Assembly: GCA_025355465.1 (NCBI GenBank)
Contig: JANXZO010000059.1
Location: forward strand, 1-64,000
Reading direction: 5' to 3'
Source: Bacteroidales bacterium
Lineage (GTDB): Bacteria > Bacteroidota > Bacteroidia > Bacteroidales > FEN-979
DNA length: 64,000 bases
Shown: one piece after another, positions 1 through 64,000 of the stretch
Position numbering within the stretch: the stretch's first letter is position 1
Layout: every line of letters starts with the position of its first letter
Made by a program: the position numbers and the translations under genes
The notes under the pieces: generated by a model
Database searches by the model: none
The model's input: only the letters and a program-made list of their open reading frames with translations
Told to the model about the DNA's origin: nothing

Positions 1-2
1 GG

Positions 3-200
3 GTTCTGACAGAAAGACTGGAAAACGATGGCGACATTCCACTATTATCAGTAAACGATATCCGAATTCTGATTGCAAAAGAAATAAGGTCAAGATTCGA
101 TTATGACTGTGATGAAAAACGCGGAGAACAGTTGGAGAAAAGGCATCGGCAGAGACAGAACGACATCAACAGATATTATGAATTCAATTTACCAAAGTAG
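3..200 (+). CDS. C-terminal fragment of an unidentified protein
   Basis: An open frame enters from the left edge and runs to a TAG at 198-200, giving the last 65 residues of a protein whose start lies outside the window. The tail is strongly charged, with many Arg, Lys, Glu and Asp, and ends in NRYYEFNLPK. I recognise no family. No other frame is open through this stretch and amino acid use looks protein-like, so I treat it as coding. No function can be assigned. Confidence 0.45.
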   Translation, partial: VLTERLENDGDIPLLSVNDIRILIAKEIRSRFDYDCDEKRGEQLEKRHRQRQNDINRYYEFNLPK

Positions 201-330
201 AATTAGTTACGTTATAGCAAATATAACAACAATTGAAATATACATACATATATTCAATGTCTGCCTTGCCAGGAATTGATTTCTTATCCATTCCGGAGAT
301 ATGGCTAAGTCTCTTGTGTATTAAATATTT

Positions 331-368
331 TCTCAATACATTGAGAAAATTTACTCAGTATATTGAGA
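331..368. promoter_or_regulatory. Two tandem palindromes, probable operators
   Basis: TCTCAATACATTGAGA (331-346) is a perfect 7-bp inverted repeat around AC. ACTCAGTATATTGAGA (353-368) is a second, slightly imperfect copy. They start 22 bp apart, about two helical turns, and lie immediately upstream of the -7 element at 376-383. This is the layout expected of a dimeric repressor binding twice across the promoter of the downstream ATPase. The regulator is not known. Confidence 0.6.
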
Positions 369-375
369 TATTTAT

Positions 376-383
376 TATTTTTG
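376..383 (+). promoter_or_regulatory. Bacteroidota -7 promoter element for the DUF4143 ATPase
   Basis: TATTTTTG matches TAnnTTTG and lies 16 bases before the ATG at 400, which predicts a very short leader. The expected -33 region is occupied by the palindromes at 331-368. No TTTG is seen there. Confidence 0.55.
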
Positions 384-399
384 TGAAAAAAGTAAAGAG

Positions 400-1599
400 A
401 TGTTTAAGCGCTCGTACTATAAGATTATCGAACAGAGACTTGGTTTTTCGAGACAATTTATACAGGTCCTCATGGGACCAAGACAGGTTGGAAAGACAAC
501 TGTAATCCGCCAGTTACTTGAAGATTACCCTTTTCCGTGGCACTATGCCTCGGCCGATGACGCCACATCGACACAATGGCTGGCCCAGCAATGGGAGACC
601 ATCAGGATCAAACTGAAGGCATCCGGAGCAGAGGAGGTTTTACTGGTGATTGACGAGATTCAGAAAATAGCGGATTGGAGCAACCAGGTAAAAATTCATT
701 GGGACAGAGACACGTTTGATAGAATCCCGGTAAAAGTCATTCTTCTGGGATCGTCACAACTATTAATTCAAAATGGATTAAGCGAATCCCTTGCCGGCAG
801 GTTTGAGGTCCTTTATCTGCCGCATTGGTCGTTCAGGGAAATGAAAGAAGCCTTCAATTTTTCCCTGGATGAATTTATCTGGTTTGGCGGATATCCTGGT
901 TCATCGTCCCTTATTGGAGATGAAAAGCGATGGAAAGATTACATCCGGCATTCGCTTATCGAGACCACGCTGATGAGAGACATTCTCTTGCTGGCCCGAA
1001 TTGATAAACCGATTCTGTTAAGGAATTTGTTTGAGCTCGCTTGTTCCTGGTCAGGTCAAATTCTTTCATATAACAAGATGATCGGTCAGTTGCAGGATGC
1101 CGGGAATACGACCACCCTCGCTAATTATCTGCATCTGCTGAAAGGAGCAGGACTTGTCACCGGATTGGAAAAATTCTCACAGAATTTAATCCGCCAGCGT
1201 TCGTCCAGCCCGAAGTTACAGGTATTCAACACAGCATTAATGTCAGCCCTGAGCCCGCTCACCAGGGACGAATCCAGGAAACAGCCGGATATCTGGGGAA
1301 GATGGTTCGAGTCGGCAATCGGTACGCATCTTCTCAACCATTCTCTGACTGACGGTTACGAGCTCAATTATTGGAGGGAGGGGAACCATGAAGTTGATTT
1401 CATTCTTCATAGAGGAAAAAAAGTCATTGCGATGGAGGTGAAAAGCGGCAAAGTGAGGTCAATCAAAGGGATTGATGTTTTCACGAAAAAGTACAACCCC
1501 GCAAAAGTTCTCCTTGTCGGAAGAGAAGGGATTCCGGCTGAAGAATTTCTGATGTTATCACCGTCTGTGATGTTCGACAAAGTAAATTCCTTTACTTAA
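400..1599 (+). CDS. AAA-type ATPase with C-terminal DUF4143 domain
   Basis: This 399-residue protein belongs to the AAA_14/DUF4143 group of bacterial and archaeal ATPases, whose role is largely unknown. Walker A is GPRQVGKTT at residues 26-34, and Walker B is LLVIDEIQKI near residue 88. The C-terminal third has the DUF4143 layout, including GRWFESAIG and a stretch reading EVDFIL, then EVKSG. That D...ExK spacing resembles the PD-(D/E)XK nuclease fold. There is no signal peptide or membrane segment, so it should be cytosolic. The gene stands alone, with its own promoter and twin palindromes upstream. Start chosen at ATG 400 because it places the ATP-binding domain at the usual distance from the N-terminus. 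The family assignment is secure; the function is not. Confidence 0.85.
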   Translation: MFKRSYYKIIEQRLGFSRQFIQVLMGPRQVGKTTVIRQLLEDYPFPWHYASADDATSTQWLAQQWETIRIKLKASGAEEVLLVIDEIQKIADWSNQVKIHWDRDTFDRIPVKVILLGSSQLLIQNGLSESLAGRFEVLYLPHWSFREMKEAFNFSLDEFIWFGGYPGSSSLIGDEKRWKDYIRHSLIETTLMRDILLLARIDKPILLRNLFELACSWSGQILSYNKMIGQLQDAGNTTTLANYLHLLKGAGLVTGLEKFSQNLIRQRSSSPKLQVFNTALMSALSPLTRDESRKQPDIWGRWFESAIGTHLLNHSLTDGYELNYWREGNHEVDFILHRGKKVIAMEVKSGKVRSIKGIDVFTKKYNPAKVLLVGREGIPAEEFLMLSPSVMFDKVNSFT

Positions 1600-1659
1600 A
1601 CTGCTGCAATCGACCGTGACGGCGTCTTCATGGGAGGGAGGTAATGTCGAATCCTTTTA

Positions 1660-1667
1660 TATCTTTG
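1660..1667 (+). promoter_or_regulatory. -7 promoter element before the 219-residue secreted protein
   Basis: TATCTTTG matches TAnnTTTG and ends 27 bases before the ATG at 1695. It supports that start over an in-frame start further upstream at 1644, which would lie before the predicted transcription start. Confidence 0.5.
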
Positions 1668-1694
1668 TGTTATGAGATGTTACGCTTCGTTCGA

Positions 1695-2354
1695 ATGAAA
1701 ACCCTTCTATCCGCTGTTTTTCTTATCATCCTGATTTCAACCGTACAGGGACAGGATATGATCTATCTTAAAAACGGCAATGTGATCCGCTGCAAAATCA
1801 ACGAGATCAAAACGGACCTCATCCTGTACAACAGAACCGACATCACCAACAGCCCTGAATGTGAGGTGAAAAAGGAGGAGGTGATCCAGGTGAAGTACAA
1901 AAACAAAGTGTTGGATAAATCAGATCCCGGATTTCAGCGGGTCATGCGCGACAGTCTGTCAGGAAACCGGGATACGGCGACTTTTGCGATGATCTATATC
2001 GTTTTCGACCCGGCTGAAACGACGCAGATTTTTCCGGTTTATATCGGAGGTAAATATGTTTGTACCCTCCGGCATCATTCGCGGCTTGCCGATAAAATTT
2101 TTTCGCAGGGACAAACGGAGATTTCAAGGATTTCAAACGACCGGACCGGTCCTTCGAAGATGCTGAATTTAAGGCATGGTTGTACGTATGCAATTGCAGT
2201 AGGGGTAAAGGATGAACAGATCACCGAACCCGGCCGGCGCTTCTATATGACGGTTTATGAAGATCAGGCTGCAGCGAAGAGTTTCATTGAGCAGTATTAT
2301 CAGGGTTTCGACCTGTATGCCTCGGATGACCATCACCTGACAGAGAAATTGTAA
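1695..2354 (+). CDS. Secreted protein of unknown function
   Basis: A 219-residue protein with a clear signal peptide (MKTLLSAVFLIILISTVQGQ). It is followed by a short beta-type module, DMIYLKNGNVIRCKINEIK, of a kind common at the N-terminus of secreted Bacteroidota proteins of unknown role. The rest has no motif I recognise. The start at 1695 is chosen over the in-frame 1644 start because it begins exactly at the signal peptide and sits just after a promoter element. It is followed 35 bases later by the marC-like gene on the same strand and may be co-transcribed with it. No function is proposed. Confidence 0.75.
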   Translation: MKTLLSAVFLIILISTVQGQDMIYLKNGNVIRCKINEIKTDLILYNRTDITNSPECEVKKEEVIQVKYKNKVLDKSDPGFQRVMRDSLSGNRDTATFAMIYIVFDPAETTQIFPVYIGGKYVCTLRHHSRLADKIFSQGQTEISRISNDRTGPSKMLNLRHGCTYAIAVGVKDEQITEPGRRFYMTVYEDQAAAKSFIEQYYQGFDLYASDDHHLTEKL

Positions 2355-2389
2355 AGTAACCATTAACCCATCATCATAACACCGACACC

Positions 2390-3016
2390 ATGCAGGACCT
2401 TTCGTTTCAGCACTATCTACTGGGTTTGTTTGCTGTAGCCAACAACATTCCCGCGATTCCGATCTACCTGAACCTGATCCAGGGGTTATCGCCGGCGGAG
2501 CGTAATAAAATATGCAATGTCGCCTCCCTGGCTGCCTTCCTCACGATGATTATCTCCATGGTGACGGGCATGGGGATTCTATCATTTTTCGGCATCAGTG
2601 TAAGCGCATTCCGGATTGCAGGAGGCTTATTGTTGCTGGCTACCGGGTTTTCCATGATGAATTCTGTGAAAAAGTCAATCAAAGAGGCAGGTGCAAACAC
2701 ACTTGCAAAGAGCATCTCCACAGCTATTATTCCCATCGCCATCCCGCTAACCACAGGTGCAGGAACCATGTCGACGGTGATTCTTTTTACGCAGGACATG
2801 AATCATTTTCAATACCTTGAATTGAAACTTCTTTCCGCCATCGTGGTGATGTCGGTGATTAACTATCTTGCCTTTCGTTATGCACCCAAACTGGTGAACC
2901 TTGTGGGCCCGACAGGGATGGATGTGATGACCAAAATTTTCGGACTTATTACCATTGCGTTGGGTGTGCAGTTCATCCTGACAGGTCTGGGTGGTGCATT
3001 TCCAAAAATTTTGTAG
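2390..3016 (+). CDS. MarC family integral membrane protein
   Basis: At 208 residues it matches the MarC/UPF0056 family in length and character: about six hydrophobic segments spread over the whole protein, with FRIAGGLLLLATGFSMM in the middle and a second half starting IPIAIPLTTGAGTMSTVI. MarC proteins sit in the inner membrane. The original link to multiple antibiotic resistance was not upheld, and their substrate is unknown. The gene lies between a secreted protein and a sensor kinase, with no obvious functional tie to either. The family call is firm; no activity can be inferred. Confidence 0.88.
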   Translation: MQDLSFQHYLLGLFAVANNIPAIPIYLNLIQGLSPAERNKICNVASLAAFLTMIISMVTGMGILSFFGISVSAFRIAGGLLLLATGFSMMNSVKKSIKEAGANTLAKSISTAIIPIAIPLTTGAGTMSTVILFTQDMNHFQYLELKLLSAIVVMSVINYLAFRYAPKLVNLVGPTGMDVMTKIFGLITIALGVQFILTGLGGAFPKIL

Positions 3017-3112
3017 CTGAAATCAATGGGTTTCCGGACCCTCCTGGGAATTCATATCTGCATATTTTTCAGCACAGTAGGGAAGGAGCATTGAACCTGA
3101 CTGCTTTTTTAA

Positions 3113-3120
3113 TATTTTTG
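3113..3120 (+). promoter_or_regulatory. -7 promoter element before the PAS histidine kinase
   Basis: TATTTTTG matches TAnnTTTG, 76 bases before the ATG at 3197. A loose TTGA at 3091-3094 lies 18 bases upstream. Confidence 0.4.
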
Positions 3121-3196
3121 ACAAAATTTTCGGCAACAGGAGCCGGATGAATTTTGGAAATCTGTGTATTTTGCACAGCCTTATCTGACACGTAAG

Positions 3197-4939
3197 ATGG
3201 TTAAAATCGACAAGAAATACCAGATGTTTGTTGAGTTTGGTATTGATGCGTTTTTTCAGGGCGACCATGACGGTAACCTGATCTTCGTGAATGAAAAGGC
3301 ATGTCTGCTTACCGGATATTCCCGGGCTGAACTCCTGAAAAAGAATATCAGCGAACTTTTCAGCAAACAGATCTTAACGGAAAAGCCGCTGAATTACGAG
3401 CGGCTTAAAAAAGGGGAAACCTTAAAAACTGAACGGGAAATAATCACCAGGGATGGCGTTTCTATCACTGTGGAGATGAATTCCAACCGGCTTCCCGACG
3501 GATCTTATCAGGCTTTTTTCCGGGATATCACGGAACGGAAAATAGCGGAAGCCGCCCTTGTTGCCTCCGAACGAAAATACCGGAAGCTCCACAACAGCAT
3601 GATGGATGGATACGTATTCGTTCGGATGAACGGTACCATTGTCGACAGCAATGTTGAATTTCAGAAGATGGTAGGGTTTACGCCCGCCGAGCTGATCATG
3701 CTCAGTTACGTTGACCTCACCCCCTTGAAATGGCATTCCATGGAAGAGCAGATCGTGAAGGATCAGATCTTACCTCATGGACATTCCGAAGTATATCAAA
3801 AGGAATACAAAAAAAAGGACGGAACTATATTTCCGGTGGAACTGAGAACATTTCTTGTTCATAATGAAGATTGCGAACCTGAAGGAATGTGGGCCATTGT
3901 GAGAGACATCACCAGACGGCACGAAACGGAAGAGACCATCCGGGAATCGGAAGAGAAATTCCGCAGTATTGTTGAGTCGTCACCCACCTCCATGTATTTC
4001 TACCGTCTTGAACCCGATGGCAGACTGGTTCTTACAGGCGCCAATCCGGCTGCGGAAAGAACCATTGGAATAGCACATAAATTATTGATTGGCAAAACGA
4101 TAGAGGAGGCTTTTCCAAACCTGGCCTCAACCGATATCCCGGCCATGTATAAGAAAGTGGCCAGTGGCGAACTCTCTGATCAGACCTTCGAGATACAATA
4201 TTCTGATGAACGTTTTTCGGGATATTATGAGGTGTATGTTTTCAAGACCGGGAATGCTGCGATTGCCGTGGATTTCGTTGACATCACCGGCCGGAAGCAT
4301 GCCGAAGAGATGAATCAGCGGAGCGCCGAGCAAAAAAGCATACTGCTCCGTGAAATCCACCACAGGGTCAAGAATAACCTTGCCATTGTGATCAGTCTGT
4401 TGAATTTTCAACTCCGGAGAAACGAGGACCCCGAGCTAAGCCGGATGATCCGCGACATTCAGTTGCGCATCCGCTCCATGGCCCTGATCCATGAACATCT
4501 GTACAGTTCTGAAAATCTCGACCGGATCCCGCTGGCTACCTATATCCAGTCACTCTCCTCAATTATCATGAGCGCATTCAGCGGACATCGGATCACACTG
4601 AAAACGAACCTTTGTGCCCTTGATGTGGGTATTGAAACTGCACTGCCCATCGGACTTATCATCAATGAATTGCTGACAAATGCCTTTAAATATGCCTTCC
4701 CCGGTAACCAGAATGGAACCATCAGCCTCGAACTCGAAGCCAATAAAGAAGACTGGTGTACACTCGTCGTGAAGGATGACGGCATCGGAATCCCGGAGGA
4801 TATTACGATAGAATCTGAAAAATCTCTTGGGATGTATATCGTTGGACTGCTGGCAGAACAACTTGACGGAGGCGTGGAGATCGTCAGAAACGAAGGTACC
4901 ACCTTCATCATCCGCTTCAAAAATCTAATCAGGACCTGA
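3197..4939 (+). CDS. Soluble PAS sensor histidine kinase (HisKA_2 type)
   Basis: About 580 residues with three PAS domains in a row (roughly 10-115, 125-245 and 255-370), then a HisKA_2 dimerisation/phosphoacceptor domain and a HATPase_c domain. The phosphoacceptor region reads [10 protein letters not shown], with the paired His at 388-389. The ATP lid carries [14 protein letters not shown] and DDGIGIP. No membrane segment is present, so signals are sensed in the cytosol, perhaps through PAS-bound ligands. No response regulator is encoded nearby, so the partner must be elsewhere. A GTG at 3164 is an in-frame alternative start; the ATG at 3197 is preferred because the added residues look unlike a domain. 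The gene converges on the transglutaminase-like gene with 8 bases between stops. Confidence 0.88.
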
Positions 4940-4947
4940 ACACGCCA

Positions 4948-7620
4948 TCAGGGTTTCATCAACCGTGTAAGATCATCTCCGATCCCGATCCGGTAACCTT
5001 CGGAGAGGTAGATGACCTCGCTTTTTGGATTTAGGTAAAGGATGACAGGCAAACTCGCCCCCAGCGTTCTGTTTAGGCTGGTGCCGGTATATTTTAAGGC
5101 CGACTGACCAGCCACACGATAAATAAGCCCTGCCGGCATTTCGCTGCCGTGGAGTGCAATAAAACCAGCCTTCTCCGCCTCCGATCTGAACAAGAGGATG
5201 ATATTTCCCTTCCAGCCCGAAAATTCCGCAGATTTCAGCTTCAGGTCGGCAATAAAATGGCGGGAAGGTTCCTTATCCGGCTCCATGAATGCAATGACGA
5301 ACCCCTTGCCGGCATTGAGCTGCATGGGTTTGCCTTCAGTATTCTCCCGGAAAAATTGTTTTGTGTCGATGGTACCGATGACAGGCAATGGTGCGGTGTT
5401 TTTGCGCAGGGTGATGACCTGCTCCGTTTTCATATCCGGTGAAATGTTGAAAAACCTGAGATCGGCCAGAACAGTTCCCCCGGCTACCCTGTTGCCTGTT
5501 ACCAGCAGATAATATCCGGGTGTTAGTTCCAGACTGCATGGAAAAGCGTTAAACCGGTCATCATACTCATAATCGAGCGAACGGAAAAAGCCATGGTCGA
5601 ATTTTTCGATGGTGAAATGGGTGAAGTACTCGGGTTTACGGTCGTTTTTAGGATCGGAAGAGAGTTGCAGCGTTCCACGTTGTCCGGGCAGCGCCACTTT
5701 GGATTCGAATACTACATCTGTCCATTTCGCGTCTAAAAAATATTGCGGAACCCTGCTTCCCGGCTCGAGACGTGCAGCAATGCCAAAACTGCGACAGAGC
5801 GCCACAAAAAGTATTTCGCGGGAATGCGATTCTGCTGTTCTCAACTCATAGGCGCCGACAGGAGTAAGCGGGGCGCGGCCGTAGTTCGATACAAGGTCTG
5901 GTTTGATGTTGGCAAGAATCCAGGACCTGATGAGGCCGGGATCGCGCCTTGCCGAATCGATGAAGGCTGGCCGGAATGCCTTCTGAAAGTATTGTTTGTA
6001 GGGCCGAAGCCATTCATTGTCGACCCTGGGGGAGAGGATACAGTTGACAAACAGCTCGTTGTTTCCCGACCACGATTTGAGCTCCGGTGAAAATCTGAGG
6101 TTGTCCTCAAGCACGGCCGGGGTTATATCGTGCAGATCCTTTTCCGAGATCGATGAGAGCACCGGAAAAATCATTGATTTCCGGTCACTGGCCACGCCTG
6201 AAACAAAATCGATGATCTCACGCCAGTTACCGCGGCTCTTCCGGAGAAACGACCACAAGGTATCCTTGTTCAGTTTCAAGTTGGCTGCCAGTCTGAAGGA
6301 TTTTAATGAGTCGATGAAAGTAGCCTCGTAATTTCCGCGGATTTTATCTTCAAAGGCAACCCTTTTGGAGTTCTCTGCCTTATGGGATTCTGGGACAGCG
6401 TTACCGGTGCTTTGCTCTGGCGGAGGAACCAGGTCTAATTCAAGTGAATATTGCTTACCGGCAGTGAGGTTAAGGACAATTTCAGCAGTGTCGGTTTGTT
6501 TGACGGTAACCTTCTGAAAACCGTATTTGTCTCCCCTGGAAGCCCAGATGACCAGGTCGCCATAACCCGTAAGCAGGGAGGCGATTCCATTTTTATCGGT
6601 GAAAGTCTTGTGCAACGGATAAAATTCGGCATAATTATACAACTGAAATTCAACGGTGGCGCTATCGAGCGCTCTCCTGTTTTCATCCGTGACCTTTGCA
6701 TAAATCCGGCGGGTGGCGGCATAGTTTGAGAGGATATTGATGCGAGTGAAGAGCGGATCCATCACCAAAACATCTTCAGGGCCTTCATAAGCTCCGAAAA
6801 CATTAGTGTTTACAAGCATGGCCCGTTTTGCCGGACCGGTAAACCAGGCAACATCCAGGTCGGCTTCAGGTTCACAGGCACCGATGTAATGCCACGAACT
6901 ATCCACCCACACCTCTACCCAGGCGTGGTTGTCGTCGCTATGTGCCCAACGCGGCGTGTAGCACTGTCTGGCCGGAATACCGACCGAACGGAGGGCTGCC
7001 ACCGCAAAGGTAGACTCTTCACCGCAACGGCCATAGGCGGTTTTTACCGTGGCCAGTGGGGACGAAGTACGGCCGTCGGTTCCGCGATAGCTTACCTTTT
7101 CGCGGCACCAGTGGTTTACTTCCAGCACCGCCTGTTTCATCGGCATATTTTTTATGCGGTCTTTCAACTCCATAAAGAATACCCAGCGGGAGGAGTCGAG
7201 GTTCTCGTTGTTCACCCGGACGGGAAGTACGAAATGCCGGAAAAGCTTCTCAGGTACCTGTTTCCCCCACGAAAACGTGTCGCGTGCAGCTAGGGATGCT
7301 CTGACATTCCTGAGGTAGAATTCACCGTCATAATCGGCCAGATCGCTGAGCGGCATATATGCATACAGAAATTTCAACGCCTCCTTCTCTGTAAGGGAAA
7401 GGTCGTTATTAAATACCCCGAACAGCTGGTCAGCGCGACTGGCTGCTTCCGTCTTCCTTTTCTCAAACTGTTTCTCCACTTTTTCACGATATGTGCTGTC
7501 GGAGATAAAATGGTTACCCGGGTGACAGGAACTTAACTGAAGCAGCAGCAGAAAACACAGCCACCAGGTACCTCTCCACAAACGGGAAGGCGATGGAAAT
7601 GAATTAAATATTTGAATCAT
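4948..7620 (-). CDS. Transglutaminase-like lipoprotein
   Basis: An 890-residue protein with a lipoprotein signal (LQLSSC) and a transglutaminase-core domain around residues 150-260. The active-site Cys is in YGRCGEES (Cys199) and the His in DDNHAWVEVWVD (His232). A carboxypeptidase-regulatory-like beta domain follows near residues 300-380. A second stretch near residues 600-680 copies the layout of the first core but has lost the Cys and His. Proteins of this type are thought to be surface peptidases or amide-cleaving enzymes rather than cross-linkers. It is last in the run behind the HypD-like enzyme and GH31, 34 bases after GH31, and is probably co-transcribed with them. The substrate is unknown; a role in processing peptides or glycopeptides is inferred from context. 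Confidence 0.8.
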   Translation of the reverse strand: MIQIFNSFPSPSRLWRGTWWLCFLLLLQLSSCHPGNHFISDSTYREKVEKQFEKRKTEAASRADQLFGVFNNDLSLTEKEALKFLYAYMPLSDLADYDGEFYLRNVRASLAARDTFSWGKQVPEKLFRHFVLPVRVNNENLDSSRWVFFMELKDRIKNMPMKQAVLEVNHWCREKVSYRGTDGRTSSPLATVKTAYGRCGEESTFAVAALRSVGIPARQCYTPRWAHSDDNHAWVEVWVDSSWHYIGACEPEADLDVAWFTGPAKRAMLVNTNVFGAYEGPEDVLVMDPLFTRINILSNYAATRRIYAKVTDENRRALDSATVEFQLYNYAEFYPLHKTFTDKNGIASLLTGYGDLVIWASRGDKYGFQKVTVKQTDTAEIVLNLTAGKQYSLELDLVPPPEQSTGNAVPESHKAENSKRVAFEDKIRGNYEATFIDSLKSFRLAANLKLNKDTLWSFLRKSRGNWREIIDFVSGVASDRKSMIFPVLSSISEKDLHDITPAVLEDNLRFSPELKSWSGNNELFVNCILSPRVDNEWLRPYKQYFQKAFRPAFIDSARRDPGLIRSWILANIKPDLVSNYGRAPLTPVGAYELRTAESHSREILFVALCRSFGIAARLEPGSRVPQYFLDAKWTDVVFESKVALPGQRGTLQLSSDPKNDRKPEYFTHFTIEKFDHGFFRSLDYEYDDRFNAFPCSLELTPGYYLLVTGNRVAGGTVLADLRFFNISPDMKTEQVITLRKNTAPLPVIGTIDTKQFFRENTEGKPMQLNAGKGFVIAFMEPDKEPSRHFIADLKLKSAEFSGWKGNIILLFRSEAEKAGFIALHGSEMPAGLIYRVAGQSALKYTGTSLNRTLGASLPVILYLNPKSEVIYLSEGYRIGIGDDLTRLMKP

Positions 7621-7654
7621 AGTAATTTAGATTTTCAGATCTCTTCCGTGCATT

Positions 7655-10060
7655 TTATAGACTGACCTCGAATTTGTCATTGTTTAACAGAAACTCACTG
7701 GCACGTCTTCCTGATGATTGAAGTTTCAGCATCACATCACCGCCATTTACCTTAATGGTCATCAGGTCATTAAAACCATGCAGCACCAGGCGGACCTTAG
7801 TAAACTTCGAAACAAAGGAGCCTTCCGGTTGCTGGAAAATCAGCCGGGATGCGGCAGGTTCGTAGCTGATCAGTCTTTTATAATACTGCCCTTTTTCAAA
7901 ATTATAGGAGCTTCCGTCGTCCTCATAATAAACGAAGGAGTTTGGCATATCCCCCTTGTAGACATGAAGTTCCAGGGTGGGTTCAGGTTTCTGATCAGTA
8001 TATTGGATGGCTGATTGCATGGGGATGATGGCAGAGGCTTTTACAAATACCGGAAGATCCGAGATGGGGGCATCAACAGTTACTTCGGTATTGCCCGGAT
8101 AGAATTCTCCGGTACTCATTCTGTACCAGCTACCGGCAGGCAGGTACACCTTTGCAAAGTTTTGGTTACAGGAAACCGGAGCCACAAGGAGGTTGTCGCC
8201 GAACATGTACTGGTTTTGATAGCTCCACCACCAGATCTTCTCGTCGTTGGTATAGTTTATTGCCAGGGTTCGCGCAACGGGCATACCGCTTTGGGTGGAC
8301 TGGTAAAATGCCGAGTAAATATAGGGGAGGAGTTTGTAACGAAGGGATATCAACCGGATGGAGAGGTTCTCTGCGTCGGTTCCAAACGACCAGGGTTCCT
8401 TGGCTTTGGTATCCCAGGCCGAGTGGTTTCGGAAAAAAGGCGTAAATACCGCCAGGTTCAGCCAGCGCTGATAGAGCTCTTTTGAAGGGTTGCCAATGAA
8501 ACCGCCCAGGTCAGGACCTACGAACGAAACGCCTGACAAACCCATACTGTTCACCAGTCTGCACGATGCAAGCATGTGCTCGTCTGTTGCTTCGTTGTCG
8601 CCTGTCCATACGGCAGAATAGCGCTGAATGCCGGCATAACCTGCACGTGTCAGCACGAACGGACGTTTGCCGTTCAACAAGGCTGTTGTTCCCTCGCAGG
8701 TGGCCCTGGCCATGTTGAGGCCATAAATGTTGTGCGCTCTGGCAATGGTGCTTTTTTGACCGTCGTAATCAAATTGAACGATATTCGGTATATTTTGTCC
8801 CCACGCGCTGGGTTCGTTCATGTCGTTCCAGAAACCCTCTACGCCGGGTTCAATAAGGCGGCTAAATGAATTACCCCACCATTTTCGCACGGGTTCCTTC
8901 GTAAAATCGGGAAAATGACATCTCCCGGGCCACACACTGCCAGTATAAAATTCACCCGTGGGATATTTTGCAAAATAGTCGTTCGCAATACCTTCATTGT
9001 AAGCAAAATAACCTGAATCAATTTTTATTCCCGGGTCCACGATGGTTGCGATATGAAATCCCATTCCGTTTAGGTTCCTGATCATCTCTTTAGGCTGCGG
9101 AAACCGCTCTTTGTTCCAGGTAAATATTTTATAGGAGTCCATGTAATCGATGTCGAGATAGATCACATCGCAGGGAATCTTCTTATCACGGAATTTCTGT
9201 GCCAGTCCGAGTACCTCCGTATCGGGAAAATAGCTCCACCGGCTCTGCTGATAGCCGAGGCTCCAGAGCGGCGGCATCTTCATGCGACCAGTGAGCCAGG
9301 TGTACTCCCCGATAATGCCGGCAATGGTAGATCCCCCGAAAAAGTAGTAATTCATTTCACCGTCTGCCGCGGAAAATCGGGAAAACTGGTTGTCGGTTGA
9401 AGCGGCAAAGTCAAACTGACTCCGGAAGGTGTTGTCGAAAAAGATGCCATAGGTGAGTTTGCCATGGATTCCCATGTAGAACGGGATGCTTACGTAAAGC
9501 GGGTCGTCATTTATTCCATAGGCGGGCACATCTGAATTCCACATCTCATATTTCCCTCCCCGGCGGTCGAGGTTACCCGTTTTTTCACCCAGCCCGATGA
9601 ATTTTTCATCGGCAAAAAGCTTTTTGTAGCAGGTAACCTCAGTGCCGAGCCAGGTGTAGGAAAAGGCCTTGTAATCTTCGCATAAAACCTTTCCATTGAT
9701 GTTTGATATCCTGATGTTTAGCGGTGACTTCCCAACGAAAAATACCAGTGAGTCGGTCGCAAATTCCCATCCTTCGTTCGTGACCTTTACCTCTTTGAAT
9801 GTTCCTGAAGGTTTCTGAATCACGGCGTAGGATATATCCCTTGCAAATTCCTTCGGTACCATCCTGAACCGGATCAGGGTGGGGGAATAGGCCGTGATCA
9901 ACATGGTAGCGCGTTCGGTTTTTAAAAGGATCCCGTCTTTTGTCCTGGTCAATGAACTGACGCTACCTGGAGTGACCGGTAATGAATTCTGTGAAAGGAG
10001 AAGGATTGGAAAAAATAAAAAGGACAGCGGCAGGAATAATGTCAACGCAGTTTTTTTCAT
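7655..10060 (-). CDS. Secreted GH31 alpha-glucosidase/alpha-xylosidase-type glycosidase
   Basis: An 801-residue protein with a signal peptide and a complete GH31 layout: N-terminal beta-sandwich, TIM barrel from about residue 240, and C-terminal beta domains. The nucleophile lies in GFWNDMNEPS (Asp413) and the acid/base in WTGDN (Asp488). GH31 enzymes release alpha-linked glucose, xylose, galactose or sulfoquinovose, and the exact substrate cannot be read from sequence. The ATG overlaps the stop codon of the HypD-like gene (ATGA), so translation of the two is probably coupled. Its presence in a run with GH92 and GH2 mannosidases fits trimming of N-glycans, where a GH31 glucosidase could remove capping glucose. 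That role is an inference. Confidence 0.93.
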   Translation of the reverse strand: MKKTALTLFLPLSFLFFPILLLSQNSLPVTPGSVSSLTRTKDGILLKTERATMLITAYSPTLIRFRMVPKEFARDISYAVIQKPSGTFKEVKVTNEGWEFATDSLVFFVGKSPLNIRISNINGKVLCEDYKAFSYTWLGTEVTCYKKLFADEKFIGLGEKTGNLDRRGGKYEMWNSDVPAYGINDDPLYVSIPFYMGIHGKLTYGIFFDNTFRSQFDFAASTDNQFSRFSAADGEMNYYFFGGSTIAGIIGEYTWLTGRMKMPPLWSLGYQQSRWSYFPDTEVLGLAQKFRDKKIPCDVIYLDIDYMDSYKIFTWNKERFPQPKEMIRNLNGMGFHIATIVDPGIKIDSGYFAYNEGIANDYFAKYPTGEFYTGSVWPGRCHFPDFTKEPVRKWWGNSFSRLIEPGVEGFWNDMNEPSAWGQNIPNIVQFDYDGQKSTIARAHNIYGLNMARATCEGTTALLNGKRPFVLTRAGYAGIQRYSAVWTGDNEATDEHMLASCRLVNSMGLSGVSFVGPDLGGFIGNPSKELYQRWLNLAVFTPFFRNHSAWDTKAKEPWSFGTDAENLSIRLISLRYKLLPYIYSAFYQSTQSGMPVARTLAINYTNDEKIWWWSYQNQYMFGDNLLVAPVSCNQNFAKVYLPAGSWYRMSTGEFYPGNTEVTVDAPISDLPVFVKASAIIPMQSAIQYTDQKPEPTLELHVYKGDMPNSFVYYEDDGSSYNFEKGQYYKRLISYEPAASRLIFQQPEGSFVSKFTKVRLVLHGFNDLMTIKVNGGDVMLKLQSSGRRASEFLLNNDKFEVSL

Positions 10061-12420
10061 ATGGAATAATGTTCAGTTCTTTTTATAATCTCATTTTGAA
10101 GATCTTCGCCAAGGTCATTGAAATAATCGCTATAACCTGCCACGCGAACAATCAGGTCGCGGTAAAGTTCAGGGTGTTGCTGGGCATCGCGAAGTGTATC
10201 GGCTGAAACAACGTTGAATTGAATGTGGTGACCATCCATCCTGAAGTAACTTCGAATGAGGGAGGACATCTTGTGAATACTCTCATCACCCTCAAAAAAA
10301 TCGGGGGATAGTTTCTGGTTCAACAGGGTTCCACCGGTGCGGATATGGTCTATTTTTGCCGCCGATTTGAGCACTGCTGTCGGACCTTTGCGGTCAGCAC
10401 CCTGCACGGGTGAGATGCCTTCGGAAAGCGGCTGCCAGGCATTGCGTCCATCGGCAGTGGCGCCGGTAACGCTGCCAAAATAAACATGACAGGTTGTAGG
10501 CAGCAGGTTGATGCGGTGGGTTCCGCCGATTGCATTGGCCTGACCGTTAACCGCCGCGTAAAAGAGTTCAAACACAAGCCGGGCCTGATCATCGGCATAA
10601 TCTTCGTCGTTGCCATATTTCGGCGTATGGTAAACAAGTTCGAGTTGCAGCTCCTCAAAGTCCTTGAAATTCTGATCGTCGGCTCGCATCAGACCACTCA
10701 TCGAAACCAATTTCCGGTCAAAAACATGATGTCTGATGGCGGTAAGGGAATCGGTTATCGTACCCAGACCAACACCCTGGATATAGGTTGTGTTATATCT
10801 TGCACCGCCGGCATTGTAATCGGTACCGTTTGTAATACAATCATCGATAATGAGCGATAAGAAAGGCACAGGCATCTTTTCGGCGAAGATCTTTCCGATC
10901 GTGTTGTTCCCTTCGATCTTGATCCTGATGAAATGGTTCAACTGTTTTTGAAATGCCTGCATCAGTTGATCGAAGGAGGAAAATGTCGCCGGATCCCCGG
11001 TCAGGAGGCCGATCATCTTTCCCGTCCGCGGATCGATCCCGTTGTGGAGCGTCACTTCCAATACTTTCGGTAGGTTGAAATATCCGCTGAGAATATAGGC
11101 TTCCGTTCCGAAGGCACCCGCTTCAACACAGCCGCTGGCTCCGCCGTTGCGCGCATCTTCAAGCGATTTCCCCTGGCTGAGCAACTCCTGAACAATGGCA
11201 TCTGTATTGAAAAAGGAAGGTTGGCCATACCCGGTTTTCGTAATATTCAGCGTCCGGTAAATAAACCTGTCGGGGCTCATTTTACTCACCTGTACCATCG
11301 ATCCCGGCTGCAGGAGTCGCATTTTTTCGATCACATCCAGCAGCATGTAGGTAAGTTCATTCACTGCATCCGATCCGTCGGATTTAACGCCCCCCAGGTT
11401 GATCAGACAGAAATCAGTGTACGTATTGCTTTCCAGGGCTGTAACGCCTACTTTAGGCGGTGCGGGATGGTTGTTGAATTTTATCCAGAAACATTGAAGG
11501 AGCTCCATGGCCCTGTCTCTGGTAAGGGATCCGTCGGCAATACCCTGGCGATAGAACGGATAGAGGTGCTGGTCGAGCCGGCCCGGGTTGAATGAATCCC
11601 ACGGATTGAGCTCCGTAATCACCCCAAGATGGACGAACCAGTAATACTGAAGCGCTTCATGAAAGGTGCGTGGGGCGTGTGCAGGCACATGGCGGCAGAT
11701 CCCGGCCATTTCCAGAAGCTCCTTTTTTCGTTTTCTGCTCTTCTCCACAACGGCAAGCTGTTCAAGCGTTCCTGCATGTCTTTCTGCAAATTTTATCAGT
11801 GCATTCGCAGAAATCTCCATGGCCTTCAGTTCTTCCTGTTTTGCAGAACTGGCTGCATCATCCTGAAATCCGGGTTGCAACAAAACGTCATGAATCTCAT
11901 CAATAAGATCGAGCATCCCTTTCCGATATATCTTACTCCCCGCAACGGTATGTCCCGGAGCCCGCTGTTCCTGGAATTCGGTGAATACACCCGCCTTGTA
12001 TGCCGCCAGCCATTCCGATGAAACCTGACCCATGATCAGGTCGCGGTTGCTTCTTCCCTGCCAGTACGGAGTTATATTTTCATGATAGATCCGCCTGGTC
12101 TCTTCATCAACCTTGAAGGATACCTTCTGACGTTTATCGAGAATTTCCAGGTCTTCCGGCGAATGAACGCATATTTCCGGGTAGGTCGGACAGGCTTTTG
12201 GCGCTGGTCCCCGTTCTCCTACGATCAGCTCTCCATCATTGATGCAGATATGTTTGTGGGTAAGGATATAGTCGAAATTGAGTGCGCGAACCATGGGTAT
12301 TGATAAATTCCGGTGAGTTACAGACTTGTAAAAATCGGTAACCAATACCGCCCGTTCTGCCGAAATCCGGTTGATGGCCTTCAGACTCTGGTCTCTCAGT
12401 TTTTTTACGCGATCGGTCAT
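10057..12420 (-). CDS. hypD: HypD-like glycyl radical dehydratase
   Basis: This 787-residue enzyme is a glycyl radical enzyme of the dehydratase branch. The C-terminal radical motif is VRVAGYSDYF with the radical Gly at 762. The catalytic GCVE gives Cys431 and Glu433, within three residues of the numbering I recall for Clostridioides difficile trans-4-hydroxy-L-proline dehydratase (Cys434/Glu436). Further stretches recalled as matching that enzyme are INDGELIVGE, EQRAPGHTV, GRLDQHL, GGARYN and TGGTLLNQ. The predicted reaction is dehydration of trans-4-hydroxyproline to pyrroline-5-carboxylate in the anaerobic cytosol. A proC to reduce the product is not in the window. The activase is encoded upstream. 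Its stop overlaps the GH31 start. Other dehydratase substrates remain possible. This gene is unrelated to the hydrogenase-maturation gene of the same name. Confidence 0.78.
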   Translation of the reverse strand: MTDRVKKLRDQSLKAINRISAERAVLVTDFYKSVTHRNLSIPMVRALNFDYILTHKHICINDGELIVGERGPAPKACPTYPEICVHSPEDLEILDKRQKVSFKVDEETRRIYHENITPYWQGRSNRDLIMGQVSSEWLAAYKAGVFTEFQEQRAPGHTVAGSKIYRKGMLDLIDEIHDVLLQPGFQDDAASSAKQEELKAMEISANALIKFAERHAGTLEQLAVVEKSRKRKKELLEMAGICRHVPAHAPRTFHEALQYYWFVHLGVITELNPWDSFNPGRLDQHLYPFYRQGIADGSLTRDRAMELLQCFWIKFNNHPAPPKVGVTALESNTYTDFCLINLGGVKSDGSDAVNELTYMLLDVIEKMRLLQPGSMVQVSKMSPDRFIYRTLNITKTGYGQPSFFNTDAIVQELLSQGKSLEDARNGGASGCVEAGAFGTEAYILSGYFNLPKVLEVTLHNGIDPRTGKMIGLLTGDPATFSSFDQLMQAFQKQLNHFIRIKIEGNNTIGKIFAEKMPVPFLSLIIDDCITNGTDYNAGGARYNTTYIQGVGLGTITDSLTAIRHHVFDRKLVSMSGLMRADDQNFKDFEELQLELVYHTPKYGNDEDYADDQARLVFELFYAAVNGQANAIGGTHRINLLPTTCHVYFGSVTGATADGRNAWQPLSEGISPVQGADRKGPTAVLKSAAKIDHIRTGGTLLNQKLSPDFFEGDESIHKMSSLIRSYFRMDGHHIQFNVVSADTLRDAQQHPELYRDLIVRVAGYSDYFNDLGEDLQNEIIKRTEHYSI

Positions 12421-12517
12421 GGATAGTAAATTTATGAACTCACCCCGATGCCAGTCGTTTCCCTCAGATATTAATGACCGGAGCAGGGTAGAGCGTCAGT
12501 CGTTCTATTGAACACTA

Positions 12518-12525
12518 CAAAAATA
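12518..12525 (-). promoter_or_regulatory. -7 promoter element for the hypD-like/GH31 operon
   Basis: On the minus strand TATTTTTG matches TAnnTTTG. It lies in the 173-base gap between the activase stop and the hypD-like start, predicting a leader of about 90 bases. This would give the radical enzyme transcription independent of its activase. Confidence 0.5.
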
Positions 12526-12593
12526 AGAGAAGATCGGAAATAACAGGAGTTGAAAAAATATATCTTTATCACTGCCGGATCCTTCTTCTGCGA

Positions 12594-13424
12594 TCATCCG
12601 CCAATCTTCACGGTAAGTCCCATCTCCTCAAACTCCTGTTTCAACCCGGCAAGTGCCTCTTGTTTAAGATCATGGACTCCCTCAAGCTGATTTGTTTTGC
12701 AAAACCTTCGATACTTATCCCTGGCGATGGTGTGGTAGGGCAGGAGGTGAATGCTTAATGGTGAGCCATGAGCCATGGGCACCGGGCGTTGACTTTGTAA
12801 CCGGATAATCAGGGTTTTGATCTGCTGAATGTTGTCGTATGTATCTGTGATTCCAGGGATTACAGGAAAGCGGAGCGTGATGTTTTTTCCCGAGCGGTAA
12901 AGAAATTCAAGGTTTTCAAGAATGGGTTTGTTGGAAACGCCGGTGTATTTCCGGTGAAGTTCGTCGTTCATGAGTTTGACGTCATAAAGGAAGAGGTCCA
13001 CCAGCGGGGCGGTGTGCTCCATGGCTTTGTGTGTGGCATAACCGGATGTGTCAACTGCCGTGTGCCATCCCAAGGTTTTTGAGGCTTGCAGCAGGGCATG
13101 AAGGAATGGCTCCTGCATCATGGGTTCACCACCCGAGAAAGTTACCCCGCCGCCCGACTCCTCATAAAAAATCTCATCCTTTTGCACTTCGGCCATTACT
13201 TCGTCAACCGTCATGAAATTTCCGGTGGTTTCTGAATGTTGAAATTTCGTGCCCGACAACACCAGGTTTTTAATTGATCTTTCACTCTTGAAGTCCTGAC
13301 TTTCGGGGTTGTGGCACCACCAGCAGGTGAGCGGGCAGCCTTTAAAGAATACCGTGGTACGGATCCCGGGGCCATCGTGCACCGTGAACCGCCGGATATC
13401 GAAGATCAGTCCCCGGATCACCAT
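12594..13424 (-). CDS. hypE: Glycyl radical enzyme activase (HypE-like radical SAM protein)
   Basis: A 276-residue radical SAM enzyme that should install the glycyl radical on the HypD-like protein encoded just downstream. The cluster motif is Cys30, Cys34, Cys37 in GCPLTCWWC (CX3CX2C). It is followed by SGGGVTFSGGEP, which binds S-adenosylmethionine in this family. Most activases outside the pyruvate formate-lyase subgroup carry a ferredoxin-like insert with two extra iron-sulfur clusters after the SAM motif. Here the corresponding 35-residue stretch contains no cysteine, so only the SAM cluster should be present. The start overlaps the end of the M64 gene by seven bases, suggesting coupled translation. 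The pairing with the radical enzyme follows from adjacency. Confidence 0.88.
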   Translation of the reverse strand: MVIRGLIFDIRRFTVHDGPGIRTTVFFKGCPLTCWWCHNPESQDFKSERSIKNLVLSGTKFQHSETTGNFMTVDEVMAEVQKDEIFYEESGGGVTFSGGEPMMQEPFLHALLQASKTLGWHTAVDTSGYATHKAMEHTAPLVDLFLYDVKLMNDELHRKYTGVSNKPILENLEFLYRSGKNITLRFPVIPGITDTYDNIQQIKTLIIRLQSQRPVPMAHGSPLSIHLLPYHTIARDKYRRFCKTNQLEGVHDLKQEALAGLKQEFEEMGLTVKIGG

Positions 13425-14716
13425 GGGATCGTATCACAGTAAAACCTGATCATTCTTGCAATGGCACGCTGGCAGGCCGGACAGAAACCTTTGGCTTCGT
13501 TCGATTTCATCCGGCAGTCCATCATCGGACTGAAAACGCCTTTGCTCACATAGCCACCTCCTTCAAACATACCTACCACCTCTTTGTTGGCGGGTTCGCG
13601 TGGTGTGGGCATCGGGATTCCTGATGCAATGAGGTCTTTCCACTTGCCGGCAAAATCGACGTTGGTGGTGATATTCGGCTCCCATGGTTCAAGCTTCAGA
13701 TTGTAAAAATCAGCATAGGTTACCTGTGAGGAATAATATTCATCAGCCAGACCGGCAAATTCATGGCCGAATTCATGGATGGCTACCTCCTTCGACAGCT
13801 GGTGATCCACGGTTCCCTGTGCGTAATGGTTGTAGAACCCGCCACCGCCGTAGCGCTTGCTGTTGACCAGTACGAAAATGGCATCATACGGAACATTCGC
13901 TGCAATATCATAAACCGATTTGGTGTTTGAGGTGGTTAAGTACCGGTCCATGTCGAAAGTGTAGAAAGCGCTTCCAATGCTGGTATTCACATAGATATCC
14001 TGGCCGGGAACCGTAACTCCCGACTCATCGGATGGCGAGGATACCGCGTAAAAGCTGAACTTGTGGCGGTTTTCCGAAAAGGGCGCCACCGATAGAAAGT
14101 AATCTGCCATGTTGCGGGCATCCGTCACAAATTTCGGCAACTCCTCAGGAGTGTAACCCTCGGCAAGAAAGGCAATGTCGACATGGTTGGCGGGATCGCC
14201 TGAATCGACCAGTTTGTCAACCGTCAACCGGTGAACATTCTCGGCATTAATAAAATAATCCTCGGGATTGATCAATCGTTGGAAAATATGCTCGAACTGG
14301 TTGGTTTCATAGTTACGCTTTTCGATGGTGAAGAGGATGGTTTTTTTGGGGAATGGCAAAACGGCCGTCATGGGAAAGGCGCGCCTGAGTGAATTTGCCT
14401 CCGGTGTTCCCCTCCACTCCTGAAAAAGCGTGCTAAATCCGCGGGAAAACAACTGCATCCCGGTGGCAGAGTCGGAAGCACTATAACGGTAGCTCCCATA
14501 GCCGAAAGGATCGACGAGGTTTACATGCGGACCGCCCCAGAAGGGCTCTTCCTTCATCTGGCTGAAAAATACAGTCTCCGACCGTGAATCGCCGGCAAGG
14601 AGGTAATCAACGCGCAGGGTCCTTGGGAAGAACCAGGTATTGAAATCCACGGTCTGTGCATGGCCGGAAAGAGCCACCAGACACAACAGGAGCACGGTGA
14701 GTTTCATATATTTCAA
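13418..14716 (-). CDS. Secreted M64 family metallopeptidase
   Basis: A 432-residue protein with a signal peptide (KLTVLLLCLVALSGHAQ) and the zinc motif HEFGHEFAGLADEY, an HExxH followed by a further ligand, as in peptidase family M64 (named after a Clostridium IgA peptidase). The N-terminal half carries a beta-rich M64_N-like region. The C-terminus has a small cluster of cysteines (CRMKSN, then CPACQR) that may bind metal or form disulfides. It is secreted, so it probably cuts extracellular glycoproteins. It overlaps the activase start by seven bases and follows the EamA gene by 12 bases, placing it in the mannosidase run. Two Met codons are available (14716 and 14707); the choice does not affect the signal peptide. 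Confidence 0.85.
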   Translation of the reverse strand: MKYMKLTVLLLCLVALSGHAQTVDFNTWFFPRTLRVDYLLAGDSRSETVFFSQMKEEPFWGGPHVNLVDPFGYGSYRYSASDSATGMQLFSRGFSTLFQEWRGTPEANSLRRAFPMTAVLPFPKKTILFTIEKRNYETNQFEHIFQRLINPEDYFINAENVHRLTVDKLVDSGDPANHVDIAFLAEGYTPEELPKFVTDARNMADYFLSVAPFSENRHKFSFYAVSSPSDESGVTVPGQDIYVNTSIGSAFYTFDMDRYLTTSNTKSVYDIAANVPYDAIFVLVNSKRYGGGGFYNHYAQGTVDHQLSKEVAIHEFGHEFAGLADEYYSSQVTYADFYNLKLEPWEPNITTNVDFAGKWKDLIASGIPMPTPREPANKEVVGMFEGGGYVSKGVFSPMMDCRMKSNEAKGFCPACQRAIARMIRFYCDTIPW

Positions 14717-14728
14717 ATTAATAATTTT

Positions 14729-15619
14729 TCACCATTTCGATTCCTTAAAGTGTACGACAACCATCCCTGAAAGCATCAGTCCACATCCGATAAGCATCCG
14801 GACGGTCAACTGTTCGTGCAGGATCATCCATCCTCCAAGTACGGCAAATACCGCTTCCAGGCTGAGGATTATAGAGGCATAGGCGGGGTGGGCGGTTTTC
14901 TGCGCAATTACCTGCAGGGTGTAGGCGATCCCCACCGACAATATTCCGCCATAGGCGATCGGTATCCAGGCCTGGAGGATCGTGTGAAGGGTAACGATCT
15001 CAAGGGAGAAAGCAAGCGAGAGGTTTATGATGGCGCAGATGGCAAATTGAATGATGGCTAGCAGGAAGGAGTCCATCAGCGGTGAGAGCCAGGCAATGAA
15101 AAGCACGTGAAATGTAAAAACGACGGCACATACCAGCACGAGTTTGTCTCCCGCAGCCAGGTGAAATCCATCGGTAATGCTTAACAGGTATAAACCGGTA
15201 AGCGAAAGAACGGCGCCTGCCCAGATAAACATCGTTGAACGCTGCCCGAACAATAAACCTGCAATGGGCACGAGTACGACATACAAACCGGTTATAAAAC
15301 CAGCCTTCCCGGCGGTTGTGGTTTGAAGGCCTACCTGCTGAAAGGTGACGCCTCCGGTGAGGAAGAGCCCCGTCATCAGGGTTCCCATTAGTATTTTACG
15401 ACGGTCGGCGGGATGTCTGGCATGGATGAGGGGCTCTGTTCTCCTGGCGCGGAAATACAAAAAGGGGAGGAGGATCACCGCTCCAAGTGCAAAGCGCACA
15501 CCGGTATAGGTAAAGGGGCCAACATATTCCATTCCCATTCGCTGGTAAACGAAAGCAAATCCCCAGATGGCGGCTGCAAGAAGCAGAATAAGGTCTGATT
15601 TTACTTTGCTGTTCGCCAT
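14729..15619 (-). CDS. EamA/DMT family transporter
   Basis: A 296-residue protein with ten hydrophobic segments in two similar halves, the layout of the drug/metabolite transporter superfamily. ILLLAAAIWGFAFVYQRMG at the N-terminus and LEAVFAVLGGWMILHEQLT in the second half are typical EamA signatures. Members export amino acids, nucleotides or small metabolites; no substrate can be read here. It sits between GH92 and the M64 peptidase with gaps of 36 and 12 bases, so it is probably co-transcribed. An amino acid exporter in a protein-degrading operon would make sense, but this is inference. Confidence 0.88.
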   Translation of the reverse strand: MANSKVKSDLILLLAAAIWGFAFVYQRMGMEYVGPFTYTGVRFALGAVILLPFLYFRARRTEPLIHARHPADRRKILMGTLMTGLFLTGGVTFQQVGLQTTTAGKAGFITGLYVVLVPIAGLLFGQRSTMFIWAGAVLSLTGLYLLSITDGFHLAAGDKLVLVCAVVFTFHVLFIAWLSPLMDSFLLAIIQFAICAIINLSLAFSLEIVTLHTILQAWIPIAYGGILSVGIAYTLQVIAQKTAHPAYASIILSLEAVFAVLGGWMILHEQLTVRMLIGCGLMLSGMVVVHFKESKW

Positions 15620-15655
15620 ATATAAAGCGCTCTTTCGTGAATCCTGTTTCGCAAA

Positions 15656-18595
15656 TTATTCAATGGTGATCTCGTCGGCAAATATCCATGCTTTTTTCCC
15701 TGCGCCAAGGTGCCATTCGGGACAAGTTCCGCGGTTCTTCGCCACCACACGGATGTATCGCGCCTTCACCGGCTTCAGCTCAAGTCTGTAATCCCTGAGC
15801 ACGGTTCCGGCGGCATGTTCATCCGTGTTGTTTTCCACCATGCCTATCTCCCGGAAGTTAACTCCGTTGCCGGAAATGGAAAAAGTCACGGTTACCGGCA
15901 TGAATATCCATGAATCCTGATCCTGCAAGGCACTGAATGAAAGCCTGTGAACGGGCTGTTCTGTGCCAAGATCAATGACCGCATCCACATCCACCCCTTC
16001 ATAACCCTGCCAATTCCCCGTCCGGAAATTCTCTCCCCCGCGAATACCATTGATGAGCGCCAGGTTTCCTCCGCCATTGTATTGACCGGCACAGGCAGTG
16101 TTCAGTGTGATCTTCCTGTTTTTCGGTATTTGGATGAATTCTGCCCTGATCGGATCACTGGGTGGTAGTCCGGGTTTTACGGCAATTGCCCGCAATGTCG
16201 TGTTCTTGCGAAATACGAAAGGGTGCTGATAAACGCTCGATTTGAGGTTTGGTTCCCTGCCATCCAGGGTGTACCGGATGATTACTCCGCCCGCCGGACA
16301 GGAGAGCGAAACGACGGTGGAATCAAGGAATGTGCGTTCTCCTTTTTCCACCGAAGGTACCGGAGTGATCTGGTTGGCGGTAATCCTTGTGGATGGGAAA
16401 TCACCGGCTCCGATACCCCAGGCTTTGTTGGGTTCAGAACCCATATTGAAAACCAGTTCACCTCCTTTCATCAGCTCGCTGTGGTTCACGTAACTTTTCG
16501 AGTAGGGTCTGCCGTTTAACGTGGCCGACTGAATGTAAAAGTTGGTTTCACTCAGCCGGTTGGCGCGCACCACAAATGATTTTCCATTCTCCAGCTTTAT
16601 CGTAGCCCTGGGGAACAGGGGCGTCCCGATAGCATAAACTTCAGATCCGGGTGTTACCGGGTAAAAGCCGAGGCTGCTCAAAACAAACCACGAGGACATC
16701 TGTCCGCAATCTTCATTGCCGATCAATCCGTCGGGCTGATCAAGATAAAACTCCTTGCAGATCCGGTGTACCAGCGCCTGTGTCTTCCAGGGTTCAGCCG
16801 CATAGTCGTAAAGGTAGGCCATGTGGTGACTTGGTTCATTGCCGTGGGCATACTGGCCTATCAATCCCGAGATGTCGGCCTGATCGCGGCCTGTGGTCCT
16901 TGAGTCGGCGCTGAAGAGTGCATCAAGCTTCTTCGAAAACCGCTCACGCCCACCCAGCAGAATCATCAGCCCATCGAGGTCCTGGGGAACATAAAAGCTG
17001 TACTGCCACGCATTGGCTTCCGTATAATTGAAGTTAACCTCGGCAGGATCGAACGGGGTAAGCCAGGTTTCATTCATTTTGGCACGCATGAAACCGGTGG
17101 AACGATCGAAAATATTCTTGTAATTCTGAGCCCTGCGGATATACGTTTTGAAATCATCGTCGCGTCCCATGGCTTTGGCCATTGTTGCAATACACCAGTC
17201 GTCGTAGGCGTATTCAAGTGTTTTCGATACCGACTCGCCTTGCTGGTCGCCGGGAATGTAGCCTTTGGTTTTGAGGAATTTGAGGCCGAGGTGGTCGAGT
17301 TCGGCGCTATGTTTCATCGCTGTGAGCGCTTTTTCTGCATCAAAACCGGTGATCCCTTTCAGATAAGCATCGGCAATTACAGGAACGGCATGATACCCGA
17401 TCATACAACCGGTTTCATTACCGGAAAGTTCCCACACCGGCAGCGTTCCTCCTTCGTCATACTGCCTGAGGAAGGTCTTTATGAAATCGACTGTACGCTT
17501 CTGGTCGATGATGGTATAAAGCGGGTGGGCCGCACGGTAGGTATCCCAGAGTGAAAACACTGTATAATAATCGAATCCGTCAGTCTGATGCACCTTCAGG
17601 TCCCTTCCCCGGTATTGACCGTCGACGTCGTTGTAAATATTGGGCTGCAGCATGGCATGATAGAGTGCGGTGTAAAAGACCGTCATCTGTGCAGGAGAGC
17701 CGTCTTCGATCTTTATTTTTCCCAGCTCCTTATTCCATAAAGCCATCGCATCACTTTTCACCCTGGCAAAATCCCATCCGCTGTTCTCCGCCTCAAGGTT
17801 TTTTCTTGCCCCGTCGATGCTTACCCCCGAGATGCCTACCTTCACAAGGATGGTTTCACCGGTCTCTGTCAGGTACCGAAAACCTGCACGAAGATTGGTT
17901 CCGCTGGCTTCCCTGATACCTGATGCAAGGGGTTCTCCATTCGATTCGATGATATACGAACTGAACGGTTTGGAAAACTTTGCTACAAAATAAACCATTT
18001 GCCGCGAAGCCCATGCCTGAGACACGCGAAAACCTTCAATTTCGCTGTTGTTTACGATTTTCATCCCGGATTCCAGCACCTTGTCGCGGTGCACGAGATC
18101 CAGGATTATCGAAGCATAATCGGAAGCCGGAAAGGTGTAACAGTGCATCCCGGTCCTGGCGGTTGCCGTGAGTTCGACCAGGATGTTGGGTTTATTCAGA
18201 GTTACCCGGTAAAATCCCGGTGTTGCTGCTTCACTCATTTTGTTGAAGGTGGACTTGTAGCCATATCCCGCAAGTTTTACGGGGCCGATAGCCGGCATCA
18301 GGAGGATATCTCCATAATCCGAACAACCCGTGCCGCTCAAATGGGTATGACTGAATCCGTAAATTACCGAATCTGAATTGTGGTAGGCCGAACAACCATC
18401 CCAGCCATCGAGTCGTGTATCCGGACTCAACTGAACCATCCCGAAAGGAACAGACACTCCCGGGAACGTATGCCCGTGTCCGCCTGTGCCGATCATCGGG
18501 TTCACCAGACTTGCAGGAGAAAACGGCTCCTGGCACAAGCCCGTAACCGTAAAGAATAACAGGAGTGCAAGGAAAAAGACATTGGGTTTTTGCAT
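15656..18595 (-). CDS. Secreted GH92 alpha-mannosidase with C-terminal accessory domains
   Basis: A 979-residue protein with signal peptide (MQKPNVFFLALLLFFTVTG) and a full GH92 module starting VNPMIGTGGHGHTFPG. The family catalytic regions are visible as YTEANAWQY and GNEDCGQMSSW. GH92 enzymes are calcium-dependent exo-alpha-mannosidases acting on N-glycans and fungal mannans. After about residue 745 come two accessory modules: a chitobiase-C-like beta domain (IIRYTLDGREP) and a discoidin-like module ending FADEITIE, both plausible for carbohydrate binding. The ATG at 18595 is preferred over 18622 because it opens the signal peptide and follows the upstream stop by one base (TAA-T-ATG). It is tightly linked to the phosphatase-fold gene upstream and EamA downstream. 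Confidence 0.93.
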   Translation of the reverse strand: MQKPNVFFLALLLFFTVTGLCQEPFSPASLVNPMIGTGGHGHTFPGVSVPFGMVQLSPDTRLDGWDGCSAYHNSDSVIYGFSHTHLSGTGCSDYGDILLMPAIGPVKLAGYGYKSTFNKMSEAATPGFYRVTLNKPNILVELTATARTGMHCYTFPASDYASIILDLVHRDKVLESGMKIVNNSEIEGFRVSQAWASRQMVYFVAKFSKPFSSYIIESNGEPLASGIREASGTNLRAGFRYLTETGETILVKVGISGVSIDGARKNLEAENSGWDFARVKSDAMALWNKELGKIKIEDGSPAQMTVFYTALYHAMLQPNIYNDVDGQYRGRDLKVHQTDGFDYYTVFSLWDTYRAAHPLYTIIDQKRTVDFIKTFLRQYDEGGTLPVWELSGNETGCMIGYHAVPVIADAYLKGITGFDAEKALTAMKHSAELDHLGLKFLKTKGYIPGDQQGESVSKTLEYAYDDWCIATMAKAMGRDDDFKTYIRRAQNYKNIFDRSTGFMRAKMNETWLTPFDPAEVNFNYTEANAWQYSFYVPQDLDGLMILLGGRERFSKKLDALFSADSRTTGRDQADISGLIGQYAHGNEPSHHMAYLYDYAAEPWKTQALVHRICKEFYLDQPDGLIGNEDCGQMSSWFVLSSLGFYPVTPGSEVYAIGTPLFPRATIKLENGKSFVVRANRLSETNFYIQSATLNGRPYSKSYVNHSELMKGGELVFNMGSEPNKAWGIGAGDFPSTRITANQITPVPSVEKGERTFLDSTVVSLSCPAGGVIIRYTLDGREPNLKSSVYQHPFVFRKNTTLRAIAVKPGLPPSDPIRAEFIQIPKNRKITLNTACAGQYNGGGNLALINGIRGGENFRTGNWQGYEGVDVDAVIDLGTEQPVHRLSFSALQDQDSWIFMPVTVTFSISGNGVNFREIGMVENNTDEHAAGTVLRDYRLELKPVKARYIRVVAKNRGTCPEWHLGAGKKAWIFADEITIE

Positions 18596-18596
18596 A

Positions 18597-19472
18597 TTAT
18601 TTTTTTGTTTGCAGGATTTCAAATCGAGTCAGCACCGGAAGATGATCAGAAGGATATTTCCCGTTGAGATTGAAGGTGATCACCTGGTGTGACTTCACTA
18701 CGATACCCGACAGGTTTTGGCAAAAGATAAAATCGATGGTATTGGCGGGTTCCGGCTGAAACGGGAAGCCGATGAAGGTGTAGTCAGGACCAGCAGGTTC
18801 GTTGCGCGAGATTCGCTCGGTGTTCATAAGCGGTTTCGCGGTTGCCGACCCGGTAAGTATGTCATACATCTCGCTCCGCCTGGTATCATTGAAATCACCG
18901 GTAACGATAACCTTGTGTTTACCGGCAATCTGCTGGATCGCAGATAGCAGTAGTCTGGCGGATTCGTTTCTGGCCAGCACACTCATATGATCGAAATGTG
19001 TATTGAAGAAAAACAGCGTCTTTCCCGAAAAACTGTCTTTGAGTTTGGCCCAGGTAACGATTCTCGTACAGGCCGTATTCCACGATTTTGAACCGGGTAC
19101 TTCTGGAGTCTCAGACAACCAGAAGGTGCCCGAATCTTTCAATTTGAAACGAAGAACATTGTAAAAAATCGGAGAAAATTCTCCCGCCTCTTTCCCGTCC
19201 TCACGCCCCACACCAACGGATGCATAGGTTTTCAACAACCGGGTAAGGTCTGTCAGCTGGTCTTTAAGCACCTCCTGGCAACCAATGACATCCGGCTTTG
19301 TTTCATTCAGCATCTCTGCAACGATCGGTTTTCTCAGCGGCCAGGCGTAGATACCGTCATCAGGGTTGTTCAGCCGGATGTTAAAAGTCATCACGGCGAG
19401 ATCCCATTTTTGCGTTTTCGCGGTGAATGGCAGCAAAAGTGTAAAGGCAAGTAACCAGAGGGTTTTCGGCAT
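18597..19472 (-). CDS. Secreted endonuclease/exonuclease/phosphatase family protein
   Basis: A 291-residue protein with a signal peptide and the fold markers of the EEP superfamily: MTFNIRLNN near the N-terminus, DVIGCQEV (metal-binding Glu), VTGDFNDT in the centre and PSDHLPV (catalytic His) at the end. The superfamily includes DNases, sphingomyelinases and phosphodiesterases. Secreted Bacteroidota members next to mannosidase genes are common and could hydrolyse phosphodiesters, for example mannose-phosphate decorations, though that is an inference. It lies between GH2 (4-base gap) and GH92 (1-base gap), so it belongs to the same operon. Confidence 0.85.
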   Translation of the reverse strand: MPKTLWLLAFTLLLPFTAKTQKWDLAVMTFNIRLNNPDDGIYAWPLRKPIVAEMLNETKPDVIGCQEVLKDQLTDLTRLLKTYASVGVGREDGKEAGEFSPIFYNVLRFKLKDSGTFWLSETPEVPGSKSWNTACTRIVTWAKLKDSFSGKTLFFFNTHFDHMSVLARNESARLLLSAIQQIAGKHKVIVTGDFNDTRRSEMYDILTGSATAKPLMNTERISRNEPAGPDYTFIGFPFQPEPANTIDFIFCQNLSGIVVKSHQVITFNLNGKYPSDHLPVLTRFEILQTKK

Positions 19473-19476
19473 ATCA

Positions 19477-21999
19477 TTAATAGGAATCTACCAGAGATTT
19501 AATTTGGATCTTTTCGGTGAGCTTGGGATCGTTTACAGTGGTATAGAAAAGTACCTCATAGATTTCACCCGGCAGGATATCAAAATAGTTGTCTTTAAAC
19601 TCGCCCGGGACAGAAGATTGGAGCATCGCGTTCTTCACCATAAAGTCGGTGACGATCTGAATTTTATAACCTTCAGGAATCTTAAACGCCCTTAATACGG
19701 TGGTTGGTTTAGGGAGATTCAGCGCAACGGGATCGGCAAAATAGAGGTTGTTTTCTGAAAGCAAACCGTTCAATCCGGCCAACCTGGCTGAAAAAACGAC
19801 ATTTTTCGGGTCTATTCCGGCCAGTAACCCCGACTGCAGCGTATCGTAGTAAACTTCACTCGTGTTGGCAGGAATATCAACATAATACATTTCATCCAGC
19901 AACACCTTCCCGGTGAAGTCGTACATCTTTAGTTTCATGGTACCTTTTTCAAGATAATTCTGATCTGAAGAGATGTAAACTTTCACGCGATCATTTTCAA
20001 CAACCGGCGAGATAAGGATTTTTCTGTACTGCTTCTCAACCTCAAACCATAAGGCCTTCTTCTTTCCATAACCATCCCGCGACGACCACGAAACCACAGG
20101 CCAGCAATCGTTCAGCTGCCAGTACATGGTTCCCATGCAAATCGGTTTCGCCCTCCGGTGCGCCTGAATGGCAACCGACATTCCTTCAGACTGCAATAAC
20201 TGACTTACGTAGTTGTAGGAATCAAAATCCTTTGGCTTCCGGTAATCGCGCAACAGATATTCGTCGATGGTTTCGTAGCCAACCGGATGTTTCTGATGGG
20301 CTTTCATCACGGGTGACCCCAACGTTCTGTCTGTCGGCAGGGTGATCTTTTCAATGGTAGAAGGATCCGGAAAACCCTGGAATCCGAATTCTGACATAAA
20401 GCGGGGGATCTTTTTCTGATAGTTTGCCAGAGGCTCCTTTCCCCACCATACACCCCAATAATGCATGTCCCCATCGGTGAGGCTCTGCGGCCGGCCCCAT
20501 CCGTTGAGCGGAGAGGAGGGGATATAGGGCCGGAGCGTATCGAAACGCCGGATGCCGTTAGGGATAATTTCATTGAAAATTGTACGATATATCCGGTGGA
20601 TCTCTGTTGAATCCTCCTTGCTGTATCCATATTGTTTCTGCCAGCCCCAGTTCTTCCATCCTTCGTCTATTTCATTGTTGCCGCACCATAAGGCAATGCT
20701 GGGGTGACCGCGCAGCCTGACAATGTTCTGGATCACTTCGTCGCGTACGCTGCTCAAAAAATCCTTGCCGCCAGGGTACATGGCACAGGCAAACATAAAA
20801 TCCTGCCACACCATGATCCCATTCTGATCGCAGAGATCATAAAAGATGTCATTTTCATAAATGCCGCCTCCCCAAACACGAAGCATATTCATTCCGGCTT
20901 CCTTCACATCATTGAGCAGCGTGGTGTATGTAGAATCCGATACCCGGGGCAGGAAGTTATCCTGTGGAATATAATTGGCTCCCTTCACAAAACAGGGAAT
21001 GCCGTTCACCTTGAAATAGAAGGAACGTCCTGTTGAATCAGGGTCGCGGATGAGCTCGATGGTTCTCAATCCAACCCGCTGGTGACCTTTTCCGATTGCC
21101 TTTCCCTGAATGTCAACCTGCCAGTTAAAGTTGTAAAGTGTGCTGTTCCCCATCCCATTTGGCCACCACCGTTCGGGATGACCAATAGCAAAGTCGCCCC
21201 GGATAAGGTTGGGCCCTGCGCGGAGAATTACCGGCTGTTTGAAAATCAAGGTGGAATCTCCAAAGAGCTTGATCTCCGCGGTATCGGGTTTGTCGGCCAG
21301 AATGGTGAAAATTGCCGACATCACGGCGAGGGTGTCAGTCAGCTTTTTCTGAACAAACTGCACTCCCAGCACCTTGGCGTAGTTCCATTGGTTAAGGTAG
21401 ATCGGACGCCAGATCCCGCTGGTGATCAGCGTGGGCCCCCAATCCCAGCCATACTGATAGGCAGCCTTCCGCGACACAACCTTTTCGTCGCCCGGAAGTT
21501 TGTACCTGAGCTGGCTGTATCTCCACTTGTTCTCACCAACCACAGATGGAAACTGTATCCTGATGGTATTTGCCCCGACGCGCAGGTAACGCTTCACCTC
21601 CGTGGTCCAGTCCTTGAACATATTGTCGGCTACAACCACCAGCGAATCATTCACAAAAACATTTGCATAGGTGTCTAAGCCTTTGCAAACGAGTTCGATA
21701 TGTCGTGAAGCATAATTTTCCTTATCATAATTGAAGGTTTTCTGGTACTCCCATCCGATCTCACCCACCCACTGAACTTTTGACTCATTATCGCGGTAAT
21801 AGGGGTCAGGTATCGCTTTGTTGTTCATCAGGTCGAGCTGAACCACCCCGGGTACATGTGCCGGAAGCCAATCCGATGAGCCTGCCTTGCGGAATTTCCA
21901 CTCGCCGTTAAGATCAAACTTATTCAGCTCCTGAGCGAAACCTGCGATATGTGTAAGAAAAAGAAGAAGGAGCAGCGAAATGGAGAAGATACGGTTCAT
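19477..21999 (-). CDS. Secreted GH2 beta-mannosidase
   Basis: An 840-residue protein with signal peptide (ISLLLLLFLTHIAGFAQ) and GH2 layout: N-terminal jelly roll beginning LNGEWKFRKAG, immunoglobulin-like domain, then a TIM barrel. The acid/base is in CGNNEIDEGW (Glu443) and the nucleophile in MSEFGFQGFP (Glu537). YRDNESKVQWVGEIGWEYQ near residue 70 and VWGGGIYENDIFYDLCD are typical of the beta-mannosidase subgroup, which removes the core beta-1,4-mannose of N-glycans or mannobiose units. It is first in the minus-strand run and would supply the step after GH92. The promoter should lie in 22000-22136, but I see no good TAnnTTTG match there. Confidence 0.92.
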   Translation of the reverse strand: MNRIFSISLLLLLFLTHIAGFAQELNKFDLNGEWKFRKAGSSDWLPAHVPGVVQLDLMNNKAIPDPYYRDNESKVQWVGEIGWEYQKTFNYDKENYASRHIELVCKGLDTYANVFVNDSLVVVADNMFKDWTTEVKRYLRVGANTIRIQFPSVVGENKWRYSQLRYKLPGDEKVVSRKAAYQYGWDWGPTLITSGIWRPIYLNQWNYAKVLGVQFVQKKLTDTLAVMSAIFTILADKPDTAEIKLFGDSTLIFKQPVILRAGPNLIRGDFAIGHPERWWPNGMGNSTLYNFNWQVDIQGKAIGKGHQRVGLRTIELIRDPDSTGRSFYFKVNGIPCFVKGANYIPQDNFLPRVSDSTYTTLLNDVKEAGMNMLRVWGGGIYENDIFYDLCDQNGIMVWQDFMFACAMYPGGKDFLSSVRDEVIQNIVRLRGHPSIALWCGNNEIDEGWKNWGWQKQYGYSKEDSTEIHRIYRTIFNEIIPNGIRRFDTLRPYIPSSPLNGWGRPQSLTDGDMHYWGVWWGKEPLANYQKKIPRFMSEFGFQGFPDPSTIEKITLPTDRTLGSPVMKAHQKHPVGYETIDEYLLRDYRKPKDFDSYNYVSQLLQSEGMSVAIQAHRRAKPICMGTMYWQLNDCWPVVSWSSRDGYGKKKALWFEVEKQYRKILISPVVENDRVKVYISSDQNYLEKGTMKLKMYDFTGKVLLDEMYYVDIPANTSEVYYDTLQSGLLAGIDPKNVVFSARLAGLNGLLSENNLYFADPVALNLPKPTTVLRAFKIPEGYKIQIVTDFMVKNAMLQSSVPGEFKDNYFDILPGEIYEVLFYTTVNDPKLTEKIQIKSLVDSY

Positions 22000-22136
22000 T
22001 GCACGATATTTTGAGTCGCGAAATTACCGAATTAATATCAAAGTTGGTTCCTTTGGGGTGTTTTCTGCCGTGCCTTATGGAGGCAATTGATTTTATGTTT
22101 AATTTCGGCATACTATAATAATTACAACACAGTAAA

Positions 22137-23315
22137 ATGATCGATTTAAATACGCTTCATAAACATTTTGTTGATTTGTATGGGAACGCTACAGACAAAC
22201 CCAGGCTTTTTTTTGCTCCCGGAAGGGTGAACCTGATTGGTGAGCATACAGATTATAATGGCGGCTTCGTTCTCCCATGCGCACTGCAATTCGGCACCTA
22301 CCTGTTCATCCGGCCTACGGCTGATAACCGCATCAGGCTGGCTTCTCAGAATGAATCGTACAAAGGCGATATCCTCCTGGATGACATTTCGAAAAAGGTG
22401 GAAAACCATTGGATCAACTATCCGCTCGGCATTATCGATCAGTTCCGGCAACTGGATATCCTGGTACCCGGTTTCGAGATGTTGTATTCAGGTGATATAC
22501 CGGGAAGCGCCGGACTATCCTCCTCGGCCTCCATCGAAATGGTTACTGCCTTTGCGTTGAAAACCATGCTTTCTGCAGACCACCTTGAAATGATCGACCT
22601 GGTAAAGCTTGCGCAACGTGCCGAAAACCAGTTTATCGGGGTGAACTGTGGCATCATGGATATGTTTGCAGTTGGCATGGGCAAAAAGGATCAGGCGCTC
22701 TTCCTGAATTGCCATACCCTGGAATACAAATGCGTGCCCCTTGAACTCAAAGGTTTTACGCTGGTGATCATCAATACGGGTAAGAAAAGAGGTCTCGCCG
22801 ACTCCAAATACAACGAACGTGTAGCCGAATGCCAGCTGGCGGTGTCATACCTCGACCGCATTCGTCCGGTTTCCAGGCTTGGCGAAATTAATTTCATGGA
22901 GTTCTTCAAGGAACAGGACCTCATCCCGGATGAGCTCATCCGCAGACGAGCCCGCCATGTGGTGTCGGAAGATCTGCGTGTGCTGAATGCCGTATCGTGT
23001 CTACAAAAGGGAGACCTGCATCAGTTCGGCGTTCTGATGAATGCTTCTCATGAATCGCTTCGCGACAACTACGAAGTAACGGGGATTGAACTGGATACCC
23101 TGGTGGAAGAGGCGCAGAAAATCAATGGCGTACTTGGCGCCAGAATGACCGGTGCAGGCTTCGGTGGCTGCACCGTAAATCTGGTGAAGGAAGATGTTGT
23201 GGATCAATTCATCACGCAAGTGAGCGAAGTCTATCAAAACAAAACCGGACTCACCCCTGTATTTTATCTTGCAGAGGTCTCCGACGGGGTTAAGGAAATC
23301 CTGTTAAATCAATAA
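22137..23315 (+). CDS. galK: Galactokinase
   Basis: A 392-residue GHMP kinase that phosphorylates galactose at C1 in the Leloir pathway. The galactokinase signature GRVNLIGEHTDYNGGFVLP is at residues 28-46, the ATP-binding PGSAGLSSSASIEM near 120, and the third GHMP motif GARMTGAGFGGC near 340. It is cytosolic. The gene is divergent from GH2, followed 21 bases later by the polyphosphate kinase, with an aldose-1-epimerase gene 1 kb further on the opposite strand. Only a near match to a -7 element (TATGTTTA, 22094-22101) is seen upstream. Confidence 0.96.
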   Translation: MIDLNTLHKHFVDLYGNATDKPRLFFAPGRVNLIGEHTDYNGGFVLPCALQFGTYLFIRPTADNRIRLASQNESYKGDILLDDISKKVENHWINYPLGIIDQFRQLDILVPGFEMLYSGDIPGSAGLSSSASIEMVTAFALKTMLSADHLEMIDLVKLAQRAENQFIGVNCGIMDMFAVGMGKKDQALFLNCHTLEYKCVPLELKGFTLVIINTGKKRGLADSKYNERVAECQLAVSYLDRIRPVSRLGEINFMEFFKEQDLIPDELIRRRARHVVSEDLRVLNAVSCLQKGDLHQFGVLMNASHESLRDNYEVTGIELDTLVEEAQKINGVLGARMTGAGFGGCTVNLVKEDVVDQFITQVSEVYQNKTGLTPVFYLAEVSDGVKEILLNQ

Positions 23316-23336
23316 TTCTCATTTAATAACACGATC

Positions 23337-24236
23337 ATGGGACACAAGGACAAAAAAGAGAAGAAAAAGAGTAAAACCCAGGATGCTGAAAAAAATGTGA
23401 ATCCGGAAGACTCAAAAAATCCGATCGCAGTATCACATGATCCTGAGGATGAAGGCAGTGAGAAACTACCCCGCCGGTATTATGAGGAGGAACTGGTAAA
23501 ACTCCAGGTGGAACTGGTAAAACTCCAGGAGTGGATCAAATACAAAGGTCTGCGGGTTGTTGTTCTCTTTGAAGGCCGCGATGCTGCCGGAAAAGGCGGG
23601 GCAATCAAACGGATCACCGAAACGCTCAATCCCCGCATTTGCCGGGTAGTAGCGCTTGGTGTTCCCACCGAGAAGGAGAAGACACAATGGTATTTTCAGC
23701 GTTATGTCACCCACCTTCCGGCCGCAGGAGAGATGGTGTTGTTCGACCGCAGCTGGTATAACCGGGCTGGTGTTGAAAGGGTCATGGGATTTTGTACCGA
23801 AGCACAATACTGGGATTTCCTGCGCTCCTGTCCGAACTTTGAAACCATGTTGATCCGCTCCGGGATAATGCTCGTGAAATACTGGTTCTCAGTAAGCGAT
23901 AAAGAGCAGGAGAAAAGATTTCTGCAACGTATCGACGATCCTACACGCCGGTGGAAAATCAGTCCGATGGATGTTGAATCAAGACAGAAATGGGTGGAAT
24001 ACTCAAAAGCCAAGGACGACATGTTTTCCTATACCGACACCAAACAGTCGCCCTGGAATGTGGTCGAAGCCGACGATAAGCGGCGTTCGCGGCTTAACTG
24101 CATCAGCCACCTGCTGAGCCTGGTACCTTACGAGGAGGTTCCGCGCGAAGAGATCATCCTTCCTCCGCTGGAGCGTGATAAGGCTTATGTTCGCCCGCCA
24201 ATGGCTGAACAGACCTTTGTGCCGAACAGGTATTAA
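23337..24236 (+). CDS. ppk2: Polyphosphate kinase 2
   Basis: A 299-residue single-domain PPK2, which transfers phosphate between polyphosphate and nucleotides. Walker A is GRDAAGKGG (80-88), and the lid/Walker B region includes LFDRSWYNRAGVERVMGF. The length and single domain fit class I enzymes, which act on nucleoside diphosphates. The N-terminus is a lysine-rich, charged extension. Just before the kinase domain a heptad is duplicated exactly (ELVKLQV-ELVKLQE, residues 52-65). The gene follows galK by 21 bases and may be co-transcribed, perhaps linking sugar phosphorylation to phosphate stores, though that is speculative. Confidence 0.93.
   Translation: MGHKDKKEKKKSKTQDAEKNVNPEDSKNPIAVSHDPEDEGSEKLPRRYYEEELVKLQVELVKLQEWIKYKGLRVVVLFEGRDAAGKGGAIKRITETLNPRICRVVALGVPTEKEKTQWYFQRYVTHLPAAGEMVLFDRSWYNRAGVERVMGFCTEAQYWDFLRSCPNFETMLIRSGIMLVKYWFSVSDKEQEKRFLQRIDDPTRRWKISPMDVESRQKWVEYSKAKDDMFSYTDTKQSPWNVVEADDKRRSRLNCISHLLSLVPYEEVPREEIILPPLERDKAYVRPPMAEQTFVPNRY
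23489..23530 (+). repeat. 21-bp tandem duplication within ppk2
   Basis: GGAACTGGTAAAACTCCAGG occurs twice in direct succession with a 21-bp period (23489-23509 and 23510-23530). Only the last base of the unit differs. It keeps the frame and adds one heptad, with ELVKLQ repeated, in the helix before Walker A. The near identity suggests recent slippage. Confidence 0.9.
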
Positions 24237-24278
24237 AGGTTAACCGGCAGAGCGTACCGGGATGGTTTGCAGAATTTG

Positions 24279-25424
24279 TTATTTCAGGGTGGAAAACCGG
24301 TAGATGGTGGTTTCTTTGAATTTCTGCCCTGGGTTCAGGATCGTATTCGGGAATGAAGACTGATTGGGTGAATCCGGAAAGTGCTGGGTTTCCAGACACA
24401 AACCGTAATGTTTTTTGTAAACCTTCCCTTTTTTGCCCCGGATGGTCCCGTCGAGAAAATTACCCGAATAAAATTGCAGACCGGGCTGTGTTGTGAAGAT
24501 TTCTACCTGTCGTCCTGTTTTGGGATCGTAGAGCTGAGCGGCAACAGATAAGTTCCCGGCTTTTTTTCTTAACACGTAGTTGTGGTCGTAACCTCCCTTT
24601 ACCAGGTCCATCCGTTCTCCGATCGTTTCCGAGGTGTTGAAATCCATAGCCGTTCCTGTAACCGATGGGAGCACACCTGTAGGGATCAACTCATCGTTTA
24701 CCGCAGTGTACCTGTCAGCCACAAGTGTAAGAATATGACCGAGGATATTGGTATCTGCTTCTGCCAGGTTGAAATAGGTATGATTGCATAAATTAACCGG
24801 CGTGGCTTTGTCAGACTCAGCTTCAATTACAGTGATGAGTTCATCGTTTTCGGTCAGGGTATAAGTGACCTTCACCTTCAGGTTGCCCGGATAACCCTCT
24901 TCGCCGTCTTTGCTCAGGTACGAGAGCACAAGACCAGTTTTCGTGCTGTCGGTGAATTCGCTGGCTTGCCAAACCACCTTGTCGAGGCCTTTCAACCCTC
25001 CGTGAAGACTGTTTTTACCATTGTTCACCGCAAGGGTGTAAGCTTTCCCGTTCAGCGTGAATTTCCCGGCAGCGATACGGTTTGCATACCGGCCAACGAT
25101 GGCGCCGAAATAGGGATTGTTGGCAAGGTAATCCTTCAGACTGTCGTAGCCAAGCACAATATCTCCCGGTTTTCCATTCTTGTCCGGACAGATGATGGAT
25201 GTGATGATGCCGCCATAGTTTGTGATCTTAACGATTATTCCACTGGGATTGGTCAGCGTATATAACCATACATCCTTGTTATCGACCTTTCCGAAATGCT
25301 TTTTCATAACCGATAAAATTGAGGTGTCGTTAACCTTGTTGTCATTGAGATCGAGTTTTATCGTACAATCTGCCAGCGAAAGTAAGAGCAAACCCGAAAT
25401 CAAAATAAAAATCATCCGTTTCAT
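24279..25424 (-). CDS. galM: Aldose 1-epimerase, lipoprotein form
   Basis: A 381-residue mutarotase interconverting alpha and beta anomers of galactose or glucose. The family markers are GGIITSIICPD, FGAIVGRYANRIAAGKF, KNSLHGGLKGLDK and CNHTYFNLA (the catalytic His is in the last two), with a late Glu region LCLETQHFPDSPN. The N-terminus is a lipoprotein signal with lipobox LADC, so it acts in the periplasm rather than the cytosol, as often in Bacteroidota. The start at 25424 is chosen because the in-frame 25448 codon lies inside the predicted promoter. Its stop faces the ppk2 stop. Confidence 0.92.
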   Translation of the reverse strand: MKRMIFILISGLLLLSLADCTIKLDLNDNKVNDTSILSVMKKHFGKVDNKDVWLYTLTNPSGIIVKITNYGGIITSIICPDKNGKPGDIVLGYDSLKDYLANNPYFGAIVGRYANRIAAGKFTLNGKAYTLAVNNGKNSLHGGLKGLDKVVWQASEFTDSTKTGLVLSYLSKDGEEGYPGNLKVKVTYTLTENDELITVIEAESDKATPVNLCNHTYFNLAEADTNILGHILTLVADRYTAVNDELIPTGVLPSVTGTAMDFNTSETIGERMDLVKGGYDHNYVLRKKAGNLSVAAQLYDPKTGRQVEIFTTQPGLQFYSGNFLDGTIRGKKGKVYKKHYGLCLETQHFPDSPNQSSFPNTILNPGQKFKETTIYRFSTLK

Positions 25425-25447
25425 GAGCGACAGATTTGAAATCAACA

Positions 25448-25455
25448 CAAACGTA
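25448..25455 (-). promoter_or_regulatory. -7 promoter element for galM
   Basis: Minus-strand TACGTTTG matches TAnnTTTG, 23 bases before the galM ATG at 25424. It rules out the upstream in-frame start. It is back to back with the SDR promoter at 25487-25494. Confidence 0.5.
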
Positions 25456-25486
25456 ATGAATTTTAAAGAATCCGGGACAATATTCT

Positions 25487-25494
25487 TACTTTTG
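25487..25494 (+). promoter_or_regulatory. -7 promoter element for the SDR gene at 25518
   Basis: TACTTTTG matches TAnnTTTG, 23 bases before the ATG. With the galM element it makes a compact divergent promoter pair. Confidence 0.5.
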
Positions 25495-25517
25495 AACTCC
25501 GAAACTTACGGATCCCC

Positions 25518-26360
25518 ATGAATATATTGAACCAAAAAGTCGTCCTGGTTACCGGGGCCAGTTCAGGCATCGGAAATGCCACGGCGCTTGCCATGGATGC
25601 AGCAGGAGCAAGGGTTGCCATCGCGTCGCGCCGCAAAGAACGGCTGGATGCCTTGTCAGCAAAAATGCATGATCCGCTGGTCGTGACCGTTGATATTGCC
25701 GATGAAACAGCGGCCAGACAGATGATCGCGAGGGTAGTGGAACATTACGGACGCATCGACGTACTGATCAACAACGCTGCCAGCATCATTGTTTCGTTAT
25801 CTGATATTGTGACATCTGCAGACCTGATGCAGGCTTTCCGGACAAATCTTACCGGTCCGGTGGCCGCTACCCAGGAGGCAGTGAGGCAAATGAGACGGCA
25901 GGGGGGAGGGCACATTATTAATATTGGTTCGCCCGGATTCATGATGGGTATCCCGTTTTATGCTCCGTATGTCTGTTCCAAAGCCGCCTTCTCTGCCTGG
26001 ACCCGAACCGTGCAGGCCGAATGGGCAGACACCGGGATTGTTGTGAGTGAGTATTATCCCGGCTACATAAAAACCGATTCACGACCAGATTCCAGGATTG
26101 GCGTGGTTGAGCAGGATCTGCTGATGGAGACGAAGCAGAATGCCCTGGCAGCTATTTTTACCAAACCCAAAAATCCGGAAGATGTGGCCCGGCAACTGGT
26201 GAAGCTTGTTGTTCGCCCAAGACCGCTGGTTTATTCAGGCATTTCAGTTCAGATCGGCGCATGGATCTCAAACCTCCCCGGATTCAGACTCGCAATTGCT
26301 AAACAAATGGCAAAAACTGCGCGTAAAAAGAAGAATCTTACTATTTTTACAGAAAATTAA
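25518..26360 (+). CDS. Short-chain dehydrogenase/reductase
   Basis: A 280-residue classical SDR. The NAD(P)-binding motif is TGASSGIGNA near the N-terminus, ASRRKERLD suggests NADP preference (basic residues after the second strand), NNAASI is the structural motif, and the catalytic Tyr-Lys is in YVCSK. The extension after residue 230 with VARQLVKLVVRP and a hydrophobic tail resembles SDRs acting on lipids or steroids at the membrane, but no substrate can be named. It is first of a plus-strand run with the EXPERA-like gene and the Old Yellow Enzyme. Confidence 0.88.
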   Translation: MNILNQKVVLVTGASSGIGNATALAMDAAGARVAIASRRKERLDALSAKMHDPLVVTVDIADETAARQMIARVVEHYGRIDVLINNAASIIVSLSDIVTSADLMQAFRTNLTGPVAATQEAVRQMRRQGGGHIINIGSPGFMMGIPFYAPYVCSKAAFSAWTRTVQAEWADTGIVVSEYYPGYIKTDSRPDSRIGVVEQDLLMETKQNALAAIFTKPKNPEDVARQLVKLVVRPRPLVYSGISVQIGAWISNLPGFRLAIAKQMAKTARKKKNLTIFTEN

Positions 26361-26383
26361 TTCCAGACAAAATATTTCCCCGG

Positions 26384-26887
26384 ATGCGACAAATTATACC
26401 GCTCAAAGAGCGTAAAATTGACTACATATACCTGGCCTTTTTCTTTTTGAATCTTTTTTATATTACTTATATAGTTGACCTTGAACAACTTGTAATCAAA
26501 GATCCCAATAATTTCACCTACCCTCTCTGGCCTCTTCCATTCCTGGTGGATATGGTACATTGGTGGGGTTCGAGTTTCGATCCGCTTCAATGGGCACGAC
26601 CAACCTGGTGGAAAGCAACCATCTGGCTCGACGTACTCTTCTTTGGTCCCTACTATCTTGCAGCGATTTATGCCTTCATCAAAGGAAAAGAGTGGATTCG
26701 TATACCGACATTTATCTATTCATCCATACTCTTCACCAACGTTTTCATCATTATGAGCGAGGAATATTGGGGCCCCCATGCCACCTCTTCGGTTTTCATT
26801 GTTACGCTGGCCAATGCCCCATGGTTTCTATTTCCGGTCTTTCTGATATGGAAAATGTGGAAAAATGAACATCCTTTTACCCGGTAA
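26384..26887 (+). CDS. EXPERA-like (TMEM97/EBP-type) membrane protein
   Basis: A 167-residue protein with about four hydrophobic segments. Its layout fits the EXPERA domain known from eukaryotic sterol isomerase EBP and TMEM97: an acidic start to the first loop (IVDLEQLVI), YPLWPLPFLVDMVHWWG, a D-P pair (SFDPLQWARPTWWKATIWLD), then LAAIYAFIKGKEWIRIP. In eukaryotes the fold handles sterols or lipids. The bacterial role is unknown. Its neighbours are an SDR (24 bases upstream) and an Old Yellow Enzyme reductase (15 bases downstream), so a small redox pathway for a lipid or terpenoid is conceivable. The family call is by eye and moderate. Confidence 0.55.
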   Translation: MRQIIPLKERKIDYIYLAFFFLNLFYITYIVDLEQLVIKDPNNFTYPLWPLPFLVDMVHWWGSSFDPLQWARPTWWKATIWLDVLFFGPYYLAAIYAFIKGKEWIRIPTFIYSSILFTNVFIIMSEEYWGPHATSSVFIVTLANAPWFLFPVFLIWKMWKNEHPFTR

Positions 26888-26901
26888 ATACAACCTCTCC
26901 A

Positions 26902-27972
26902 ATGTCCGGATTATTTTCTGAATACATTTTAAATGGAAATCCCATTAAGAACAGGGTGGTACTCCCGCCGATGGTAACTCCGCATTTTACTGGTGCAGAT
27001 GGAATTGTTACCGGGAAAAATATTCGTCATTATACCCAACGTACCGCTGGCGGAGCCGGCATCGTGATTGTGGAGGCCACTGCAGTGCAGAAAGATGGCC
27101 GCCTGGCACCGTACCAGCTCGGGTTGTGGAATGATCAGTTTATTCCCGGAATGGCCACCATAGCCACCACCATAAAGGAAGGCGAAGCCCTGGCATTGAT
27201 CCAGATACACCATGCCGGACTGGTAACACCGGAGAGTGTTTTTCCGGTTTGCAAGGGACCCTCTGCGGATGAGAAGAACCCCAGGTCGCAGGCACTCACA
27301 ACGTCTGAGATTGAAACATTGTGTGAAGATTTTATTGCGGCTGCGGTAAGGGCAAAAAGTGCCGGCTTCGAGGGTGTGGAGCTGCACGGAGCGCATGGCT
27401 ACCTGCTCAACCAGTTTGCCTCTCCCATGTTCAATAACCGGGAGGATGAATACGGTGGCACGCTTGTGGGAAGATTGAAACTTGCTACCGACATTATTCA
27501 CGGCATACGGATGGCATGCGGTCCGGCTTTCATCATCGGCTACCGGATGGGAGCCAATTCACCACAGCTCGATGATGGTGTTGAGATCGCAAAGTACCTG
27601 GAATCACAAGGCGTTGACCTGCTTCATGTCTCCCACGGTGGTAGCCTTCAGAACCTTCCGCGACCCCCAAAGGAGTTTGAATACAACTGGATTGTTTACA
27701 GCGGTACTGTTGTGAAGTCCATGATCAAGGTCCCTGTGATTGTGGTTAATGAGATTAAAACGCCGGAGCGGGCCGCCTACCTGGTCGAAAACAACCTCGC
27801 CGATTTCGTTGCCCTCGGACGCCCTATACTGGCTGACCCTGCATGGGCAAACCATGTGAAGAATAACCAACCCGTGAACATCTGCTCCTCCTGTAAACCA
27901 AAATGCCGGTGGTATGATGCTGCAGATCAATGTCCGGCTGTGAAAAGATTATCCGAATCCTCTGAAAAATAA
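26902..27972 (+). CDS. Old Yellow Enzyme family NADH:flavin oxidoreductase with C-terminal cysteine cluster
   Basis: A 356-residue FMN-dependent TIM-barrel ene-reductase. Motifs are VVLPPMVTPHFTGADG at the N-terminus, GFEGVELHGAHGYLLNQFAS with following EDEYGG in the centre, and LGRPILADPAWA near the end. Unlike simple OYEs it ends in four cysteines, Cys328, Cys331, Cys335 and Cys344 (CX2CX3CX8C). This resembles the 4Fe-4S site of 2,4-dienoyl-CoA reductase and bile-acid-type reductases, but the FAD/NADH domain that normally follows is absent. Electrons must come from another protein. It lies 15 bases after the EXPERA-like gene. Confidence 0.88.
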   Translation: MSGLFSEYILNGNPIKNRVVLPPMVTPHFTGADGIVTGKNIRHYTQRTAGGAGIVIVEATAVQKDGRLAPYQLGLWNDQFIPGMATIATTIKEGEALALIQIHHAGLVTPESVFPVCKGPSADEKNPRSQALTTSEIETLCEDFIAAAVRAKSAGFEGVELHGAHGYLLNQFASPMFNNREDEYGGTLVGRLKLATDIIHGIRMACGPAFIIGYRMGANSPQLDDGVEIAKYLESQGVDLLHVSHGGSLQNLPRPPKEFEYNWIVYSGTVVKSMIKVPVIVVNEIKTPERAAYLVENNLADFVALGRPILADPAWANHVKNNQPVNICSSCKPKCRWYDAADQCPAVKRLSESSEK

Positions 27973-27991
27973 CTTTAAAAAACTGTTAAAA

Positions 27992-28579
27992 ATGAAGACC
28001 AGAAATTTAATGCTGATTCCTTTATTGTTTGTTGTACTGCTTGGATGCTCGAAAAAAAGCTCAACGGAGGACCCTGTAGTAGTCCCCGATCTGTTCCCGC
28101 TGAAAACCGGAAATACCTGGACCTACAAAACAACACGCATGGATACTGTCATTTCCAGCCATTTTAACAAAGTTATCGGAGACACGATAATTCTCGGCGA
28201 GACCTGGTCCAGGGTGAGCTACGATGATGCGTTGGTATCCATCATGAAAAACAAATCAGATGGACTCTGGTTCATGAACCCCACCAAGAGTACAAGCGGA
28301 ATAGCGATCCTTTACTACAAGTATCCGGTACCTGCAGGTACGCAGTACGTAACTACCGATGGGGTTAACGTAACCGTTGTTTCTGTGAATGAAACCGTCA
28401 CCGTTCCGATGGGAACTTTTTCATGTTACCATTATACCATGACGTATCCCAACTCAGAGGTTTACCAGGAATATTATTGTCCGGGGAAAGGGTTGGTGAG
28501 AATGGACAAATTCGCTGTTAACGGAGGCATCAGCGTGTTAAAAGAAAAAGTTGAACTGGTTTCAGCTGTGCTGTACTAG
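27992..28579 (+). CDS. Lipoprotein of unknown function
   Basis: A 195-residue protein with a lipoprotein signal (lipobox LLGC) followed by a Ser/Glu/Asp/Pro linker. The body begins FPLKTGNTWTYK, a motif seen at the start of many Bacteroidota secreted proteins of unknown role. It is predicted to be all beta and membrane-anchored. It follows the Old Yellow Enzyme gene by 19 bases and converges on the M23 gene with a 9-base gap. No function is proposed. Confidence 0.78.
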   Translation: MKTRNLMLIPLLFVVLLGCSKKSSTEDPVVVPDLFPLKTGNTWTYKTTRMDTVISSHFNKVIGDTIILGETWSRVSYDDALVSIMKNKSDGLWFMNPTKSTSGIAILYYKYPVPAGTQYVTTDGVNVTVVSVNETVTVPMGTFSCYHYTMTYPNSEVYQEYYCPGKGLVRMDKFAVNGGISVLKEKVELVSAVLY

Positions 28580-28588
28580 CCTTCCTTC

Positions 28589-29821
28589 TCAGCGGATTGA
28601 ATCCAGCTTCAGCTTCATTGCCTCCGAGGTTTTTCTGAACCTCGTCATACCGGCTGCCGGCACAGGGTCGGTTGCCGGTGATTCCATCTTCAGCGGATCG
28701 GTTGGCTTGTTGTTTTTGTAAACCCGGAAATCGAGATGAGGGCCGGTCGAAAGTCCGCTGCTTCCAACATATCCGATCAATTCACCCTGCCTCACCTGTG
28801 CACCTGTTCTGATTCCTGAAGCATAACCCGACAGGTGAGCATAGGTAGTGGTATAGACGCTGTTGTGGCGGATACTGATGAACCTGCCATATCCGCCATG
28901 CCATCCAACTTCGGTTATCCTGCCATCACCCAGGGCCACAATGGGCGTTCCGCGTGAAGCAGCATAATCAACGCCGTAATGGGGCCGTGCGATACGCAGG
29001 ATCGGATGCATCCTTGCACCTGAGTACCGGGAACTGATTCGGTTGAATTTGAGTGGCGCTTTGAGGAATGAGCGCCGCAAACTTTGACCGGAAAGATCAA
29101 AATACCCCTCCTTGCCCGGCTGATCGAAATAAACGGCATAGTAAGAGCGGCCATTGCTCGTGAAAAGGGCCCCATAAATCCTGTCGATCCCGATGGGTGA
29201 GTTGTCTACGAAAAGTTCATCGTAGATAACTTTGAACCCGTCACCTTTTTGCAAGCCATAAAAATCAACGGTCCAGGCATAAACATCCGACAAACCCATC
29301 CCCAGGTTAACATCGAGCCGGTTCTCAGTGAAACAATTCCATAAACTGGTTTTGATGGTCCCCATGGCTGACCGCCGCAGACGGGTTACCTTCTTTTTGT
29401 CGCAATAGGCCCGGAGAGAATCGCGAAAATCATAAACCACAAAGTCGATGTCGTTGATCTCGTAAATAAAATAGAGGGTACGCCGGGTAGAATCTTTTGC
29501 TGAAATGCGAGCATACCTGTTGCCTGCTTTAAGTTTTCGAACATCGAACACCTGGCGGGTCTCTTTGCCGATTTTTTCGATCACCTGGCTTGAAATAAAA
29601 GGGGATAAAAGTGCCGACAGATGTTGATTTATTCCAAGCGTTCCGAATGAAATGTCGAGACTGTCAATATTGATTTTATAGGCAAGATGGGGTTTCACTG
29701 CAGGTCGGGCAGGAGGGAAGCTTTTTTTTGGGAAAACCAGAAACAGTGTAACCAGGAAAACAACCATCAGTACGGTAATGCCTGTGATTACAGAATAAAG
29801 CCGAAGTGAAGGTTTTAGCAT
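28589..29821 (-). CDS. Membrane-anchored M23 (LytM) peptidase
   Basis: A 410-residue protein with an N-terminal membrane segment and a C-terminal M23 peptidase domain that cuts peptidoglycan cross-links. HYGVDYAASRGTPI supplies the first His and Asp zinc ligands. The last motif is GPHLDFRV, so the usual HxH is HxD here. The domain before it (QVFDVRKLKAGNRY onward) is the beta region common in Bacteroidota M23 proteins of the NlpD/MepM type. It ends with a short positively charged tail. The start lies eight bases after the metallophosphoesterase stop, so the two are co-transcribed. Confidence 0.9.
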   Translation of the reverse strand: MLKPSLRLYSVITGITVLMVVFLVTLFLVFPKKSFPPARPAVKPHLAYKINIDSLDISFGTLGINQHLSALLSPFISSQVIEKIGKETRQVFDVRKLKAGNRYARISAKDSTRRTLYFIYEINDIDFVVYDFRDSLRAYCDKKKVTRLRRSAMGTIKTSLWNCFTENRLDVNLGMGLSDVYAWTVDFYGLQKGDGFKVIYDELFVDNSPIGIDRIYGALFTSNGRSYYAVYFDQPGKEGYFDLSGQSLRRSFLKAPLKFNRISSRYSGARMHPILRIARPHYGVDYAASRGTPIVALGDGRITEVGWHGGYGRFISIRHNSVYTTTYAHLSGYASGIRTGAQVRQGELIGYVGSSGLSTGPHLDFRVYKNNKPTDPLKMESPATDPVPAAGMTRFRKTSEAMKLKLDSIR

Positions 29822-29829
29822 CCGGATAT

Positions 29830-30987
29830 TTAATTGAAGGTGAGCCGGATATGAACAACTTCGGGGCGGTTTCCGAGGCGTACCGGTGGGCCCCAGGTGC
29901 CAAATCCGGAGGAGACATAAAAGTGAGTTTTTCCGATTTGTTTATACCCCCAGCTTAATTCATAGATCGCCTTTGTAATATAATTAAAAGGCCACATCTG
30001 TCCGTGATGTGTATGACCCGAAAGCGAAAGATCCACACCCAGTTCAGCTGATTTTTCCAGGTTGAATGGTTGATGGTCCATCAGGATAACAGGGTAGTTG
30101 CGATCGATCCCTTCCATAACCTGAGCAAGTTCCTTCCGGTTTTTTTCGGAAAACCTGGGCTTGTCTCGATCATCGCGGCCTACCAGATAAAAGCGTTGAT
30201 CGACAAGGGCGAACGAGTCACGGAGCATGGTAATGCAATGATCTCCCAGGTATTTGACAGCTTTCTCGGCGCCGCCGATGTATTCATGGTTTCCCGTGAT
30301 GGCATAGGTGCCGTACCTGGATTTGATCTGACAGAGTGCGGAGCCAAGGTCGTTTTTTATGACCGGTGCAAGATCCTCATCCACGATATCTCCCGCAAAC
30401 AGTACCAGGTCGGGATTCATTGAATTGATGGTCTCCACGAGACGTGTCACTTTTCTCCTGGCGATCAGTGTTCCGAGGTGAATATCCGATGCCATCACGA
30501 TATTCAGCTGCTTTTGGCCAGAAACGTGCTTTTCTATATGCAGGTTAAGCTCTTTAACACGGGGATTACGCGCATTGATAAAGCCCGCAAGAACCACAAT
30601 GGCAACCAATCCGGCTGCTGAATAAAGCACGATGAGTTTTGTTTTTGCATAATCTGTAAAAAAGAAGGCGGGGTAAATATGAAAAAAATGGTTCAGCACC
30701 CGAGATATATCAACCACGATAAGAATAAGAATAAAGTACAGCATGAATGCCAGCCAGAATGATCCGATCCAGGTGATCATTCCGGTAAAGAAACAGGGAT
30801 AGGCCCGTTCCATGATGCGGGCGAGGATGAAGGTTGAAGCAACCGACCAGAAAGCGATGGTAAACCAGGTTCTTATCGAACCACCGGATGGAATGGCCTG
30901 GATTGCACGCGAAAAAATATAGAAGTTTACCAGAAGGTATATCGTGGTAACCACGAGGATAAATACAACAAATGCAGAGGTTTTCAC
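29830..30987 (-). CDS. Membrane-anchored metallophosphoesterase
   Basis: A 385-residue protein with about four N-terminal transmembrane segments (to residue 130) and a calcineurin-like phosphoesterase domain of the YkuE type. Metal-binding motifs appear in order: MASDIHLG, FAGDIVDE, ITGNHEY and LSGHTHHGQ. Substrates of this group include phospholipid or nucleotide diesters; the real one is unknown. Transcribed from a -7 element at 31016-31023 and followed directly by the M23 gene, which suggests an envelope role. Confidence 0.9.
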   Translation of the reverse strand: MKTSAFVVFILVVTTIYLLVNFYIFSRAIQAIPSGGSIRTWFTIAFWSVASTFILARIMERAYPCFFTGMITWIGSFWLAFMLYFILILIVVDISRVLNHFFHIYPAFFFTDYAKTKLIVLYSAAGLVAIVVLAGFINARNPRVKELNLHIEKHVSGQKQLNIVMASDIHLGTLIARRKVTRLVETINSMNPDLVLFAGDIVDEDLAPVIKNDLGSALCQIKSRYGTYAITGNHEYIGGAEKAVKYLGDHCITMLRDSFALVDQRFYLVGRDDRDKPRFSEKNRKELAQVMEGIDRNYPVILMDHQPFNLEKSAELGVDLSLSGHTHHGQMWPFNYITKAIYELSWGYKQIGKTHFYVSSGFGTWGPPVRLGNRPEVVHIRLTFN

Positions 30988-31015
30988 GAATTCTGAAAAT
31001 TAACGGATTGGATGG

Positions 31016-31023
31016 CAAAGGTA
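31016..31023 (-). promoter_or_regulatory. -7 promoter element for the metallophosphoesterase/M23 operon
   Basis: Minus-strand TACCTTTG matches TAnnTTTG, 28 bases before the ATG at 30987. It lies in the 330-base gap 30988-31317, which also holds a possible small gene and the symporter promoter. Confidence 0.5.
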
Positions 31024-31041
31024 AAGAAATCCCGGGTATTG

Positions 31042-31155
31042 TTAAAAGGAATCCTTGTAGGTCCTTTCATAGATCTTGCGGTGGAAGCTGTAATATTGGG
31101 CCGGTTTGTGCGATACATCCACCTGTTGTTCGTTGATGGGTGTTATGTAAGGCAT
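31042..31155 (-). CDS. Possible small protein of 37 residues
   Basis: From an ATG at 31155 a short frame encodes a hydrophilic, tyrosine-rich peptide containing VDVSHKPAQYYSFHRKIYER and ending in YKDSF before TAA. Its composition is more protein-like than random. There is no signal peptide or known motif. The frame is open further upstream to a TTG near 31224, and a second minus-strand frame (31067-31270) overlaps it, so a frameshifted older gene is also possible. A near -7 element (CAACTTTG) lies at about 31225-31232. It may equally be leader sequence of the metallophosphoesterase transcript. Confidence 0.3.
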   Translation of the reverse strand: MPYITPINEQQVDVSHKPAQYYSFHRKIYERTYKDSF

Positions 31156-31255
31156 ATTCAACCCATCGATAAAGCTTCTCTGCCAGAGCACGAATTTCCC
31201 GCTCCGTCGAATTCTGGTTATCAAAGTTGGTCATACATGTCAAAATCATGGATAT

Positions 31256-31288
31256 TTTGGGATCATTCAAATTAACCTTTTATATTTG
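31256..31288 (+). promoter_or_regulatory. Promoter of the sodium:solute symporter gene
   Basis: TTTG at 31256-31259 is followed after 21 bases by TATATTTG at 31281-31288, matching the Bacteroidota -33/-7 pair. The predicted transcript starts about 25 bases before the TTG start codon. Confidence 0.6.
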
Positions 31289-31317
31289 TAAATGAAATGT
31301 AAACCATAAACAAAAAA

Positions 31318-33051
31318 TTGTTGGAGAACGGATTTATACTGAGTTGGATCGACTACCTGATCATGATAATTTACTTCGTTTTTGTGCTGGGTATCGGCTG
31401 GGCATTGAAACGATATATGAAAGATGCAAATGCTTTCCTCGAAGCCGGCAGGTCGATGCCTGCCTGGGTTGCCGGACTCGCATTTATCTCCACCAATCTC
31501 GGCGCGCTCGAAGTAATGGGCATGACGGGATCAGGTGCAAAATACGGTATGCTTACGACCCACTTCTATTGGATTGGCGCCATTCCTGCCATGGTTTTCC
31601 TCGCCCTGTTTATGATGCCTTTTTATTATGGCTCCAAAGCCCGTTCAGTGCCGGAATACCTCAAACTGAGGTTTGATGAAAAGACCCGGGGGCTCAATGC
31701 CATTCTTTTTGCCGTAATGACCATCCTGGCTTCGGGAATTTCCATGTATGCACTGGCTATCCTCATGGAGAAAGTTCTGGGCTGGAATTTCCATCTTAGC
31801 CTTGTTCTTTCTGCCGCCATCGTGCTCGGTTATACATACCTCGGGGGACTATCATCCGCAATTTACAATGAGGTACTGCAGTTTTTCATCATCGTGATCG
31901 GATTGTTACCCATCGTCCTGCTTAGCCTGCAGGACCTGGGAGGATGGGCAGGCATGAAAGAGCAGCTGGCCCCGATAGTCACAGCCAAAGGGTTTGCTGC
32001 CGATACCTGGACGACAACCTGGAAGTATACCGGTTCTGCTGCTGCAAATCCCATGGGCGTTGAATGGTATGGGATATTTGCAGGATTGGGGTTCGTGCTC
32101 TCATTTGGATACTGGTGCACAAACTTTCTTATCGTTCAGCGTGCAATGTCGGCCGAATCACCTACTGCTGCAAGGAATACCCCGCTCATTGGTGCCATCC
32201 CGAAGATGTTCATCCCTTTCCTGATCATCGTTCCCGGTATTGCTGCCCTGGTATTGCTGAACAAACAAGGCTCCGGCTTTACACTTCCTGAAATTTCCCC
32301 GGGCCATTATAACTACGACTACACCATCATTGCCCTGCTCAAGCAATACCTGCCAGCCGGCGTACTTGGATTGGGCATCACCGCCTTGCTTGCCTCTTTT
32401 ATGTCGGGCATGGCCGGCAATGTATCGGCTTTTAACACGGTATGGACCTATGACATCTACCAGAGTTACATACGACCGCTGACCGGGAACAAGGAAGCCG
32501 ATGATAAACATTACCTGTTTGTAGGCCGGATGGCCACAATTTTCGGAGTTATCGTAAGTATTGCCGCCGCTTACCTGGCGAGCCTTTTCGGGAATATCAT
32601 GGACTTTCTGCAGACCATCTTTTCCATGATCAACGCACCGCTGTTCGCCGTAATCTTTCTGGGTATGTTCTGGAAGCGAACCACAGGCCATGGAGCCTTC
32701 ACCGGATTGCTGGCCGGGTTCTTTATTGCTCTGCTCCATCATGGATTGACTGTTCCTGCCGGCGCTGCAACCCTTGTTAAAGGAGGCTGGATTTGTAACC
32801 TGCATACCTATCCTGTTGAAATGGCACAGAACTTCTGGACAGCTATCTTTGCCTGGTGCACCGCCACCCTTGTTACGGTGCTCATCTCCCTCGCAACAAA
32901 ACAACAAAAAACCGATGACGATATGAAGGGCCTGGTCTATTCGCTTACGCCCAAATTTAAAGAGGAACATGTTGCCTGGTATTATCGTTCATCAACCCTG
33001 GCAACCGTCGTTCTTGCCATCGCAGCTATTTTATCCATCTTGTTCTGGTAA
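31318..33051 (+). CDS. Sodium:solute symporter (SSS family)
   Basis: A 577-residue membrane protein with about 14 hydrophobic segments, of the SLC5/SSS family. Signatures include FLEAGRSMPAWVAGLAFISTN, then GAKYGM, TYLGGLSSAIYNEVLQFFII and LLASFMSGMAGNVSAFNT. The subgroup resembles Bacteroidota sugar or polyol cotransporters, so an inner-membrane monosaccharide symporter for sugars freed by the flanking glycosidase loci is a fair inference. No ATG is available near the N-terminus; translation must start at TTG 31318 or TTG 31321. The small membrane protein gene follows 63 bases downstream. Confidence 0.9.
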   Translation: MLENGFILSWIDYLIMIIYFVFVLGIGWALKRYMKDANAFLEAGRSMPAWVAGLAFISTNLGALEVMGMTGSGAKYGMLTTHFYWIGAIPAMVFLALFMMPFYYGSKARSVPEYLKLRFDEKTRGLNAILFAVMTILASGISMYALAILMEKVLGWNFHLSLVLSAAIVLGYTYLGGLSSAIYNEVLQFFIIVIGLLPIVLLSLQDLGGWAGMKEQLAPIVTAKGFAADTWTTTWKYTGSAAANPMGVEWYGIFAGLGFVLSFGYWCTNFLIVQRAMSAESPTAARNTPLIGAIPKMFIPFLIIVPGIAALVLLNKQGSGFTLPEISPGHYNYDYTIIALLKQYLPAGVLGLGITALLASFMSGMAGNVSAFNTVWTYDIYQSYIRPLTGNKEADDKHYLFVGRMATIFGVIVSIAAAYLASLFGNIMDFLQTIFSMINAPLFAVIFLGMFWKRTTGHGAFTGLLAGFFIALLHHGLTVPAGAATLVKGGWICNLHTYPVEMAQNFWTAIFAWCTATLVTVLISLATKQQKTDDDMKGLVYSLTPKFKEEHVAWYYRSSTLATVVLAIAAILSILFW

Positions 33052-33114
33052 TTGTAACGTTCTGATTTAGTGACTTCATTACTTTAAATTTATAACCCCA
33101 AAACAACCAACCAA

Positions 33115-33327
33115 ATGGGCATCGATATAAAATTTCCAATCGGATTAATGTTTACAATCATCGGATTGTTACTGACTTGCTATGGCTTTTTAACCAATGC
33201 TAATGTTGCCATGTACACCAAATCGCTGGGTACAAATGTCAACCTGTGGTCAGGCATCGGCATGCTGGTGTTCGGCCTGATCATGCTGCTTTTTTCGCTT
33301 TTAGGCAAGAAATCTAAAACCACATAA
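33115..33327 (+). CDS. Small two-segment membrane protein
   Basis: A 70-residue protein with two hydrophobic segments (IGLMFTIIGLLLTCYGFL and GIGMLVFGLIMLLFSLLG) and a lysine-rich C-terminus. I recognise it only as a type often found beside symporter genes in this phylum; no function is known to me. It lies 63 bases after the symporter gene and one base before ogt, suggesting a three-gene unit. It may assist the transporter. Confidence 0.7.
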   Translation: MGIDIKFPIGLMFTIIGLLLTCYGFLTNANVAMYTKSLGTNVNLWSGIGMLVFGLIMLLFSLLGKKSKTT

Positions 33328-33328
33328 T

Positions 33329-33826
33329 ATGACGGCAGTTCAACGGGCCTTCCTGAAGACTCCGGTAGGATTCCTTGAGGTTACAGGCACCGAAAACGGG
33401 ATCAGAAGCCTTTATTTTCTCGACTTCAAGGTGAGGATAGCCCGTGTACCTTCTCATCTGCACGACTGTATAAACCAACTGGAGGAATACTTTGCCGGAA
33501 CCCGGAAATGTTTTTCTCTGACGCTCGATTTGGAAGGTTCTCCATTCCAACTCAGGGTTTGGCAGCAGACTTTGAAAATTCCTTATGGAACAACAGTCTC
33601 ATATCAGGAACTTGCCAAAGAGCTGGAAAATCCCAACGCTTTTCGTGCGGTCGGAGGGGCCAACGCCAGCAATCCGGTTTCCATTATTGTTCCCTGTCAC
33701 AGGGTATTGGGAGGGAACGGGAAACTCGTTGGATATGCCGGCGGTCTGCCACGAAAGAAATGGCTTCTTGAGCATGAACATGCATTTGCCCAGGGCGATC
33801 TGTTTTTTTCCAGAAAGCACAAATAA
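33329..33826 (+). CDS. ogt: Methylated-DNA--protein-cysteine methyltransferase
   Basis: A 165-residue suicide DNA repair protein that removes methyl groups from O6-methylguanine. The active-site motif IVPCHRVLG carries the acceptor Cys, preceded by the helix-turn-helix-like YGTTVSYQELAKEL and FRAVGGANASNP, which flips the base. The N-terminal domain is short, as in Ogt rather than Ada. It starts one base after the small membrane protein gene ends. Confidence 0.95.
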   Translation: MTAVQRAFLKTPVGFLEVTGTENGIRSLYFLDFKVRIARVPSHLHDCINQLEEYFAGTRKCFSLTLDLEGSPFQLRVWQQTLKIPYGTTVSYQELAKELENPNAFRAVGGANASNPVSIIVPCHRVLGGNGKLVGYAGGLPRKKWLLEHEHAFAQGDLFFSRKHK

Positions 33827-33843
33827 CCACCATTGATCTTTCT

Positions 33844-36636
33844 ATGAACGCAAAAACGAACTTTCTGTTTGCCTTGCTGCTTTTGCTTATTCCGATGATT
33901 GGCCGAGGGCAGCTGGAGTCATTGAAATTTGATGACCCGGCGTCGTTCACGGTAAAGGGGTTAAAGTTCAGCGATCATCAAACATTAACCCTCGCTTATG
34001 GAATTCCACTCTATTCAGTGATGGTGGACAGCAATTTTTACAACTCCTATTGCTCTCCGCCGAAATTTCTGAAAGATGGAATTCATTTTATGGTAGCCGA
34101 CAGCATCGAAGGAACCTGCAAACTTGACAGCAAATTCACCCCAGGCCTGAAATATACAATCCGCTTTACAAATAAGGGAAAACGCCGGCATTCCATCGAA
34201 AACCTTGTTCCGCTGGGAGAAGGTGGCGATAAAACGTATATCACTGCCGATGGTACAAAAGCCTGGCCTCAGTATTTGTGCCGCACAAGACTCTACCGGC
34301 AGGGATACGGACCCGTGGGGGTAGTTATGCCCGATAATGCGTGGAATGCCGGGTTTGCCGATTTTAAAATCAACGATTCAATTTCACTCGTTGGATTGAC
34401 ACGCCGCACGGCACGCGACAAAGAAAAGACTGACATTGACCGGTGGGCAACAACACTAAAGCCAGGTGGCTGGGTTGAATACAGCATATATATCGATATC
34501 CACAAAGGCGATTGGCATGCAGGGTTGAAGCTGATGTTCCAGGATCGGTGGCTCTACGACCTGCCGGCCTTCAACAACAAGCTGTTCGAACGTAAAGATC
34601 TCAACTGGATGAACGGGGCCTACATTATGCTCCTGCAGTTCGCCTGGGACCATAAGTACTTCGACTACAAAGAAAACAAGTTTAATTTTTATAAAGAGCT
34701 CACTTCCTGCGACTCACTAATAGGAGGCTTCGACATTTTTACCCTCTGGCCAACCTGGCCGCGGCTCGGATTGGATCAGCGGAATCAGTGGGATATGTAC
34801 CGCGATCTGCCGGGTGGTGTGAGTGAACTGAGGAAACAGGTAGATTTTGTTCACAAAAAAGGGAAACGGTATTTCATCTCCTACAATCCCTGGGATGAGG
34901 CAACACGCCGGGAAGATCAGCTAAAAGGTATGGGTGAACTCCTGCGTGCCACCGATGCCGATGGAGTTGTGCTGGATACCCAGGGTGCCTCGAGCATTGA
35001 ACTACAGGCTACAGCCGATAAAGTGAGACCCGGTATCATCATGTACAGCGAAGGAATGGCAGTTCCTAAAGATATGCCCGGAATCGTTTCAGGACGTGTT
35101 CATGATGCCTTGGTCATGCCGCCTCCGCTAAACCTGAATAAGCTGATTAAACCCGATTTCGCCATATTCAGGGTGCTTCAGCTGGCAGATGACCGCCTGC
35201 ACCGTGAACTGGCTATTTCGTTCTTCAATGGCTACGGAGTGGAGATCAATACAATGCGTCCGGGAAGACCTGTATGGATTAACGAGGAGTTCAGGTACCT
35301 GGGAAGAACAACGATGTTGCTCCGTGAAAATAATTCGGTGTTTCATAATTACCAATGGGTTCCTCTCATTCCAACCCTTACAGATTCTGTCTATGTGAAC
35401 CGATGGTCGGCCGGCGATAAAACAGTGTATACGCTCCTGAGCCTTAAGCCTGAAGGTTTCAATGGAGCCTTGTTTGCTGCCGGTGACCTGAAAGGAAAAC
35501 ACATCGTTGACTTATGGAATCATCAGGAAATAAAGACCGTAAGCCGGAAAGGGGAGGAGTTGATCCCGGTCAGCATTGAACCTTTTGACCGCCATTGGCT
35601 GAATACGCGACGCGAAGGAAACGCTGGCTGTGTCGCCATCCTGCCTGAGCTGCTCGAGTTAACCACCTCGAACGACACGCTGAAATTCAAGGCAAAGCAG
35701 GGCGATAGAATCGTAATTACTGGTGGAAATCCTGATTATCAGTCAAAATCATACACTTTCTCTGCCATGGGCAACGAAATTCCATTTTGGGATTATTTCC
35801 CTGAAACGGTTGAGAAAATCGTAGTACAACTGTTCGAAAAGGGTGAACTGCTTGACGAAAGGGTCTTTATCCCGGTGCACAATGCGCCACGACTTATCAG
35901 CCGGGTCGAAAGAACGACGCACGGCAACGGAACCCCTGCACGCATGTTTGAGATCCCTGAAGGCAAATTCCGCTTTTACACCAAACGCGATCCCAAGACG
36001 CTTGAACCTTTCATTCCCTTCCCCAACTACGCTGATACTACGACCGTTACGATGAACCGGTTTTATATGGATGAATACCCGGTAACAAATCAGGAATACA
36101 GATTGTTTGTAAAAAAATCAGGCTACGTTCCGCGGGATACTGCAAACTACCTGAAACACTGGGTTAACAATGCACCGCGTGAAGGAGAAGCAGACATGCC
36201 GGTTGTTTTCATAAACCTTGAGGATGCCAGGGCCTATGCAAAATATTACAGCAAACGACTTCCCACTGAAAAAGAATGGCAATATGCAGCCCAGGGCAAT
36301 GACATGCGGAAATATCCATGGGGAAACAACATGGATTCCACCCGCTGTAATTTCAACAGCAACCACGCAACACCTGTAAACAAATTCCCACTGGGGGCGA
36401 GCTTTTACGGGGTTAAAGACCTGATTGGAAACGTGTGGCAGATGACAAACGATGTCTATTTTAATGGGTGTTATTATTTCAACATCATCCGCGGAGGGAG
36501 TCATTACTACCCCAAATCAAGTATCTGGTATGTTACCGGAGGTGCGTTACCGGCCGATCATCCTGAAATGCTGCTGCTGATTTCACCGGGTTTGGACCGG
36601 AATGCAACGGTTGGTTTTCGTTGTGTGAAAGATTAA
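33844..36636 (+). CDS. Secreted glycosidase-like protein fused to an FGE-sulfatase-type domain
   Basis: A 930-residue protein with a signal peptide. Residues 30-240 look like a beta domain. About 250-430 resembles a TIM-barrel glycosidase, with FDIFTLWPTWPRLGLDQRN, a lysine-rich turn (HKKGKRYFISYNPWDE) and DADGVVLDTQGASS. Residues from about 701 to the end form a formylglycine-generating-enzyme-type domain (YPVTNQEYRLFV, RLPTEKEWQYAAQG, DLIGNVWQMTNDV, RGGSHYYPKSS, GFRCVKD). The position of the catalytic cysteines of true FGE holds Tyr, Pro and Ser, so this domain probably binds or scaffolds. I cannot assign a GH family. It converges on the CAP-SPOR gene, overlapping by four bases. Confidence 0.75.
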   Translation: MNAKTNFLFALLLLLIPMIGRGQLESLKFDDPASFTVKGLKFSDHQTLTLAYGIPLYSVMVDSNFYNSYCSPPKFLKDGIHFMVADSIEGTCKLDSKFTPGLKYTIRFTNKGKRRHSIENLVPLGEGGDKTYITADGTKAWPQYLCRTRLYRQGYGPVGVVMPDNAWNAGFADFKINDSISLVGLTRRTARDKEKTDIDRWATTLKPGGWVEYSIYIDIHKGDWHAGLKLMFQDRWLYDLPAFNNKLFERKDLNWMNGAYIMLLQFAWDHKYFDYKENKFNFYKELTSCDSLIGGFDIFTLWPTWPRLGLDQRNQWDMYRDLPGGVSELRKQVDFVHKKGKRYFISYNPWDEATRREDQLKGMGELLRATDADGVVLDTQGASSIELQATADKVRPGIIMYSEGMAVPKDMPGIVSGRVHDALVMPPPLNLNKLIKPDFAIFRVLQLADDRLHRELAISFFNGYGVEINTMRPGRPVWINEEFRYLGRTTMLLRENNSVFHNYQWVPLIPTLTDSVYVNRWSAGDKTVYTLLSLKPEGFNGALFAAGDLKGKHIVDLWNHQEIKTVSRKGEELIPVSIEPFDRHWLNTRREGNAGCVAILPELLELTTSNDTLKFKAKQGDRIVITGGNPDYQSKSYTFSAMGNEIPFWDYFPETVEKIVVQLFEKGELLDERVFIPVHNAPRLISRVERTTHGNGTPARMFEIPEGKFRFYTKRDPKTLEPFIPFPNYADTTTVTMNRFYMDEYPVTNQEYRLFVKKSGYVPRDTANYLKHWVNNAPREGEADMPVVFINLEDARAYAKYYSKRLPTEKEWQYAAQGNDMRKYPWGNNMDSTRCNFNSNHATPVNKFPLGASFYGVKDLIGNVWQMTNDVYFNGCYYFNIIRGGSHYYPKSSIWYVTGGALPADHPEMLLLISPGLDRNATVGFRCVKD

Positions 36637-37607
36637 CTTTTCAGCAGCCAGGCATCTTTATATTTCTTTTTGATCTCCCTGAGTTTTGTAGTGGCCTCCG
36701 TTTTATTCGGCGATTCAAATACTGAAATCCGTGCCTTACCATCTTTCTCCAGTATTTTCGCTTCAGGATAACCCGCTGATTTTATTTTTATGATCGCCTT
36801 ATTTGCAACCTCCATGGTGAGGTTACTTTTTACAATAACGTAATAGATTCCCGAACTGGCAGGCGATGCCTCAATCTGCAGTTGTGGTTTATCTGTAAGG
36901 GTTGTATCTGCTGTAACTTCCGCTTTTGCCTTTTTTCCCGTCTTGAGGTGCTTTGGAGGCTTAACCTTACGCATGACACCTGCTGTATCAGGCAATTTTT
37001 CTGTTGTGGTTCCACATACATTGGCTGTCCCTTCAGGATCTCTGACCTCTCCAAACCAGGCACAGGCATAGTTTTCATAAATCCCGACGCCGATAGCAGT
37101 CCATTTTTTTCCAGCCCACTTCCCGGTACCCAGCATGATGCTGTTAAAATATCCTTCCGATCGCCAAAAACTCATTATACTGTCAATGGATGCCGGACTG
37201 TTTTCCCAGTAAATTATTTCGTAACCTTTTCCGGGATAGGTGGTGATCTCTTTTGGTTTATCCCATACAGAACTCTTCTTATTTTCATCCCTGGGATAGC
37301 AAAAAGCCTTCCAGGGGCCACGATCAGACCATGAATGGAAGTTGCATGGGGACTTGTCCGGATTGTTGATAAATATATCCCTTACATGAGTTACGGCTAC
37401 AAAGGATAATGACCGGGATACCGGAATCGCCGGAAGGTTGTTTCTTCGCCGGTAATCGTTGATCATCCTGCACAACTTCATCTCAGCCTGGCTGATACAG
37501 AAATCGGCAGGCACCGGATTTCCCTGTCTGACCAATGTCTGACCGGCAACTTCGGGATAAAGCGAATACAAACCAAGAAATAAAATAAAGTATTTAAGGT
37601 ATCTCAT
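36633..37607 (-). CDS. Secreted CAP-domain protein with C-terminal SPOR-like domain
   Basis: A 324-residue protein with a signal peptide (RYLKYFILFLGLYSLYPEVA). The N-terminal part fits the CAP/SCP/PR-1 superfamily: EMKLCRMINDYRRRNNLP, then VAVTHVRDI, NFHSWSDRG and WTAIGVGIYENYACAWFG. A Lys/Pro-rich linker follows, then a C-terminal SPOR-like repeat (SGIYYVIVKSNLTMEVANKA through KKKYKDAWLL), a fold that binds denuded peptidoglycan. The ATG at 37607 is used because it begins the signal peptide and lies just after the GH172 stop. It is last in the second glycan operon, four bases behind GH172. Function unknown; cell-wall anchoring is inferred. Confidence 0.72.
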   Translation of the reverse strand: MRYLKYFILFLGLYSLYPEVAGQTLVRQGNPVPADFCISQAEMKLCRMINDYRRRNNLPAIPVSRSLSFVAVTHVRDIFINNPDKSPCNFHSWSDRGPWKAFCYPRDENKKSSVWDKPKEITTYPGKGYEIIYWENSPASIDSIMSFWRSEGYFNSIMLGTGKWAGKKWTAIGVGIYENYACAWFGEVRDPEGTANVCGTTTEKLPDTAGVMRKVKPPKHLKTGKKAKAEVTADTTLTDKPQLQIEASPASSGIYYVIVKSNLTMEVANKAIIKIKSAGYPEAKILEKDGKARISVFESPNKTEATTKLREIKKKYKDAWLLKS

Positions 37608-37611
37608 CCTT

Positions 37612-39594
37612 TCATTTGATTGGCAATTTCTGATCGGCATTTAAAATAAGCGCGTGATTGTGGTCGAGCAGCCTTGCATAAAAACCAAAACCTCCCATAT
37701 TGTTTTCAACCTTAAGCAACAGTTTGTTCCAACCCTGCTTCAGGTCAAGTTCCACCTCCGCCTGATCGGGCACTGCAATCCGCAATCCGGAAAAACGATA
37801 AACCTCCTTGTCATTCAGAAAAACCTTTCCTCCGTCATCAGTGCCTACATAAAGAACGACTTTTTGAGGCGTTTTTGCATAGATATAAGTTATGGCATAG
37901 GCCACAACAAGTTCATCCGGATACATTGTGTCTGAAAATGACACATAACCACGCTCAGGTGTTTTTACGTATTTCCAGCTAATAGGTTTCTGATCAACTC
38001 CGGAATATACCATTTTAATGTTTGAATTTTTTTCCGGTGCATATACAGAGTCCAATCCCCGCCTGTCTTTCAGCCCATTTCTCGGATTTGGAAAAGGACC
38101 GAGAATATACCAGCCCGGTATGAAAACGCGTTTCGGAACAAGGTTCAGCCCATCTATTCCAAAATAATATCCCTTTGCATTTTTGTTTTTGCCGTTTACC
38201 AAAAAGGTGAGCTCAATGGTTTGTCCGCTGTTTTTAATATTTGAAACAACCATTTTACCTTCCGGCAGAACATACGGAGAATATCCATCCATCACACCGG
38301 CTTTCGTCCCGTTCACAAACAGTTCTACATTGCCGTAATCAGGGCTTTTGGTATAATAAAGGGTAAGATCATACATGACATCCTTCAAACCGTTCAGCGT
38401 CAATCCGAAAGTTGATTTATCGTGCGATTCGATTATAAGCTGCTTATTCTCTCCCCAGTCCGGACCGTAATCCGACATGTCTGCCACTCTGGATTTCAGT
38501 CCGCCAAGGTTGAATTTTAAGTTTTCTGCCTCGGTCATTCCCGATGGTTTGACAATTCTTAGCGGTATCCGTTGTCCGGCTTTGGGAAATGCCGGAAACG
38601 GTTTGTGCGGTTCCATCTGATACCAATAGATCGTACTGCTGTAATCGGCAACCTCAAGGTTCGCATGACCATGTTCGAAAGTGAATATTATCCCTTTGCG
38701 GAATGGTATCGGATCAACAACAAAAAGCCGGTAAGCCGCAATACGCCCTAATGAATCATCCTTGTACATCAATCCGCTGTAAGGACCGTTGTAAACTCCC
38801 TTACTGAAATAACCTCCGCCGGAAAAGAAGTCCTCCGTTCCGGTACCTGCAATGGATGGCTTCTTTTCTCCATCCACATAAATCATTTCATCTCCCTCAA
38901 GATAACTGAATCCTCCATTGTATGACTGCAGGTTAAGATTTACGCCAACCACATGCCCTTGTCCTGTTGCATTCAATACCACGTAGTTGGAATCACCCGT
39001 AGTTTGAATTTCCCGTTTCCATAAGGCATGAAAATAGGCAACGTCCGACTCCAGCGCTGCTTCGAATTTCTGAAAATTGATCTGGTAATACAAAGCGGAA
39101 ATTTCATGTAAGGTCTCATTGGCGATTTCGATCCGGGCTCTAGACTCGAACGGCATTGGGAAATAGCAGACAAACCCGCCGCTGGTCATTCCCAGATATT
39201 GGGATACATATTGATTGTAAACAAAGCCATTCCCGAAAAAATCTCCAAGCGGGGCCTCCACAGAAGGCTTGGTCTCCCTGTCCCAATATATTCTGATGAC
39301 AATCCTTCGAAGATAATAGGGATCCTGTGAGTGTATCTTAAACCATATGCGGCTGATCATTCCCGGTCCTTCAACATTAAAAATAGTTGCCTTCTTGCCA
39401 GGGGGAATGGTAATATGATCATTGTTGCCGCCGGAGCTGTCAGAACTGGAAACCTGGATCAACTTGCTGTTTTTCAGATAGGGCAGCGAGGCGGGGTCTA
39501 TCAAACTGGCAATGTCCTGCCGGTTCCCGGTATTGCATGCAGAAAACGAAAGGAAGAGGCAAGTGGATACAAGAAAATAGCAATACTTTTTCAT
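37612..39594 (-). CDS. GH172 (DUF2961) lipoprotein glycosidase
   Basis: A 660-residue lipoprotein (lipobox FSAC) with the DUF2961 fold now classified as GH172, which contains difructose-dianhydride and alpha-D-arabinofuranosidase/fructofuranosidase enzymes. Markers are GPGMISRIWFKIHSQDPYYL, EAPLGDFFG, GTGTEDFFSGGGYF and YWYQMEPHKPFPAFP. A C-terminal beta-sandwich (PGWYILGPFPNP, then VLYVGTDDGGKVFLND) may bind sugar. It is probably anchored to the outer membrane. It has its own -7 element upstream (39627-39634), but also follows the MGH1-like genes by 70 bases. The substrate cannot be fixed: GH172 acts on D-arabinan or fructosides. Confidence 0.85.
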   Translation of the reverse strand: MKKYCYFLVSTCLFLSFSACNTGNRQDIASLIDPASLPYLKNSKLIQVSSSDSSGGNNDHITIPPGKKATIFNVEGPGMISRIWFKIHSQDPYYLRRIVIRIYWDRETKPSVEAPLGDFFGNGFVYNQYVSQYLGMTSGGFVCYFPMPFESRARIEIANETLHEISALYYQINFQKFEAALESDVAYFHALWKREIQTTGDSNYVVLNATGQGHVVGVNLNLQSYNGGFSYLEGDEMIYVDGEKKPSIAGTGTEDFFSGGGYFSKGVYNGPYSGLMYKDDSLGRIAAYRLFVVDPIPFRKGIIFTFEHGHANLEVADYSSTIYWYQMEPHKPFPAFPKAGQRIPLRIVKPSGMTEAENLKFNLGGLKSRVADMSDYGPDWGENKQLIIESHDKSTFGLTLNGLKDVMYDLTLYYTKSPDYGNVELFVNGTKAGVMDGYSPYVLPEGKMVVSNIKNSGQTIELTFLVNGKNKNAKGYYFGIDGLNLVPKRVFIPGWYILGPFPNPRNGLKDRRGLDSVYAPEKNSNIKMVYSGVDQKPISWKYVKTPERGYVSFSDTMYPDELVVAYAITYIYAKTPQKVVLYVGTDDGGKVFLNDKEVYRFSGLRIAVPDQAEVELDLKQGWNKLLLKVENNMGGFGFYARLLDHNHALILNADQKLPIK

Positions 39595-39626
39595 CGTGGA
39601 TTAATTAGGCAGAATTTCCATCAGCG

Positions 39627-39634
39627 CAAATGTA
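39627..39634 (-). promoter_or_regulatory. -7 promoter element for GH172
   Basis: Minus-strand TACATTTG matches TAnnTTTG, 32 bases before the GH172 ATG. It could be an internal promoter of the second glycan operon. Confidence 0.45.
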
Positions 39635-39664
39635 CAACGAAAAACAACCCGTAATCAGGTTCTC

Positions 39665-41818
39665 TCACCTTGTAGCCGGCTTGCTCTCTTCAATTAACAA
39701 CCGGGCGATGATAGCGTCCCATATGTAATTCGGAGGACAATTGAGCACTTCATTGTCGGGACTATATGACTCCCAGTAATTGTGGTTTTTGGATAGTTGA
39801 ATGCCGACACAATTCACCATCTTTGCCGCGAGTTGCCGCGCTATATCATTGTACCCGTAAAGTTTTAGTCCATCATAAACCATGTAATCCCACAACATCC
39901 ACACAGGCCCATTCCATTTGCAGCAATAATCAACATACGGACTGTACCACGGGTCCTGAGCAGACAGGGTAGGTACACCGTATTTCCTCCAGAATTTTGT
40001 CGTGTCGGTCAACGTTTTGATCAGCCTTTCTGCCCGGGCCTTTGGCGCTGCTTCTGCCCACAAGGCAAGAAAACCGATGATCTCCTGCCGCTTCAGGTCG
40101 CGGGTCATAAATTTGAAAGTATGGTCCTTTTTATTCACGGAGTAATAGAACCCTGTGGAATCATCCCACATTCTTTCGTTTACCAGAGTGCTGGTTTTCT
40201 CTGCAAGGTCAGTCCACTTCCTTGACTCTTCGCTCTTTCCAAGCAACGTGGCCATTTTCGCCAGGCAACGCTCCTCCTTGATGACCATCAGGGTGAGGTC
40301 GAGACACTCCAGCTCGTCTGAAATATCCTCTTTGTCAACATCCAGGTAACGCTCTGCAGAAACTTGAAAAACAGCATTGTACCAGTCGCGTACATTCTCA
40401 ATTATACCATATGGTCCCCATTCAAAAGTGCCGTCATGGTCATTGTCACGGTTGTTTATGAGCCATTCTACATAGCGGCCTCCGGATACATAGGCATCCG
40501 CGAGGAATTCTTTGTTTTTGCCTGCATTATACACTTCAAGGTTGATCCAGCTGAAAAACGGTGCTGAGGTGGTCGACATGTTCTTATGCGGGTAATCCTG
40601 CAATCCGCGCGGACCATGACGATAAGCGATGAGCCCATCCTCGCGTTGCTGTTCCATATACACCCGCTGTGAACCTTCCGCCGATTTCGGATCAAGGTAT
40701 GCATAAGCCAGCATACTAAGCGATTCATGCAGCACCTGGTGCCCATGCCCCCAGCCCCAGAGAGGATTCCGGCTGAATACATACGAATTGTAACTGGTTT
40801 TACCGGAAGGCGGGTACATACATCCCCGGGCCAGATTGAAAGCCCCAAAGTAGGTAAGCTTCTCGCCTGCGGTTTTAAATTTTATCCGTGGGATTTTGGA
40901 ATAGAGGATCAGGTTGTCTTCAAAGTAAGTGCGAAGCATTAATTGTTTCACGGAATCTGCCTCCGCCATCAACTTCACCGCATCTTCATTTTCACCCTGA
41001 AAACCCCGGATATACCTGAAGTTTGTTGCCTCAGACGGTCTTAACCTTTTATTTAATTGAAGAGATACAAAATCAACAATACCAATGTCTTTACCATTGA
41101 GTGAGTCGCCTCTTTTGTCGGAATAGAAATCGGTTTTGATAATGTTGTAGAAATCATCCATGTTGCCTGAATATCCTCCGTGTGAAGCCGCCTTTGGGAA
41201 GGCGGTGAACAAGTCACGAACCCGGGTAGGGTAGGAGTACTCAGTCTTCAGACTGCTGATGAGCCGGTAAGGACTTTCATAGCGACGGGTAACAAAACCA
41301 TTCAGCGTTTTATCATAACCGGTCATCTCCAGCGAGTCGTTACCCATTTCAAATACCGGGTAAACAGTAACATCATGGGTAACCTGGTCTGCATTTTTGA
41401 CCTCCATGTTTACAAGTGCAATTGTGGAACTGTAAACAAGAAAAGTCTCCTTCACACGAATGCCACGAAACGGTTCGTACTCAACGATTGCCATATCCGG
41501 AAAAGAAATGGTAACCACCGGCTTTTTAAAATATTCTCCGATCCTGCCAATCACCACCTGGTCAATCTTCCATATACAAAAAATCCTGCCTGCATGGTCG
41601 CTCGAATAGGTTATAGGACTGCAATCCGAATAGTAATCCATTTTGTAGGCTTTATCACCGTATAATCTCGATCGCGCCATGGCTGCGGCATAGGTGGTGT
41701 ATAGCGGGTCGTTCGCCTTAGCCCCGATGCGTATATAATCCTCAATGGGTTTAAACTGCTGGGCAAAAGAGGTAACAGTAATAAATGACGCCGCAATCAG
41801 GAAGAATATTTTTTTCAT
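39665..41818 (-). CDS. Secreted MGH1-like six-hairpin glycosidase (copy A)
   Basis: A 717-residue protein with a signal peptide (KKIFFLIAASFITVTSFAQ) and an (alpha/alpha)6 catalytic part of the MGH1-like/GH63-related kind. Markers are GYSGNMDDFYN, NPLWGWGHGHQVLHESLSM, LINNRDNDHDGTFEWGPYG and CCKWNGPVWMLWDYMVYDGL near the end. It is paralogous to the next gene. The family hydrolyses alpha-glucosyl or alpha-mannosyl linkages; the true substrate is unknown. The ATG at 41818 opens the signal peptide, whereas the in-frame start at 41857 would overlap nothing useful. It follows copy B by 44 bases. Confidence 0.82.
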   Translation of the reverse strand: MKKIFFLIAASFITVTSFAQQFKPIEDYIRIGAKANDPLYTTYAAAMARSRLYGDKAYKMDYYSDCSPITYSSDHAGRIFCIWKIDQVVIGRIGEYFKKPVVTISFPDMAIVEYEPFRGIRVKETFLVYSSTIALVNMEVKNADQVTHDVTVYPVFEMGNDSLEMTGYDKTLNGFVTRRYESPYRLISSLKTEYSYPTRVRDLFTAFPKAASHGGYSGNMDDFYNIIKTDFYSDKRGDSLNGKDIGIVDFVSLQLNKRLRPSEATNFRYIRGFQGENEDAVKLMAEADSVKQLMLRTYFEDNLILYSKIPRIKFKTAGEKLTYFGAFNLARGCMYPPSGKTSYNSYVFSRNPLWGWGHGHQVLHESLSMLAYAYLDPKSAEGSQRVYMEQQREDGLIAYRHGPRGLQDYPHKNMSTTSAPFFSWINLEVYNAGKNKEFLADAYVSGGRYVEWLINNRDNDHDGTFEWGPYGIIENVRDWYNAVFQVSAERYLDVDKEDISDELECLDLTLMVIKEERCLAKMATLLGKSEESRKWTDLAEKTSTLVNERMWDDSTGFYYSVNKKDHTFKFMTRDLKRQEIIGFLALWAEAAPKARAERLIKTLTDTTKFWRKYGVPTLSAQDPWYSPYVDYCCKWNGPVWMLWDYMVYDGLKLYGYNDIARQLAAKMVNCVGIQLSKNHNYWESYSPDNEVLNCPPNYIWDAIIARLLIEESKPATR

Positions 41819-41862
41819 AGGACGGTTTCCAGAAAGTAAAAATAGGATAAAATACAATACTT

Positions 41863-43941
41863 TTATGGCTGTAAATCAATCAGAAACCTGGCCGCAATAC
41901 CTGCCCAGATATAGGTTTTATTCCAACCTGCCTGGTGGTCATCAGCACTGTAGAATTCCCAGAAAACATGATCATCTTTCAGGTGGTATATCATGTTCCT
42001 GAGCACCCTGTCAGATAATTCTCCGGCCTCCTGCTTGTAACCATAATCAAGCAATCCACGGAATATCAGATAATTCCACTGTACCCATACGGGACCATTC
42101 CAATACCCGATCGGACAATAATAATTGCTTTTCGCCGAAAGAGAAGGGATGCCATAAGGTCTCCAGAATTCGGTGGTGTCTCGCATTTGCCCGACCACCA
42201 GCCCTGTTTTGCCGGCATCGGTGACTCCGGCCCAAAGTGGCAGAAATCCGATGATCTCTTTGACTTTTAAGTCGTCCGGCTTGGTATACGTAAAGGATTG
42301 ATCATTTCTGTTAACGTTGTAATAAAACCCGGTTGCAGTATCCCATAACTTCTCATTGATCAATCTGGTTCGCCTTTCGGCATCTGCTTTCCATACATCG
42401 GATTCCTGACTCTTTCCAAGAATGGTCGCCATCTCCTGCAGCGACCGGGCCTCTTTAACAAGCATGGCATTCACGTCAGGTCCCTCAAAATTGGAAGCCC
42501 AGCCTGTCTGGTCCCACACGGCAACCTTCGCGTCTCTTACCGATTCCAGTTCCGCATGCCCTCCCCACTCGCAAAGACCGTTTTGATTCGAGTCCCGGTT
42601 GGCCACATAAAACTGGTAAAATTTCTTCCCCGACGTGTAGGCTTCACCTAAGAACTGCCGGTCCTTAGAGATTTTAAAAATCTCAAGATTCTCATAATTG
42701 AACCAGGGGGCCGACGTGGTCCTCTTTCCGCCGGTCTCAATGGTCTCATCCAGGTAAGGACCGGTTCGGTAATTAATGTATCCATCCTTTTGCTGGCGGT
42801 CGATATAAACCCGCTGAGAGTTCATGGCACCTTCCGGATCCATGTAAGCATAGGCCATCATGCACAGACTTTCGTGAAAAACTTGTCCGCCATAACCCCA
42901 ACCCCATTTCGGCTCCCGCGAAAAAACATAATAATTCTTCAGGCATCTGCCTTCGGGTGGCATCATGCACTGCCGCATCAGCGAAAATGCGCTCCAATAA
43001 AGCATCTCCTGGTCGGGGTTTTCAAATTTCAGCCGGGGAATACGCGCATAACACTTTTCATCTTCCCTGATCAGTTTCTCCGGATCCACCTCCAAAAGAG
43101 TTGAGATCATAGGCTGATGGCCGGTTTTGGGCGAACGATCCCCATGCAATCCGACAATGGTCCTGAACCCTGTCGATTCACCCGGACCAAGCCGGATCGT
43201 GCGGACACCGACAATTCCTTTGATATTGTTCCCTCTTTTAAGCGTACCGAACGAATTTTTCAGGGCCGCCAGCGGATCAACGCGGGATGCAGGTTGATTC
43301 TCTTTAACAGGCTGAATAAAGGTCAGGGTGCTGTCAAATTCAAGGGTGGACAAAAAATTTCCGGTTATGTCCTCTACAAGCGGAATATTATGTTCCTTCA
43401 TCCATCCATCCAACGGTTTTTTAATCTGAAATGTAAACCCGTCAGGATCAGCCGCATGCTGAATATCCTGCAAAGTATCCCGGGAAGGGAGATAAAGGTA
43501 GGGCAATATACCTGTTTCCAGAACATTGCGACCGGTGTTGATGACTTTATAGGCGGTGATGGTCCATTGCGAACTGTAGACAATTGCTTTTACTTCAACC
43601 CGTAGTTCAGGAAAGGGGTAGTAGTAGTAACAAACCAGATCGCTGTAGGAAACGGTAACGACGGGTTCGCGAAACAGTTCATTCAGCCTGAATCGCAGTT
43701 TCCCGTCAAGACTAAACGCAAGGCCTGTATTGGGACCGTCTTTCGATATCATTTCAACTCCATTCTCCGGATCAAACCACTGAAATTGGTATGCCTGATC
43801 GAGTTTGTAAGCCGATCTGCCGACAGGTGCAGCATAGGTCGTAAATAACGGATCCCTCCGCGTGGCGTTCAGATTGGATAAATACTGCGGAAAGATCTGC
43901 AGCGGCAGGGCAAACAAAAGGATAGATAACGTTCTTTTCAT
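41863..43941 (-). CDS. Secreted MGH1-like six-hairpin glycosidase (copy B)
   Basis: A 692-residue protein with a signal peptide (MKRTLSILLFALPLQIFPQ) and the same layout as copy A. Shared landmarks include DPLFTTYAAPVGRSAYK, EPKWGWGYGGQVFHESLCMM, NGLCEWGGHAELESVRDA, EMATILGKSQESDVWKA and GYWNGPVWVQWNYLIFRGL. Divergence from copy A is considerable, so the pair probably acts on different linkages of one glycan. It lies 26 bases downstream of the 1162-residue glycosidase gene, so it is co-transcribed. Secretion to the periplasm or surface is expected. Confidence 0.82.
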   Translation of the reverse strand: MKRTLSILLFALPLQIFPQYLSNLNATRRDPLFTTYAAPVGRSAYKLDQAYQFQWFDPENGVEMISKDGPNTGLAFSLDGKLRFRLNELFREPVVTVSYSDLVCYYYYPFPELRVEVKAIVYSSQWTITAYKVINTGRNVLETGILPYLYLPSRDTLQDIQHAADPDGFTFQIKKPLDGWMKEHNIPLVEDITGNFLSTLEFDSTLTFIQPVKENQPASRVDPLAALKNSFGTLKRGNNIKGIVGVRTIRLGPGESTGFRTIVGLHGDRSPKTGHQPMISTLLEVDPEKLIREDEKCYARIPRLKFENPDQEMLYWSAFSLMRQCMMPPEGRCLKNYYVFSREPKWGWGYGGQVFHESLCMMAYAYMDPEGAMNSQRVYIDRQQKDGYINYRTGPYLDETIETGGKRTTSAPWFNYENLEIFKISKDRQFLGEAYTSGKKFYQFYVANRDSNQNGLCEWGGHAELESVRDAKVAVWDQTGWASNFEGPDVNAMLVKEARSLQEMATILGKSQESDVWKADAERRTRLINEKLWDTATGFYYNVNRNDQSFTYTKPDDLKVKEIIGFLPLWAGVTDAGKTGLVVGQMRDTTEFWRPYGIPSLSAKSNYYCPIGYWNGPVWVQWNYLIFRGLLDYGYKQEAGELSDRVLRNMIYHLKDDHVFWEFYSADDHQAGWNKTYIWAGIAARFLIDLQP

Positions 43942-43967
43942 ATAGAAATGACTTTACGTCCGGATAA

Positions 43968-46900
43968 TCATTCCAGCACGATCTTTACGCTCTTGGTGGC
44001 ATACTTCATGGTGCCGTTTTCGAACAGAACTTCGATCTGGGTTATCTGGTTGTGCTGGCCACGGATCTCCCCACCTTCCACACGAATGATCTGCTGACCA
44101 TTGATATAGATTTCCAGCTTACCGATACTTCCCGGCACCCCTTCCATCTCCACCGTATACTCTTTCCCCCGAAGCCTGGCGCTAATGATCCTTGTTCCCG
44201 CAGAAGGGTAACCTGGCTTTGGATCGGCGATCACAGGCAAAACGGCGATCCCTTTGTCGGTATCAAACGCAATCCGGTGAAATTTGCTGATCCTGGTTTT
44301 TATTAACACCGTCACGTTTTGTTCTGACTTGAAAATGGTAAATGGAATCTCGGCATTGTCTATGGTTACGCGCTGAACAAAGGCACCCGCCGGAAGTACA
44401 GCGAGAAACTCCAGCTCAATTCCCGATCCTCCGGAAAGCAGGAAGTCGTAAGTGTAATTTCCTCCCTTGCGATGAAAATTAAACCCCAGCCGCTTATCCT
44501 CCATCCTGATATTTCGTACATCGAGTGTGTCCCAGTCTGCCGGAAGTCTGGGTGAAAGTATGACCTTGTTTTCCTGGGCCCGGATATCAATACCAAGCAT
44601 CCCTTCGATGGCAGGTTGCAGCACCATTGTTTCCGACCAGCACTGGTGAGCACAAACTCCGGATGGCTTGTATTCCGCACCATTCATGACCTCCTCCACA
44701 AATCCAAGACCCCAGTTCCTGTAGATGTTTAAATTGTTCATGAGGTGCGAAAAGCCCTGCGGGTAGTTGCCATAGGCATATTCAGCAAGCGCTGTCCACC
44801 CCGTAAACAAGGGCCATACGCTGCCGTAATGATAACCGGTAGGCTTAAAGTAAGGGCTGTCATCGCGAACGATCCTGGTGCCCCAGTTGGTACTGAATGA
44901 ATTTCCGGCAAACTGTTTCAGACATTCCTTTGCCTTTTCCGGATCGGCAGTTTTGAAATATAGCGGAACTGCCGGCAGCACGGTAGCCTCGGTCCTGAAT
45001 GTTCCGTTCCGGTTCTTTCCATAGGCAAAAAATTGGTTGGTTTTGTTCCAGAATTCTTTGTTGATGATATCTTTCAGCTCCTTCGACTCAAGTCCGTAAC
45101 TTTCGGCTTCCCGATCCCCTGTAAATGCTGCCATGTTTGCTGCTTCACGCAATGCAGCCGCCCATATTCCCGTCATGTAAATGGTCGCATGAGATCCGTA
45201 AAGTTCACCTCCTTCAACCCATCCGTGGCCTACATTCGTATTTTCAATCAAATGGTCTCCGTCGGTATCGGTCGAGAAACAAAAATCAATGGCCTTGCGG
45301 ATATGAGGCCAACTCTTGCGAATAAAGGCTGTGTCGTTCGTGTGCCTGAAATATTTTCCGGCAAGCACAACATACAAAGGTGTTGCATCTGCCGCATCGT
45401 AATGTATAAATCCCGATGTGGTAGCTTCATGAAAGATTTTTCCCGTGAGGTCCTGGTATTTATTGAAAAATTCCAGCTCCTGTTTCACTTTGTCAAAATC
45501 CCCGTAATCAAGCAACGCAAAACTGCTCCACTGTCCGTCGCGACCAAAATACCAGCTGTATCCAGGCCTTCCGCTTACTTTCTGTCCGCCATCCCATCCA
45601 TGTCTTGTGCTAGCGTAGCCGGCCACCAGCGCCGTGCCCATGCCCGGGGTATTGACCAAAAACCGGTTGGTGCCGGTTAGCGCCCATCTGTACCCAAGGT
45701 TGAAATTGTTGTCAGGCGTGGTGATCAATAACGAGGATGCCAGAAATTTTCTGCTGTTGTTTACCGCTTCTTCATAAATAAGTTTGGGATCGTGCAAGGC
45801 CAGGTCAAACTGCTTGTAGGTGGTAGCATAACCTTCCACGGAGGCAGTGTAAACAATGTCCAGCTGGTCATTCATACCCAGTGCGTAGGTGAGAAGAAAA
45901 CCTGCCTGCATCATGTCTGTAGGCTTTCCTGAAATTTTATTGGACCCCTTGTCAAACGAAAACCCGTCAAACTGTCCCGACTGGTGATCGAGAGGCCTCC
46001 TGTTGGCACCAATGAACACATTGAGATCATTTGATTTATCGCGGATATTAAAAGCGTTCAGGTCTGCATCCCAGGAATGACATACAGCGCCGGTGGCCAT
46101 GGATGAATAGGGCCACATCCATCGAAGGTTTGACTTGAACTGGAGAACCAGTTCTGCCCCGTAAACACCTCTGTATTCATAATGAATCACCCCCGTTGGA
46201 TTCACCGGATCATTTACAATGACCTCCTTCAGGTAGGCCCGGGGAAATTTGTACTGCCGCATGAAATAGGCCGGGTCTGCTGCAATTTCCGGTCGTTCAT
46301 CTGAAAGCCAGTAAATCGTGTCACGATAACTGAACCTGATGCCAACCTCATAATCGCGGAATGCCATAAACGGATGGGACCAAACTTCTTCGATTCCCCC
46401 GTTTTCACTTCCCATGGTTACCAGTCGCTCTCCTGCAACATCCCAGAAGTTTTTTGTAGCAAAGCGGTTTTCCAGGGTAAGATCATCCTTTGTTGTCGCC
46501 CATGGCTTGCTCTCCGGAACGGCTATTAGTAACTGATCGGTTTCAGGCTTGAGATTGTCACAAGTGTTGACACTCCCTGCTTCGTAAGTCCAGTAATAAG
46601 CAGGCTGACCGATAAATTTACCTTGTAAGAAATCAAAGATATTTTGTGTGAACATTTCAAGATGCGCCCGGTTCAGGTTTGGCTCTGCAAAATCCATGTA
46701 ACCTCCCACCGCGATCAGTCTCCCTTTTCCCAGAGTGTACTCAAGAACAAGCTTCGAACCCTCCTTCAGAATAATATAATCCCAGTCAACAGCGATCACT
46801 TTACCATTTTTCGGAACCTTATTACCAAAATAACCTGTAATCCTGGTGGTCAGATCACGGGATGGTCGCTGAACATATCCGCCACCATGCATTCCGCTGA

Positions 46901-47456
46901 ATAACGGATGTTCCCTGAACGCATGAAATCCGAGTTTTCGCCCGTATCCCTCATCAACGCAAGGTTTGGTGCTGTCAACGGGGACTACCGGCTCTAGTCC
47001 GAGCACATTGAGATAATGAAAAGCCTGCTGGGTCAGAAGTAAGTTTCCACCATTCTGCAGATATGAACGGATAGCATTGATAAATTTTTGGCCTGACTCG
47101 ATTTCTGTCAGCTTTACGCTATCGGGTTTGTGTATCCATAGAATTTTGAATTTGTTGAGGACTTTCTGTTGTTTTGCAACCTGGTTAAACGTAATGTATT
47201 CTGCATTTGGGTTTTTCCCTTTAAGGAAATCAAAAGCGGATTTTACCTTCGCTCCTGATTTTTCGTAAGGAAGCAGGCTGATAAATCCGATTGCAGGAAC
47301 TTCAACCTTTTCGCTCTGGCTGCCCGGATTTTTTGACAAAGGAATGCTATGCATCCTCATGTTTTGTCCCTTTACCGACTGAGCAAAGGTGTCAGCTTTC
47401 CATGATCCCGCTGCCAGAAAAAAAATGGCAAGAACCCACATCCTGTATGTTTTCAT
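43968..47456 (-). CDS. Large secreted six-hairpin glycosidase with amidotransferase-like N-terminal domain
   Basis: A 1162-residue protein with a signal peptide. Residues 50-290 resemble a class I glutamine-amidotransferase-like domain: FKILWIHKPDS, LQNGGNLLLTQQAFHYLN, RLIAVGGYMDF. A beta-sandwich follows, then from about 590 to 1000 an (alpha/alpha)6 barrel of the glycogen-debranching C-domain type, with SWYFGRDGQWSSFALLDYGD, VGHGWVEGGELYG, GTFRTEATVLPAVPLYF and SGVCAHQCWSETMVLQP. It should cleave alpha-linked oligosaccharides outside the cell. Its ATG overlaps the HAD gene stop (ATGA). The role of the N-terminal domain is unknown, and I see no catalytic Cys in it. Confidence 0.78.
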   Translation of the reverse strand: MKTYRMWVLAIFFLAAGSWKADTFAQSVKGQNMRMHSIPLSKNPGSQSEKVEVPAIGFISLLPYEKSGAKVKSAFDFLKGKNPNAEYITFNQVAKQQKVLNKFKILWIHKPDSVKLTEIESGQKFINAIRSYLQNGGNLLLTQQAFHYLNVLGLEPVVPVDSTKPCVDEGYGRKLGFHAFREHPLFSGMHGGGYVQRPSRDLTTRITGYFGNKVPKNGKVIAVDWDYIILKEGSKLVLEYTLGKGRLIAVGGYMDFAEPNLNRAHLEMFTQNIFDFLQGKFIGQPAYYWTYEAGSVNTCDNLKPETDQLLIAVPESKPWATTKDDLTLENRFATKNFWDVAGERLVTMGSENGGIEEVWSHPFMAFRDYEVGIRFSYRDTIYWLSDERPEIAADPAYFMRQYKFPRAYLKEVIVNDPVNPTGVIHYEYRGVYGAELVLQFKSNLRWMWPYSSMATGAVCHSWDADLNAFNIRDKSNDLNVFIGANRRPLDHQSGQFDGFSFDKGSNKISGKPTDMMQAGFLLTYALGMNDQLDIVYTASVEGYATTYKQFDLALHDPKLIYEEAVNNSRKFLASSLLITTPDNNFNLGYRWALTGTNRFLVNTPGMGTALVAGYASTRHGWDGGQKVSGRPGYSWYFGRDGQWSSFALLDYGDFDKVKQELEFFNKYQDLTGKIFHEATTSGFIHYDAADATPLYVVLAGKYFRHTNDTAFIRKSWPHIRKAIDFCFSTDTDGDHLIENTNVGHGWVEGGELYGSHATIYMTGIWAAALREAANMAAFTGDREAESYGLESKELKDIINKEFWNKTNQFFAYGKNRNGTFRTEATVLPAVPLYFKTADPEKAKECLKQFAGNSFSTNWGTRIVRDDSPYFKPTGYHYGSVWPLFTGWTALAEYAYGNYPQGFSHLMNNLNIYRNWGLGFVEEVMNGAEYKPSGVCAHQCWSETMVLQPAIEGMLGIDIRAQENKVILSPRLPADWDTLDVRNIRMEDKRLGFNFHRKGGNYTYDFLLSGGSGIELEFLAVLPAGAFVQRVTIDNAEIPFTIFKSEQNVTVLIKTRISKFHRIAFDTDKGIAVLPVIADPKPGYPSAGTRIISARLRGKEYTVEMEGVPGSIGKLEIYINGQQIIRVEGGEIRGQHNQITQIEVLFENGTMKYATKSVKIVLE

Positions 47457-48100
47457 AGTAGCTCTTTTAACTCAATTAACGATATTATGAGCGGGATATC
47501 CAGTACTGATAACCGTTCTCTGGTTTGATGACCATTGGGGATAAGCAAACAATCGATCCCCAATTCAAAGGCAACTTCGGCGTCATGTCTTGTATCACCG
47601 ATGAAAACAATTTTTTCAAGGGGACAGCGGATCTCCTCAATCAGCCTGAATCCAACTCCGGTTTTTCCGTGTGCGTAATGATCATCCAGGCCGAAAATAT
47701 GGTCGAAATACTTAAATACACCAAGAACTTTCGTCTCCCCGATCAGTTCTGTCTGCTCGCGGGCCGAAAGGATATACTGCCTGAACCCATGGTTCCTGAA
47801 GGCTTCGAGAACGGGCACAACACCGTGGTGCAGACTGCTTTCCCATTGCCGCAGGTTGTACTTGTTCATAAACTCCATACCGACTTTCTCGAATGGCTCC
47901 TTGTCAAAATCATAACCCAGTTTCTGGTAGTAATCTTTCACCGGAAAGTCGAAGATAGCCTTGTATTGCTCCACAGTGAGGATGGGAAGGTTGCGGTCTG
48001 CAAGCATTCCATTCATTACATCCACGCAAAGCCAGGCATCATTCAGTAAGGTTCCGTTCCAGTCCCAGATGACATGCGAGTAATTCGAAAGATCGCTCAT
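47453..48100 (-). CDS. HAD superfamily phosphatase
   Basis: A 215-residue haloacid-dehalogenase phosphatase of the phosphoglycolate phosphatase type with an all-alpha cap. Motif I is DWNGTLLND (Asp nucleophile and second Asp/Asn position as DxNGT), motif II SARE, the motif III lysine near KTGVGF, and motif IV GDTRHDAEVA. No signal peptide, so cytosolic. It is the first gene of the second glycan operon and is translationally coupled to the glycosidase. It may dephosphorylate a sugar phosphate made from the released sugars, but this is context inference. Confidence 0.88.
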   Translation of the reverse strand: MSDLSNYSHVIWDWNGTLLNDAWLCVDVMNGMLADRNLPILTVEQYKAIFDFPVKDYYQKLGYDFDKEPFEKVGMEFMNKYNLRQWESSLHHGVVPVLEAFRNHGFRQYILSAREQTELIGETKVLGVFKYFDHIFGLDDHYAHGKTGVGFRLIEEIRCPLEKIVFIGDTRHDAEVAFELGIDCLLIPNGHQTRERLSVLDIPLIISLIELKELL

Positions 48101-48110
48101 GGTAAAAGCT

Positions 48111-48118
48111 TATTTTTG
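48111..48118 (+). promoter_or_regulatory. -7 promoter element for the PflX-like radical SAM gene
   Basis: TATTTTTG matches TAnnTTTG. It overlaps an in-frame GTG (48118), so the true start must be the ATG at 48154. Confidence 0.5.
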
Positions 48119-48124
48119 TGCGAT

Positions 48125-48132
48125 CAAAAGTA
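48125..48132 (-). promoter_or_regulatory. -7 promoter element for the HAD/glycosidase operon
   Basis: Minus-strand TACTTTTG matches TAnnTTTG, 24 bases before the HAD ATG. It faces the plus-strand element at 48111-48118, so the two transcription start regions overlap. Confidence 0.5.
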
Positions 48133-48153
48133 ACGAAAATACCATCGTTATAT

Positions 48154-49098
48154 ATGGACTACGAACGCCTTCTCAATCCACTTGAGCTTCTGCACGACTG
48201 CACCAATTGCCCGAGAAATTGCCATGCCAACCGGTTTACCGGCAAAACAGGTTATTGCAGGAGCGATGCTTCGTTGAACATTGCCTCTATCTGCGTTCAT
48301 CGCGGTGAAGAACCTGTGATCAGCGGCCATTCAGGCATCTGCAACATTTTTTTTACCAATTGCAACCTTCAATGTATTTACTGCCAGAATCATCAGATCA
48401 GCGATCGGCACATCCGCAGGAATACCTCGGCAATGACACTTACAGAGGCTTTAGGGCAGATCACAGCGATTCTCGACAGTGGTGTTGAGTTGGTAGGGTT
48501 TGTTTCCCCATCGCATTTTGTTCCACAGATGTTGGTTATCATTCGTGAAATAGAGGCCATGGGATATAGTCCGGGTTGGGTGTATAACACCAACGGGTAT
48601 GACAAGGCTGAAACACTCCGGTCGCTTGAAGGTATAATAGATGTTTATCTGCCGGATTTTAAGTATTATGAAAATCAGCTGGCATACGAATTGTCAGATG
48701 CAATGGACTATCCTGAAATAGCCTCCCGGGCGCTGAGGGAGATCTTTCGTCAAAAGGGCGCCACCCTCATTACAGACAATAACGGGAGGGCTGTTTCCGG
48801 AATGATTATTCGTCACCTGGTACTCCCTGGACAGGTTGAAAATAGCATAAAGGTCCTTCAATTCATTGCAAATGATCTCTCTCCTCGCATTCACATCTCG
48901 CTGATGGCGCAATATTATCCACCTGACCGGGTAGCACACCATCCTTTTTTGTTCCGCGGAATCACAGCAGACGAATACGATTTGGTAAAGGAGGAGATGG
49001 AGCGGCTGGGCATCTGCAACGGCTGGATCCAGGATTTAGGAAGCGGCGATCATTACCAGCCCGACTTCAGCAATGAGCATCCATTTGAGAGAACGTGA
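48154..49098 (+). CDS. PflX-like radical SAM protein (COG1313 type)
   Basis: A 314-residue radical SAM protein. The N-terminus has a four-cysteine cluster, CTNCPRNC followed by YC, before the radical SAM motif CNLQCIYC (CX3CX2C). It resembles the uncharacterised PflX proteins related to pyruvate formate-lyase activases. The role is unknown; activation of a glycyl radical or other enzyme, or tRNA/protein modification, is possible. The start at 48154 is preferred over the in-frame GTG at 48118 because that codon lies in the promoter. No glycyl radical enzyme gene is adjacent. Confidence 0.87.
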   Translation: MDYERLLNPLELLHDCTNCPRNCHANRFTGKTGYCRSDASLNIASICVHRGEEPVISGHSGICNIFFTNCNLQCIYCQNHQISDRHIRRNTSAMTLTEALGQITAILDSGVELVGFVSPSHFVPQMLVIIREIEAMGYSPGWVYNTNGYDKAETLRSLEGIIDVYLPDFKYYENQLAYELSDAMDYPEIASRALREIFRQKGATLITDNNGRAVSGMIIRHLVLPGQVENSIKVLQFIANDLSPRIHISLMAQYYPPDRVAHHPFLFRGITADEYDLVKEEMERLGICNGWIQDLGSGDHYQPDFSNEHPFERT

Positions 49099-49202
49099 AT
49101 CCGATCGCAGATCAAATCTTATGAATAACCGGCGAAACGGACTCTTGATCGTCGTTTTATGGCATTAGAGAAAAAAATCTTGTCCGCTTGGGAAAGACAC
49201 AG

Positions 49203-49210
49203 TATTTTTG
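49203..49210 (+). promoter_or_regulatory. -7 promoter element for the C1 peptidase
   Basis: TATTTTTG matches TAnnTTTG, 51 bases before the ATG at 49262. The 163-base gap before this gene shows no other feature. Confidence 0.45.
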
Positions 49211-49261
49211 AACATTGTAAAAAATCAATCCACCCTTACTAATCATATTAACGAAACCTAA

Positions 49262-50467
49262 ATGAGAACAACTTCCGTTACGCTGCTTATTTCACTGATA
49301 GTGGTTTTTGCATGGCCTGGTTTTACGCAGACTACAGTAAAAAATGCTGATTCAGCTTACAATTTCACAATGGTCAGGAAACTTCCGGCGGTTTCAGTAA
49401 AAAACCAATACCGCTCAAGCACGTGCTGGAGTTTTTCTGCGATCTCATTTCTCGAATCCGAATTGCTGCGTTTGGGCAAGGACACATTCGACCTCTCGGA
49501 GATGTTCTGCGTTCGCAATTGCTACAACGACAAATCCAAACTCTATGTTCGCTACCACGGAAACCATACTTTTGGTAGTGGCGGAGCCGCTCACGATGTT
49601 ACCTATGTGCTGAAAAACTACGGCCTGGTCCCGAATTCTGTGTACAATGGACTCGTAATCGGTGAGAATAAGCCTGTCACAGGTGAAATGGACGGCGTTC
49701 TGAAAGCCTATGTTGATGCGGTGATTAAGAACCCGAACAGGCAGTTGACACCCGTCTGGCAGCAGGGATTCAACGGAATTCTGGATGCCTACCTTGGTAA
49801 AGTGCCTGAAAAATTCAACTATCAGGGCAAAGAATATACAGCCAAGTCGTTTGCTGATATGCTGGGGCTGAACCCCGAGGATTATGTGGAACTTTCCTCT
49901 TTCACCCACCACCCGTTTTACAAACCATTTGTGCTGGAAGTTGAAGACAACTGGCTGATGGAAATGGTATATAATGTGCCAATGGACGACTTGATTAAAA
50001 TCATTGATAACTCCATTATGAATGGTTATACCGTTGTTTGGGGTGCCGATGTCAGCGAAAAAGGATTCGCCTGGAAAAATGGTGTAGCTGTTGTCCCCGA
50101 TAAGTCAGCACCTGAAATTGCAGGTCTCGAACGCTCAAAATGGGAACGGATGTCAGACAACGATAAGGAGAAACTTCTTTTCAAATTTGACAAACCAATG
50201 CCTGAGAAAAACATCACCCAGGAGATGCGTCAGGTTGAGTTCGACAATTATCTCACCACCGATGATCACGGATTACACATTACCGGCATAGCGAAGGACC
50301 AGAACTCAAAAAAGTATTACTATATCAAAAATTCCTGGGGCACGGATGGTAGCCCTTACAATGGTTATTTATACGCTTCGGAGGCTTACGTGAAACTGAA
50401 AACCATGGATATCATGGTTCATAAAAACGCTATTCCCAAAGAAATTCGTCAGAAACTCGGACTCTGA
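49262..50467 (+). CDS. Secreted C1 (bleomycin hydrolase-like) cysteine peptidase
   Basis: A 401-residue papain-fold peptidase with a signal peptide (SVTLLISLIVVFAWPGFTQ). The catalytic Cys is Cys55 in SSTCWSFS. The His lies in DHGLHITGIA and the Asn in YIKNSWGT near the C-terminus. The layout matches aminopeptidase C/bleomycin hydrolase, except that Bacteroidota forms like this one are secreted. It probably degrades peptides outside the cytosol. The gene converges on aat with a 17-base gap and has its own promoter. Confidence 0.9.
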   Translation: MRTTSVTLLISLIVVFAWPGFTQTTVKNADSAYNFTMVRKLPAVSVKNQYRSSTCWSFSAISFLESELLRLGKDTFDLSEMFCVRNCYNDKSKLYVRYHGNHTFGSGGAAHDVTYVLKNYGLVPNSVYNGLVIGENKPVTGEMDGVLKAYVDAVIKNPNRQLTPVWQQGFNGILDAYLGKVPEKFNYQGKEYTAKSFADMLGLNPEDYVELSSFTHHPFYKPFVLEVEDNWLMEMVYNVPMDDLIKIIDNSIMNGYTVVWGADVSEKGFAWKNGVAVVPDKSAPEIAGLERSKWERMSDNDKEKLLFKFDKPMPEKNITQEMRQVEFDNYLTTDDHGLHITGIAKDQNSKKYYYIKNSWGTDGSPYNGYLYASEAYVKLKTMDIMVHKNAIPKEIRQKLGL

Positions 50468-50484
50468 TTTTTTCGTACTATTGA

Positions 50485-51165
50485 TTATGCGGCACTCCAT
50501 TTTCCTTTTTTGGTGGGAAATGAGAGTGCCGTTTTTAATAACTTCAGATACGATTCACGTGCCATCGTTTCGGCGCCGAGACTTATTAGATGCGGGCTTT
50601 CCACCTGGCAGTCTATGAAGGCAAAGTCCCAGCTTTGAACAAGTTCAGCCAGATGAAATAAGGCAACTTTTGACGCATCCCGGCTCCTGAAGAACATACT
50701 TTCGCCAAAAAAAGCCGACCCGAGAGAAACTCCGTAAAGTCCGCCGACAAGTTTATCATCGGCAAATGTTTCAATGCTGTGTGCATAGCCGGCATCATGC
50801 AGCATGCAATATGCTTCAATAAAATCATTCGAAATCCAGGTATCCTCCTGGCCGGGGCGCGGAGCCGTAGAACACTCCTCAATTACCTGACGGAAGGAGG
50901 TATCCATGCGAACCTCAAACCGATGGCTGGCAAGGGTTCTCGCTAACGATTCGGTGAGCCTGAAATTCTGCGGAAGGATTACCAATCTCGGATCCGGTGA
51001 AAACCAGTAAACCTCTCCTTCTGCCTGAAACCATGGGAATATCCCGCTGGCGTAGGCATTAATGAGGCGTCGGGGAGACAAATCACCGCCGATGGCTATC
51101 AGTCCGTCGGGTTCGGCTTCGTCGGCCGGAGGAAAAAATGGTTCATCGGGAAGCAGATATACCAT
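50485..51165 (-). CDS. aat: Leucyl/phenylalanyl-tRNA--protein transferase
   Basis: A 226-residue aminoacyl transferase that adds Leu or Phe to proteins with N-terminal Arg or Lys, marking them for ClpAP degradation. The family motifs are present: EPDGLIAIGGDLSPRRLINA, YASGIFPW, WFSPDPRLVI, and VGGLYGVSLGSAFFGESMF. It is cytosolic. It lies seven bases after the aminotransferase gene on the same strand and is probably co-transcribed with it. Confidence 0.96.
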   Translation of the reverse strand: MVYLLPDEPFFPPADEAEPDGLIAIGGDLSPRRLINAYASGIFPWFQAEGEVYWFSPDPRLVILPQNFRLTESLARTLASHRFEVRMDTSFRQVIEECSTAPRPGQEDTWISNDFIEAYCMLHDAGYAHSIETFADDKLVGGLYGVSLGSAFFGESMFFRSRDASKVALFHLAELVQSWDFAFIDCQVESPHLISLGAETMARESYLKLLKTALSFPTKKGKWSAA

Positions 51166-51172
51166 TTTCTGA

Positions 51173-52363
51173 TCACGCTATAATTGCGTCAAGCGCCCTT
51201 CTCAAACGCTGGCAGGCCAACTCAATCTCGTCGGTAGTAATCGTAAGGGCAGGGGCTATCCTGAAGCATGCTGGTTTGAAAAGGTACCAGTCAATGATCA
51301 CTCCGCAATCCAGGGCCGACTGCTGGAAAGCATTTCGCTTCCCGGGATATGTAAGATCAATACCCATGGCAAGGCCGGCTCGCCTTATTTCCGATATTGC
51401 CGGATGACCCTCCAGGAGTTGCTTGAAAAGCTGACCTTTTGCTTCAACTCCCGGGATGATCTCACCGGAAAGCAATACCTCAAGTCCTGCAAGGGCGGCA
51501 GCACAACTTACAGGGTGTCCTCCGAAGGTGGTGATATGTCCAAGTTCCGGGTTGAATGTGAGGGTGTCCATTACTTGTTTTCGCGCTGCAAAGGCACCCA
51601 GCGGCATACCGCCACCAAGGGCCTTGGCCAGAACCAGAATATCCGGCGTGAAATCATAATGCTCAAAACTGAATAGTTTGCCGGTTCTTCCCATTCCCAT
51701 CTGCACATCATCCACAATGATCATCACGCCATCACGGGCACATCGCTTTTTTAGCTGATAAATAAAGAATTCCTCAACCGGAATTACTCCCGCCTCAGCC
51801 TGTATCATCTCAATAACAACACACGCTGTCCGTGTAGAAATCTTTTCAAGGTGGCAATAATTATTGAATTCCATCAGCCTGATATCCGGAAGCAAAGGCC
51901 TGTAAGCATTTTTTAACGTCTCGTTGCCGAGAATGCTCAAACAGCCATGGGTGCTGCCGTGGTAAGAATCGATGAACGACATGATCTCCGTACGTCCGGT
52001 ATATCGTTTTGCCAGCTTCAGCGCTCCTTCAATAGCTTCGCTTCCCGAGTTTACAAAATAGACCGAATCCAGCGCCTCCGGCATGACCTCTGTGAGCCGC
52101 TTTGCCAGTTTTACCTGCGGCGCCTGGATAAATTCACCGTACACATTAACATGCAGAAATTTCTCAATCTGATCACGGATCGCCGTCAGAACAGCAGGAT
52201 GCCGGTGGCCGATATTGCTCACGGTAATGCCTGCCACCAGGTCCATGTAACCCTTGCCCACCGGATCATAAAGCCAAATCCCTTCAGCCCTGGCTATCTC
52301 CAGTCCCAAAGGGGTGAAGGAAGGAAGTCCAAGGTGACGATAGAATATCTCTTTTTCGGTCAT
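51173..52363 (-). CDS. Class III aminotransferase (acetylornithine/ornithine aminotransferase-like)
   Basis: A 396-residue PLP-dependent aminotransferase of fold type I, class III. The PLP lysine lies in LVLAKALGGGMPLGAFAAR, the phosphate-binding NSGSEAIEGALKLA is earlier, and VIEMIQAEAGVIP and IIVDDVQMGMGRTG complete the family pattern. Length and motifs fit acetylornithine, ornithine or 4-aminobutyrate aminotransferases; the true substrate is not clear. Cytosolic. It is first of a two-gene run with aat. Confidence 0.9.
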   Translation of the reverse strand: MTEKEIFYRHLGLPSFTPLGLEIARAEGIWLYDPVGKGYMDLVAGITVSNIGHRHPAVLTAIRDQIEKFLHVNVYGEFIQAPQVKLAKRLTEVMPEALDSVYFVNSGSEAIEGALKLAKRYTGRTEIMSFIDSYHGSTHGCLSILGNETLKNAYRPLLPDIRLMEFNNYCHLEKISTRTACVVIEMIQAEAGVIPVEEFFIYQLKKRCARDGVMIIVDDVQMGMGRTGKLFSFEHYDFTPDILVLAKALGGGMPLGAFAARKQVMDTLTFNPELGHITTFGGHPVSCAAALAGLEVLLSGEIIPGVEAKGQLFKQLLEGHPAISEIRRAGLAMGIDLTYPGKRNAFQQSALDCGVIIDWYLFKPACFRIAPALTITTDEIELACQRLRRALDAIIA

Positions 52364-52415
52364 TGCGTTCAGAAGTGAGTGCTTACGTTGAATGCAAAGA
52401 TGGGAAAAATATAAA

Positions 52416-52423
52416 TATCTTTG
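52416..52423 (+). promoter_or_regulatory. -7 promoter element for the SDR gene at 52475
   Basis: TATCTTTG matches TAnnTTTG and overlaps the in-frame TTG at 52421, which therefore cannot be the start. Confidence 0.5.
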
Positions 52424-52474
52424 CGCGTTCGAACTTTGCAGCGACCACAGTTCATCTTCGAAAACAAAATTGCC

Positions 52475-53275
52475 ATGCAGAATAAAGTTATTATCATCAC
52501 AGGTGCCTCGTCAGGTATTGGAAAAGCGCTGGTTATTGAAGCTCATAACAGAGGCGCAAAAGTTGTGCTCTCGGCCCGCAGGAAGGAAGTCCTGGATGAA
52601 TTCACTGCTGCATGGAACACTGCGGATTACATGAATGTACAGTCCGACGTTACCAGTGAAGCTGACTGTCGCCGATTGGTCGGGGCTGCGGTTGAAAAAT
52701 TCGGACGAATTGATGTGATGATCAATAATGCCGGGATCTCCATGAGAGCATTGTTTGAAGATCTTGAGCTGGATGTGATCCGCAGGCTGATGGACACGAA
52801 TTTCTGGGGAACGGTGTACTGTTCGAAGTATGCGCTGCCATACCTTCTGAAAACAAAAGGATCGTTGGTGGGCGTTTCTTCAGTGGCAGGCTACAAAGGA
52901 CTGCCGGGACGCACAGGATATTCGGCATCCAAATTTGCAATGCACGGTCTCCTCGAAGTCATCCGCATCGAGAACATGAAAAAAGGTCTGCATGTCCTGA
53001 TCGCCTGTCCGGGATTTACCACCAGTAATATTAGGAATGTAGCCCTTTCGAAGGACGGCAGCGCCCAGGGTGAGACGCCTCTTGATGAAAGCAAGCTGAT
53101 GACCTCCGAAACGGTCGCATTGCATATCTGCAATGCCATTGAAAAGCGACGCGACAGGATAGTGCTGACCCCAGTTGGCAAAATAACTGTTCTCCTGAAC
53201 AAATTCTTCCCCAAATTCATGGATGGCATAGTGTACAATCACATGGCCAAGGAGCCCAATTCTCCTTTTAAATAA
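52475..53275 (+). CDS. Short-chain dehydrogenase/reductase
   Basis: A 266-residue classical SDR with TGASSGIGKA at the N-terminus, NNAGIS and a catalytic YSASK (GRTGYSASKFAMHG). ARRKEVLDE after the second strand suggests NADP use. The central VSSVAGYKGLPG supplies the catalytic Ser. It is distinct from the other SDR in the window and lacks the membrane-like tail. The ATG at 52475 is chosen because the upstream in-frame start sits in the promoter. The substrate is not evident. Confidence 0.9.
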   Translation: MQNKVIIITGASSGIGKALVIEAHNRGAKVVLSARRKEVLDEFTAAWNTADYMNVQSDVTSEADCRRLVGAAVEKFGRIDVMINNAGISMRALFEDLELDVIRRLMDTNFWGTVYCSKYALPYLLKTKGSLVGVSSVAGYKGLPGRTGYSASKFAMHGLLEVIRIENMKKGLHVLIACPGFTTSNIRNVALSKDGSAQGETPLDESKLMTSETVALHICNAIEKRRDRIVLTPVGKITVLLNKFFPKFMDGIVYNHMAKEPNSPFK

Positions 53276-53305
53276 CAACTTAACCGCTATTTATTCACTA
53301 TTTCG

Positions 53306-54211
53306 CTATTTCGACCTTGGGTGGAATTGAATAATGGTACTCCGCAGGTAATCCCGGTCGAGATGGGTATAAATCTCCGTCGTGGTGATTGATTCGTGAC
53401 CCAGCATCTCCTGCACAGCTCGCAGGTCGGCGCCACCCTCCACCAGGTGTGTTGCAAAAGAATGTCGAAATGTATGCGGACTGATATTTTTTTTAATTCC
53501 GGCTTTAACTGCCAGGGCTTTAATAATGGTAAAGATCATCACACGTGACAACTTGGCTCCGCGACGGTTAAGAAATAGTATATCTTCATTGCCTTTCTTA
53601 ATCGGAACATGGGTGCGTATCTCATCGAGGTAAAATACGATCTCACGCCGGGCTGCATTGCCAATCGGGACCAAACGCTCTTTGTCTCCTTTACCTGTCA
53701 CCTTGATAAAACCTTCATTGAAATATAGGCACGAGATCTTCAACCCAATGAGCTCTGAAACACGCAGCCCGCATCCATACAAGGTTTCCAGAATTGCCCT
53801 GTTACGTTTGCCCTCGTCGCTGCTGAGGTCAATGACCCTAAGAATTCGGTCTATTTCCGTAATGTCAAGCGTAACCGGGAGCTTTCGGCCGATCTTTGGG
53901 GATTCAACCATTTCTGTAGGATCCTTTTGCACCACATTTTCAAGCAGCAGGTAACCGTAGAATGACTTCAATCCCGAAATGACCCGGGCTTGTGTTCTGG
54001 CTGTCATTCCCAGGTCCGTAATCCAATGCAAAAAATCTTGTAAAACAGAGAGTTCAACCTTCTCCGGCATCACATTGATCCCTTTTATTTCTAAAAATTG
54101 TGTCAGTTTAATGACATCATGAATGTATGCTTCCACCGAATTTAAGGAGAGCGCCTTTTCAAGCTGAAGGTGTGACTTAAATCCCATTATGTAAGAGTTC
54201 CACATAGTCAT
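53306..54211 (-). CDS. xerD: Tyrosine recombinase of the XerC/XerD type
   Basis: A 301-residue site-specific recombinase with an N-terminal SAM-like DNA-binding domain (LQLEKALSLNSVEAYIHDV) and C-terminal catalytic domain. The active-site residues are visible: Arg in CGLRVSELIGL, Lys near VTGKGDKER, His-x-x-Arg in PHTFRHSFATHL, His in MLGHESITTT and the nucleophile Tyr in EIYTHL. Length and motif match XerD, which resolves chromosome dimers at dif with XerC. No mobile-element genes surround it, so a housekeeping role is likely. XerC or another paralogue cannot be fully excluded. Confidence 0.9.
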   Translation of the reverse strand: MTMWNSYIMGFKSHLQLEKALSLNSVEAYIHDVIKLTQFLEIKGINVMPEKVELSVLQDFLHWITDLGMTARTQARVISGLKSFYGYLLLENVVQKDPTEMVESPKIGRKLPVTLDITEIDRILRVIDLSSDEGKRNRAILETLYGCGLRVSELIGLKISCLYFNEGFIKVTGKGDKERLVPIGNAARREIVFYLDEIRTHVPIKKGNEDILFLNRRGAKLSRVMIFTIIKALAVKAGIKKNISPHTFRHSFATHLVEGGADLRAVQEMLGHESITTTEIYTHLDRDYLRSTIIQFHPRSK

Positions 54212-54270
54212 GGTCTGATAATAAAGGTTATAGCCTGTTATACGGTGCGGAATAAAAGTATGAAAATATT

Positions 54271-54301
54271 TTTGTTTTTTCGCGGGAAAGGTTTAATTTT
54301 G
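54271..54301 (+). promoter_or_regulatory. Promoter of the rpmG - DUF4295 unit
   Basis: TTTG (54271-54274), a 19-base spacer, then TAATTTTG (54294-54301): a complete match to the Bacteroidota -33/-7 consensus, as expected for a strong ribosomal protein promoter. The leader before rpmG is about 25 bases and contains AAGGAG (54320-54325). Confidence 0.75.
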
Positions 54302-54332
54302 CAGTCCCTTAAAAAAATAAAGGAGTCTCAAG

Positions 54333-54521
54333 ATGGCAAAGAAGAGCAAAGACCAGCGGATTCAGGTGATTCTGGAGTGCACCGAGCAGAGAACGAGTGG
54401 TGTTCCTGGCATTTCACGGTATATTACAACCAAAAATAAGAAGAATACGCCGGAACGGATTGAACTTAAGAAGTACAACTCCTATCTGAAGAAAATAACC
54501 GTACATAAAGAAATTAAATAA
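54333..54521 (+). CDS. rpmG: 50S ribosomal protein L33
   Basis: A 62-residue ribosomal protein with the L33 core [20 protein letters not shown] and a final HKEIK. It has a single Cys instead of the four of zinc-binding forms, so it is the zinc-independent type. It starts after a strong promoter and is followed nine bases later by the DUF4295 gene. In most Bacteroidota rpmB precedes rpmG; here it does not. Confidence 0.96.
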
Positions 54522-54530
54522 TTACGCGAA

Positions 54531-54692
54531 ATGGCAAAGAAAGTAGTTGCATCGTTTAAAGCCTCCTCCGGGAAAGATTTCACTAAGGTTATCCGTATGG
54601 TAAAATCCCAGAAAACAGGTGCTTTCGTTTTCAGGGAAACCATTGTAGCCAACGATATGCTGAAAGACTTTTTAGCAAACAAGGAAAATTAA
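54531..54692 (+). CDS. DUF4295 family small protein
   Basis: A 53-residue basic protein starting MAKKVVASFKASSGKDFTKV and ending DMLKDFLANKEN. It matches the DUF4295 family, found almost only in Bacteroidota between rpmG and ftsY and thought to be a ribosome-associated protein. It starts nine bases after rpmG and is followed by an intrinsic terminator. Its exact role is unknown. Confidence 0.85.
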   Translation: MAKKVVASFKASSGKDFTKVIRMVKSQKTGAFVFRETIVANDMLKDFLANKEN

Positions 54693-54714
54693 TCATATTA
54701 CCGATTCAGGAAGG

Positions 54715-54746
54715 AAAGCTTTTTTCTGCGGAAAAAAGCTTTTTTT
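54715..54746 (+). terminator. Intrinsic terminator after DUF4295
   Basis: A 12-bp perfect stem, AAAGCTTTTTTC paired with GAAAAAAGCTTT around the loop TGCG, followed by a T tract. It lies 20 bases before ftsY, so ftsY depends on read-through or a weak own start. Confidence 0.85.
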
Positions 54747-54766
54747 GTATCTAAAAGCGAGGTTTT

Positions 54767-55717
54767 ATGGGTCTTTTCAGCATTTTTACAAACGAAAAAA
54801 AAGAACGCCTTGAAATAGGACTGGAGAAAACAAAAACCAACATCTTTACAAGGATTTCCAAGGCCATCGTAGGAAAATCACAAGTGGATGACGAGGTACT
54901 TGACAACCTTGAAGAGATCCTGGTTACCTCCGATGTCGGGGTCGAAACAACCCTTAGGATCATCGAACGGATCGAAAAGCGTGCCGCAAGAGATAAATAC
55001 CTTGGCACTTCTGAACTCACCAAACTCCTGAAAGAAGAAATTGCTGCACTTTTACAGGAGAATAATATCGAAGATTTTACCGACTTTTCGCTTCCGGAAG
55101 GTAAAAAACCTTACGTGATCATGGTCGTTGGCGTTAACGGTGTTGGAAAGACAACCACCATCGGAAAGCTTGCATACCAGTTTAAAAAAGCCGGTAAATC
55201 AGTCCTTCTCGGTGCAGCCGACACTTTTCGTGCTGCAGCCGTGGATCAGCTGACAATCTGGTCGGAAAGGGTAGGGGTACCTGTCGTTACGCAGGGAATG
55301 GGCGCCGATCCTGCATCGGTGGCTTACGATACGGTAAAATCGGCCATCGCGCGGGATGCTGACGTAGTGATAATCGATACCGCTGGCCGGCTGCACAACA
55401 AATTGAACCTGATGAACGAACTATCCAAAATAAGGAAAGTTGTTCAGAAATTATTACCAGATGCTCCCCACGAAGTACTGCTTGTTCTTGATGCTTCCAC
55501 CGGTCAGAATGCCTTCGAACAAGCCAAACAATTTACGGCAGCCACGGAAGTTAACGCACTTGCACTCACCAAACTCGATGGTACTGCAAAAGGGGGTGTT
55601 GTAATTGGCATTTCCGATCAGTTCAGAATACCTGTCAAATATATAGGAGTTGGAGAAAAAGTTGAAGACCTGCAGGTATTCAACAGGATCGAATTTGTAG
55701 ACAGTCTCTTTAATTGA
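54767..55717 (+). CDS. ftsY: Signal recognition particle receptor FtsY
   Basis: A 316-residue SRP GTPase that docks ribosome-SRP complexes at the inner membrane. After a short charged N-domain come the G motifs GVNGVGKTTTIGKLA, the insert DTFRAAAVDQL, DTAGRLHN, TKLDGTAKGG and a final GVGEKVEDL. The acidic A domain of E. coli FtsY is absent, as usual in this phylum. It follows the terminator and precedes rimO by seven bases. Confidence 0.97.
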   Translation: MGLFSIFTNEKKERLEIGLEKTKTNIFTRISKAIVGKSQVDDEVLDNLEEILVTSDVGVETTLRIIERIEKRAARDKYLGTSELTKLLKEEIAALLQENNIEDFTDFSLPEGKKPYVIMVVGVNGVGKTTTIGKLAYQFKKAGKSVLLGAADTFRAAAVDQLTIWSERVGVPVVTQGMGADPASVAYDTVKSAIARDADVVIIDTAGRLHNKLNLMNELSKIRKVVQKLLPDAPHEVLLVLDASTGQNAFEQAKQFTAATEVNALALTKLDGTAKGGVVIGISDQFRIPVKYIGVGEKVEDLQVFNRIEFVDSLFN

Positions 55718-55724
55718 TAATCCC

Positions 55725-57035
55725 GTGAAAAATACTTCGGTAAAGCACAGGATTGGCATGGTATCACTTGGTTGCGCCAAGAACCTGGTTGACTCCGAAC
55801 TGCTGATGAAGCAACTGGAGGCCAATAAATTTGAACTGGTTTTCGATCCGGCTACCACCAGCGGTCTCGACACAGCAATCATCAACACTTGCGGTTTTAT
55901 TGGCGAGGCAAAGCAGGAATCCATCAATACGATCCTGCAGTTTGTTAACGCCAAACAGAACAATCAACTGAAACACGTTTATGTAATGGGCTGTTTGTCC
56001 GAAAGGTACAAATCAGAACTGGCCATCGAGATTCCTGAAGTTGACGCTTTTTTCGGGGTAAATGACCTTCAGAAAATTATTAAACATATCGGCGGACAAT
56101 TCAAATCCAACCTCCTTGGCGAACGTATAATAACCTCTCCCGGACACTTTGCCTACCTTAAAATTGCGGAGGGTTGCGACCGCAAGTGCAGCTTCTGTGC
56201 AATTCCGCTCATACGCGGAAATCATGTGAGCCGGCCCTTTGAAGATGTTGTAAAAGAGGCAGGAAAGCTTGCCCGTTCAGGGATTAAGGAGGTCAATATT
56301 ATTTCCCAGGATACCACATATTATGGGCTGGACCGGTATAAACAACGCAGAATTCCTGAGCTCCTTTCAGAAGTTGCAAAAATAAAAGGGCTTGAATGGA
56401 TCCGGCTTCACTACACGTACCCCGACGGATTCCCTTTAGATGTACTCAATGTAATTAACCGTAACCCTAACATTTGCCGGTACATCGACATCCCGCTTCA
56501 ACACATCAGCAACAGAATTCTGAAATCGATGCGGCGTGGTATAACGGCCGATGAAACAAAACAGCTTGTTGATACAATCCGTAAAATCGTACCGGGAGTC
56601 GCCTTGCGTACTACTTTTATCGTGGGCTATCCTGGCGAAACTGCCCGCGATTTTCATGAGCTGAAGGAATTTATCCGTGAATCCGAATTCGAACGGATGG
56701 GGGTATTCACCTATTCAGCCGAAGAGGATACCCACGCTTTCGGACTGAAAGATTCTGTTTCCCAACGTGTTAAACTTCAGCGTGCAGAGGAATTAATGTC
56801 ACTCCAGGAAGGAATTTCATTGGCTGCCAACAGAAAAAAATCAGGTTCGGAAATGAAAGTACTCATCGATCGATGTGAAGGCGATTATTATATTGCCCGT
56901 TCAGAATTCGACTCACCAGAGGTTGACAATGAGGTTCTTATTAAAAAAACAGGGGTGGGGCTCGAAACCGGTTCATTTTACAACGTTCGTATTACACAAG
57001 CCGAAAGCTTTGATTTATATGCGGAATTGATCTAA
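55725..57035 (+). CDS. rimO: Ribosomal protein S12 methylthiotransferase RimO
   Basis: A 436-residue methylthiotransferase that modifies Asp89 of ribosomal protein S12. The N-terminal domain holds three Cys (SLGCAKN with Cys17, NTCGF and MGCLSE) for an auxiliary cluster. The radical SAM motif is CDRKCSFC, and a TRAM domain ends the protein. Translation starts at GTG 55725; an in-frame ATG at 55758 would shorten the N-terminus into the first motif. It follows ftsY by seven bases. Confidence 0.95.
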   Translation: MKNTSVKHRIGMVSLGCAKNLVDSELLMKQLEANKFELVFDPATTSGLDTAIINTCGFIGEAKQESINTILQFVNAKQNNQLKHVYVMGCLSERYKSELAIEIPEVDAFFGVNDLQKIIKHIGGQFKSNLLGERIITSPGHFAYLKIAEGCDRKCSFCAIPLIRGNHVSRPFEDVVKEAGKLARSGIKEVNIISQDTTYYGLDRYKQRRIPELLSEVAKIKGLEWIRLHYTYPDGFPLDVLNVINRNPNICRYIDIPLQHISNRILKSMRRGITADETKQLVDTIRKIVPGVALRTTFIVGYPGETARDFHELKEFIRESEFERMGVFTYSAEEDTHAFGLKDSVSQRVKLQRAEELMSLQEGISLAANRKKSGSEMKVLIDRCEGDYYIARSEFDSPEVDNEVLIKKTGVGLETGSFYNVRITQAESFDLYAELI

Positions 57036-57040
57036 ATTTG
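57009..57040 (+). promoter_or_regulatory. Promoter of the MORN-repeat gene
   Basis: TTTG (57009-57012), a 20-base spacer, then TAAATTTG (57033-57040). The -7 element overlaps the rimO stop codon. Confidence 0.55.
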
Positions 57041-57057
57041 TACATAAAAACTACCGT

Positions 57058-57837
57058 ATGAAAAAATACATTCTTCTGTTCTCAATGATCATTTTAATGC
57101 TTCCTGTCGTAGCCACAGCTCAGGTCAAAGCAAATGATCAGAATCTTCCCGACACCGTAAACCGTTTTGACGCTGCTGGTGCAAAAACCGGCTATTGGAT
57201 AGAGCGACTGGGAGAACTTACAGCAAAAGGCACTTATGTCGCCAATAAGAAATCGGGAAACTGGTTGACCTATTATACAAATAATAGCCTATTTAAACTG
57301 GAATATTATACGGATGGCATCAAGGATGGAGTCAGCCTGCAATTCGATCGTAAAGGAAAACTTACCCTTCAGGAGTTTTACCGGAATGGATTGTTAAACG
57401 GGCAGACCATCTACTTTGGTCAGTTGACTGAAACCCCTACCTCAGAGTCCAATTATGCTAATGGAAAAAAGAGCGGTCTTTTCCGGCAATATTACGATAA
57501 CACCAAAATCCAGGAAGATTCGTACTATAAAAACGATTTAAAGAACGGACTTTCAAGATTTTATAACAAAAATGGACGCCTCATCGCTGAATATAATTAT
57601 AAGAATGGCAATTTTGAAGGTGTTCAAAAAACGTTTTATGAAAATGACACTATCCAAACCCTAAGTCAATATTCTGACAATCAACTTTCCGGAGCCTATA
57701 AGGAGTTTTACCGAAACGGTCAGTTGAAGCTTTCAGGTACTTATGGTGCCGGCCTGAAAGAGGGTGCCTGGACAGACTACAACGAAGTCGGGAAGCCACA
57801 AAAGGTAACCAGGTATAAAGCCGGTATTACAAAATAA
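57058..57837 (+). CDS. Secreted MORN-repeat (YwqK-type) protein
   Basis: A 259-residue protein with a signal peptide (ILLFSMIILMLPVVATAQ) followed by about eight degenerate repeats of the kind G-x-W-x-x-YY-x-NG-x-L (for example KSGNWLTYYTNNSLFKLEYY and LSGAYKEFYRNGQLKLSGTY). These are MORN_2-type repeats as in YwqK. In some bacteria YwqK proteins are called antitoxins, but secreted Bacteroidota forms have no known role. It follows rimO with its own promoter. Confidence 0.78.
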   Translation: MKKYILLFSMIILMLPVVATAQVKANDQNLPDTVNRFDAAGAKTGYWIERLGELTAKGTYVANKKSGNWLTYYTNNSLFKLEYYTDGIKDGVSLQFDRKGKLTLQEFYRNGLLNGQTIYFGQLTETPTSESNYANGKKSGLFRQYYDNTKIQEDSYYKNDLKNGLSRFYNKNGRLIAEYNYKNGNFEGVQKTFYENDTIQTLSQYSDNQLSGAYKEFYRNGQLKLSGTYGAGLKEGAWTDYNEVGKPQKVTRYKAGITK

Positions 57838-57848
57838 CATCCGTTGAG

Positions 57849-58334
57849 TTGATGAAAACGATCAGAAACCCTTTTGTTCCGCTTGAGGGCTACAACTGTT
57901 TTGGCTGCTCTCCCGGAAATCCACTCGGTCTTCACCTTAAGTTTACCGAAGATGGGGATGAAATACAAAGCACATGGTCTCCGGATACGAATTTTCAGGG
58001 GTATTTCAATATTCTGCATGGAGGAATTCAGGCAACGCTGATGGATGAAATTGCAAGTTGGACGGTCTATGTTAAGGTGAAAAGGGCAGGCTTTACATCA
58101 CGTGCGGAAATAAGGTATCTGAATGTTGTGGGCATGGACAATGGCCCTGTTTTCCTTCGTTCCAGGGTGAAGCAAATGAGAAGGAATCTCGCCGATATAG
58201 AGGTAAAACTTTTCGATAACACCGGGTTGCTTTGTGCAGATGGTCTACTGACATTCTTTACTTTCTCAGAAGAAAAGTCGAAAAAGTTAATGTATTATCC
58301 TGATCATGAGAGGTTCTATGATGAGGTGGACTAA
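57849..58334 (+). CDS. PaaI family hotdog thioesterase
   Basis: A 161-residue hotdog-fold protein of the PaaI/YbgC type. Motifs are GYNCFGCSPGNPLGLHL at the N-terminus, YFNILHGGIQATLMDEIAS (catalytic region) and SRAEIRYLNVV. Such enzymes hydrolyse acyl-CoA thioesters in the cytosol. The substrate is not known. It starts 11 bases after the MORN gene and converges on the serine hydrolase gene with a 10-base gap. Confidence 0.85.
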   Translation: MMKTIRNPFVPLEGYNCFGCSPGNPLGLHLKFTEDGDEIQSTWSPDTNFQGYFNILHGGIQATLMDEIASWTVYVKVKRAGFTSRAEIRYLNVVGMDNGPVFLRSRVKQMRRNLADIEVKLFDNTGLLCADGLLTFFTFSEEKSKKLMYYPDHERFYDEVD

Positions 58335-58344
58335 CTCAGAAAGA

Positions 58345-59475
58345 TCATAGAGTTGCAATAAGATTTTTGAAAAACCTGGCCCAGACCAGGTCGGTTGATT
58401 TTTTACCGAACCTTACAATGACTATCCTTTTTGCCGGACAAACGTAAATATACTGACCCAGTACTCCCTTTGCGAAATAATCACCATCCTCCGTTACACG
58501 CCAGTGAAAAGTATAGGGATACCCTTGCGAATCATGCGAATCATTTCTGATGGTAAGGCTCTCATTGACCCAATTAACCGGAACCACGGTATCGTTTCCA
58601 ACCAACCCTTTGTTCAGGAATAATTGGCCAAAACGTGCAAAATCCTCTGCTGTACCGTTGATACAGCAAAAGGCCTTCGTTTCCCTGTTCTTATTACTAT
58701 CGAAACTCCACGATGCAGGGTAGGCGGTTCCCATCGGCATCCATATTTTCTCCTCCATGTATTCGGCAAGAGATTTTCCGGTAGCCCTTTCCAATATCAT
58801 GGCAAGAATCTGAGTGTTGGCACTTTGGTAGCTGTATTCCAGCCCGGGTTCGGTAACCGTTTTAAGGGATAATGTGTATTTTTTCAAATTAAGCCCATAG
58901 TAGAATTTGGGCATCTCAGCAAACGGACTTCCATAACTCTCCTTGAATTTAATACCGGAACGCATCTCGAGCAGATTTCGGATAGTTACCTTCCGGAATC
59001 CGGTGTCTCTCATCTCGGGAATGAAATCAGTTACAGGCTGATCAATCGAGCCAATTTTTCCTTCCGCAATGGCTATCCCCACCAAGGCTGAAACAAAGGA
59101 TTTTGCAATGGAAAAGGAAGGGAGCACAGACGCCCGTGAAAATCCCTGAAAATAATGCTCATATACCAGCGAGTCGTTTCTGAGGATGAGAAATGCTACA
59201 GTTTTGTGATTGGATAAAAACTCGGTGAAAGTTGAACTGGTATCAGATTCCTGAAAACTTGCATTAAATTTAGGTTCTGATAACTTATAGGATCTTTGGA
59301 AGGGAGTTGAATTTGTAGATTTTTTGATGACCCTGACGGGAAATTTTTCCGTGTCATTAATATCCGCAAAGTTCCAATAAACATACCTTGCAACATGACA
59401 GGAGGATAGGAATAACCCGATAATAAAAGCAATGATTAAGAGGAAATTACCCGAGATCTGCGGTTTAACGGCCAT
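58345..59475 (-). CDS. Serine hydrolase of the beta-lactamase (class C) family, lipoprotein
   Basis: A 376-residue protein with a lipoprotein signal (lipobox LSSC) and the penicillin-binding/class C hydrolase fold. The nucleophile Ser is in SIAKSF (SxxK), the tyrosine box is YSYQSAN and the late part ends FGKKSTDLVWARF. These proteins include esterases and peptidases as well as beta-lactamases; real lactam hydrolysis is not implied. Its start overlaps the end of the small lipoprotein gene by 11 bases. It faces the PaaI gene. Confidence 0.88.
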   Translation of the reverse strand: MAVKPQISGNFLLIIAFIIGLFLSSCHVARYVYWNFADINDTEKFPVRVIKKSTNSTPFQRSYKLSEPKFNASFQESDTSSTFTEFLSNHKTVAFLILRNDSLVYEHYFQGFSRASVLPSFSIAKSFVSALVGIAIAEGKIGSIDQPVTDFIPEMRDTGFRKVTIRNLLEMRSGIKFKESYGSPFAEMPKFYYGLNLKKYTLSLKTVTEPGLEYSYQSANTQILAMILERATGKSLAEYMEEKIWMPMGTAYPASWSFDSNKNRETKAFCCINGTAEDFARFGQLFLNKGLVGNDTVVPVNWVNESLTIRNDSHDSQGYPYTFHWRVTEDGDYFAKGVLGQYIYVCPAKRIVIVRFGKKSTDLVWARFFKNLIATL

Positions 59476-59680
59476 TCCTGATCACATAATCCTTATGTAC
59501 AGGCCTATATTTGAAAGTATACCTGGAGCCGTAATTGCTCCGGTTTTTCTTCATGGTTTTTGATTTATTGTGCCGGTTCGCTTCACAGGTGGCCTTGTTT
59601 GACTTACACGATGAAAAGGTGGCTGATCCGAAAATTACCACCAAGGTCAACAGAACAGAAAAAGCTCTTTTTGCGTTCAT
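59465..59680 (-). CDS. Small basic lipoprotein
   Basis: A 71-residue protein with a lipoprotein signal (lipobox FSSC) and a basic, asparagine-rich mature part (KSKTMKKNRSNYG, then YTFKYRPVHKDYVIRN). No family recognised. Its start at 59680 is used because the upstream in-frame codon at 59713 is next to the promoter. It overlaps the serine hydrolase gene by 11 bases, which suggests coupled translation. Confidence 0.65.
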   Translation of the reverse strand: MNAKRAFSVLLTLVVIFGSATFSSCKSNKATCEANRHNKSKTMKKNRSNYGSRYTFKYRPVHKDYVIRNGR

Positions 59681-59714
59681 TAGCTTGGAAATTACACGCT
59701 GTGGGTTAACCATG

Positions 59715-59722
59715 CAAATTTA
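59715..59722 (-). promoter_or_regulatory. -7 promoter element for the small lipoprotein/serine hydrolase operon
   Basis: Minus-strand TAAATTTG matches TAnnTTTG, 34 bases before the ATG at 59680. It is divergent from the element at 59755-59762. Confidence 0.45.
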
Positions 59723-59754
59723 ACAATTATTGAAGACTCATTTCGTTTTTTTTG

Positions 59755-59762
59755 TATTTTTG
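59755..59762 (+). promoter_or_regulatory. -7 promoter element for the T9SS propeller gene
   Basis: TATTTTTG matches TAnnTTTG, 65 bases before the ATG at 59828. The leader shows no cobalamin-riboswitch-like stem. Confidence 0.45.
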
Positions 59763-59827
59763 TGAGGAACACAGACCCGATCTTCAAATCATTCATTTTG
59801 TCAACCGAAAACTAAAATCTCTTATAT

Positions 59828-61135
59828 ATGAAAACTATTTTTCTTTCTTTGACGCTACTGATGTTAACATCTTTTTTTGCTGTTACAAATGTTCAATCTC
59901 AGGACAATGAATGGGTTAACCAGGTCATTGTTGTAAATAGCGGAAAATTTGAATCTGCTCCCCCTTATTTGGATTACGTCACTGTTCAATCTTACAATCC
60001 CACATCACAGTCTACCAACGTTTTCAATACAATTATGACCCAGTCAGCGCAGGATGTTGTGATCAAAGGAAATATGGCCTATGTTGCTGCGCAGGATTCT
60101 ATCATAATGTATAACATTGACAACTATCAGCGTGTTGCAGCAATTTCCGACTCCGGACTCAGCAGATTACTTATTTATAATGACAAACTCATTGTAACGA
60201 AGAAGTATCCGGTTAAAAGATTTTTCGTTGAAGTCCTGAATGCAAGTAACCTGGCGCTGCTCGCACGGGTTCAAGGAATTACTGGCAATTGCGGAGGCGC
60301 TACCTCTAGCAAAGATACGATTTATGTTGCTGTTAATGAATCTTATACTTCAACTGAAGGCAAAATGGCCTGCATCGGATCGAGCACCTGGACACTGGGA
60401 CGTGAGATCAACTTCGGTACCCAGGCGGTAGGAATTTCAGATATGTACACGTATGGTGGAAACATTTTTTCGATAAACAAAACTCCGAGCGGTTCTACGG
60501 CAATTGGAAGCATCACTGTTTATAACCTTTTCACTTTGACCTATTCAACAAAGGTCTTCACTGCGAATGTCGGTGAAGGATGTGGAATCAGAAATAACTT
60601 ACTGTATTTCAAATATAATGGCGGTATTGCCTCCTTCAATATGGACACTCAAACCATAGCGAACCCGCAGGTTATTACTGCCCCTATGTCATCAAACGTG
60701 TTCATAAACTCTGGTGAGATCGACTATCTTGAAGGAAACCTGTATCTCCAATATGGTAACAGACCTCCGACATTCGGAATTGGGATTGTTGCATCATCTA
60801 TTACAGGGGATTCAATTACAAGTTATCCTACCGGGATAAATGCGGAATCAGTGGCCATCGATTATCGTACACCCGTTGGAATTCATAATCAAACCTATGT
60901 GAGTCCTGCAGTGAGTATTTTCCCCAATCCGGCTTCCGAGAAAATTACAGTAAAGTTTACCGGCCATATGGCAATGGTCAATGTTTTGGATATCACCGGA
61001 CGCATTGTATACAGTATAACTGACGTTCCCGAAAAAAATCTGAATATCAATTGTGCAGATTTTCCAGCTGGAATCTATTTTGTTTCAGTTTTTTATGCTG
61101 AAGGCAAAACAACCGGGAAGTTCATTAAACAATAA
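59828..61135 (+). CDS. T9SS-sorted surface protein, probable beta-propeller (BtuG-like context)
   Basis: A 435-residue protein with a signal peptide and a C-terminal type IX sorting domain (IFPNPASEKITVKF, then LDITGRIVY and FPAGIYFVSV). The body has repeating short beta blades of the kind xxVYVAxxDSIxxYxxx, consistent with a propeller as in YncE-type proteins. In Bacteroides, BtuG is a surface beta-propeller lipoprotein that captures cobalamin beside BtuB. Here the protein is sorted by T9SS rather than lipid-anchored. The two downstream genes complete a similar three-gene set. Ligand unproven. Confidence 0.72.
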   Translation: MKTIFLSLTLLMLTSFFAVTNVQSQDNEWVNQVIVVNSGKFESAPPYLDYVTVQSYNPTSQSTNVFNTIMTQSAQDVVIKGNMAYVAAQDSIIMYNIDNYQRVAAISDSGLSRLLIYNDKLIVTKKYPVKRFFVEVLNASNLALLARVQGITGNCGGATSSKDTIYVAVNESYTSTEGKMACIGSSTWTLGREINFGTQAVGISDMYTYGGNIFSINKTPSGSTAIGSITVYNLFTLTYSTKVFTANVGEGCGIRNNLLYFKYNGGIASFNMDTQTIANPQVITAPMSSNVFINSGEIDYLEGNLYLQYGNRPPTFGIGIVASSITGDSITSYPTGINAESVAIDYRTPVGIHNQTYVSPAVSIFPNPASEKITVKFTGHMAMVNVLDITGRIVYSITDVPEKNLNINCADFPAGIYFVSVFYAEGKTTGKFIKQ

Positions 61136-61140
61136 ATTTG
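61133..61140 (+). promoter_or_regulatory. Weak -7 element before the second T9SS gene
   Basis: TAAATTTG matches TAnnTTTG but overlaps the previous stop codon, and no -33 is seen. It may be chance, or an internal start within the module. Confidence 0.3.
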
Positions 61141-61193
61141 CTAAACGGACATCGTATTTAATTTCCTGAATGTCTGCTTACTGATCAGATTTT

Positions 61194-62192
61194 ATGAATT
61201 CTAAATCATTCTTGCTCTTCATAGTTGGCATATTTACGTTTGCAATCTCAAATGCGCAATACCCACCACCTGCCGGGCAGCCTGGAACAACTGCCATTTT
61301 CAAGGACAGTTCAATAATTATCGGCTGGGCAAAAGCATGCGTTAATGTTAAGCGGGGGTACATCAACATTGTCGACACTAACATACAGTACAATGGGTCC
61401 AATATCGCAGATTTTGGAAGTGTGCTGTATGTTAACGGGCCATCCGATGAATTTGTCATGAGCCTCGGTGATGGTGGTTCTGCAGTACTCACTTTTGATC
61501 AACCCATCGGGAATGGCGCAGGCCCTGATTTTGCAGTCTTCGAAAATAGTTTCAGTGATACTTTTCTGGAACTTGGCTTTGTTGAAGTAAGTTCTGACGG
61601 AACCCGGTTTGTCCGTTTTCCGTCCGTCTCCCTGACTGATGAGACTACACAAATCAGTACTTTCGGCACTACTGATGCCACCAGAATTCATAACTTCGCC
61701 GGAAAATACAGAGCCCAGTATGGTACACCTTTCGACCTTGAAGATCTCAAAGACAGTACGGGTATTAATGTGAACCACATAACCCATGTCAGGATCATCG
61801 ATGCCATCGGTTGCCTGCAGACGCCATTTTGGACCTTTGATTCTCAGGGGCATAAAGTAAACGATCCATGGCCCACTCCATTCGACACCGGGGGCTTTGA
61901 CCTGGATGCAATTGGCGTAATGCACTACGGACCCAATGGAATTAATGACAATGGGCCGGAACTCAAAGTAAGCACTTACCCGAATCCGGTTTCTAACACG
62001 GTCATTTTTGTTGCCCGGGTTAATGAACAGGTACAATTTTCACTGTGTAATTTGTCCGGTTTGACTTTACAGGAGGATAGCTTCACTGGCAGGGGAACTT
62101 TCGACCTTTCAGAATTGAAGAGTGGTCTCTACATTGCTCATTTCTCTTTTGCCGATGGCTCCACTGTATTCAGAAAAATCTTAAAAAAATAG
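61194..62192 (+). CDS. T9SS-sorted cell-surface protein
   Basis: A 332-residue protein with a signal peptide (LLFIVGIFTFAISNAQ) and a C-terminal type IX sorting domain (VSTYPNPVSNTVIFVAR, GRGTFDLSELKSGLYIAHFS). The middle has GPDFAVFENSFSDTFLELGF and VEVSSDGTRFVRFPSVSL, then GGFDLDAIGV, a pattern I associate with cell-surface proteins encoded beside BtuB-type receptors in Bacteroidota. The domain function is unknown. It lies 58 bases after the propeller gene and 23 before the receptor, so all three are probably one transcript. Confidence 0.75.
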   Translation: MNSKSFLLFIVGIFTFAISNAQYPPPAGQPGTTAIFKDSSIIIGWAKACVNVKRGYINIVDTNIQYNGSNIADFGSVLYVNGPSDEFVMSLGDGGSAVLTFDQPIGNGAGPDFAVFENSFSDTFLELGFVEVSSDGTRFVRFPSVSLTDETTQISTFGTTDATRIHNFAGKYRAQYGTPFDLEDLKDSTGINVNHITHVRIIDAIGCLQTPFWTFDSQGHKVNDPWPTPFDTGGFDLDAIGVMHYGPNGINDNGPELKVSTYPNPVSNTVIFVARVNEQVQFSLCNLSGLTLQEDSFTGRGTFDLSELKSGLYIAHFSFADGSTVFRKILKK

Positions 62193-62215
62193 ATTTCTGA
62201 AGTAATTCAGAGAAT

Positions 62216-64000
62216 TTGAGAAAACTCCACAGTTATATCAGTCTGGTTGGTATGTTTCTGTTATATTGCGGAAGCCCACTTTCCATACAATCACAAAGCC
62301 TTATCGATACACTGCACCTCGCGGAATTCGAAGTAAAATCAAACTATGTTTTAGACAATCAGGGTTTTAAGCGGGTAAAACTCGATTCAGTTACGCTTCT
62401 GCCTCACCTGAATGCCGACCTTTCAACCATCCTAACTGAATATTCCACCATATTTATCAAGTCCTATGGTAATGCAACGCTTTCTACTCCTTCATTTCGT
62501 GGGACTACCGCACAGCACACCCAGGTAGAATGGAATGGCATCAATCTGAATTCACCTATGCTTGGGCAAATTGACCTTTCCCAAGTACAGGTTGCACAAT
62601 TTGATAAAATAGAGATCCTATATGGTGCCGCCGGACTCGCCCTAACAAGCGGGGCATTCGGTGGCGTGATTAATCTTGTAACCGTCCCCGACTGGAATAA
62701 CAGGCTTAACGTTATGGCGTCTCAGACAATTGGCAGTTTCGACAATTATGTCACCAACCTGTTTGTCGTTACCGGATCCCGAAAATTCCAGTCGCATACA
62801 AAGTTTAACTATTTATCAGGTCTGAATGATTTTCCCTACACAGACTACCAGGGAAATGTGGTATATCAACCAAATGCCTCCTTTAAACAATATGGATTCA
62901 CACAAGAGGTCTTCTGGCAATGGAAAGACCACCATATGATATCGGCAAAGGTCTGGTATGGTCGTTCCAACAGAAATCTGCCTTCAATTGTGGAGGTATA
63001 CAACCCGGACTACCATGAAAAACAGGAAGATAACACCCTCAGAGCGGTATTGGAGTATAAATATGTGCAACGCGGCTACAACCTGATGGTTCATTCTTCC
63101 TTGTCCGACCAGTTTATGCATTACTCAAGTCCGATCGTGGATGCCCGTCACCAGGTATATACTTGGACTAACCGGGCAAGGTTTACCTATAACAGGATCA
63201 AAAAGCTGACCATGAAACCCGGTTTGGATTTCAGCTATGATTGGGCGATCTCCGAAGATTATTCCGGTCTGAAAACCAGGGCAACGACTTCATTCTATGC
63301 GGAAATTATCTATGAAATTTCCCCGGCGGTAAAATCCTCTCTCATTGTAAGGGAAGAGTTGATTGACGGGAAGTTCATGCCGGTGCTTGGAACACTCGGA
63401 GTCGAATATAGGCCTTTCCGAAAGGAAAATTTCGCGCTGACGGCAAACGCACTCAGGAATTACAGGTTCCCGACACTAAACGAACTTTATTGGAAAATTT
63501 CCGGAAATCCCGACCTGGATCCGGAATCCGACCTTGGCGGTGAGATCGGCTCTACCTATAATCGGACAACTACCAACCGTAACTTCTTTTTCGAGGTCAC
63601 AATGTCCGGCTACACAACCTGGATCCGGAATATGATCGTCTGGATTCCGGTGAAAGATAATTCATCCATCTGGAGACCTGAAAATGTTAGCCAGGTTTTC
63701 GCAAGAGGGATCGAAGCTGGATTAAACATCCGGTGGGAGATTAGTGGCTTCCATCTCGGATTTAAAAACAACTATTCGTGGTGCCGCTCTACCTATGAAA
63801 AAACGACAGCTGAAAATGACCGGAAATTGGGCAAACAACTGATATATACCCCTGTAAATACTTTCAACAGCATGGTTTCAATTGAGCGATGGAAATTTTA
63901 CCTGAGGTATAATTTCATGTTTATCGGCGATAGATTTACCTCTCCCAATAACCTTTCATATATGCCGGCGTATAACTTGTCTAATATTATTTTAGGCAAA
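62216..64000 (+). CDS. TonB-dependent receptor, BtuB type (3' end outside window)
   Basis: The frame runs from TTG 62216 (an ATG at 62252 is the alternative) to the edge, giving about 595 residues. A signal peptide is followed by a TonB plug (STPSFRGTTAQHTQVEWNGI and IEILYGAAGLALTSGAFGGV) and many barrel strands. It lacks the N-terminal carboxypeptidase-like domain of SusC, so it belongs to the BtuB/siderophore-like group. In the arrangement with two surface proteins, cobalamin or another cofactor is the likely cargo. TTG is preferred because it adds the Arg/Lys needed by the signal peptide. Confidence 0.85.
   Translation, partial: MRKLHSYISLVGMFLLYCGSPLSIQSQSLIDTLHLAEFEVKSNYVLDNQGFKRVKLDSVTLLPHLNADLSTILTEYSTIFIKSYGNATLSTPSFRGTTAQHTQVEWNGINLNSPMLGQIDLSQVQVAQFDKIEILYGAAGLALTSGAFGGVINLVTVPDWNNRLNVMASQTIGSFDNYVTNLFVVTGSRKFQSHTKFNYLSGLNDFPYTDYQGNVVYQPNASFKQYGFTQEVFWQWKDHHMISAKVWYGRSNRNLPSIVEVYNPDYHEKQEDNTLRAVLEYKYVQRGYNLMVHSSLSDQFMHYSSPIVDARHQVYTWTNRARFTYNRIKKLTMKPGLDFSYDWAISEDYSGLKTRATTSFYAEIIYEISPAVKSSLIVREELIDGKFMPVLGTLGVEYRPFRKENFALTANALRNYRFPTLNELYWKISGNPDLDPESDLGGEIGSTYNRTTTNRNFFFEVTMSGYTTWIRNMIVWIPVKDNSSIWRPENVSQVFARGIEAGLNIRWEISGFHLGFKNNYSWCRSTYEKTTAENDRKLGKQLIYTPVNTFNSMVSIERWKFYLRYNFMFIGDRFTSPNNLSYMPAYNLSNIILGK

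Follow-up and report, generated by a model that had tools for sequence, protein, structure and literature searches.

Which protein reads the two palindromes that precede the gene of a DUF4143 ATPase in a Bacteroidales bacterium, and to what effect, is the question raised by the locus considered here, which lies at the beginning of a 64,000-nucleotide stretch of DNA analysed as a whole (the window). With a probability of roughly seven in ten, the palindromes constitute an autoregulatory operator bound cooperatively by the winged-helix (wHTH) domain of the ATPase itself, which would limit its own transcription, as judged from sequence comparison and a structural model.

The promoter region of the ATPase gene

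The gene (400-1599, plus strand) encodes an AAA_14 ATPase of 399 amino acids with a C-terminal DUF4143 domain, assigned by matches to Pfam PF13173 and PF13635 (84.5 and 97.1 bits against curated cut-offs of 27 and 28.1) and to the PADLOC profile PDC-S01 (E 1.7e-175, residues 1-389). The preceding gene (3-200) is cut because the contig begins at base 1 of the window. Past the ATPase gene lies an open reading frame of 236 amino acids without a Pfam match (1644-2354), followed by the gene of a MarC family membrane protein.

Palindrome 1 (327-350, unstranded) possesses the core CTCAATACATTGAG at 332-345 with the half-sites CTCA (332-335) and TGAG (342-345), and its arms reach 11 bp in the form ATTTTCTCAAT-AC-ATTGAGAAAAT. 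Palindrome 2 (354-367, unstranded; CTCAGTATATTGAG), with the half-sites CTCA (354-357) and TGAG (364-367), is a 22-bp direct repeat of palindrome 1; both are near-perfect, and orthologues keep the register of both. The -7 promoter element of Bacteroidota has the consensus TAnnTTTG, which we take to be matched by TATTTTTG at 376-383 on the plus strand, an element that keeps its position with respect to the half-sites in close orthologues (L010-L017). The preliminary description of this DNA, which had placed two palindromes 22 bp apart, a distance that holds between their centres, before the gene and a -7 element 16 bases ahead of the start codon (ATG at 400), is borne out in these respects; the element does not, however, directly abut the palindromes as had been stated, but begins 8 bp past palindrome 2.

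Considered alone, the site in the window is only moderately unlikely, since dinucleotide shuffling of the 200 bp upstream yields an equally good pair of palindromes in 3 of 1000 trials at a spacing of exactly 22 bp and in 30 of 1000 at spacings of 18-26. It is the comparison across orthologues, rather than the single sequence, that settles the reality of the predicted site. A search of the genome (3.54 Mb) for the 14-mer, allowing up to one mismatch, finds a pair at this locus alone, and single matches occur in three other places, at least one of them inside a Cas9-like gene. A random scatter over the chromosome, named beforehand as an observation that would speak against an operator, was thus not found, and this search together with the footprint upstream of orthologues rules out chance occurrence. 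The sole other near-copy in the genome that is itself palindromic (GTCAATATATTGAC; G000:C44 22686-22699, L005) lies in a gene with a Cas9-like start (MKKILGLDLGTNSIGWALLD).

A role of the palindromes as hairpins in the leader RNA is barely credible. Several orthologues do have repeats between promoter and ATG, but in the window the palindromes precede the -7 box and should not be transcribed, the palindrome region has neither an Rfam match nor a terminator, and direct repeats spaced by whole helical turns fit DNA binding.

Conservation of the site before orthologous genes

Orthologues of the ATPase show a patchy distribution, being present in 32 of 149 relatives, and occur furthermore on 16 contigs labelled Bacteroidota, Marinimicrobia, Alpha- and Gammaproteobacteria and others, and, at 52% identity, on a plasmid of Thermus oshimai. 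In the DNA upstream of these genes, the half-sites TTGAG and CTCAA alternate approximately every 11 bp, with TTGAGTAAATTTACTCAATATATTGAGTAAA as the best form and the variant TTTTTACTAG..CTAGTAAAAATACTCAA in the Thermus copy. Strict half-sites among 40 orthologues number 89 in the upstream 150 bp versus a single one in the downstream 150 bp. Equally, in a comparison of 137 family genes, the proximal upstream DNA is similar above background in 47% of pairs at 45-60% protein identity and in 82% of pairs at 60-80%, with the region 121-200 bp upstream at background (1%) in both identity classes. The putative operator is, on this sequence evidence, the conserved portion of the DNA upstream of the ATPase genes, a site at the own promoter conserved together with the gene. 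Absence of the motif before orthologues, the other finding that had been said to weigh against an operator, was not encountered: the motif is present in the expected register, which supports an operator with phased sites as originally suggested.

The position of the core promoter relative to the half-sites, on the other hand, differs among orthologues. The half-sites of the window and of its close orthologues stand upstream of the -7 box; elsewhere the first repeat itself forms TAnnTTTG at its junction (L020-L022, L026, L029, L047), or TAnnTTTG stands ahead of the repeats (L034-L036), and on an alphaproteobacterial contig (L051) the half-site TTGAGT is found 17 bp ahead of TATAAG, a spacing which, as read from the sequence, is sigma-70-like. 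A core promoter that varies by host around half-sites that stay fits an operator. These arrangements also bear on the alternative that the ATPase, once bound, does not repress but either activates its promoter or organises the DNA for a different purpose, such as a nuclease target or a decoy. The location of the half-sites in the window is one also used by activators, and the protein contains nuclease-like residues (see below); repression nevertheless fits better where the repeats of other orthologues include the -7 box or sit between box and ATG, and the alternative is considered quite unlikely.

The ATPase as the probable reader of the operator

Among 38 orthologue loci, the ATPase gene is the only one that recurs, other large clusters being shadow frames within it, and a nearby partner regulator was therefore rejected. 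As the motif has no other recurrent neighbour and its variants follow the putative recognition helix of the ATPase, the regulator would be the ATPase itself. The preliminary description had expected that the operator might lead to its regulator or reveal autoregulation; it points to the ATPase, the putative binder, and autoregulation is probably right.

A full-length AlphaFold2 model based on 42 orthologues (pLDDT 90) predicts an AAA core, a winged-helix-like middle and a domain of PD-(D/E)XK pattern. The core carries the Walker A motif GPRQVGKT (residues 26-33; 475-498, plus strand), of which G26, G31 and K32 are invariant in the 42 orthologues (alignment A1). The winged-helix-like domain, the proposed operator reader, spans residues 204-275 (1009-1224, plus strand) with helices at 204-216, 224-230 and 237-249 and strands at 253-256 and 272-275, and contains the proposed recognition helix GNTTTLANYLHLLKG (residues 235-249; 1102-1146, plus strand). 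When modelled in isolation, the domain is not predicted with confidence (pLDDT 59), and this result was left unused. The full-length model aligns through residue 286 with archaeal AAA+wHTH ATPases; PABY2304 (2qen, Z 16.3) and SSO1545 (2fna, Z 15.6) are the nearest solved folds to residues 1-286, and the best Foldseek rows are Orc1/Cdc6 and DnaA-type proteins with Orc1/Cdc6 on top. A sequence search recovered no relative of solved structure.

The C-terminal part of the protein displays E331, D333, E346 and K348 (1390-1443, plus strand), the first three invariant in the 42 orthologues. D333 and E346-x-K348 form the PD-(D/E)XK pattern on adjacent strands of the model (330-338 and 341-348), and 97 of 104 full-length family proteins possess this pattern. 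By residue pattern, the protein is predicted to be nuclease-like.

The recognition helix and the half-sites vary together. GNTTTL is found in nearly all genes of the TTGAGTAA type; GNTAT and GNTST pair with TGCGTAA (L034-L036), GNTVT in L030 pairs with TTAGTA, and GNVTT pairs with TTGAGAATTTTGT or TTGAACATTTTGT (L032, L038), a link that is not one-to-one, as L033 combines GNTVT with TGAGTA. The more identical two proteins are in residues 232-246, the more similar their motifs tend to be: once the rest of the protein beyond the winged helix is corrected for, the partial Mantel r is 0.42 (p 0.001). When 65 segments of twelve residues were scanned, second and third place went to 235-246 and 241-252; residues 61-72 of the AAA domain rank first or correlate equally well, which makes the mapping to the helix suggestive rather than exclusive.

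A separate host regulator, such as a dimeric HTH repressor encoded elsewhere, might bind the palindromes, with the ATPase gene merely as its target. Cooperatively spaced palindromes are typical of many regulators, and copies of the motif exist without an adjoining intact ATPase gene. Such a regulator is unlikely, however, given that no gene co-occurs in the 38 loci, that DUF4143 genes within one genome carry different repeats, that the motif tracks the helix of the ATPase, and that it accompanies the gene in several phyla and on the Thermus plasmid, where a shared host regulator is improbable.

Copies of the motif away from an intact gene

In a search of the 149 relatives for the two-repeat pattern, with the middle half-site read by eye, the motif was recovered at orthologue genes in 18 cases; 12 more occurrences, spread over 11 genomes, have no intact orthologue beside them. 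The twelve lone copies may be relics or other targets. Two of them (L191, L188) are relics of truncated genes, since approximately 15 first codons of the ATPase are kept (MFQRPYYSKIKQRLGL, MNYKRAYLISLRDK), and on this ground the gene seems often to be lost while its operator stays. No common downstream gene was seen among the lone copies inspected, and with two of the copies being gene relics, a wider regulon was rejected as their explanation. Copies without an intact ATPase gene beside them comprise L182-L192, of which L186 lies approximately 200 bp ahead of an AbiE-like gene pair. At L193 (1862-3214) the motif stands approximately 130 bp ahead of a gene for a divergent ATPase of DUF4143 type (34% identity in the AAA part), which has perhaps replaced the original gene.

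The lone copies and the patchy presence of the gene could also suggest a mobile element that bears the ATPase and has the repeats as its ends or target sites. This is highly improbable, as the repeats occur before the gene only and not after it, no transposase recurs in the 38 loci, and the two truncated genes keep their first codons next to the motif. Transposon-type repeats at both gene ends were not seen.

Repeats across the DUF4143 family

The genome from which the window derives harbours eight DUF4143 genes, most of them with repeats ahead of the start that differ in sequence. Within the phylum, a strong direct or inverted repeat (z above 3, 110 bp ahead of the start) precedes 62% of 71 DUF4143 genes, and in 110 control genes the share is 18% (p 5.5e-11); these fractions are approximate because start codons are predicted and z-scores derive from simple shuffles. 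A gene with a strong repeat is included in 23 of 31 sequence clusters, and the repeats differ by clade. The spacings of direct repeats peak at 22-23 bp (12 gene counts, 3 in 146 controls) and at 32-33 bp (18 gene counts, 5 in the same controls) with little in between, which is two and three turns of DNA; the clade of the window itself largely contributes the 22-bp peak, and several clades the peak at 32-33 bp. In another sample of 32 genes, made up of four plasmid genes and 28 taken from eight genomes that belong mostly to other phyla, inverted repeats are enriched (p 0.002) and direct repeats are not. Other DUF4143 clades (L063-L131, L194-L223) carry single long inverted repeats spanning approximately 30-37 bp, which end at the start codon or close to it (as in L068, L200, L208 and L214) and probably represent a different operator layout.

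Proposed mode of action

The two palindromes would form the operator of the ATPase gene as four half-sites (TTGAG/CTCAA) of alternating orientation, which would lie on one face of the DNA because about one occurs per helical turn. The winged-helix domain, presented by the ATPase as a dimer or an AAA+ oligomer, would bind these half-sites cooperatively at the promoter, and the bound ATPase would limit transcription of its own gene; in place of the dimeric repressor suggested in the preliminary description, four half-sites at about one per turn may, with an AAA+ ATPase, indicate a higher oligomer. We infer that the ATPase contacts the DNA itself and that it represses instead of activating, and we likewise infer its oligomeric state and any control by nucleotide or infection. 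A tentative and rather doubtful extension is that every DUF4143/PDC-S01 ATPase is its own sequence-specific repressor, with a private helix and a matching operator of two- or three-turn spacing in each clade, possibly held at the promoter until infection or a change of nucleotide, so that regulator, sensor and effector would reside in one polypeptide.

Relation to known systems

PDC-S01, a phage-defence candidate in PADLOC, ranks fourth in abundance among prokaryotic defences, with 9986 counts in archaea and 29,494 in bacteria (PMC12988326). As for most PDCs, validation is pending and its defence activity is that of a candidate only (PMC12988326). The protein of the window matches the PDC-S01 profile over its whole length and equally combines an ATPase with a fused PD-(D/E)XK-like domain (PMC12988326). 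In a limited search of the literature on PDC-S01, DUF4143, COG1373 and AAA_14, nothing was found on regulation or self-specific repeats. While operators as such are a known, ordinary kind of thing, a family-wide, clade-specific self-operator of DUF4143/PDC-S01 ATPases seems, within this limited search, to be undescribed. With a predicted DNA target beside each gene that varies with the protein, DNA-binding specificity becomes directly testable, and the many paralogues offer a protein-DNA code. Furthermore, cloning of DUF4143/PDC-S01 genes without the native promoter may remove an essential control.

PABY2304, SSO1545 and Orc1/Cdc6, whose folds come closest to residues 1-286 of the model, share low sequence identity with it (12-19%). 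Orc1/Cdc6, a replication initiator, binds DNA via a module of the AAA+wHTH kind, and we know of none among the three that acts as its own repressor. Self-specific tandem palindromes over the own promoter are a feature of the operators of toxin-antitoxin systems and of restriction-modification controllers. An example of an autoregulated toxin-antitoxin operator is AbiE (PMC3985639). In those systems the regulator is the antitoxin or a small controller, whereas here the enzyme and the proposed regulator are one polypeptide. RptR represses the promoter of a phage-defence island by binding a series of direct repeats that contain a short palindrome (PMC12255303). A repressor at a defence-island promoter with a series of repeats is the likeness to the present locus, where the ATPase is the proposed counterpart; RptR, however, is a small dedicated regulator encoded beside its target, whereas here the ATPase itself is proposed to fulfil this role with repeats that vary by clade.
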